Assembly: GCA_012523265.1 (NCBI GenBank)
Contig: JAAYIU010000461.1
Location: 1-36,104 of the forward strand
Direction of reading: 5' to 3'
DNA length: 36,104 bases
DNA from: Bacteroidales bacterium
GTDB taxonomy: Bacteria > Bacteroidota > Bacteroidia > Bacteroidales > 4484-276
The notes below the pieces were generated by a model. That model worked only from the letters and a program-made list of their open reading frames with translations. It made no database searches and was not told the origin of the DNA. The translations under genes and the position numbers were made by a program. Below are positions 1 through 36,104 of the stretch, piece after piece. Each line of letters begins with the position of its first letter. The first letter of the stretch is position 1.

Positions 1-14
1 CACTATAACTGCGA

Positions 15-530
15 ATGAGTTTAGAAATTAAAAAATCGCCAGCCCCGCTAAAACCCGCCACCATCAGCCAACTGAAACATGCGCTTAAGAGCTATTCGCC
101 GGAGGAGCTGATGGAGTTTTGTCTGCGCATGGCTCAGTTTAAAAAAGAAAATAAAGAGCTGCTCACCTACTTGCTTTTCGATGCCGACGACGAGCCGGCT
201 TACATACTTTTGGTAAAACAGGAAGTGGATCGACAGTTTACGGAAATCAACACCTCCTCCATTTATTTTATAAAAAAGAGCATCCGCAAAATCCTCAGAA
301 CTTGCCAGAAATATATCCGATATTCGGGTAACAAACAAACGGAGGTGGAGTTGCTGCTGCACTTTTGCCGGCAGATGCAGCAATTTGCCGGTTTTATGGA
401 AAACAGTGCTGCACTCATGAATATTTATCTCCGACAGGTAAATAAGATAGAAAAGGTGTTGAGCTTATTGCACGAAGATTTGCAGTACGATTATGATACG
501 GAGCTAACAACGCTGCACGCATCAATCTAA
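15..530 (+). CDS. Small hypothetical protein, possibly DUF6155-like
   Basis: The 171-residue product has no signal peptide or membrane segment and is rich in charged and helical residues, so it is probably an all-alpha cytoplasmic protein. The opening region (SQLKHALKSYSPEELMEF) and the later RKILRTCQKYIRYSG segment recall small Bacteroidota proteins annotated as DUF6155, where an N-terminal 'LKxxLKxLSxEEL' helix precedes a basic helix. That resemblance is from memory and weak. The start at 15 is the first Met in frame, and only 14 bases of upstream sequence are visible, so an earlier start outside the window cannot be excluded. It stands alone: a repeat-filled spacer follows and the next gene is on the other strand. 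No function is assigned. Confidence 0.7.
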   Translation: MSLEIKKSPAPLKPATISQLKHALKSYSPEELMEFCLRMAQFKKENKELLTYLLFDADDEPAYILLVKQEVDRQFTEINTSSIYFIKKSIRKILRTCQKYIRYSGNKQTEVELLLHFCRQMQQFAGFMENSAALMNIYLRQVNKIEKVLSLLHEDLQYDYDTELTTLHASI

Positions 531-550
531 ATTTAAAAAGATTTTAACCA

Positions 551-774
551 AAGAGAAGAAGTTAACCACAAAGAGAAGAAGTTAACCACAGAGGACACTG
601 AGAAGACGCAGAGGACACGGAGAAGAAATATCGTTTTCTTCTCTGTACTCTCTGTTTCCTCTGTGGTTTCTGTATTACAGAGCGCGCAGAGTAGACACAG
701 AGGACACGGAGAAGAAGTTAACCACAGAGCGCGCAGAGAAGAAATTAATTACAGAGGAAACAGAGAACAAATTT
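551..774. repeat. Degenerate 'ACCACAGAGGACACGGAGAAGAAG' repeat cluster with an inverted copy
   Basis: A perfect 20-bp tandem duplication (551-570 and 571-590) opens the cluster. It continues with repeated words built on CACAGAGGACAC, GAGAAGAAGTTAACCACAG and AGAGCGCGCAGAG up to about 774. The stretch at about 635-669 is the same motif in inverted orientation (TTCTTCTCTGTACTC then TTTCCTCTGTGGTTT), so the region can fold into long imperfect hairpins with either flank. Similar purine-rich words recur in intergenic DNA of many environmental Bacteroidota genomes; their origin is not known to me. No ORF is credible here. Confidence 0.75.
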
Positions 775-788
775 TTCGTGTGAATTAC

Positions 789-831
789 ATTAATTCGCGT
801 GAACTTCCATAATTCGCGTGAATTCGCGGAT
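789..831. repeat. Short direct repeats 'TAATTCGCGTGAA'
   Basis: The 13-bp word TAATTCGCGTGAA occurs at about 791 and again at about 810, followed by a third partial copy (ATTCGCGGATTCA). It abuts the purine-rich repeat cluster and precedes the terminator of the thioredoxin gene. It looks like degenerate intergenic repeat DNA rather than an operator. Confidence 0.5.
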
Positions 832-861
832 TCATGTTTTGCGAGCGAGTTTTTATCCTAT

Positions 862-902
862 CAAAAAAAGCGGCGCTCCTCCTGATCTCAGAGTAAGCGC
901 CG
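862..902 (-). terminator. Rho-independent terminator of the TlpA-like gene
   Basis: CGGCGCT (871-877) pairs perfectly with AGCGCCG (896-902). On the minus strand the hairpin is followed directly by CTTTTTTTGA. It lies 36 bp beyond the stop codon of the minus-strand thioredoxin-lipoprotein gene and would end the transcript coming from mreBCD. Confidence 0.8.
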
Positions 903-937
903 ATCTTCGACAGGCAAAGTTTAAAAAAAACGAATAA

Positions 938-2020
938 TTAATTAAAAATCTCGTCAAGTTTATTCTGGAGGTTTTCGCCGCGCAGGTCTTTTGCGATGAT
1001 TACTCCCTGCGGGTCTATCAGGAAGTTGGCCGGGATGGAGCTTACAGCGTACATGTTGGAGGCTTTGTTGTTCCAGTATTGCAAATCAGAAACCTGCGTC
1101 CAGGTGAGGCTGTCGGCAGCGATGGCATCGAGCCACGATTGCTTTTTTTGGTCGAGCGAAACGCCGAATACCGTAAATCCCTGGTCGTGGTATTTTTGCC
1201 AGGCCTCCACCACGTTGGGATTTTCCTGCCGGCAGGGGCCGCACCATGAAGCCCAAAAGTCGATGAGCACATATTGTCCTCTGAAATCTTCTAACGACAC
1301 AGGTTTTCCGGCGGTATCGTTTTGCACAAAAACAGGAGCCGGCTGGCCAATCTCCACACTTCCGAGTTTTTGGATTTGCTCATCCAGAATCTTTATGTAC
1401 TTGCTATCGAGTGTAGTGCCGAAAGCCTCGCGTGCAGTTTTCAGATCGTCGAGGTTATATTTGTACATATTGCTCACCACGATGTAGGGGCCTACCACCG
1501 ATGTCTTTTGCGAAAGCGCATAATCTTTTACAAACTCATCCTGCGTTTGGTCGATACGTTCGGCTTTGGTGCGGATGGCGTCGAGCTGCAGTGTGTCGCC
1601 GTTGTCCATGGCCACGCTGAACTCTTCAAAGAGTTTCTGACGGTCGGCTTCCAGGCGGGTCATGTTTTGGTTGAAATCCTCATATATTTTCTGCGTCATC
1701 GATCCGGTAATGATAGGTCCGTCAATGGAGCCTTTAAATTCGATAACACCCGGTTCTAAAAAGAAGCGGTGCATTCTCTCATCGGCTTCAAAAGTGATGT
1801 AATATACTTCCGGCTGGTCGATTTCTCCGGTGAAGGTAAAGTTGCCATCGGTCATTTGCACCGAATCCACAGGCACTAACTGGTTGTCGATTACCTGCGA
1901 AAGCACAACTTTCCCAGGAGTTGCATTATCCAGTTTACCGGAAATTTCGTAGTGATTGCCGGGTCCTGAACAAGCTACAAAAGTAATAGCAATCAGGGCG
2001 ATCCATAAAATGTTCTTCAT
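938..2020 (-). CDS. TlpA/ResA-like thioredoxin lipoprotein with N-terminal DUF4369-type domain
   Basis: The 360-residue protein begins with a lipoprotein signal peptide (lipobox VAC, lipidated Cys17), so it should sit in the cell envelope facing the periplasm. Residues ~24-115 resemble the DUF4369 beta-rich domain found ahead of thioredoxins in Bacteroidota. Residues ~115-215 are helical and charged. Residues ~225-360 are an AhpC/TSA-Redoxin fold with active site CGPC at 260-263 (context WASWCGPC) and a likely cis-proline in SSIPANF. Proteins of this architecture are thiol-disulfide oxidoreductases, often reductases in cytochrome c maturation or envelope redox control. The gene lies 61 bp downstream of mreD on the same strand and ends in a strong terminator, so it may be the last gene of the mre transcript. 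Its substrate is unknown. Confidence 0.88.
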   Translation of the reverse strand: MKNILWIALIAITFVACSGPGNHYEISGKLDNATPGKVVLSQVIDNQLVPVDSVQMTDGNFTFTGEIDQPEVYYITFEADERMHRFFLEPGVIEFKGSIDGPIITGSMTQKIYEDFNQNMTRLEADRQKLFEEFSVAMDNGDTLQLDAIRTKAERIDQTQDEFVKDYALSQKTSVVGPYIVVSNMYKYNLDDLKTAREAFGTTLDSKYIKILDEQIQKLGSVEIGQPAPVFVQNDTAGKPVSLEDFRGQYVLIDFWASWCGPCRQENPNVVEAWQKYHDQGFTVFGVSLDQKKQSWLDAIAADSLTWTQVSDLQYWNNKASNMYAVSSIPANFLIDPQGVIIAKDLRGENLQNKLDEIFN

Positions 2021-2081
2021 AATTTTATTCTTTTCTTTGTTAAAAAATTAATAGATAAAAATATCTGTAATTAACGGAAAA

Positions 2082-2588
2082 TCACTTTTTATCTTGTTTA
2101 ATAAACAACAGTTGGGCTATTAAAGCCACTCCCAGCGTAACTGCCGAGCTGGCTAAAATGCGGCGGAGTGTCTGCAGGAAGTCGTCAAAGGTGAAAGCCT
2201 CCACCAAAAACAGCGCAGTATGATGTACGGTGATGAGAATCGTGGCGTACAAAAAAAACCAGCGAAATCCCAGGTCTTTGATACCCGGCGTTATTCCGGG
2301 TTCGTATTCGCGGGCGGAACGAAGTATGCGAATAGCAGCCGGGCGAACAAATGCTGTAAACACAGCGGCGGCAGCATTGATGCCCAGGCTATTGGTAAAC
2401 ATATCCACACTTAGCCCCATGGCAAAAGCCGAAAACAACAGCAGCCAGCCGGCGGTTTCGAAAGGCAGCAACAAAATAAAATAGACGTAAAACGCCGGAT
2501 AAATGGATCCGCTGATGCCCACATTGCTAAACACCAGCACCTGCAAAAGCAGTATCACGACAAACCGGAAGATGTTGGTTAATAGCAT
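2082..2588 (-). CDS. mreD: Rod shape-determining protein MreD
   Basis: The 168-residue protein is almost entirely hydrophobic, with about five predicted membrane helices, and has the length typical of MreD. It is the integral-membrane partner of MreB and MreC in the elongasome that guides lateral cell-wall synthesis. Identification rests on hydrophobic pattern, size and position: it starts 4 bp after the mreC stop, so the two are translationally close and certainly co-transcribed. MreD sequences diverge strongly, so context carries much of the call. Confidence 0.88.
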   Translation of the reverse strand: MLLTNIFRFVVILLLQVLVFSNVGISGSIYPAFYVYFILLLPFETAGWLLLFSAFAMGLSVDMFTNSLGINAAAAVFTAFVRPAAIRILRSAREYEPGITPGIKDLGFRWFFLYATILITVHHTALFLVEAFTFDDFLQTLRRILASSAVTLGVALIAQLLFIKQDKK

Positions 2589-2592
2589 GGCG

Positions 2593-3423
2593 TTATTGGG
2601 TTACTTGTTTTTTCTCGAGTTGCAGCAACTCGTCGCGCATCAGGTTTTTCACCACATACACATATTGTAGGCTGTTGTAATCTACCGAAAAACGGATTTT
2701 AACCTCCCAGAAGTTATCGCCCGGAGCAGGGCTAAACTCTTGGACCGTTCCCAGCATCTGACCTTCGGGAAATATGTGTGAGTAGCCGCTGGTGACCACG
2801 GTGTCGCCCAGGTGGATGCTTACGTGCGAGGGGATGTCGACCAGTTTGCCAAGGCGGTAGTTGTGGCCCGGCCACGACAGAGATCCGGTTTGGTTAGAGT
2901 TTTTTAGTTTGGCGTTGATGCGTGTGTTGCTGTTGAGCATCGACATCACCGAGCTAAAATTTTGTGAGACTTCGATGATCTGTCCTGCCACGCCGTTAGG
3001 CGCCAGCACAGCCATATCGGGGCGCAGCCCATGGCGGCGTCCTTTGTTGATCTTCATATAGTTGTTGCGACGGTTTACCGAATTGCTTATCACCGTGGCC
3101 GACACGTATTGATATTGTTGACGGAAGAGGCTGTCGCCGACAAAAAACTGCGCAGTGTCGGTGCGCATAAATGCTGATGGCAGCCGGTTCGACAGACGTG
3201 CATTTTCTTCGGAGAGAATCTGGTTGGCGTTTTTCAGCGCAATATATGCCGTTATCTCATCCACACTGCTGAGGATGGTTCCGGTAATGTCGTTTGTGGT
3301 GTTAATCATCACCCGGCGTTGGTAGTAATTATTATTAACAACCAGCAACAACGACAATGCTTCGAGCAGCAGAAAGATGAAAAGAAAATTGTGTCTCCAC
3401 AGAAAAACGATCAGATTTTGCAT
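2593..3423 (-). CDS. mreC: Rod shape-determining protein MreC
   Basis: The 276-residue protein has one N-terminal membrane helix (residues ~12-30), a short coiled-coil stretch (~60-80) and a periplasmic beta-rich domain with the family signature around GRRHGLRPDMAVLAPNGVAG. MreC links cytoplasmic MreB filaments to the periplasmic cell-wall synthases. The gene starts 25 bp downstream of mreB and is followed after 4 bp by mreD, the normal mreBCD order. The length is typical for Bacteroidota. Confidence 0.95.
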   Translation of the reverse strand: MQNLIVFLWRHNFLFIFLLLEALSLLLVVNNNYYQRRVMINTTNDITGTILSSVDEITAYIALKNANQILSEENARLSNRLPSAFMRTDTAQFFVGDSLFRQQYQYVSATVISNSVNRRNNYMKINKGRRHGLRPDMAVLAPNGVAGQIIEVSQNFSSVMSMLNSNTRINAKLKNSNQTGSLSWPGHNYRLGKLVDIPSHVSIHLGDTVVTSGYSHIFPEGQMLGTVQEFSPAPGDNFWEVKIRFSVDYNSLQYVYVVKNLMRDELLQLEKKQVTQ

Positions 3424-3448
3424 GCCAATGTAGCGACTTGCTCACTTA

Positions 3449-4471
3449 TTATTTGATAAGGAACGTAAACTTGTCGAAGTTTTTCAAAGCAATGCCGGTA
3501 CCACGCGCCACGGCTCTCAAGGGGTCTTCAGCCACGTGTATCGGAAGTTTGGTTTTCAGATGGAGCCGTTTGTCGAGGCCGCGCAGCATCGAGCCGCCGC
3601 CGGCCAGATAAATGCCCGTACGGAAAATGTCGGCCGAGAGTTCCGGCGGCGTCATCTCCAGCGCCTGAAGCACAGCAGTTTCTACTTTCGATATCGATTT
3701 GTCGAGGCAATGGGCAATCTCGGCATAATTCACCGTGATTTCTTTTGGGATGCCTGTGAGCATATCGCGGCCATGCACGGCAAAGTCGTCGGGCGGGTTG
3801 TCAAGCTCCGGCAGGGCAGCGCCCACTTCTATCTTGATGCGTTCGGCAGTGCGTTCGCCAATGTTGATGTTGTGCTGCTTGCGCATGTATTCTTCTATGT
3901 CGGCGTTGAAGTCGTTGCCGGCGATGCGTATGGATTTGTTGTTGACGATGCCGCCCAGCGCAATTACCGCTATCTCGCTGGTGCCGCCGCCAATGTCGAT
4001 GATCATGTTGCCGGTAGGTTCCAGCACGTCGATGCCGATGCCGATGGCTGCTGCCATAGGTTCGTGGATAAGCCGCACTTCGCGGGCGCCGGCCTGCTCG
4101 GCCGAATCTTTTACGGCACGTTCTTCCACTTCGGTGCTGCCCGACGGAATACAAATGACCATCTTGAGTGCCGGCGGAAAAAGACTCTGCCGTATGCCGA
4201 TCATTTTTATCATCTCGCGAATCATGTATTCGGCCGCCTGAAAGTCGGCTATCACGCCGTCGCGCAATGGCTTGATGGTTTTTATATTTTCGTGTGTCTT
4301 GCCATGCATCATCTGCGCCCGTTTGCCCACAGCAATTATTTTGCCGGTGCTTCGCTCGATGGCCACGATGGAAGGCTCGTCCACCACAACTTTGTCGTTG
4401 TAAATGATGATGGTGTTGGCGGTACCAAGATCAATAGCTATTTCGCGTGTAAAAAATGAAAACAGTCCCAT
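3449..4471 (-). CDS. mreB: Cell shape-determining actin-like protein MreB
   Basis: The 340-residue product is full length for MreB. Visible motifs are the phosphate-1 loop IAIDLGTANT (11-20), HEP with the catalytic glutamate near 137, phosphate-2 DIGGGTSE (159-166) and the adenosine-binding LAGGGSMLRGLD (289-300). The N-terminal GLFSFF segment resembles the membrane-contacting end of MreB. The protein polymerises on the inner face of the membrane and directs elongation-mode peptidoglycan synthesis. It heads the mreB-mreC-mreD unit, with a TAnnTTTG element 38 bp upstream of the start and purH a further ~100 bp upstream on the same strand. Confidence 0.97.
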   Translation of the reverse strand: MGLFSFFTREIAIDLGTANTIIIYNDKVVVDEPSIVAIERSTGKIIAVGKRAQMMHGKTHENIKTIKPLRDGVIADFQAAEYMIREMIKMIGIRQSLFPPALKMVICIPSGSTEVEERAVKDSAEQAGAREVRLIHEPMAAAIGIGIDVLEPTGNMIIDIGGGTSEIAVIALGGIVNNKSIRIAGNDFNADIEEYMRKQHNINIGERTAERIKIEVGAALPELDNPPDDFAVHGRDMLTGIPKEITVNYAEIAHCLDKSISKVETAVLQALEMTPPELSADIFRTGIYLAGGGSMLRGLDKRLHLKTKLPIHVAEDPLRAVARGTGIALKNFDKFTFLIK

Positions 4472-4509
4472 GGTTTTTTATGATAAAGAAGATCGTTTTT
4501 TTAAAGTTT

Positions 4510-4517
4510 CAAAATTA
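4510..4517 (-). promoter_or_regulatory. Candidate Bacteroidota -7 element for mreB
   Basis: Minus-strand TAATTTTG matches the TAnnTTTG -7 consensus of Bacteroidota sigma-A promoters and ends 38 bp before the mreB start codon. No TTG or TTTG -33 box is found at the expected distance. Support comes mainly from elements at similar distances ahead of purH and the GH3 gene in this window. Confidence 0.4.
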
Positions 4518-4617
4518 GGTAAAATAAGAGTAACCGATGTATTTGTATGATTTTAGTGCCTTTTTTAAAAATTGGTTTTTAAAAATTATTTGTGATTTGT
4601 AATTTGTAATTTCCGGC

Positions 4618-6144
4618 TTAGTGTTTAAAATGCCTGAATCCGGTGAGGGCCATGGCCATGTTGTGCTTGTCGCAAAAACCGATGGTTTCGCTGTCGCGGA
4701 TGGAACCTCCGGGCTGCACCACTGCGGTGATGCCGGCCTCATGAGCAATTTCTACCGAATCGGCAAAGGGGAAGAAAGCATCGGAAGCCATCACAGCGCC
4801 GTTCAGGTCGAAGCCAAAAGCATGTGCTTTGGCGATGGCCTGCCGCAAGGCGTCTACACGGGAGGTCTGGCCGGTGCCGCTGCCCAGCAACTGACCGTTT
4901 TTGGCCAGCACAATAGCGTTGCTCTTGGTGTGTTTCACTATTTTATTTGCAAAAAGCAAATCTGCAATTTCCTGTTCACTGGCCGTGCGGGTGGTCACGA
5001 AATTCAAATCGTCGGCAGTTTCTGTTTTGGTGTCGGGCTGCTGCGCCAGCACGCCGTTCAGCGCCGATTTGAATCGCAGGGCAGAAGAAGAGGTTTTTTT
5101 ATTTAATAAAATGATCCTGTTTTTTTTTCCTTTTAATATCGTCAGTGCTTGGCCGGAGTAGACTGGTGCCAAAATAATTTCAAAAAAGAGTTTATCGATT
5201 TCCTGTGCAGTTTCGCTGTCAATAGGCACATTGGTGACAATGACGCCACCAAATGCCGACACCGGATCGCCGGCCAGGGCAGCCTTCCAGGCATCAATCA
5301 TCTTTGGCCGCGAAGCCAGACCGCAAGCGTTGTTGTGTTTGAGAATTGCCACGGTGGGTTCCTTAAAATCACGCATCAGGTCGATGGCTGCATCCAGATC
5401 GTTAAGGTTGTTGTAGGAGATTTCTTTGCCGTGCAGTTGCTCAAAGTTGGCCGAAAGATCGCCAAAGAAATATCCTTGTTGGTGTGGATTTTCGCCGTAG
5501 CGCAACGCCTGATGCCCGTTGATGCTTTGGCGGAAATTGTGGATGTCGCCCCCGCGGTTGAAGTAGCCAAAAATGGCGGTATCGTAATGCGAAGAAACGC
5601 TAAAAGCATGCGCGGCAAAATGTTGCCTGTCGGCACGTGTGGCAGCTCCATTGTTCGTGGCGAGCACTTGCCGAGCCTCTTCGTAAAAATCGGCAGAAGG
5701 AACCACCAGCACATCAGCAAAATTTTTGGCTGCTGCGCGGATAAGGCTTATGCCGCCGATGTCGATCTTTTCGATGATCTCCTCCTCCTGGTCGGTGGCG
5801 GCCAGGGTTTGTTCAAACGGATACAAATCCACTACCACCATGTCGATTTCCGGGATGTTGTATTGCTGCATCTCCTCACGGTCGCCCGCCTGATCGCGGC
5901 GTGCCAGGATGCCCCCGAAAACCAATGGATGAAGGGTTTTTACACGGCCTCCCAAAATGGATGGGAAAGTGGTAACATCTTCCACTGCTATGGCGTCAAA
6001 CCCCAGGCTGCGCAGGTATTGCCAGGTGCCGCCGGTGGAATAAATCGTCACATCGTACGATTGCAAATCCCGAAGCAGCCCTTCGATACCTGTTTTGTTG
6101 TAGACGGATATCAGCGCAGTTTTTATCTTCCCGGAAGCTTCCAT
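4618..6144 (-). CDS. purH: Bifunctional AICAR transformylase / IMP cyclohydrolase PurH
   Basis: The 508-residue protein catalyses the last two steps of de novo IMP synthesis: formylation of AICAR by 10-formyl-THF, then ring closure. The N-terminal cyclohydrolase domain shows YSTGGTWQYL (35-44) and GGRVKTLHPLVFGGIL (65-80). The C-terminal transformylase domain shows YNNLNDLDAA, the catalytic Lys-His pair at 269-270 in KHNNACG, SDAFFPFADSVE and QPGGSIRDSE. I chose the Met at 6144 because the next upstream Met (6219) would add a 25-residue extension that the family lacks, and because a TAnnTTTG promoter element lies inside that extension. It precedes mreBCD on the same strand, a linkage common in Bacteroidota. 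Confidence 0.96.
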   Translation of the reverse strand: MEASGKIKTALISVYNKTGIEGLLRDLQSYDVTIYSTGGTWQYLRSLGFDAIAVEDVTTFPSILGGRVKTLHPLVFGGILARRDQAGDREEMQQYNIPEIDMVVVDLYPFEQTLAATDQEEEIIEKIDIGGISLIRAAAKNFADVLVVPSADFYEEARQVLATNNGAATRADRQHFAAHAFSVSSHYDTAIFGYFNRGGDIHNFRQSINGHQALRYGENPHQQGYFFGDLSANFEQLHGKEISYNNLNDLDAAIDLMRDFKEPTVAILKHNNACGLASRPKMIDAWKAALAGDPVSAFGGVIVTNVPIDSETAQEIDKLFFEIILAPVYSGQALTILKGKKNRIILLNKKTSSSALRFKSALNGVLAQQPDTKTETADDLNFVTTRTASEQEIADLLFANKIVKHTKSNAIVLAKNGQLLGSGTGQTSRVDALRQAIAKAHAFGFDLNGAVMASDAFFPFADSVEIAHEAGITAVVQPGGSIRDSETIGFCDKHNMAMALTGFRHFKH

Positions 6145-6189
6145 TTTAGTGTTATCTCTTTTATTATTAATAATATAGCCAACGACGCG

Positions 6190-6197
6190 CAAAATTA
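6190..6197 (-). promoter_or_regulatory. Candidate Bacteroidota -7 element for purH
   Basis: Minus-strand TAATTTTG matches TAnnTTTG exactly, 45 bp ahead of the chosen purH start. No clear -33 TTG lies 17-23 bp upstream. It sits in the 147-bp divergent spacer shared with the permease gene. Confidence 0.4.
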
Positions 6198-6291
6198 TCC
6201 AAAAAACAGCAGGCGGCATGTTTTTTTACAAAAATTGATATTTGAAGAATCCATTACTTTTACCGTCCAAAAATCACCCAACCATATTATT

Positions 6292-7533
6292 ATGCTGGTA
6301 GTAAAACTCATTGCAGAAAGTTTTAAATATGCTTTTCAATCTATTGTTGTCAACCGGTTGCGGACATTTCTTTCGCTCTCTGGCATCACCATCGGTATCT
6401 TTTCGGTGATAGCGGTGTTTTCAGTTTTCGACTCGCTGGAGCGCAGCATCCGCGACAGCCTAAGTGAGCTGGGCAACGATGTGTTGTTTATCCAAAAGTG
6501 GCCCTGGGCGATGGGCGAGGACTATCCCTGGTGGAAATATATGAATCGTCCCAACACAACAATTGACGAACTGGAAGCGATACAGGAGCGGGTAGATGCC
6601 GCGCAGGCCGCTGCATTCAACTTTGCTTTGCGGCGTACGGTGAAATATCTCAACAACAGCTACGACAATGCAACCATCCAGGCAGTGTCGCACGACTACG
6701 AGCAGGTGATGCCACTTGACATCGTGCAGGGACGATATTTTAACCCGCTGGAATCGCAGGCCGGTCGCAACGTGGCCGTTGTCGGCGCTGACATTGCCGA
6801 AACACTTTTCCCGCAAACCGATCCATTGGGAAAAACCATCAAAATATTTGGCAGCAAAGCCACCGTCATAGGTATCCTGAAGGCGCAGGGGCAAGGAACT
6901 TTTGGCAGCTCCAGCGATAAACAGGTGTATGTGCCGCTAAATTTTGCACGCAACTTTGTAAACATGCGGCGTGTGGGCACCACCATTATGGTAAAAACCA
7001 GAGACAAAGGCAGCAACCAGCAGTTGCGCGACGAACTCACCGGCTTGATGCGCTCATTGCGTAAGCTCAAACCCGGCGAAGAAGACAACTTCTCCATCAA
7101 CGAGGTAAGCATTATCAAACAAGGGCTTCAGGTATTCTTTAGTGCTTTGGCCATGATAGGCTGGATTATCGGGGGCTTCTCGTTGCTGGTGGGCGGCTTT
7201 GGCATAGCCAACATCATGTTTGTTTCGGTGCGCGAACGTACCAACATCATTGGCATACAAAAAGCTATCGGGGCGAAACGGTTTTTTATCCTGCTCGAAT
7301 TTCTGTTTGAAGCGGTGTTTCTTTCGCTGCTGGGTGGCTTGCTGGGCTTGCTTTTGATCTACATCGGTACCTTGCTCGTGCAGGACACAATGCCTTTTCC
7401 CATTATTCTTACTTTCGATAATATCGTTGTTGGTTTAATTATTTCTATGGTCATCGGGTTGGTATCAGGGTTTATGCCGGCACTTACGGCCTCACGCCTC
7501 GATCCGGTGGAGGCAATCCGTTTTGGGATTTAA
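6292..7533 (+). CDS. MacB/FtsX-family ABC transporter permease
   Basis: The 413-residue protein has the MacB-type layout. One N-terminal membrane helix (~27-46) follows a short cytoplasmic amphipathic lead. A large periplasmic MacB_PCD-like domain (~48-280) comes next. Three C-terminal FtsX-family helices (~285-410) surround the conserved SVRERTNIIGIQKAIGAKR loop, and the protein ends in SRLDPVEAIRFG, as is typical of the family. Such permeases work as dimers with a LolD/MacB-like ATPase, in efflux, lipoprotein release or mechanotransmission. No ATPase gene lies in the window, so the partner must be encoded elsewhere. The frame stays open far upstream, antisense to purH, but the start at 6292 is chosen because family similarity begins there. 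The substrate is unknown. Confidence 0.93.
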   Translation: MLVVKLIAESFKYAFQSIVVNRLRTFLSLSGITIGIFSVIAVFSVFDSLERSIRDSLSELGNDVLFIQKWPWAMGEDYPWWKYMNRPNTTIDELEAIQERVDAAQAAAFNFALRRTVKYLNNSYDNATIQAVSHDYEQVMPLDIVQGRYFNPLESQAGRNVAVVGADIAETLFPQTDPLGKTIKIFGSKATVIGILKAQGQGTFGSSSDKQVYVPLNFARNFVNMRRVGTTIMVKTRDKGSNQQLRDELTGLMRSLRKLKPGEEDNFSINEVSIIKQGLQVFFSALAMIGWIIGGFSLLVGGFGIANIMFVSVRERTNIIGIQKAIGAKRFFILLEFLFEAVFLSLLGGLLGLLLIYIGTLLVQDTMPFPIILTFDNIVVGLIISMVIGLVSGFMPALTASRLDPVEAIRFGI

Positions 7534-7755
7534 TTTTTAAAAAGCAATAAATCAACCGTCAGTAGCCGGTGTAAATGCGGGGCGCAGGGTGCAGGGCGCC
7601 AGAGACGAGGTTGCCAAGGGGTTTGAGTTTTGGAATTTTAACTCTCTAAAAAATGCCGCCATTTGCCCAATGACGCATCGCATGAGCAGAAAGTTTCAAA
7701 AAATTCACACCGATGTAAAGCATTCTTTTTATCTTTACGCACAAATATCTAAAAC

Positions 7756-9513
7756 ATGCAGAAGCGCTGGGTAATCAAAAATAAAGGGGATAATGATCTT
7801 GTAATGGAATTATCCCGGGCGCTGAACATCAACACAATTCTGGCCAATTTGCTGGTGCAACGCGGGGTTACCAATTTCGACGAGGCCAAAAACTTCTTCC
7901 GTCCCAGGCTCACACAGCTTCACGATCCTTTTCTGATGAAAGATATGGAAAAGGCCGTTTATCGCATCGAAAAAGCCATTCGCAACCGCGAAAAAATATT
8001 GGTCTATGGCGATTATGATGTGGATGGAACCACCGCTGTGGCGCTGGTTTATACCTTTTTGAAATCGCTTGCAAAAGATGTTGGTTTTTACATCCCCGAT
8101 CGCTATACCGAGGGGTATGGAATATCAAAGGCAGGCGTGGATTTTGCCCATGAGCATAAATATAGCCTCATCATAGCGCTCGACTGCGGAATCAAAGCGG
8201 TGGCCAATGTGCAGTATGCCGCCGATCAGGGCATCGACTTTATCGTGGTAGACCACCACCGCCCGGGCGAAAACCTGCCACCGGCCTACGCCATTCTCGA
8301 TCCCAAGCGCAACGATTGCGGCTATCCTTACAAAGAACTCTCGGGATGCGGACTGGGGTTTAAATTGGTGCAGGCTTTCTCACGCAAAAATCACATGCCT
8401 TTCAAGCGTCTTGAGAAACTCCTGGACTTAGTGGTTGTGAGTATTGCTTCTGATATTGTCCCCATCACCGGCGAAAACAGAATCCTGGCCTATTATGGCC
8501 TGAAGCTGATAAGTTCTAACCCACGACCCGGCTTCACAGCTATTTTGCATTACAGCAATATTCGCAAGAAAACCGATTTCCAGTATGTCGACGAGGAGTT
8601 TGCTTTCAACCGCAAGCTCTCCATCAGCGATCTGGTATTTCTTATCGGGCCACGGATAAATGCCGCAGGACGCATGGAAAGTGGCAATAATTCAGTAGAG
8701 CTGCTTATCGCAAAAGACATCGAAACAGCCATCGAGAAGGCCGAGCAGATCAATCAGTTCAACACCGAACGGCGCAACCTCGACATGCAGGTTACCCAGC
8801 ATGCCATCGAGATATTGTCGAACGATCCCATCCATCCTTCACGAAAATCCAACATCGTATTCCATCCTGAATGGCACAAAGGCGTGCTGGGAATAGTGGC
8901 TTCGCGCATCACCGAAACATGGTACCGCCCGACCATCATCCTTACGCAAAGCACTGGCCTGATCACCGGATCGGCGCGCTCGGTAAAGGATTTTGATATT
9001 TACAATGCCATCGATCAATGTTTTGATTTGCTCGAACACTTTGGCGGACATAAATATGCTGCCGGCCTATCGATACGTCCTGAGAAGTTTCCGGCTTTTT
9101 GTGAGCGCTTTGAGAAAATTGTCTGCGACACCATCGAGGACCACATGCTTATTCCCGAAATTACCATCGACGCCAGGATAAAGCTTAACAATATCTCCAC
9201 CAAATTTTTTAAAGTCCTCAAGCAATTTGCACCCTTTGGACCCGACAACATGGCGCCAATATTTCTCACCGAAAACCTTGTCGACACAGGTTTTGCAAGT
9301 ATCGTAGGCAAAAATCATCTGAAACTTAGCGTAGTGCATCCCGACATTTCAGGGTTTCCGGTGTCGGGCATTGCTTTTCAGCAAGGCGACAAACTACCTG
9401 TGGTGCAAAGCGGACGCCCCTTCTCTATTTGTTATCATGTGGAAGAAAACGAATGGAACGGGCACGTTTCGTTGCAGCTCAACATCAAAGACATCCAGCC
9501 TTACCACGAGTAG
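7756..9513 (+). CDS. recJ: Single-stranded-DNA-specific exonuclease RecJ
   Basis: The 585-residue protein is a 5'-to-3' ssDNA exonuclease of the DHH family used in recombination and repair. Visible motifs: GDYDVDG (85-91, metal-binding aspartates 86, 88, 90), DCG (143-145), VVDHH (164-168), SGCGLGFK (196-203), an aspartate near 233 (ASDIVPITGENR) and GPRINAAGRM (298-307). A DHHA1 region (~370-465, with GHKYAAGLSI) and a C-terminal OB-type region follow. The length is typical for Bacteroidota RecJ. The start MQKRWVIKNKGD matches the usual short N-terminus of the family. The last 13 bp overlap the convergent lysE-family gene. Confidence 0.97.
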   Translation: MQKRWVIKNKGDNDLVMELSRALNINTILANLLVQRGVTNFDEAKNFFRPRLTQLHDPFLMKDMEKAVYRIEKAIRNREKILVYGDYDVDGTTAVALVYTFLKSLAKDVGFYIPDRYTEGYGISKAGVDFAHEHKYSLIIALDCGIKAVANVQYAADQGIDFIVVDHHRPGENLPPAYAILDPKRNDCGYPYKELSGCGLGFKLVQAFSRKNHMPFKRLEKLLDLVVVSIASDIVPITGENRILAYYGLKLISSNPRPGFTAILHYSNIRKKTDFQYVDEEFAFNRKLSISDLVFLIGPRINAAGRMESGNNSVELLIAKDIETAIEKAEQINQFNTERRNLDMQVTQHAIEILSNDPIHPSRKSNIVFHPEWHKGVLGIVASRITETWYRPTIILTQSTGLITGSARSVKDFDIYNAIDQCFDLLEHFGGHKYAAGLSIRPEKFPAFCERFEKIVCDTIEDHMLIPEITIDARIKLNNISTKFFKVLKQFAPFGPDNMAPIFLTENLVDTGFASIVGKNHLKLSVVHPDISGFPVSGIAFQQGDKLPVVQSGRPFSICYHVEENEWNGHVSLQLNIKDIQPYHE

Positions 9514-10148
9514 CCAAAGAGGGGATATTTTATCATCAGCGCCCGCACCATCATCACAACACCAAATCCGAAAAGCAGTATCCCGACTACCCGATTGATG
9601 TGCTTGATATTGGTGGTGTTGAGCAGCGTCTTGATGCGTTTGGCGATGTAGGCCTTCACCAGATCGGTGGTAAAAACGGTAAGCAGTGCTCCAGCAAAAA
9701 AGGAGACACTTTGCTGCGTGTTATCGCCATAGCTTGAGGTAACGCCTACCGTTACGCTCATCCAGAAGAGCCACACAAACGGATTGGCGATATTCAGAAA
9801 ATAACCTTTTGCAATAAGGGTGAACCAGCTCACCTTATTGGTGTTTTCGGGATGGCCGTTGCCGTTGAGTTTGGTGGTTTTATAAAAAGTAAAAATACCG
9901 TAAACGATCAGGATAAAACCTGCAATAATGCCAAAGATGAGGCGGTTGTTGCCTGTGGAAACAATTTGCAAGGCACCGATGAAACTAAGAAACACAAGGG
10001 TAAGATCGCTCAGGAAGATGCCAAAAGCCAGCCGCATGCCGGCTCTGAAGCCACGATGAATACTGGTTTGTACGAGTGCAAAAAGTGCCGGCCCTAACAA
10101 TACGGCCAAAGTAATTCCCAGAATAATACCTTCGAGAAAAGGGGTCAT
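9501..10148 (-). CDS. LysE/RhtB-family amino-acid or metabolite exporter
   Basis: The 215-residue inner-membrane protein has six hydrophobic segments. Its N-terminal half carries the family signature: GITLAVLLGPALFALVQTSI, an early Gly-Pro in a hydrophobic helix followed by a basic RGFRAGMRLAFGIFLSD loop. The later NIANPFVWLFW segment (NPxxxxF/W) is also typical. Members export amino acids or related small molecules by proton antiport; the substrate here cannot be read from sequence. A complete TTTG-N19-TATTTTTG promoter lies upstream. The gene converges on recJ and the two stop regions overlap by 13 bp. Confidence 0.92.
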   Translation of the reverse strand: MTPFLEGIILGITLAVLLGPALFALVQTSIHRGFRAGMRLAFGIFLSDLTLVFLSFIGALQIVSTGNNRLIFGIIAGFILIVYGIFTFYKTTKLNGNGHPENTNKVSWFTLIAKGYFLNIANPFVWLFWMSVTVGVTSSYGDNTQQSVSFFAGALLTVFTTDLVKAYIAKRIKTLLNTTNIKHINRVVGILLFGFGVVMMVRALMIKYPLFGYSW

Positions 10149-10217
10149 CAGATAAATTTAGTAGGCAAAAAAGAATGTCAGCAGCCCGATGTTTCGGGAT
10201 GATCCGTTACGATTGGG

Positions 10218-10248
10218 CAAAAATAGAAACAATCCTGAATTACACAAA
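10218..10248 (-). promoter_or_regulatory. Bacteroidota sigma-A-type promoter for the LysE-family gene
   Basis: On the minus strand TTTG (10245-10248) is followed by exactly 19 bases and then TATTTTTG (10218-10225). This matches the TTTG / TAnnTTTG consensus of Bacteroides housekeeping promoters at a canonical spacing. It lies 70 bp ahead of the lysE-family start and just beyond the end of the antitoxin-like remnant, so the exporter need not depend on read-through from the GH3 gene. Confidence 0.6.
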
Positions 10249-10255
10249 GACCTTT

Positions 10256-10523
10256 TTAACGAATGACAAAATGAGCGGAAGCATTATTATCTGTTGTTTC
10301 TGATTCATTCTGAAACCTGAAATCTTCATATTCAACCACCTCCCCACGATCGATTTTGGCCATTCCTTGTAAAATTTCTTCTTTTTGTGCCGCTGACAGT
10401 GTGTCCCAAAAATCCGCTTTTGCTTCCCTTTTAAAGCAACTTTTTTATGGAACTGAGAATACTCGGATTATCAGTTTCCAGTAATAGCTTTAATACTTCC
10501 AGCTTTTCTGCCTGTAGGTTCAT
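10256..10523 (-). pseudogene. Frameshifted antitoxin-like gene (orphan TA remnant)
   Basis: Reading the minus strand from ATG at 10521-10523 gives a 30-residue peptide beginning MNLQAEKLEVLKLLLETD and ending SSIKKLL at TAA (10431-10433). Removing one base at the stop restores a frame that continues REAKADFWDTLSAAQKEEI and then GMAKIDRGEVVEYEDFR, closing at TAA 10256-10258. The combined protein (~88 residues) resembles small Bacteroidota antitoxins paired with RelE/ParE toxins: a helical leader followed by 'LSxxQKEEIxxGxxxIDxGExxxYED'. No toxin ORF follows. The junction reads CTT-TAA-A. It is most simply a one-base insertion, although CTT before a stop also resembles the prfB +1 slippery site. 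It lies 69 bp downstream of the GH3 gene on the same strand. Confidence 0.65.
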
Positions 10524-10592
10524 AATGATGATTTTTAGCAATATTAATCAAAACATTTTTTCAACTGAAAAAATTATAATGATTCACAAAAG

Positions 10593-12146
10593 CTATTTGC
10601 TGTTGTTTTTGAAGTCTTTAATAAATTGCTCCCATTCGTCGAGTTGGCGTGCTTTCATTACCCGGGGGAATTTATTTTGTGCGCCCTCTTTTCCGTGTTC
10701 TTTCATCCATTGATAAAACACTTTAGAAGGCAACACTTCCACAATCACATCTTTGATGGCGGCAATGCGTTCTACACGGTAATCGTCGTTGAGCAGTTTC
10801 AGATGCTCGTCGATCAGGCTGCGTGCCTGTTTGGGGTCGAGTGTATCGTCGGTTCCCAGAAACCATTTGTGGGAAAACATCGAGTCGTGTTTTATTCCGG
10901 CAACGGTAAACTCGCGTACCTCCACGTTCAGATCCTGGCACATCATCTCTACGGCCCGATTCATATTTTCCTGCGAGAGATGCTCGCCGCAAAGGCTCAG
11001 ATAATGTTTGGTGCGTCCCGTAATGCGAATCTCGTTGAGGCGTTTGGAGGTGAACTTGATGGTATCGCCGATGAGGTAGCGCCAGGCACCGGCATTGCTG
11101 CTGATGAGCAGGGCGTATTCTTTGTCTTCTTCAACCTGCTCCAGGGTAAGCGCCTGCGGATGTTCTCTCAGGTTTCCCTCCTCATCGAAGTTGGTATCGT
11201 TAAAAGGTACAAACTCGAAAAAAAGGCCTGTATCCAGCGACAGCATCATCGAATCTACATTGGGTCGTTTCTGATAGGCGATAAAACCTTCGCTGGCCAG
11301 GTACGTCTCCATATAGGTGAGCGGCTTTGCCAGCATGCGCTCGAAACCTTTCAGATAGGGCGCCATCGACACACCGCCATGCACATAAATCGACAGGTTG
11401 GGCCAGATGTCGTGGATGGTCTTGAGCTTGTACTCTTTGATGATTCTTTCGAGGAGTATTTGCAGCCAGGCCGGCACCCCCACAATTACGCCGATGTCCC
11501 ACTCGGGAGCTTTTTTTACAATTTCATCGAGCTTGGTGCTCCAGTCTCTTTCTTTAGAAATGCGTTTGCCGGGTTTGTAAAAAAATTGAAACCAAAACGG
11601 AATATTGCCGGTGGTAATGCCCGAGAGGTCGCCGGCGTAGTAGGTGCCATTGTATTGCAGATGCGTGCTGCCACCAAGCATCAGAATTGCTTTGCCTTTA
11701 TCAAAAAATTCGGGTGGGAAATTATACAACGCCAGCGAAAGAAGCTGCCGCACACTGGTTTTTTTGATCGAGCGCAGCACCTCATTCGTTACCGGGATGT
11801 ATTTACTCGATGCCTCGGATGTGCCCGAGCTGAGAGCGAAATATTTTACACGACCCGGCCATGCTACAAAGGCCTCGCCATTGAGCGAGCGATCCCACCA
11901 TTTTATAAAAATGGAGTTGTAATCGTGAACAGGAACAGTTTTCTGAAAAGCAGCTACCGGATCGGAGGCGCGCAACAGCTCCGGAAAATTGTAGGCTTCG
12001 CCAAAGTGTGTAAATTGTGCTTTTCGCAATAGCTTCTTCAGAACTGATTGTTGCGCCCGCCAACCATCAAAACTTTTCTGATTCTCCTTGTTGCTCAAGC
12101 TGCGCAGCTCTATCGCCCGTTTTATAATGGAACCTATTATCGCCAA
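10593..12146 (-). CDS. GH3 auxin-responsive-promoter-family acyl-adenylating enzyme
   Basis: The 517-residue protein is a full-length bacterial GH3-family member of the ANL (acyl-adenylate-forming) superfamily. The nucleotide-binding loop ALSSGTSEASSKYIPVT sits at ~104-120 (SSGTS 106-110). Further motifs are VHGGVSMAPY, YLASEGFIAYQ and the hinge-proximal WRYLIGDTIKFTS, followed by RTKHYLSLCGEHLS in the C-terminal lobe. Plant relatives conjugate acids such as jasmonate or auxin to amino acids. Bacteroidota members are common but their substrates are unknown. No signal peptide is visible, so it should be cytoplasmic. A TAnnTTTG element lies 37 bp upstream. The neighbours give no pathway clue. 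Confidence 0.93.
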   Translation of the reverse strand: MAIIGSIIKRAIELRSLSNKENQKSFDGWRAQQSVLKKLLRKAQFTHFGEAYNFPELLRASDPVAAFQKTVPVHDYNSIFIKWWDRSLNGEAFVAWPGRVKYFALSSGTSEASSKYIPVTNEVLRSIKKTSVRQLLSLALYNFPPEFFDKGKAILMLGGSTHLQYNGTYYAGDLSGITTGNIPFWFQFFYKPGKRISKERDWSTKLDEIVKKAPEWDIGVIVGVPAWLQILLERIIKEYKLKTIHDIWPNLSIYVHGGVSMAPYLKGFERMLAKPLTYMETYLASEGFIAYQKRPNVDSMMLSLDTGLFFEFVPFNDTNFDEEGNLREHPQALTLEQVEEDKEYALLISSNAGAWRYLIGDTIKFTSKRLNEIRITGRTKHYLSLCGEHLSQENMNRAVEMMCQDLNVEVREFTVAGIKHDSMFSHKWFLGTDDTLDPKQARSLIDEHLKLLNDDYRVERIAAIKDVIVEVLPSKVFYQWMKEHGKEGAQNKFPRVMKARQLDEWEQFIKDFKNNSK

Positions 12147-12183
12147 GATTCGTCTTTTTAGTTTTTAAAATACTAATACAGCG

Positions 12184-12191
12184 CAAAAATA
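12184..12191 (-). promoter_or_regulatory. Candidate Bacteroidota -7 element for the GH3 gene
   Basis: Minus-strand TATTTTTG matches TAnnTTTG and lies 37 bp ahead of the GH3 start codon. The nearest upstream TTG is only 14 bp away, shorter than the usual 17-23 bp, so the -33 element is unconvincing. Confidence 0.4.
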
Positions 12192-12359
12192 ATCTTTTCA
12201 TAGCACAATCTTCCATTCCATCCCGGCCAATGACCATTGTGCTTTAGCAAAAAGGTTTTTACGAAATCTTTTAAATAAAAAATGGATAAACTTTCTAATT
12301 ATAGTTTTTGTTTTTGTATTTTTACACCGTAATCAATTCCTAACAAACACCTTAAATCG

Positions 12360-14624
12360 ATGAAAACTTACTTCTTACACATAGCGCTATTGCTATTGGC
12401 CTTGCCGGCTACAAAGATAAGTGCCCTGAATTCTATAAGCCAGCCCACAACAAATCCGTCAGAAGTTATTTCTGAACAAGTAAACTTTGCGTCTTATCAA
12501 TGGATGCATAATAGTATTAATGAAAGTAAATTTGGTGATCCCGGGCCACGAATGACCGTATTCGCAGGAAACGATACCACTGTATGCCTCACCAGCAATT
12601 CGATTCCTGTGCATGGCTACGCTACCGACTATTATTACATTTCGTGGATGAGCACCGGCGATGGGTTTTTTGATAACCACATCTCTCTCCAAACCACCTA
12701 CACACCAGGCGAGGACGACATTGCTTTGGGACGCGTAGTTCTTTATTTGGTGGCTATTAATAACACCCCCATTTATACGCGCATGGTCGATTCGGTGGAA
12801 ATTACCATTGTGCCGGCGCCGCAATGTTTTGCCGGCTTGGAGGATACGGTGTGCAAAGGACAAACTTTTCAATTGCAGGGGGAAGCCTTTTACTACAGCA
12901 ATCTTGTGTGGCTGAGCGCCGGCGACGGCACTTTCGACGACAACAGCCAGCCCGCGCCTGTTTATACTCCCGGCGCCGGCGATTGTTTGAATGGCGAGGT
13001 AAGCCTCTTGTTGGTCGCCAGTCCAACGGCACCCTGTACGCTTCCACATATCAGCAGTATGAATCTGGTGATTTACGATTCACCCGAAGTTTGGGCTGGT
13101 TCTGATACATTGCTTTGCGAAGGAGTTTACACATCTACAGCAGCTACAGCCACCAATTACCAATGGTTGCTTTGGCAAACTTCGGGCGACGGCACCTTCG
13201 ACGATCCCAGCGCGCTTAATCCTGTTTATTATCCTGGAAGCGATGATATGACGGGAAATGAAATTTTCCTGGTGTTGCAGGCTTTTCCGTATGAGCCGTG
13301 TTTTTTTATCGCCACTGATACCATCGCGCTGCAAGTGATGCCCAGGCCGTGGGTGAGCGTTGGTGCAGATCAGACTATTTGTGCCGGCGATGTTGTGGTT
13401 TGTTCGGGTCAGGCCCAAAATTACCAACAGATACATTGGGTCACTTACGGAGGAGGCGGCACGTTTGCAGAGCCAAATGCGCTTACTACCACCTATACTC
13501 CCGGCTCTTATGAAATAGCCACCGGTTTGTGCTTTCTGGTGTTGGTTGCTGCCCCTCATTATCCTTGTATCCTTTCGGAATCGGACTGGATGGAGCTGAA
13601 GATTTATAAAAATCCAACAGTAGAATTGCCTCAGGAAATCATCAGCGTTACCGATACGGTGCATTTGTCGGGTTTGATGCAGCATTATCAGTCGTGCCAG
13701 TGGCATACCTCCGGCGATGGCACTTTTGGTGATGTCGCAAATCCGTCAACTGTTTATTATGCCGGACACAACGATATTGAGCAGCGACTTGTGGTGCTTT
13801 CGCTCGTGGCCATGCCATTATCACCTTGCCAGATTACTGTTGCCGACACTGTGGCGGTAAGTTTTGAATATCCACGGGTACTCGTTAACCAAATGGCAGA
13901 CCGCACGCTAACCGGAGGCGAAATTTTAAATATGGAATTTGAAGTGGAAAGCCTTGTTTCGGGTCAATATCATTGGTATCGCAATGGGGTGTGGCAACAA
14001 AATATCAGCGGAAGCGAGTATCTCATTCCGCAAGTCTCTGCAATAGATGCAGGCGTTTATTATTGCATTTTCTCCAATCCATACTTTAGCATTTCGAGCG
14101 ATACAGCGCATGTAAATGTGCTGGAGATGGCTACACAAACACTCTCGATTCCGGCAGGATGGTCAGCCATTTCCTCGTGTGTCATCCCGCCCTTTGCAGA
14201 GATATTCACTGTGCTGGATCCGATTATTCGAAAAATCATTGTTATCTATAATGATAGCGGTCTATTTTTCCCGCATACCACCAAAAACGATATCGATCAT
14301 TGGACTACCCACACCGGTTATTACATCAAAACCACCGAAAGCTGTACGCTTACTTTGCATGGATATCAACAATTTCCTGCACCGGCGGTAAGCGTAAAAC
14401 CTGGATGGTCGCTGCTGCCCGTCAACAGTCTGCAGCAGGTATCGATAGCTGCTTTGGTAGGATGCCATCAGGAGATAACAGCGATTAAAGAAGTGGCAGG
14501 AACAAAAATGTACTGGCCCGAAAAAGCAATCAATACGCTACAAAATTTACAACCCGGAAAAGCTTACGAAATCTTCAATAGTGCGAGCTACGAAGTGAGG
14601 CTTAATTTCCAGGGTTGTAAGTAG
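12360..14624 (+). CDS. Secreted protein with five PKD/Ig-like repeats, an Ig-like domain and a bipartite C-terminal module
   Basis: The 754-residue protein starts with a Sec signal peptide (~1-22). Five repeats of about 85 residues follow (~65-150, 155-238, 243-326, 331-415, 418-502). Each has the core W-x-(T/S)-x-GDG-x-F-(D/G)-D, then Y-(T/Y)-PG-x-x-D, then a hydrophobic strand; most carry paired cysteines. They resemble PKD-like or gliding-motility-type repeats. Residues ~505-588 are Ig-like (DAGVYYC at 563-569). The C-terminus (594-754) consists of two related halves: GWSAISS, FFPHT, HTGYYIK, then GWSLLPV, YWPEKAINTL, PGKAYEI. This module recurs in two other proteins of the window. No T9SS type A tail (PNP motif) is present; the protein ends in FQGCK. 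It is a likely surface or extracellular structural protein and stands alone on its strand. Confidence 0.85.
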   Translation: MKTYFLHIALLLLALPATKISALNSISQPTTNPSEVISEQVNFASYQWMHNSINESKFGDPGPRMTVFAGNDTTVCLTSNSIPVHGYATDYYYISWMSTGDGFFDNHISLQTTYTPGEDDIALGRVVLYLVAINNTPIYTRMVDSVEITIVPAPQCFAGLEDTVCKGQTFQLQGEAFYYSNLVWLSAGDGTFDDNSQPAPVYTPGAGDCLNGEVSLLLVASPTAPCTLPHISSMNLVIYDSPEVWAGSDTLLCEGVYTSTAATATNYQWLLWQTSGDGTFDDPSALNPVYYPGSDDMTGNEIFLVLQAFPYEPCFFIATDTIALQVMPRPWVSVGADQTICAGDVVVCSGQAQNYQQIHWVTYGGGGTFAEPNALTTTYTPGSYEIATGLCFLVLVAAPHYPCILSESDWMELKIYKNPTVELPQEIISVTDTVHLSGLMQHYQSCQWHTSGDGTFGDVANPSTVYYAGHNDIEQRLVVLSLVAMPLSPCQITVADTVAVSFEYPRVLVNQMADRTLTGGEILNMEFEVESLVSGQYHWYRNGVWQQNISGSEYLIPQVSAIDAGVYYCIFSNPYFSISSDTAHVNVLEMATQTLSIPAGWSAISSCVIPPFAEIFTVLDPIIRKIIVIYNDSGLFFPHTTKNDIDHWTTHTGYYIKTTESCTLTLHGYQQFPAPAVSVKPGWSLLPVNSLQQVSIAALVGCHQEITAIKEVAGTKMYWPEKAINTLQNLQPGKAYEIFNSASYEVRLNFQGCK

Positions 14625-14663
14625 GGTTTGTCCATAAAGAAATAGTTGATTTGTTATTTGTCA

Positions 14664-14712
14664 CCCCGCTCCTCGCCGGGATTGCCTAAGGCAATCCCGG
14701 CGAGGAGCGGGG
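14664..14712. repeat. 49-bp near-perfect palindrome
   Basis: A 24-bp arm beginning CCCCGCTCCTCGCCGGGATT is followed, after a single unpaired A, by its exact reverse complement. It lies between the convergent ends of the PKD-repeat protein and mutB. No T-tract follows on either strand, so it does not look like an ordinary intrinsic terminator, although the stem could stop transcription from both sides. It could equally be an interspersed palindromic (REP or MITE-like) element. Confidence 0.85.
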
Positions 14713-14734
14713 GTTAACAACCCTTCATTTCAAT

Positions 14735-14781
14735 CCCAGGCATAAATGCCTGGGCTACGGATTGCAAAAATGCCTGGGCTA
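14735..14781. repeat. Small palindrome plus direct repeat 'AATGCCTGGGCTA'
   Basis: CCCAGGCAT-AA-ATGCCTGGG (14735-14754) is a perfect 9-bp-stem palindrome. Its right arm, extended to AATGCCTGGGCTA (14745-14757), is repeated exactly at 14769-14781. It lies 22 bp after the 49-bp palindrome. The arrangement resembles REP-like intergenic elements. Confidence 0.7.
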
Positions 14782-14881
14782 TGAATTTCCTCAATAAATC
14801 TCACTTTAAAGACAGACACTAAGTAATGCTTATCTATAATGTCCACGAAATTCATCCTTCGGCAACCAACTAAAGCTCTTG

Positions 14882-17038
14882 CTACTCTTTCCGGCTCTCG
14901 ATGAGTATTTCCAGGATTTTGATCCCTGCTTCTGAAATTACTGTGCCGGGGCCAAAAATTGCTACGGCGCCGGCATCGTACAGGTATTGATAATCCTGAT
15001 GCGGGATTACGCCACCCACAATCACCATGATGTCTTCGCGTCCCAGTGCAGCCAGCTCCTTAATCACTTGCGGCACCAATGTTTTATGACCTGCTGCCAG
15101 GCTGGAAACTCCCAGCACATGCACGTCGTTTTCCACAGCTTGGCGGGCTGCTTCGGCGGGCGTTTGGAACAGCGGTCCGATGTCGACATCGAAGCCCATA
15201 TCGGCGTAGCCGGTGGATACTACTTTGGCGCCACGGTCGTGGCCGTCCTGACCCATCTTGGCAATCATGATGCGCGGACGTCGCCCTTCAAGCTCGGCAA
15301 ATTTATCGGCAAGCCCGCAGGCTTTGGCAAACTTCTCGTCGCCTTTGGTTTCTGATGAATACACTCCTGAAATACTTCTGATGACTGCTTTATATCTTCC
15401 GAAAACTTTTTCGCATGCTGTCGAAATTTCACCCAGGGAAGCGCGCTTTTGGGCGGCATCAACGGCAAGCTCCAGCAGGTTGCCATTGCCAGTTTCGCAT
15501 GCTTGTGTAATGGCATCGAGCGATTGTTGCACAGCGGCCTGGTCGCGTTCGGCGCGCAGTTTCTCCAGTCGCTTTATCTGTGCATCGCGCACAGCCGTGT
15601 TGTCGATGTCGAGGATCTCCATCGGGTCTTCTTTTTCGAGCCGATATTTATTAACACCCACAATGGTGTCGCGGTTAGAATCGATGCGGGCTTGCTTGCG
15701 CGCAGAGGCCTCCTCGATGCGCATCTTGGGTACACCGGTTTCGATGGCTTTGGCCATTCCACCCAGCTCTTCCACTTCTTCGATAAGTTTCCAGGCGCGG
15801 TGTGCTATTTCGTGGGTAAGTTTTTCGACATAATAGGAACCTGCCCAGGGGTCGACTGACCGGGTGATGTTGGTCTCTTCCTGAATAAATATCTGCGTGT
15901 TGCGCGCGATACGTGCCGAGAAATCGGTTGGCAGTGCAATGGCTTCGTCCAGAGCGTTGGTGTGGAGCGATTGGGTGTGCCCCAGGGTAGCAGCAAGCGC
16001 TTCCACGCAGGTGCGTGCCACATTGTTGAACGGGTCTTGCTCGGTAAGGCTCCAGCCCGATGTTTGTGAGTGTGTGCGCAAAGCCATCGACTTTTCGTTT
16101 TTCGGGTTGAATTGTTTTACAATCTTAGCCCACAGCAGTCGTGCTGCGCGCAGCTTGGCAATCTCCATAAAATGATTCATCCCGATACCCCAGAAAAACG
16201 AAAGCCGCGGAGCAAAAGAATCGATGTCCATGCCGGAGTTTACGCCTGTGCGCAGATATTCAAGGCCATCGGCCAGGGTATAGGCCAGCTCGATATCGGC
16301 AGTGGCACCGGCTTCCTGCATGTGGTAGCCGCTGATGCTGATAGAGTTGAAGCGTGGCATTTTTTGCGCGGTGAACTCAAAAATGTCGGCGATGATGCGC
16401 ATGGATGGCAGCGGAGGATAAATATAGGTGTTGCGCACCATGAACTCTTTGAGAATGTCGTTTTGGATGGTTCCGGTGAGTTGATCAAGACTTACGCCCT
16501 GTTCCAGTCCGGCCACAATATAAAAGGCAAGTATCGGAAGCACGGCTCCATTCATGGTCATCGACACCGACATCTTGTCGAGCGGTATCTGATCGAAAAG
16601 GATTTTCATGTCGAGGATGGAATCCACGGACACGCCGGCTTTACCAACATCTCCTTCTACGCGTGGATGGTCGGAGTCGTAGCCGCGGTGCGTGGCCAGG
16701 TCGAAGGCAATAGAGAGTCCTTTTTGCCCGGCGGCCAGGTTGCGGCGATAAAAAGCATTGGATTCTTCGGCGGTCGAAAAGCCTGCATATTGCCGGATGG
16801 TCCAGGGACGCATCACGTACATGGTAGAGTAGGGGCCGCGCAGATAAGGTGGTATGCCGCCAGCATACTCCAGATGTTCGAGATTTTCCAGATCGGCTTG
16901 CGTAAAAACCGGTTTTACGGAAATCTGCTCCTGCGTCTTCCAGTCGGCGCTGATTTTATGATCTGCCTCCCATTCCGCAGCATTCCGGACAGGAATTGGG
17001 GATGACTTTATGTTGATATTTTTGAAATTTGGCTTCAT
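14882..17038 (-). CDS. mutB: Methylmalonyl-CoA mutase, large (catalytic) subunit
   Basis: The 718-residue alpha subunit interconverts (R)-methylmalonyl-CoA and succinyl-CoA with adenosylcobalamin, in propionate formation or degradation. The N-terminal TIM barrel (~30-560) carries family stretches such as [40 protein letters not shown] and [19 protein letters not shown]. The C-terminal cobalamin-binding domain (~585-718) has the DxHxxG motif with the lower-axial His at ~600 ([11 protein letters not shown]) and GGVIPHQD. The length matches the family. It starts 7 bp downstream of mutA on the same strand, so the heterodimer subunits are co-transcribed. The stop is TAG, which shows that amber is an ordinary stop here. 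Confidence 0.97.
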
Positions 17039-17045
17039 GATCTGT

Positions 17046-18941
17046 TTATTTAATTCCTAACAGTTTTTGAAATTCTTTGAGTGTCTCCAGAACATTTGAT
17101 TTTACATGTATGAAATGCTTCAGACCTTTGGCTTTAAGCTCTTCTACGATATCTTTCGGGTATCCTGCTACCACCACAATGGCCTCTTTGCCGATTTTTT
17201 CGTTTATCTCGGGAGCAATCGCGGGATAATCGTCGTCGGCAGCACATATCACCACGATTTGTGGTTTTACTTTGCGTAAAGCTTCAAGGCCGCTGTCGAT
17301 GGTTTTAAAACCATTGTTGTCGATGATTTCGTAGCCGGCACAGGCAAAAAAGTTGCCGGCAAATTGTGAGCGGGCACGACGCATCGAAAGACTTCCATAC
17401 GTAAACATGAATACTTTGGGACGATGATGCTTGCGGGTGTAGGCATCGGTTTCGGAGCGCAACTGCTCGAAAGCCATGGCTCCCCTGTAGAGTTTGAGTG
17501 TTTCCACAATGGCATCGTCGCTGCTGCAATCGGTTGGTTCCAATCTCTGGCGGTCGATGTCAGGATTGATCATTTCGCCGAAGTTGGGATATTGGTTGGT
17601 GCCTACCAGTATTTCGCGGCGGGTGGCCACATCCTGATCGCGCTTTTCAGCGGTTGTTTTTATCTGCTGTTGGATGATTCCTTTGCGGAAAGCTTCCACA
17701 AAACCTCCGGCTTCATCTATCTCCAGGAAAAGTTTCCAGGCGGCTTCGATGAGCGAGTCGGTGAGGTTTTCGATGTAATAAGAGCCGGCTGCGGGGTCGA
17801 CAATTTTATCCAGATACGATTCTTCCTTGAGCAAAAGCTGCTGATTGCGGGCAATGCGTTCGGAGAAATCGCTGGTATCTTCAAAGATGGCGTCGTACGG
17901 CAACACTGTGAGCGAGTTGGTGCCGCCGATTATTGCAGCCATGGCTTCGGTGGTGGTGCGCAGCATATTCACGTGGGCGTCGTAGATGGTTTTGTTCCAT
18001 TGCGTGGTGACGGAGTGGATGTGTGTGCGTGTGAAATCCACGTCGGAGGGACCGTAAGCATTCACAACTTTTGCCCACAGCAAACGGAAAGCGCGTATCT
18101 TGGCTATTTCCATGAAATAGTTGGATCCGATGGCAAAATTGAATTTGATGTTAGGAGCTATCGTATCGATGGAGATGCCTTTGCCGGTGAGGCGTGTGAG
18201 ATATTCGGCACCATAAGCCAGCGCAAATGCCAGTTCCTGAACGAGGTTGGAGCCGGCATTTTTGAAATGGGTTGCGTGAACGGATAGTGCACGGAAATGT
18301 GGCGAATGCAAGGTGGCTTCGATGATTTCGGCGCAGGTATCAAAATCTTTTTCTTCGCTTTCGTACCAGTTGCCGCCAACGATCAGCCTGCCGATGGGGT
18401 CGTAGCCTGCCGAGCCATGAATCAGCTCCAGGTCTCGGTTGTATTTCTTAACCAGCTCCAGGTAATGACGAGCCACTACTGGCGCATGCGGGCCGCATAT
18501 AAAATTTACTTCCACGGACTGGGCGTAGATGTTTTCCATCAGTTGCTCAATTTCATCCTTGGTAGGTGCTTTGCGTTGATCGAGCACAAAACCCAGCGAA
18601 TCGACGCCGTTCATCAGGATGGTCAGCGCTTTTTTGTTGGTTTTGCCAATGTCGTCAACAACCAGGTTCTGGCGCACAAACCAGTTGTTATGCTTGATGC
18701 GCTCACCGCGCACGAATGGAAAATTGCCAGGAAAAATATTGAGGTAACTCAGATTTTCCAGATCCTCGCTGCGGTAGTAAGGTTTTACCGGAAAGCCTTC
18801 ACGCGTATTCCATATCAGTTTGCGCGCGTAATCAGCTCCCTTCAGATCCTTTTGTATCACAGCTTCCCATTGCTCGGTACTAATGGGTGGGAAATCGCTG
18901 AAAAGCAGTGCCTGTTTTGTTTTTTCTTTTTGTTCAGCCAT
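17046..18941 (-). CDS. mutA: Methylmalonyl-CoA mutase, small (beta) subunit
   Basis: The 631-residue protein is homologous to the large subunit over the TIM barrel (for example [20 protein letters not shown] and [13 protein letters not shown], matching '[14 protein letters not shown]' in MutB). It lacks the cobalamin DxHxxG motif: the equivalent C-terminal region reads [17 protein letters not shown]. This is the normal state of the non-catalytic subunit of bacterial heterodimeric mutases. It precedes mutB by 7 bp. No methylmalonyl-CoA epimerase, MeaB chaperone or cobalamin riboswitch was seen nearby. A TAnnTTTG element lies 73 bp upstream. Confidence 0.95.
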
Positions 18942-19013
18942 AAAAATCGGATTTTTATATATTGACTTTCAAGATAATGGATTCAGAATAAAATTATCCA
19001 CCTGATCCTTTTG

Positions 19014-19021
19014 CAAATTTA
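19014..19021 (-). promoter_or_regulatory. Candidate Bacteroidota -7 element for mutA-mutB
   Basis: Minus-strand TAAATTTG fits TAnnTTTG and lies 73 bp upstream of the mutA start. No matching -33 TTG is found at 17-23 bp, so this is a weak call. Confidence 0.3.
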
Positions 19022-19202
19022 TAATAAAACCTGTCAGCCCATGCGTGGCCTTTGGTTTTGTTAAATATTGGAACCTAAAAGCCGCGACAAAATCTTACAG
19101 GAAAAGGGCGATTTACGATTTACGAATGACGATTTACGCTCGCCCTGAGGCTGCCGAAGGGAATGATGATTTATGATTTATGAATTTTTTGAATCTTAAA
19201 TC

Positions 19203-19591
19203 CTGAACACCGAATCTTGAATTGTAGCCCCAAAGGGGTGAAATCAATAGTGGTATGTAATAGAAAGTCCAGGCCTTATTGGCTTAATAAGGTAATAAGG
19301 TTTAAGGTGATCATGGGAATGCTATTCTCTACTAAGGTTGGGTCAGTAAAAATAAGGTTTCCATTATTTACCGGAGATTTATTTCATTAAAACGAAAAAA
19401 GAAAACGCTACCTTTCGGCAAATTTTACCGTAGGCTTTGTCAGAAAATTTTAGAGCTTCCGGCTAAAAAGAAAAAACCTTATCAATTTTCTAACCTCAGT
19501 GGAAAATGTAAACCGCCTGATGTCACCAACCTTATTATTACTGAATTACGAGTTTTTTGAATATCGAATACTGAACACCGAATCTTGAATT
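19203..19591. repeat. 21-bp exact direct repeats flanking ~350 bp
   Basis: CTGAACACCGAATCTTGAAT plus a final T occurs at 19203-19223 and again at 19571-19591. Both copies are preceded by a similar AT-rich tract containing TTTTTTGAAT, so the imperfect repeat extends to about 45 bp. The enclosed DNA has no gene but has AATAAGG/CCTTATT words in both orientations near its ends. It may be a small non-autonomous insertion or just decayed intergenic repeat DNA. Confidence 0.55.
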
Positions 19592-19621
19592 TTGATCCAC
19601 ATTGCCCATTTGCCAGAAATT

Positions 19622-20226
19622 TTAAAACCCCGGAAAGCTGTCGACAAACTTTATGGAGATGTCTTCAAAACTATCCACAAATTGGATGGTGAAATCCGGA
19701 AAACTCTCTACAAACTCCCATTTGCCACAATCATTCGGAAATGACGTTACCTTTTCCACCTGCAGGTCGGCAAACGATTCTACCACCTTTACCTTAATAT
19801 CAGCAAAAGAGGTAACCACCTGTACTTTGCCATACAGCCTTATGCCACCGTAAGTGCAGGTGGATTCGTTTATGGCCGGTTTCTGATGCCGTAAAGCATA
19901 ATCGGTTATCCCGGCAGGATAGTCGTAGCTAATGGTAAAATCTGCCGAGGAGCTTACCAGCTCTATGCTGAAGTCCTCGAAATGTTCTACAAATGTCCAC
20001 TCGCCACACTGCGACGGATAGTTGCGGGTTGTGTCAACATTAAGATCAGCATTATAGCTCACCACGCGCACTTTATAATCAGCAAAATGTTCTACGACTT
20101 TTACCTTTCCATACAATTGCTTCCCATTTACCGTACAGGTGTAGGCATCCAATTTTTGGCCAAATGCCGTAGCTGAAATTCCGAAATCCACAGAAATATT
20201 AGCGTAAAGCCAAGGATGGTTTTCAT
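19622..20226 (-). CDS. Secreted protein with two tandem septoil-knot-like domains; frameshift in signal peptide
   Basis: The body of the protein consists of two homologous domains at 19919-20137 and 19625-19858, with a period of 93 residues. Each starts C-T-x-x-G-x-x-LYGKV, continues in ~10-residue beta mini-repeats ('VxSFADxxVKVV'), has CGxW 43 residues after the first Cys, and ends with 'FxDFxIxxV' strands. From memory this closely resembles the family called the 7(1) septoil knot domain (Septknot), usually present once per protein. A good signal peptide begins at ATG 20226 (MKTILGFTLIFLWIS) but is out of frame with the body. Gain of one base near 20182-20191 would give FLWISGISATAFGQKLDAY, a plausible cleavage region. 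The total length (605 bp) is one base short of a multiple of three. The body frame stays open into the neighbouring gene without a credible start. Either a real frameshift or a sequencing error is possible. Confidence 0.65.
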
Positions 20227-20257
20227 TAGTTTTTTGATTTAAAAATAAAATCAAAGA

Positions 20258-20300
20258 TAAAAAAATCCCGGGAAGTACCGCAGTGGCTTCTTCCCGGGAT
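20258..20300 (-). terminator. Rho-independent terminator after the 20329-24705 gene
   Basis: An 11-bp perfect stem ATCCCGGGAAG (20265-20275) / CTTCCCGGGAT (20290-20300) is followed on the minus strand by a run of T (plus-strand A's 20259-20265). It sits 28 bp beyond the stop of the large exoprotein gene and 32 bp before the signal-peptide start of the septoil-like gene. Confidence 0.9.
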
Positions 20301-20328
20301 AAAACAGAGATTTTTATGACCCACTTTT

Positions 20329-23300
20329 TTACCTGATGACGATTTTTTGCGTCGTGGTTTGAATGGTATTGGTAAGCGTTACAAAGTAAACGCCTTTGGG
20401 TTGCTGCTGCAGATTGATAACTGCATGCTGCGTCACCTGGTTCTGATACATCAGTTGACCCTGCGCGTTGGTGATGGTTACGTCGCAAGGTTGATCGGTG
20501 ACGATGTTGATAAGTCCGTCGGAAGGATTGGGATAAATAACCGCGGATGATTCGTTGACACCGATTCCGGTAGCTCCGAATTTAAAGCCATCAATCACCG
20601 ACAATCCGTTGGTTGCGAACAATCCATCAGCATTAGCGAAAGCGGAATTATAAACCAAAGCTACATGCTCGGCAACGCCATTGCGGAAGATGCGGCACTG
20701 CATCGTTTGTTCTTCGGTCATGCCGTCGATGGCATCGGTGGTGTTGTCATCACCATACACCACCAGCGGGAGCACCGTTTCGTTACCGGAAAAAGTAGCC
20801 ATGCCGGTGCATAAACCATTTGCATCGAACATTCCGACTACATCGCCGGCCTGCAGCATTGCAAGCGCCTGTTGGCTGATGGCAATGATGTGCTGGTCGC
20901 CGGTAGCGGTCACGTCGTTCCACGAACTATTATTTTCGGGCTTGAAGGTTTTTGCGGCGGTAGCTTTAGAGAACTTACCATCAAAATCGATGGTGCCGGA
21001 TTGTGTAAATCTGGTAAGATATGCATAGCCGGGCGTGAGCACTTCGAGTGCGCCTTCGATACCGGGAACGATTCCGCCGGCAGGCCAATAGACATCGCCG
21101 GTTTTTATGTCAAACATAAATTCCACGGCATCGCCCAACGGCACAATTAAATCAGCAACATTTACCGGCTCCTGACTTAATACCGGAACAAAGGCTGTTC
21201 CTGGCTCAAATGCATATGTTTTGTCGGCAAGCTCAGCGCCTTCAAATACAAAGTATGACGACCCGGTGAGCTTGATTTTATATCCCTGGTGGGTATTCCA
21301 TTCGCCTAAGGTATTGATGGCGAACTCCGGCCAATAGATGCCGGTTTTTCCGAGCAGGATTACCAGATTGTTGTTTAAGGGTGCGAAAAGTTCTTCCATT
21401 GGAATTTTCCCGGGTTCCAGATTGCTCGATATTCCGCTCCAGCCACCAGAGTAGAGCATTGGCAAAGCCTCCGCCTCGTTGCAACCAGCACCGGGCGTTC
21501 CATACACAGCATCTCCGTCGGCGTTCAGTCCGGCAAATTTAGTAGATGCCGACCAGTAAGCCGGATCGTTGTTGTCCATAGAGGCATCGCAGAAAGTAAG
21601 CGAGGGGCCGTAACCATCTGGTTCCACAGGCCACAAACCACCGTCGTCGTAGGTTACCTCAGCACGCACGTTGCCCAGGGCGTCGGCCAACGTTATTTTT
21701 TCGCCACCATTGCTCAGGCCACCGCTTGTCCATTCCGGAGCTTCAAAACCAAACACTTGAGCAAATGCTGCTGTATTAACACAACTAATTGCATAATCGC
21801 CGGGGGCAAGCATCATATCCGGAAATTCAAAATTAACACCCGCAGTAAACGACCAGCCACCAAGATTAACCGCACTGATTCCGTTGTTGTAAATTTCGAT
21901 ATACTCCAGCACGTCCTGCCCTCCTTCGGGCGGATTGTACATTATCTCCGTGATCTTGATATCAAACGGCGGCACGATGGCGAAGAAATCATCGCTACCG
22001 TCGTCGGGGAGATTTTCTGCAGTACGCAGATTAATTTTATAGGAATCTCCTACCGGCTGCGTAACATCCCAGAGGAACGAACCCTGCTCGGCCGGAACAT
22101 CTTCTGCCAGCAATATTACATAGGTGGTAAGGTCCAGGAAAATATCCAGGGTAGCTTCGGCGAGATTGGTTTGCCAGGTAATGGTAAACATCGAACCCTG
22201 CTCTATCTCTTCGCCACCATTTGGCGCGGTCAGCAGCAGATAGTCGGGCACAACGATGTCGGCCAGGTTGCGGCTGGTCAGATATTCGCCTTCTGCGCGT
22301 GAGTTAGGAATACCTGTTACATCGGCAGCATCGGTGGGAATGGTTGTTGCAATATAATCCACACCATAAAAAGTAGTTCTAAACACACCACTTTCTGTAG
22401 CATCGCTGATGCCATAAAGCTTTCCATTGGCAAATGTAGCGCCGCCATCGGCAAACGTTACACCTTTTATCTCTACCAGCTCCGATTCATAATCCTCAAA
22501 GTTGGTAGCCAGATCATCCAAAGTAATAACCTGTGGAACAATGACATTATTGGTAGAAGTGGGAGCGCCAGGATCATTTGCAGGTATAAATTGGAACATG
22601 CCGCCATACACATTGATGGTACCCACGATGCCCGTTATGCCATCATAAATATTATAAAAGGTAGTGACCTTCCCGTCATAATCGTCGATGAGGACCCCGG
22701 CAGTAGCATCTTCGATAAATTTTTGGTTGCGGAAAGTTTGTTGGAAGGTGAGCACTACTTCGCCCGTAACTTTAAAATAATCCGTCACTCCATCGTAATA
22801 AGCAGCCCGCAATGCGGCCAGATTTTCCACTTCGATCACCGGCAATATTTCGTAGTTAGCGGTTGAAATATTGCTGGGGTCAAAACCATCAGCGTAAGCA
22901 ATGGCTTTGATAGATAATGAGGCCGTTACCGGAATGGGTGCGGTGTAGAGCGTTGCATTGTCGTCGGGATCGCTGCCATCGGTGGTGTAGTAAATTTCGG
23001 CGTTGGGCGTATCGCTGGTGAGCGTTACGTCAAAGCTTTCGAAATAGGTGCCAGAGGGTACCGAGAAGAGGGGGAGAGCAGCTACCGGAGTAGTTGATCC
23101 GCCACAGTTGGCGGTATGCATTCCGATGTTGCTATAATCATCGGCGTCAATAACAATCCACTCGCTGTTGGCAGCATTGGTACCTGCCGACGAAGCCCAG
23201 TCAGCGTTGGGGCTGCAAATATCGGCTTTGCGAATCAGTGTGTGGTTAGCAGTGGCATTGGTAACGCCTGCTACATCCCAGCCTGAACCCGGATCCGGGC

Positions 23301-24705
23301 CATCGGTTCCAATCACATCAATCATCTGCCAATTGCCATCAACATTTCTGGACAACCCTACCGCATCATCACCATTAAAATATGCCAAAGCACTGGTCAG
23401 ATCAGTTTCAGCAAGAATCTCCGGAATGGATTGACTATTGGCGATAACAAAAACATCACCATCGGCCAAAGTGCCCGAAAGCACTTCTGTATATTCGTCC
23501 CAGTTACCGCCATTGGAGATACGATGCACCTGATAATTTGAAAGATCGACAGCAGCACCGGTTCCATTGTAGATTTCTACGTGTTTATTATGACCATAGC
23601 TACCTTCGTAATATTCACTGTAAAACAAATCAGCAGCGCCAGTTACTTCGCACGGAGTGCAACTTCCAAAGCAAACAACCTCAAGCACGGTGTTTTCTTC
23701 GGCAACGTCAAGGTAGCGGTTGTATCCGCCAAAGCCATCATCTTCGCCACAATCGGCAGGTACAACTTCGGAAAAAGGCCAGTCGTTTCCATTAATGAAT
23801 TTGTAAAGAACATGGTCACCCACGTTGATGGTGGCGGTAAAAGTATAAATCCCATTTCCGGCATCGCTCATCAGCGAGCTTCCCGGATTCCAACCCTGGA
23901 AACTACCTACTACGTGTACTCCGTTGAGAGATACTTCCTCGTTGCTCATATCCACCTGAAAGGTGATGTCGGCAGTGGGAGCATCACAATCAACCCAGCT
24001 GGCAAAGCATACCGGGTCGAGCACAATGCCGCCAACCGGAACACTTAAAAAACGATTTCCGTTTTGGTTACAAGCACCGGGTACCGATTCATCCTGTCCC
24101 CAGCTATTGCCATTAACATACTTGAATTCGTAATAAGCGCCTTCCTCAAGCATGGTTGTGTAGGTATAAACCGCATCATGGGCCAATGACATGGCTGTAG
24201 CCCCGGGTGCCCAGCTCTGGAAACTCCCGGCAATATGGACGCCATCACCAGACACGGACTGTTCGGCCATATTCACCTGGAAGGTAACCTCCACCTCTGG
24301 CGGATTACAAACCGCACAACTGCCAAAGCAAACTGCTTCGAGCACCATCGCTGCGTCGCCAACAATTACCTGGCGGTTGCCGCCAAAAGCACAGCCAGGA
24401 GGTACGCTTTCGTCTGCGCCCCATGCAATGCCATTGATGTACTTAAAAGAATAAGTGCCAGCCGGAAGCTGCACCGTTAAAGCATACACGCTGGTGGCGC
24501 CCACCTGCGTCATCATGGTTTCGCCGGGCGCCCAATTGTTGGGGTAGCCCGCTTCGTTTTGAAAATCTCCGGCCACACTTACACCATCATCACTAACCGT
24601 TTGTTCCGACATGTCTACCTGAAAGGTAACGTCAACCTGCGCCATTGCGCAAGTGATAAATCCGCTGAAAATCAGCATTAAAAAACCAAGTAAAAATTTC
24701 TTCAT
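20329..24705 (-). CDS. T9SS-exported multidomain protein: 3x starch-binding-like, 2x lamin-tail, chitobiase-like, OB-fold-like
   Basis: The 1458-residue protein has a signal peptide (~1-22). Three ~105-residue repeats follow (24-134, 137-240, 246-352) of the pattern 'TFQVDM..V..DGVHVAGSFQ.W.PG', then 'YKFINGN.W', resembling CBM20/48 or AMPK-type glycogen-binding domains. Next come a lamin-tail-like domain (357-533, VEIYNGTGAAVDLSNYQ), a chitobiase C-terminal-like segment (545-618, AEIYYTTDGSDPDDNA), an OB-fold/DUF5689-like region (622-818) and a Kre9/KNH-like segment (824-911, LTAPNGGE). A second lamin-tail domain (914-1075) leads to the bipartite module (1083-1243), a further beta domain (1253-1377) and a T9SS type A sorting domain (1388-1458, YPNPSDG, ending KIVIR). 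It is likely a cell-surface or secreted polysaccharide-associated or adhesive protein. No catalytic domain was recognised. Confidence 0.88.
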   Translation of the reverse strand: MKKFLLGFLMLIFSGFITCAMAQVDVTFQVDMSEQTVSDDGVSVAGDFQNEAGYPNNWAPGETMMTQVGATSVYALTVQLPAGTYSFKYINGIAWGADESVPPGCAFGGNRQVIVGDAAMVLEAVCFGSCAVCNPPEVEVTFQVNMAEQSVSGDGVHIAGSFQSWAPGATAMSLAHDAVYTYTTMLEEGAYYEFKYVNGNSWGQDESVPGACNQNGNRFLSVPVGGIVLDPVCFASWVDCDAPTADITFQVDMSNEEVSLNGVHVVGSFQGWNPGSSLMSDAGNGIYTFTATINVGDHVLYKFINGNDWPFSEVVPADCGEDDGFGGYNRYLDVAEENTVLEVVCFGSCTPCEVTGAADLFYSEYYEGSYGHNKHVEIYNGTGAAVDLSNYQVHRISNGGNWDEYTEVLSGTLADGDVFVIANSQSIPEILAETDLTSALAYFNGDDAVGLSRNVDGNWQMIDVIGTDGPDPGSGWDVAGVTNATANHTLIRKADICSPNADWASSAGTNAANSEWIVIDADDYSNIGMHTANCGGSTTPVAALPLFSVPSGTYFESFDVTLTSDTPNAEIYYTTDGSDPDDNATLYTAPIPVTASLSIKAIAYADGFDPSNISTANYEILPVIEVENLAALRAAYYDGVTDYFKVTGEVVLTFQQTFRNQKFIEDATAGVLIDDYDGKVTTFYNIYDGITGIVGTINVYGGMFQFIPANDPGAPTSTNNVIVPQVITLDDLATNFEDYESELVEIKGVTFADGGATFANGKLYGISDATESGVFRTTFYGVDYIATTIPTDAADVTGIPNSRAEGEYLTSRNLADIVVPDYLLLTAPNGGEEIEQGSMFTITWQTNLAEATLDIFLDLTTYVILLAEDVPAEQGSFLWDVTQPVGDSYKINLRTAENLPDDGSDDFFAIVPPFDIKITEIMYNPPEGGQDVLEYIEIYNNGISAVNLGGWSFTAGVNFEFPDMMLAPGDYAISCVNTAAFAQVFGFEAPEWTSGGLSNGGEKITLADALGNVRAEVTYDDGGLWPVEPDGYGPSLTFCDASMDNNDPAYWSASTKFAGLNADGDAVYGTPGAGCNEAEALPMLYSGGWSGISSNLEPGKIPMEELFAPLNNNLVILLGKTGIYWPEFAINTLGEWNTHQGYKIKLTGSSYFVFEGAELADKTYAFEPGTAFVPVLSQEPVNVADLIVPLGDAVEFMFDIKTGDVYWPAGGIVPGIEGALEVLTPGYAYLTRFTQSGTIDFDGKFSKATAAKTFKPENNSSWNDVTATGDQHIIAISQQALAMLQAGDVVGMFDANGLCTGMATFSGNETVLPLVVYGDDNTTDAIDGMTEEQTMQCRIFRNGVAEHVALVYNSAFANADGLFATNGLSVIDGFKFGATGIGVNESSAVIYPNPSDGLINIVTDQPCDVTITNAQGQLMYQNQVTQHAVINLQQQPKGVYFVTLTNTIQTTTQKIVIR

Positions 24706-24760
24706 AAGTAATAAAATTTAGATGAATAAAAGAATTTGAGATGTATTTGAAAGTTTTAAT

Positions 24761-24820
24761 AAAAAAAGGCTGCCACGATATCACGCTGTTTCTGCCGTTA
24801 ATTCCGTAGCAGCCTTTTTG
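24761..24820. terminator. Bidirectional terminator-like hairpin between two exoprotein genes
   Basis: AAAAAGGCTGC (24763-24773) pairs with GCAGCCTTTTT (24809-24819) around a 35-base loop, giving a T-run on both strands. It lies 22 bp past the stop of the 24842-28642 gene and 56 bp ahead of the 20329-24705 gene. This suggests the two genes are not a simple operon. Confidence 0.75.
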
Positions 24821-24841
24821 TGATCATTTTAAGTGTTCCGC

Positions 24842-27800
24842 TTATTTGCCTTCGCAATCCGGATAAGTTAAGTTAATTGGCGCGCTCACCTTGATGAAAC
24901 AGGCACTTCCCGGCTGCAGCGTTTGCAGCGTGAAAACATTTCCGGCAGGATAATAAATGCGGTTGCTGCCCATTTCTTTTACAAAAATAATTTCGGCGTG
25001 CCCGCCAAATAAAGCAGCAGCATCCACCGGGCAGGAGCTTAGAACCGGCAGCCCGTTCCATCCTGTTGTTAATGCAGCAGTGTGGTCGGTGCTTTCGGTG
25101 CCGTAAAGCACCAGATAGAGCTGGCTGGTCAGGTTGATCTGATAGCCCTTGTCGGGATTCCAGTTGCCAATGGTATTCACGCCGTTGCCTGGCAGGTAAA
25201 CGTTACTAAAGTCCTGCGCCCCCAACAGTTTTTCCACGACGGGCTGCATGTTGGTTTCCATCGCAGGATTGTTCAGGTCGAGATAGGTGGAAATGCCCGA
25301 CAAGCCTGATTTCAGCAGGATGCCCTGTCCGGGAATGGCAAAGTTGGCTGCTCCGGGCGTAGCATAAACGGCCATTCCATCCGCATTAGTAAAAGCAAAA
25401 GTGGTTTCAGGTTTCCAATTGGTTCCGTCGTTGTTATCGGCAAAAGGATCAGTAAGTGCCAGCGAAGGGCCATAACCGTCGGGGGCTAGAGGCCATACAC
25501 CGCCGTCGTCGAAATTAACGATATCCACTTGCTGTCCGGCACTGTTCATCAACTCTAACGTTTCGCCGCTGTTGCTCAATCCGCCACCGGTCCATTGAAG
25601 CGCTTCGATGCCATATGAGTTTAGCATCACATTGGCGCGATAGGCCACTACCAGGTAGCTGTCGGGAGCAAGTTCGTAATCAGGAAACACAAATTCGACG
25701 CCCTGGCTGAAATAGTAGTTTTCGAGATTAACAGCGGAAGTTCCGCGGTTGTAAAGCTCGATAAACTCAGTAGTGTCAGTGCCGCTTTCGGGCGGATTGT
25801 ACATTATTTCATTAATAACAATATTATCAATAGGCTGGGGTGCCACAACGGAGAATGGAGCATCGCTGGCATCGAAGGGTGCGCCGGTAGCCAAACCCGA
25901 AATAATGACGGTATAATTACTACCCACCGCCTGTCCGGCAGGGATGGCCCATGCGTAGGTGCCTGCTGAGGCAGCAACGGCGCCTTCAAGAAGCGTTGTG
26001 TTGGCGCCGTCCGACAGTTCAATCTTCACATCGCCTTCGAAAGCCTGGCTCGTCCAGGTGATGTTGTGCAAAGTTCCCTGTTCCCACGATTCGCCACCAT
26101 TGGGCGAGGTTACGGTGATGGCGGGAACGATGGTTCCAACAATGCTAAACACGCCGTCGCTTTCGTCCGTGGGGATTCCGTCGGTGGTCTCGGAGATGAT
26201 GATTTTATAATTGTTGCTGGTAGCAAAATCAGCAGGAATTTCCCAATTCCACACACCAGCATTTACAGGCACATTTTCGGCAAGCGTCACTGTGGTGGCC
26301 AGTTGGGTATCGGTAAGCTCAATTTTTATTGTTCCGGTAAATCCGAGATACGTCCAGGTAACTTCCTGTGAGCTGCCTTGCGCAAAGGTTTCGCCGCCAT
26401 TAGGTGCGGTGAGCGTAAGCAGTTCTACGCCAAACACAGAATTGGCCATGCCGGGAGTGCCATCGTTTACCAGGCTGGCCGCCCAGTTTTCGGGCAGGGA
26501 GTTGTTGAGATTAGGATCGAGTAATTCCAGTGAAGGACCTTCGCCATCGGGTTCTGTTGGCCACAATCCGCCATCGGCATAAGTTACACTGTCAGCAATT
26601 GCCCCCTCAGTATCCAGAAGTACAATAGCTTCGCCGGTATTGTTGAGAGCACCAGAAAACGGCCCCACCACGTTGCTGATTCCGTAATGAGAAATAATTG
26701 TATCAGGCTTAATGGCAACTACCAGGTAGCCGCCATCGGCAATGGTGGTGCCGGCCTCAAAAGTATAGCTGATGGCATTGGTCAGGCTCCAGCCACCCAA
26801 ATCCACAGCAAAGCCACTGTTGTTGTAGAGTTCCAGATATTCATAATCGGCATCGTTGCCCAATTCATAGGCAGGATTGTACATAATTTCGTTGATGACA
26901 ATGTCGGGATCGGGCAGCGGCTCGATTACGGAGAAATTGTCGTCGCTCAGATCCAAAGGATCACCAGTATTTACACCCTGCACCTTTATTTTATAGGCAT
27001 CCCCTACCACAAACGACATGGGAATGGTCCATTCGTAAGCTCCGGTATTGATAACATTATCGGCCAGTAGAATATTGGTAAATGGCGCCTTGGTTACGGT
27101 AATTTTTACGTTGCCCCCAAAGTTGAGATTCAGCCAGGTAATATTGTAGGTTTCACCTTTTTGCCACACTTCGCCGCCATTGGGAGCGGTTACCTGAATA
27201 GCAGGAGGCACTTGGTTCTGGATGAGATCGTTGTTGCTGCGGGCTGTCAGGTAGTTGCCTTCAGAACGTGCATTGGGCAAACCGATAATGTCCATAGGAA
27301 CCGCCGGAATGGTGGTACCAATATAATCCACATCATAAAAAGTAGTTCTGAAATCGTATGCTACGGCAGCCGGACCGGTAATAGGATAAACCAATCCGTT
27401 GGCAAACGTTGCTCCTGCATCGGTAAAAGTAACACCATTAACACGTACCAGTTCTGATTCATAATTTTCAAAATTGGTAGTTAATTCCGTAAGTGTAATC
27501 ACTTGTGGTGCAGGATAATTTCCAGAGGAGACCGGGTCGCCAGGATCCTGTGTTGGTGTAAGTTGCATCATCCCGCCAAATTCGGCTACCTGCCCCCAAA
27601 GGTCGGTAATGCCGTCGCCAATTTCGAAATCGGAGGTGATGATGCCATTATTATCGTCGATTAAAATACCTGCTGTAGCATCCTGCACATATTTCTGGTT
27701 GCGGAATCCCTGCTGGAAGGTAAGGAAGGCTTCACCGGTGAAATGATAAAGGTGACCGGGAACTCCTGCACGAAGCGCAGCTATGGTGGTTACCGTTTCC

Positions 27801-28642
27801 GGGAAAACATATTGCGCTGTAGTAATGTAACTGGGATTGTAACCATCCAGAAAGGCTCTTGCTTTGAGTGTAGTTGTTTGTGAGATTGTAATCGGAATAG
27901 TGTAAGGCTGTGACAGCTCGGTGGGATCGCTGCCATCGGTGGTGTAGTAAATGGCAGCGCCGGGAGTTTCGCAGGTAATGGTAACGCTCACCGGATTGGT
28001 GTACGTGCCGCTGCCGGGCGTAAATACGGGCGTAGCCACGGTTGTGCCACCCTGGCATTCGGAGACGTGGAAGCCGAGATAAATCCATGTGTGTAATGGG
28101 TAAACGATCCATTGGGAGTCGTCGGCATTGGTTCCTGCCGAAAGCGCCCAGTCGGTGGTGGGGCTGCACACATTTGGTTTGCGTACAAGGGTGTGATCTT
28201 TGGTTCCGTCCGGTACGCCAGCCACCGGCCATCCCGCACCCGGGTCAGGACCTACCACACCAATAATGTCGATGAGTATATCATTTTTAAACAAACCCAT
28301 CACATCATCTCCATTAAAATTTATAACAGTGCTGTTAAGTGTATCAGCCTCTGCCACAATTTGAGGGTCAGCATCACTACGCGAAATAACATAAACTTCA
28401 TTATCAGCTAAAATTCCGCTTAAATCCATACTTGAACTAAAGTTAGCACCGTTTGTGCCTTTTTTTACCTGATATTCAGATAAGTCTATCGAAACTCCAG
28501 TCCCATTGTAAATGTCGACGTACTTGTTGTAACTCAGGCCTTCGCAGTACTACGAGAAGAAAAGCTCCGAGGCCTGCCCGAAGGTCATTAGCGTTAGTGC
28601 TGCGAAAAACGCTGTTAAAAAAATGTGTCGTAGATTTTTCAT
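24842..28642 (-). pseudogene. Lamin-tail/chitobiase-like/Kre9-like exoprotein gene interrupted by an in-frame amber codon
   Basis: ATG at 28642 opens a signal peptide (MKNLRHIFLTAFFAALTLMT, then FGQA) and runs into the first lamin-tail domain (ELFFS), where codon 31 is TAG (28550-28552). The same frame continues (YCEGLSYNKYVDIYNGTG) without another stop for 1235 codons. The paralogue at 20329-24705 has FYSEYYEGSYGHNKHVEIYN here, so the TAG replaces a Glu codon by one G-to-T change. Downstream domains are the rest of the lamin-tail, chitobiase-like, OB-fold/DUF5689-like, Kre9-like, a second lamin-tail, two more Kre9-like segments (each opening APNGGE or SPNGGE), a third lamin-tail and the bipartite module (last ~159 residues). 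It ends PDCEGK with no T9SS PNP tail. Re-initiation at Met72 (28429) would lose the signal peptide. Intactness downstream suggests a recent mutation or a sequence error. Confidence 0.8.
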
Positions 28643-28680
28643 AAAATATTAGGTTTTAATTGTTAATAAATAAATTTTAA

Positions 28681-28720
28681 AAAAAGAAAGGTATCCCGAA
28701 ATCCATCGGGACACCTTTTG
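28681..28720 (-). terminator. Rho-independent terminator after the 28731-32105 gene
   Basis: AAAGGT-A-TCCCGA (28687-28699) pairs with TCGGGA-C-ACCTTT (28706-28718) with one mismatch and a 6-base loop. The minus strand continues into TTTCTTTTT. It starts 11 bp beyond the stop codon. Confidence 0.85.
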
Positions 28721-28730
28721 TGCGTGAAAA

Positions 28731-31700
28731 TTACTGTAGGATGATGCGGCTGTTGAAGATGTTTTCGGTACCTTGTCCGTATCCTTTAATAAAATAAAAA
28801 CCGGGTTTCAGATTGCTGATGTCGATTGCCTGCGAAGCATCCGTCATTTGCTGGCGCAGCATCAGGCTGCCGGTGGCTGAATAAACTTCCACCAGGCGCA
28901 CTTCCATTTCGGTATCGATGGTAAAAGTGCCGCGCGTCGGGTTGGGGAAGATATTGACCTGCCGCTGGCTTGCTACTTCATCGATGCCACTGATGTTGTA
29001 GGATCTTGCTTTAATATTATCCACCTCCCAGGTAGCTGAGGCTGCAGTGGTAGATGTGTAAACAAAAGCGATGGTAATATCGTCAACTACCAAATCCTGA
29101 ATGTCGATTACGCCGGAGTTGGTCCACTCCCAGAAGATGTTGCCCACAGGCCAAATGGCTCTGTCGGTAATATCTGTCCAGGTGGCGCTGTAGGGCTGCC
29201 CGTTGCCGGTATAGTCGGTCGAGAGTTTCAATGCCAGGGGTGCTCCGGTATAGGCCACAGCCGAATGAAAGATGATGTTGAAACCATCGCGCCAATTGCC
29301 AAAACTAATATTGGGTGAGATGAGCCAGTCTTCATTTTCGAAAGAGGCGCCGCTAAAACCGCTGATGCGTGCACAGGGAGTTCCGTCGATGCCATGGATG
29401 GTATCGCGCGTCCATACCTGGTCGCCTGTTATGCTTACACGTTCCCACTCTTCCCAACCTGGATTGAAGGTTGTGAACAATGCGTCATCGTAAGCATACA
29501 TATAGTCTAAACTGATGGTGGCATAAGGTGGCACACCGTCCGTTTTGTAATCTATCTGTGAACCGGAGCCAGTGTATGGGAAAATTCTGAAGAAATATTC
29601 TCCAATGTCGAGATCGATAAATGTGTAACGCTCAATCCCGTACATCACGTTCATCGCACCGCTGCCATTGTTCAAATCCGGATCGTTCTCTACAGGAACG
29701 CCATCTACCGGTAAAGGAATGTTGTTTTGGTTGGCAGCCAAAATCAGGTAGCCATCAGGTAAAATTTCGCCGGTAGCATCTTCCCATATTAGTTTTATAT
29801 CATTGGCCATGGGCGGGAAGATTTCAAAATTCTCCGGATAGTTGGAAGGCTCGGTGGGAGGCAGCTCCTGTACGGTGATGCTCACGTTGTCTATTTCCCA
29901 GTTGGCCGATTCGGTTGCGGTGGAGAAAAACTGGAAAGCCACATAAATGGTATTGTTGGTGAAGCCGGACAGATCGATATAACCGGATTCTGTCCAGGCA
30001 AAGCTGCCCGGCGACCACATCGCTTCATCGGTAAACACCTGCCAGGTAAAATCGTTGGGGTTGCCCGTGCCGGTGTAGTCGGTCGAAATGCGCAGCTCCA
30101 GTTGCGGACCGACATAGTTTTTGGCCGAGAAAAACTTGAGCACTTCGTTGCTGCTGGCTGAAAGATCAACTGGCGGCGAGATGAGCCAGTCTTCGTTTTC
30201 GTTGTTACCACCGGCATATCCCGACATCAAAGCACAGGGCGTCCCTTCCAGCCCATAGGTGTTGTTGCGGCTCCATTGCTGATCGCCCACCACGCTTACG
30301 GTTGTCCAGCCGCCCCAGTCGGCATTAAAATCCGTAAAGAGCAAAAAGGTGGTTTCTTCGGTTGTGGCTTCCGTTGTGGGTGGTGTGCCGTCAGTTTTGT
30401 AGTCGATAAATTCACCAGAATTGGTGTAGGGATAGATGGCAAAATAATAAGTCGCATTTTGTGGAAGGTTATAAACATTTGCTGTTTGAACACCCGGATT
30501 GATGTTGAGTGCACCGCTGCCATCGCTAAGCACATTGTCGTTAGCTACCGGAATGCCATCTATCGGAGCAGCTATGGCTGGATTGTCGGAAGCCAGAATA
30601 AGGTATCCTGCCGGAAGCTGAGCGCCCACGGCATCTGTCCACGAAAGTGCTATCGACTGGCCAACAGGATTAGCTGTAAAATCCACCGGATAATTGGTAG
30701 GCTCCGGGTCGGGCACATATTCTCCCTCACCGGTTAACAGCACATTATCCACTTCCCAGGTAGCAGCGTCGTCGGTGCCGCAAGCATACACAAAAGCGAT
30801 GTACACGCTGCCTGCATATCCCGAAAGGTCTAAATCTCCCGAAGCGGTCCATTCCCAAAAAGTAACACCATCGGGTAGTATTGGCTCCAGATCAATCCAG
30901 GTAGCTGTGGAAGGATCGCCACCACCATCATAATCCGTCGAAACGTAAGCCGAAAGTTGCGGTGTGGCGGTGGGATACCCTACTGCTGTATAAAAAGTGA
31001 GGATTTCGTTTTCAAAACTTCCCAGGTCGATCATCGGCGAAATGAGCCAGTCTTCGTTTTCGTTGGCAGCGCCGCTTGCAAAGCCGGAGATACGTGCGCA
31101 GGGCGTGCCGCCGATGCCAAAGGTGTTGGTAGCATTCCATACCTGATCGCCTGTAATGCTGATGGCTGTCCAGTTGGCAAAGCCGGCATTGAAGTTTTGT
31201 GAATGGATTACCACGATGTTGGGTGTTTCAACTTGCGCTGCCGGAGGCGTTCCGTCAGTTTTGTAGTTGATGTTGGCACCACTGTTCGTGTATGGGAAAA
31301 TTTTGAAATAATAGGTGGTAGCCGGCTGAAGATCGGGAAAGGTAATGATTTGCACTCCAAAAGCTATGTTTATGGCTCCCTCGCCATCGCTGAGGTCGGT
31401 ATCGTCGTCAACGGGAACGCCGTCCTCGGGCAAAGTAATGTTGTCGGCAGTGCTGGCTTTTATCAGATAGCCGTGAGGCAGTTGGCTGCCGGTGGCATCA
31501 GTCCACGAAATCACCGCGCTAAGGCCTGCAAGTTCGGCAGCAAAATCGGCAGGATAATTATCCGGTTCACCGGCCAGACCCGTCCATGATTCGAGGTCGC
31601 CGTTGTTGATGGTTAAAGGTGTGCCAATGGGCGATTCAAAAATGAAATCGTCCACGTATTGTATTTCACCAGGAACAAATAAGGGCGTGACATCATAAAA

Positions 31701-32105
31701 ACGGATGCCCACCTTTGCACTTGTTATGTTGGCGGGTACTTCGCCTTCAAAGCTAAACTGTTCCCAGCCGCCTGTGTTGGGACCCAGATAGTTGGTTGCA
31801 TACAATGTGGTATTGTCCGACCAGATTATTTTGGCGCGAACACGTACGTTTTCGGAAGTGTAACCCCAAAATAACATTTTGAATGTATTTCCTGCCGTAA
31901 CAGGAATCACGGTTTCGTTTTCAAAATCGCAACTGGCCTGCACATCGCTGTTTACGATGATGCCACTGCTGTAGCTTCCCTGCTGCACGATGGTCGATTC
32001 CTGAAAGGCTTCGATTTGGGTATCGACAAACCAGTGGAGAGGCTCTTGTGCCTGCAATGCTGCCGTTGCCAATAGCATCAGGATGAAGAATAGATGTTTT
32101 TTCAT
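28731..32105 (-). CDS. T9SS-exported protein with three FN3 / choice-of-anchor (cleaved-adhesin-like) units
   Basis: The 1124-residue protein has a Sec signal peptide (~1-20, ending LQAQ). An N-terminal jelly-roll, CBM4/9-like domain (~25-175, QYVDDFIFESPIGTPL) follows. Then come three alternating pairs: an FN3-like domain of ~115 residues (YFKIFPYTNSG, then YKTDGTPP) and a ~150-residue choice-of-anchor-J/cleaved-adhesin-like domain (GDQVW, CARISGF, NEDWLISP, STDY, WEVDNV). It closes with a T9SS type A sorting domain (IFPNPTRG to the end). Cleaved-adhesin-type domains occur in gingipain haemagglutinin regions and many Bacteroidota surface proteins, so adhesion or matrix binding is inferred. 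It shares its full architecture with the adjacent 32179-35538 gene and is followed by its own terminator. Confidence 0.9.
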   Translation of the reverse strand: MKKHLFFILMLLATAALQAQEPLHWFVDTQIEAFQESTIVQQGSYSSGIIVNSDVQASCDFENETVIPVTAGNTFKMLFWGYTSENVRVRAKIIWSDNTTLYATNYLGPNTGGWEQFSFEGEVPANITSAKVGIRFYDVTPLFVPGEIQYVDDFIFESPIGTPLTINNGDLESWTGLAGEPDNYPADFAAELAGLSAVISWTDATGSQLPHGYLIKASTADNITLPEDGVPVDDDTDLSDGEGAINIAFGVQIITFPDLQPATTYYFKIFPYTNSGANINYKTDGTPPAAQVETPNIVVIHSQNFNAGFANWTAISITGDQVWNATNTFGIGGTPCARISGFASGAANENEDWLISPMIDLGSFENEILTFYTAVGYPTATPQLSAYVSTDYDGGGDPSTATWIDLEPILPDGVTFWEWTASGDLDLSGYAGSVYIAFVYACGTDDAATWEVDNVLLTGEGEYVPDPEPTNYPVDFTANPVGQSIALSWTDAVGAQLPAGYLILASDNPAIAAPIDGIPVANDNVLSDGSGALNINPGVQTANVYNLPQNATYYFAIYPYTNSGEFIDYKTDGTPPTTEATTEETTFLLFTDFNADWGGWTTVSVVGDQQWSRNNTYGLEGTPCALMSGYAGGNNENEDWLISPPVDLSASSNEVLKFFSAKNYVGPQLELRISTDYTGTGNPNDFTWQVFTDEAMWSPGSFAWTESGYIDLSGFTNNTIYVAFQFFSTATESANWEIDNVSITVQELPPTEPSNYPENFEIFPPMANDIKLIWEDATGEILPDGYLILAANQNNIPLPVDGVPVENDPDLNNGSGAMNVMYGIERYTFIDLDIGEYFFRIFPYTGSGSQIDYKTDGVPPYATISLDYMYAYDDALFTTFNPGWEEWERVSITGDQVWTRDTIHGIDGTPCARISGFSGASFENEDWLISPNISFGNWRDGFNIIFHSAVAYTGAPLALKLSTDYTGNGQPYSATWTDITDRAIWPVGNIFWEWTNSGVIDIQDLVVDDITIAFVYTSTTAASATWEVDNIKARSYNISGIDEVASQRQVNIFPNPTRGTFTIDTEMEVRLVEVYSATGSLMLRQQMTDASQAIDISNLKPGFYFIKGYGQGTENIFNSRIILQ

Positions 32106-32129
32106 ATGGTATTGCTATTAATTATTAAT

Positions 32130-32170
32130 AAAAAAAAAGGAAGCCGGAACTTGTGCTCCGGGCTTCCTTT
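32130..32170 (-). terminator. Rho-independent terminator after the 32179-35538 gene
   Basis: GGAAGCCGGA (32139-32148) pairs with TCCGGGCTTCC with one bulged base, and the minus strand then runs into eight or more T's (plus-strand A's 32130-32138). It lies 9 bp beyond the stop codon and 25 bp upstream of the next gene's start. Confidence 0.85.
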
Positions 32171-32178
32171 CCGATGAG

Positions 32179-35100
32179 TTATTCGATTATGATGCGTCTT
32201 ACGACGGAGGTGCCCTGTTCGTCAAGAATGAAACGGACAAGGTAAAGGCCTTTTTGCATTTGCTGCAAATTGATGCTTCCGTTTGAAGCGGGGGTTTTCG
32301 CGCTGTAAACGAGCTGCCCGGTCACTGAATAAATATCGATAGCCGTGGGCGCTTCCTTCAGGTCGTAATTGATCAGACCTTTGGCAGGATTGGGATACAA
32401 ATCAAGCAGGTACGATTCGGGATCGTTGATGCTGCTGGTTCCCTGGATGCGGATGTTGTCGACTTCCCATGTTTTCGAGGCCACGGCATCGGAAATAAAT
32501 TTAAAGGCAACCCAAATGGTTTGATTGGCATAATCCTGCAAACTGAGGCTGCCCGAATGTGTCCACACCCAGAAAGGGTCTCCTGCCGGCCATTGTGCCT
32601 GTGCGGTAAAGTCGTCCCAGGTGAAATCGTTGAGGTTGCCGCTGCCGTCGTAATCTGCCGAAACAAGCACCTGCAGTGGGTCGCCGGTATAGGCTACCGC
32701 CGAATAAAACATTAGTGCGGCATTGGTGATTCCTGTAAGATCGATAGCCGGCGAAACCAGCCAGTCTTCGTTAACGTTGGAAACGTCGTTGGCATAACCG
32801 CTCATTCGGGCACATGCCGTTCCATCGATGCCATAAGTATTGTCGCGGCCCCACACCTGGTCGCCGACAACGCTGATGGGCGTCCAGTTTTCCCAGCTTT
32901 CGTTAAAGGTGGTAAAACGCAAATCGGCAGCAGCCTCGCCGGTGGTAGCTTCGGTATGGGGAGCGGTGCCATCGGTTTTGTAATTGATGTCAGTACCGGA
33001 ATTGGTGTAGGGAAAGATCACAGCGTAGTAAGTGGTGTTTGCTTCAAGATCATTAAGATTTACCTGCTGCACGCCGGGCATCACATTTTTGGCACCCATG
33101 CCATCGCTCAAATCCAAATCGTCGGCAATGGGTGTTCCGTCTACGGGCGCTGTAAACTCGTCGGCATTGCTTATCATCACAAGGTAGCCTTCCGGAACAA
33201 TGTCGCCGGTAGCGTCCGTCCAGGTGATGGTGATGTTTTGATCCTGTGCCTCCGCGGCAAATGCGGTGGGATAGTTAGAAGGCTCGCCTGTAACCTGCGC
33301 GGGAGCCAGTAAAACGTTGTCGATTTCCCAGGTAGCTGCCTGCTCGGCTGAAGAGTAATAAACAAAGGCCAGGCGCACGGTACTGCCACCATAAGCTGCC
33401 AGATCGATATTGCCCGATTCAGTCCATTCGTAATTGTTGGTTGACCAGGCAGCCAGATCAGTGAGGTCGTCCCAGGTGGCGTCGTTGGGGTTGCCGGTAC
33501 CGTCGTAGTTGGTAGATACTTTAAAGCGTAAAGCGGGGCCGGCAAATTTGGTGGCCGAATAAAAACTTTCCACCATATTGTCCATACCCGCCAAATCATA
33601 AGCTGGTGAGAGCAGCCAGTCTTCGTTGACTACGGCGCTGCCGCTGCCAAATCCTGACATCTTAGCACACGGGCTGTTTTCGATACCAAATTCGGTGGTG
33701 CGTATCCACGTTTGGGGGCCAACCAGACTTACCGGTGTCCATCCGCCCCAGTCTTCGTTGAAGTCGGTGAACAGGCTTAGGACTTCTTCGTCGGTTGTAG
33801 CTTGTGCCATTGGTGGATTGCCATCATTTTTATAGTCGATTACCACGCCGGCATTGTTGTAGGGAAATATTTTGAAATAATAGGTTTGTCCACCTGTTAA
33901 TTCTGCAAACGAGAAGCTGGTTGTTCCATAGGAAATGTTTATTGCGGCTGTTCCGTCGCCAAAATCAAGGTCGTTCTCTACGGGCTGGCCGTCCTGTGGA
34001 GCTACGATGTTGTCGGCATCGCTTCCCAAAAGCAAATAATGCTCCGGCAGCACATCGCCGGTAGCGTCAACCCAGGTGAGGTTGATGGTTTGTCCTTGCG
34101 CGGCAGCCGCAAAGTCAGCGGGATAGTTGGAAGGCTCCGGTTCAGGCGTTATCTCACCTTCGCCGCTAATCATAACGTTGTCGATTTCCCAGGTAGCCGC
34201 CGCATCATTTCCGCTAATGTAAAGAAAAGCTACATGAACATTGTCGCCGTTGAAGGACGAAACGTCCATCACACCCGAGTTGGTCCACACCCAGTTGGGC
34301 GGGCTTACTGGGAGCATCGGATTTAGCTGTGTCCAGGTGGCAGCAGAGGGATCACCGCCGCCGTCATAGTCAGTCGAAATATGTACGGTAAGCTGCGGTT
34401 GGGGGGTAGAATAACCTACTGCGCTAAAGAATGAGAAAATCTGGTCGTTGCAGGTGGTAAAATCCATCGATGGCGAAATGAGCCAGTCTTCATTAGCCTG
34501 GGCAGCACCACCGCTGAATCCTGACATTTTAGCGCAAGCGGTACCGTTGATGCCGTTGGTGTTGTCGCGACCCCACTCCTGCTCGCCGGTAACGCTCACA
34601 CGTGTCCATCCGCCCCAGTCGGCGTCGAAGTTTTGGGTTTCCAATATTACAATGCTTCCAATGGTGGCTTGCGCCGATGGAGCTGTACCGTCGGTTTTGT
34701 AGTCCACGTTGAGGCCGCTATTGTTATAGGGGAACATTTTGAAATAATAAGTTGTTAATGGCTCCAGTCCCGGAAACAAAAAAGATTCCTCCCCGTAAGC
34801 CACATTGGCGGCTCCACTGCCATCGGCCAGATTGAGGTCGTCGGTAACGTAGATGCCATCTACCGGAGGGGTAATGTTATCCTGCGTGCTGGCTTTTATC
34901 AGATAGTTGCCCGGCAACGGGTCGCCCACAGCATCAACCCAGGATAGCACTATATCAACGCCCGATGCGGTAGCCGTAAATTCTGTAGGATAATTGGAAG
35001 GCTCACCGATGGTGCCGCCCCAGGTTTCAAAATCCCCGTTTACTACTGTAAGTGGTGTTCCGATTGGTGATTCAAAAGCAACATCATCCACGTATTGGGT

Positions 35101-35538
35101 TTCCGGGGGATTAAAACCACTCACATCGTAGAAGCGCAACCTTACGGTTCCTGTGGATGCGCCATCCGGGATGGTTCCTTCAAAGGTGTATTGTTCCCAT
35201 CCTGCCGTGGCAGGGCCAACATAGGTGCCTGGCCATTCCGTGCTCGCGGCATCATAGTCCACAACGGCAGTTATGCGAACGTGTTCGCTGGTATTGGCCC
35301 AGAAAGAAATTTTGTAGGTAGCACCCGGCGTTACGGGCATCGGGCTGTCGTTGGCAAAGTCGCAGTTAGCCTGCACGTCAGTCATTACCATTACGCCACA
35401 ACTGTAATCGCCACCATGCACAGTGGTTGATTCTTTAAAAGTTTCTATTCCTGAGTCGTCTGTCCAGTTGGAAGGTAACTGTGCTTTGGCTGCCGTAAAA
35501 GCAATCATCAGCACCATTAATAATGTAAGTTTTCTCAT
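32179..35538 (-). CDS. T9SS-exported protein with three FN3 / choice-of-anchor (cleaved-adhesin-like) units, tandem paralogue
   Basis: The 1119-residue protein has a signal peptide (~1-20, ending AKAQ). An N-terminal CBM4/9-like jelly-roll (~24-185, TQYVDDVAFESPIGTPLTV) is followed by three FN3-like domains (each opening EPSNYP and ending 'YK(T/N)DG(T/N)') alternating with three choice-of-anchor/cleaved-adhesin-like domains (GxQxW, CAKMSGF, NEDWL(I/V/L)SP, WEIDNV). The C-terminal T9SS type A sorting domain reads LYPNPAKG and runs to RRIIIE. It should be exported across the outer membrane and anchored or released by the T9SS sortase. Length, order and motifs match the 28731-32105 gene downstream, so they are a tandem duplication. 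The start is the only Met with a signal peptide. Confidence 0.9.
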   Translation of the reverse strand: MRKLTLLMVLMIAFTAAKAQLPSNWTDDSGIETFKESTTVHGGDYSCGVMVMTDVQANCDFANDSPMPVTPGATYKISFWANTSEHVRITAVVDYDAASTEWPGTYVGPATAGWEQYTFEGTIPDGASTGTVRLRFYDVSGFNPPETQYVDDVAFESPIGTPLTVVNGDFETWGGTIGEPSNYPTEFTATASGVDIVLSWVDAVGDPLPGNYLIKASTQDNITPPVDGIYVTDDLNLADGSGAANVAYGEESFLFPGLEPLTTYYFKMFPYNNSGLNVDYKTDGTAPSAQATIGSIVILETQNFDADWGGWTRVSVTGEQEWGRDNTNGINGTACAKMSGFSGGAAQANEDWLISPSMDFTTCNDQIFSFFSAVGYSTPQPQLTVHISTDYDGGGDPSAATWTQLNPMLPVSPPNWVWTNSGVMDVSSFNGDNVHVAFLYISGNDAAATWEIDNVMISGEGEITPEPEPSNYPADFAAAAQGQTINLTWVDATGDVLPEHYLLLGSDADNIVAPQDGQPVENDLDFGDGTAAINISYGTTSFSFAELTGGQTYYFKIFPYNNAGVVIDYKNDGNPPMAQATTDEEVLSLFTDFNEDWGGWTPVSLVGPQTWIRTTEFGIENSPCAKMSGFGSGSAVVNEDWLLSPAYDLAGMDNMVESFYSATKFAGPALRFKVSTNYDGTGNPNDATWDDLTDLAAWSTNNYEWTESGNIDLAAYGGSTVRLAFVYYSSAEQAATWEIDNVLLAPAQVTGEPSNYPTAFAAEAQDQNITITWTDATGDIVPEGYLVMISNADEFTAPVDGTPIADDLDLSDGMGAKNVMPGVQQVNLNDLEANTTYYAVIFPYTNSGTDINYKTDGTAPHTEATTGEAAADLRFTTFNESWENWTPISVVGDQVWGRDNTYGIDGTACARMSGYANDVSNVNEDWLVSPAIDLTGITNAALMFYSAVAYTGDPLQVLVSADYDGSGNLNDFTWDDFTAQAQWPAGDPFWVWTHSGSLSLQDYANQTIWVAFKFISDAVASKTWEVDNIRIQGTSSINDPESYLLDLYPNPAKGLINYDLKEAPTAIDIYSVTGQLVYSAKTPASNGSINLQQMQKGLYLVRFILDEQGTSVVRRIIIE

Positions 35539-35657
35539 AATTGAAACAAGTTTTTGATGGTAAGATTAAATGCTATTTTGAATTATTTTTATTTGCAATT
35601 ACAAAGATGCCAAAAAAAAGGCGACAATGGCATTAAAATATTTTAAAATTTTCATTA

Positions 35658-35691
35658 ATAAAAAGGCATTAAAACTACTAAAAATGCCTTT
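35658..35691 (-). terminator. Terminator-like hairpin upstream of the exoprotein locus
   Basis: AAAGGCATT (35662-35670) pairs perfectly with AATGCCTTT (35683-35691), and the minus strand continues TTTTTATT. It may insulate the exoprotein genes from dnaK read-through or terminate a short transcript starting after dnaK. Confidence 0.6.
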
Positions 35692-35784
35692 ACCCGAAGC
35701 GGGTTGTTAAAAACTTCTTGCTATATGCCATTAAACGAAGCCTTTGGAAAGTACGTTTCGGATTTAATTTATTTTGAAAAAAAC

Positions 35785-35809
35785 AAAAAAACCCGGTATT
35801 GCTACCGGG
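35785..35809 (-). terminator. Rho-independent terminator, probably of dnaK
   Basis: CCCGGTA (35792-35798) pairs with TACCGGG (35803-35809) around TTGC. On the minus strand the stem is followed by TTTTTTTG. It lies about 145 bp downstream of the dnaK stop, the first clear T-tailed hairpin after that gene. Confidence 0.8.
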
Positions 35810-35865
35810 CTGGCTGTTTATTATTCGTGGTTGTTTTGAATGGGAATCGAATGTTTTAATGTTGA

Positions 35866-35905
35866 AACACACAGCCCCCCGATGGGTTAGGGCGGGCTGT
35901 GTGTT
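35866..35905. repeat. 12-bp-arm inverted repeat
   Basis: AACACACAGCCC (35866-35877) is exactly complementary to GGGCTGTGTGTT (35894-35905), with a GC-rich 16-base loop that can itself pair (CCC/GGG). No T-tract follows either arm. It could stabilise the dnaK mRNA 3' end. Confidence 0.65.
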
Positions 35906-35915
35906 GGAATTGAAG

Positions 35916-35937
35916 GAGACGGACGGCCGTCCGTCTC
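35916..35937. repeat. 22-bp perfect palindrome next to dnaK
   Basis: The perfect palindrome GAGACGGACGG / CCGTCCGTCTC, followed by TAC, lies 16 bp downstream of the dnaK stop. It resembles the 'GTAGAGACG...CGTCTCTAC' palindromic words scattered in intergenic DNA of several phyla. That resemblance is from memory. Confidence 0.7.
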
Positions 35938-35953
35938 TACACAAAAAAATAAA

Positions 35954-36104: not shown

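Follow-up and report, generated by a model that had tools for sequence, protein, structure and literature searches.

Isolated in-frame stops in constrained genes, private to one assembly and accompanied by similar cases elsewhere in it, are already known, either as single-nonsense pseudogene alleles or as consensus errors of MAGs. The gene described here differs from these in no respect, real mutation and base error being separable only by means of reads. It also recalls selenocysteine recoding, in which an open frame likewise runs on through an in-frame stop (TGA), but here the codon is the wrong one, is not conserved and is followed by no comparable structure. In architecture the gene resembles those encoding the Lamin-tail-domain (PF00932) multi-domain exoproteins of Bacteroidota, with which it shares a signal peptide and LTD, Fn3-associated/chitobiase-C-terminal and DUF5689 domains; unlike these, the gene and its orthologue lack a type IX sorting tail, and the first module is interrupted here. 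A further described family, ExeM (NF033680), is matched over part of its model only: the N-terminal module after the stop scored 34.5 bits against a cut-off of 1300 bits, and no nuclease domain was found by domain search, so on its sequence the gene would not encode an ExeM exonuclease.

Results

An amber codon in a multi-domain exoprotein gene

The window (the whole stretch of 36,104 nucleotides analysed here) carries on its minus strand a frame that starts with ATG at 28642, closes with TAA at 24844-24842 and, scanned over its 1266 codons, holds no other in-frame stop than a TAG at codon 31. The relevant features are as follows.

24842..28642, minus: interrupted exoprotein gene, 1266 codons plus TAA
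28552-28550, minus: in-frame TAG, codon 31
28574..28642, minus: signal-peptide-like N-terminus, codons 1-23, end approximate (sequence read directly)
28049..28573, minus: N-terminal SEY module, LTD/ExeM-N-terminus-like, codons 24-198 (alignments and partial NF033680 match)
24851..25327, minus: C-terminal ~160-aa domain, codons 1106-1264, repeated widely in the genome
24842..28429, minus: longest ATG-started frame past the amber codon, 1195 aa, first ATG at 28429
20329..24705, minus: intact downstream paralogue, with SEY module and type IX sorting tail

Ahead of the amber codon, the 30 residues begin with a stretch resembling a signal peptide (N-terminus MKNLRHIFLTAFFAALTLMTFGQA) and continue as ASELFFS; the start of the gene is conserved in an intact orthologue from a congener, G003. 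Downstream lie 1235 open codons, which are not a product of chance because the frame carries clear domain matches: the SEY module, in the first strand of which the amber codon sits, followed by chitobiase-C-terminal/Fn3-associated and DUF5689 domains, Kre9/KNH-like Ig repeats and two LTD domains. The first-pass annotation had described a single amber codon in an otherwise intact 1266-codon exoprotein gene, with a signal peptide before it and 1235 uninterrupted codons after it; the translated frame agrees on both counts, as do the domains and the low dN/dS reported below. At face value, translation would stop with residue 30, shortly beyond the signal peptide, and the exoprotein would therefore not be made, a loss of product that we infer together with the recency of the stop. 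The 1195-aa frame that opens at 28429 has no signal peptide.

Most of the protein's 40 matches in its own genome fall in the C-terminal ~160-aa domain, for which no matching Pfam or NCBIfam model was found. This domain, with the motif GWxGISSY...INTLGxW...GWNxxPVLS...YPxC, occurs in dozens of copies per genome, forming the very end of some proteins and standing ahead of a type IX tail in others.

The stop is private to this assembly

No homologue aligned has a stop at the site of codon 31. Glu occupies it in 15/15 distinct homologues retrieved with a longer query and in 17/19 alignments with a short one; among the distinct homologues is a second congener, G001, whose SEY module is 72% identical over its length. 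The paralogue at 20329-24705 shares 46% identity with the amber gene over 742 aligned positions and has Glu in its SEY motif, as the first-pass annotation had stated; the accompanying proposal of GAG to TAG as the minimal change needs correcting, the paralogue's codon being GAA (used by 13/15 distinct homologues at this site) rather than GAG and therefore more than one step from TAG. The stop is thus private, with Glu in G001 and an intact syntenic orthologue in G003.

In G003 the whole block is syntenic and the orthologue runs intact to 1231 residues. Across windows spanning codons 301-1266, dN/dS between the amber gene and G003 was 0.12-0.21, similar to the 0.11-0.23 obtained for the intact paralogue, at a dS of ~0.75; the N-terminal module was left out of this comparison because G003 has another module there. 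For nearly all its history the gene was normally constrained. Of random single-base changes to genes like this one, 3.6% create a stop, and no second stop has arisen in 1235 codons, from which the lesion should be younger than ~2.3% neutral divergence.

These figures bear on whether the gene might be an older, decaying pseudogene, with an amber codon at its front and its type IX sorting tail lost at its back. A search against Pfam and NCBIfam did reveal no Por_Secre_tail in the amber gene, although the paralogue and upstream neighbours have one. However, the last residue is shared with the intact G003 orthologue (KVSAPINITYPDCGNK), which has no type IX sorting tail either, and further proteins in the genome likewise end at the ~160-aa domain. 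The tail-less end is therefore ancestral and not a second lesion; with no further stop and a low dN/dS besides, long-standing decay is extremely unlikely.

Readthrough and reassignment

Could the amber codon be decoded, whether through a suppressor tRNA, through pyrrolysine or under a context signal, to yield the complete protein? In favour of this, the frame beyond it is open and evolved under purifying selection. Nevertheless, prfA (RF1) is present above cut-off, and TAG terminates 80/301 (27%) long frames in the sampled genome, among them, as first noted from the window alone, the true ends of recJ, mutB and the 12360 gene. No match to PylS was found in the genome, whereas a control archaeon scored above cut-off in the same search. 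No CUA anticodon was present among the tRNAs found; this survey of a 93% complete genome is itself incomplete (tRNAs for Ile, Asp and several other isoacceptors were likewise missing), so a suppressor tRNA could be absent from the assembly. Folding of the 60 nt that follow TAG is weaker than that of shuffled sequences (z +1.35), none of the relatives is interrupted at this site, and the lone stops of this genome, described below, are of all three kinds. The earlier argument against reassignment is therefore strengthened by RF1, by the frequency of TAG as a stop, by the failure to find PylS or a CUA tRNA and by the lack of conservation, and programmed readthrough or reassignment is exceedingly improbable.

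Phase variation and module exchange

A reversible switch, in which the amber codon represents an OFF state flipped by slippage or by recombination with the neighbouring paralogue, would gain from the fact that N-terminal modules do move at this locus: in G003, another module stands in both the orthologue and the gene next to it. Set against this, codon 31 has no tandem repeat or homopolymer tract at which slippage could occur, no inverted repeats flanking it and no invertible element, and we know of no reversible switch that consists of a lone substitution. Moreover, at the protein level the two SEY modules share only about half of their residues, so there has been no recent conversion; they are old, diverged copies. 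Phase variation is very unlikely.

In G003 (C3:116168-123539; L051 and L052) both tandem paralogues have an ETFDNF module instead of SEY, and the two copies are 78.6% identical in DNA. By sequence comparison, then, the N-terminal module has been exchanged between species at this locus. That a population keeps both open and amber-closed forms which, with module exchange between the tandem paralogues, amount to a slow form of cell-surface variation would be a long shot.

Lone stops elsewhere in the assembly

The genome was sampled over ~0.9 Mb, and 436 kb of G003 was compared. Elsewhere in the same assembly (G000), lone stops of all three kinds interrupt at least eight further genes that are otherwise open, given here by contig.

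C36, TAG: peptidase C25 domain, profile positions 1-183 before the stop and 220-374 after it
C131, TAA: TPR-like protein
C38, TAG: outer-membrane-barrel-like protein
C292, TAA: secreted protein
C120, TAA: protein cut by a lone stop
C312, TAG: protein with the ~160-aa C-terminal domain
C2, TGA: protein with the ~160-aa C-terminal domain
C165: two stops

The amber codon is thus ordinary in this assembly, where lone stops interrupt at least nine genes including its own. The 436 kb of G003 showed no such gene. Stops already seen in them were the reason for choosing the window, C312 and C2, which partly biases the sample; without these three, ~6 lone stops remain over 0.85 Mb, whereas G003 has 0 over 0.44 Mb (P ~0.08), an excess that is only suggestive. 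The kinds of stop match expectation, under which the share of TAG would be 0.40-0.45.

At seven lone-stop sites, relatives indicate ancestral residues of Glu, Gly, Ser, Ser, Tyr, Tyr and Tyr, from which every one-step route to a stop is a transversion; Gln, Arg and Trp do not occur. Two HMM candidates (L174 and L179) were left out, having no homologue among the sampled loci. The chance of an all-transversion pattern, which rests on these seven sites and on the residues of relatives, is 0.16 at equal rates and 0.04 to 0.004 under ordinary transition bias. A mutator arising through loss of MutY was ruled out, MutY being intact.

Frameshifts were sought by a homology screen of the sampled genome with filtered genes, a tblastn screen with unfiltered frames having been swamped by shadow frames, and no convincing case was found. 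Frame-change candidates were set aside where their coordinates placed them on shadow strands, at contig starts or in overlapping N-termini, and several stops flagged among homologues as interruptions turned out to be the ordinary ends of genes. Codon usage by itself gave too little signal in a scan to detect even the amber at codon 31, and hexamer scans ranked it low owing to the short AT-rich start. Where the ancestral residue is clear, the lone stops are all transversions, and with no frameshifts seen this could be a sign of base errors or of damage in the assembly.

A conserved in-frame TGA in the same genome

One of the candidate stops turned out to be of a different kind, a conserved TGA in a protein of ~600 aa with a C-terminal type IX sorting domain.

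G000:C280:1642-3432, minus: TGA protein (L235), TGA at 2397; homologues L319-L336

Every full-length or near-full-length copy (17 copies, from 12/12 family genomes searched) has exactly one in-frame TGA, and the same holds for full-length homologues from further families of the order; the aligned copies share the motif CL(S/G/I)U(G/S)xTPPG around it. Over the 63 nt from the TGA, 15 copies are 83% identical and have in common a small hairpin, 15-43 nt downstream, that shows little covariation. SelB scored above cut-off in G000, G002, G003, G005 and G010, and tRNA-Sec in G002, G003, G005 and G010; the tRNA search of G000 itself did not find tRNA-Sec. In G003 the gene order is selB, selA, tRNA-Sec, a fucosidase-like gene and the TGA gene (selA and the fucosidase by reading of the sequence).

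Beyond the sorting tail, the protein matched no specific Pfam or NCBIfam model, and a literature search for a type-IX-exported selenoprotein returned nothing relevant. This is probably a family of exported selenoproteins, possibly an undescribed one, and it appears a better candidate for recoding than the amber gene.

Discussion

The TAG at codon 31 is very probably a private and recent single-base change to a stop, with nothing programmed about it, in the assembled copy of a gene that encodes an ordinary exported protein with several domains. Of the three options first offered for it, nonsense mutation and base-call error both survive, and phase-variation-like silencing lacks the slippage tract, repeat or invertible element that would support it. 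That the sampled strain really carries this nonsense allele has close to an even chance; a base error in the consensus of the draft genome is scarcely less credible. The all-transversion pattern and the lack of frameshifts lean towards substitution-type base errors, although the rate required, ~2-3 in 10,000 bases, is high for consensus sequence; the literature on consensus errors yielded nothing useful.

By itself the amber codon is of little weight, since lone stops like it occur repeatedly in this assembly, and citing it as an instance of recoding or switching would be unwarranted. The contrast that it affords is nonetheless useful: the amber codon has none of the marks of a truly recoded codon, whereas the conserved TGA in the same genome displays them.
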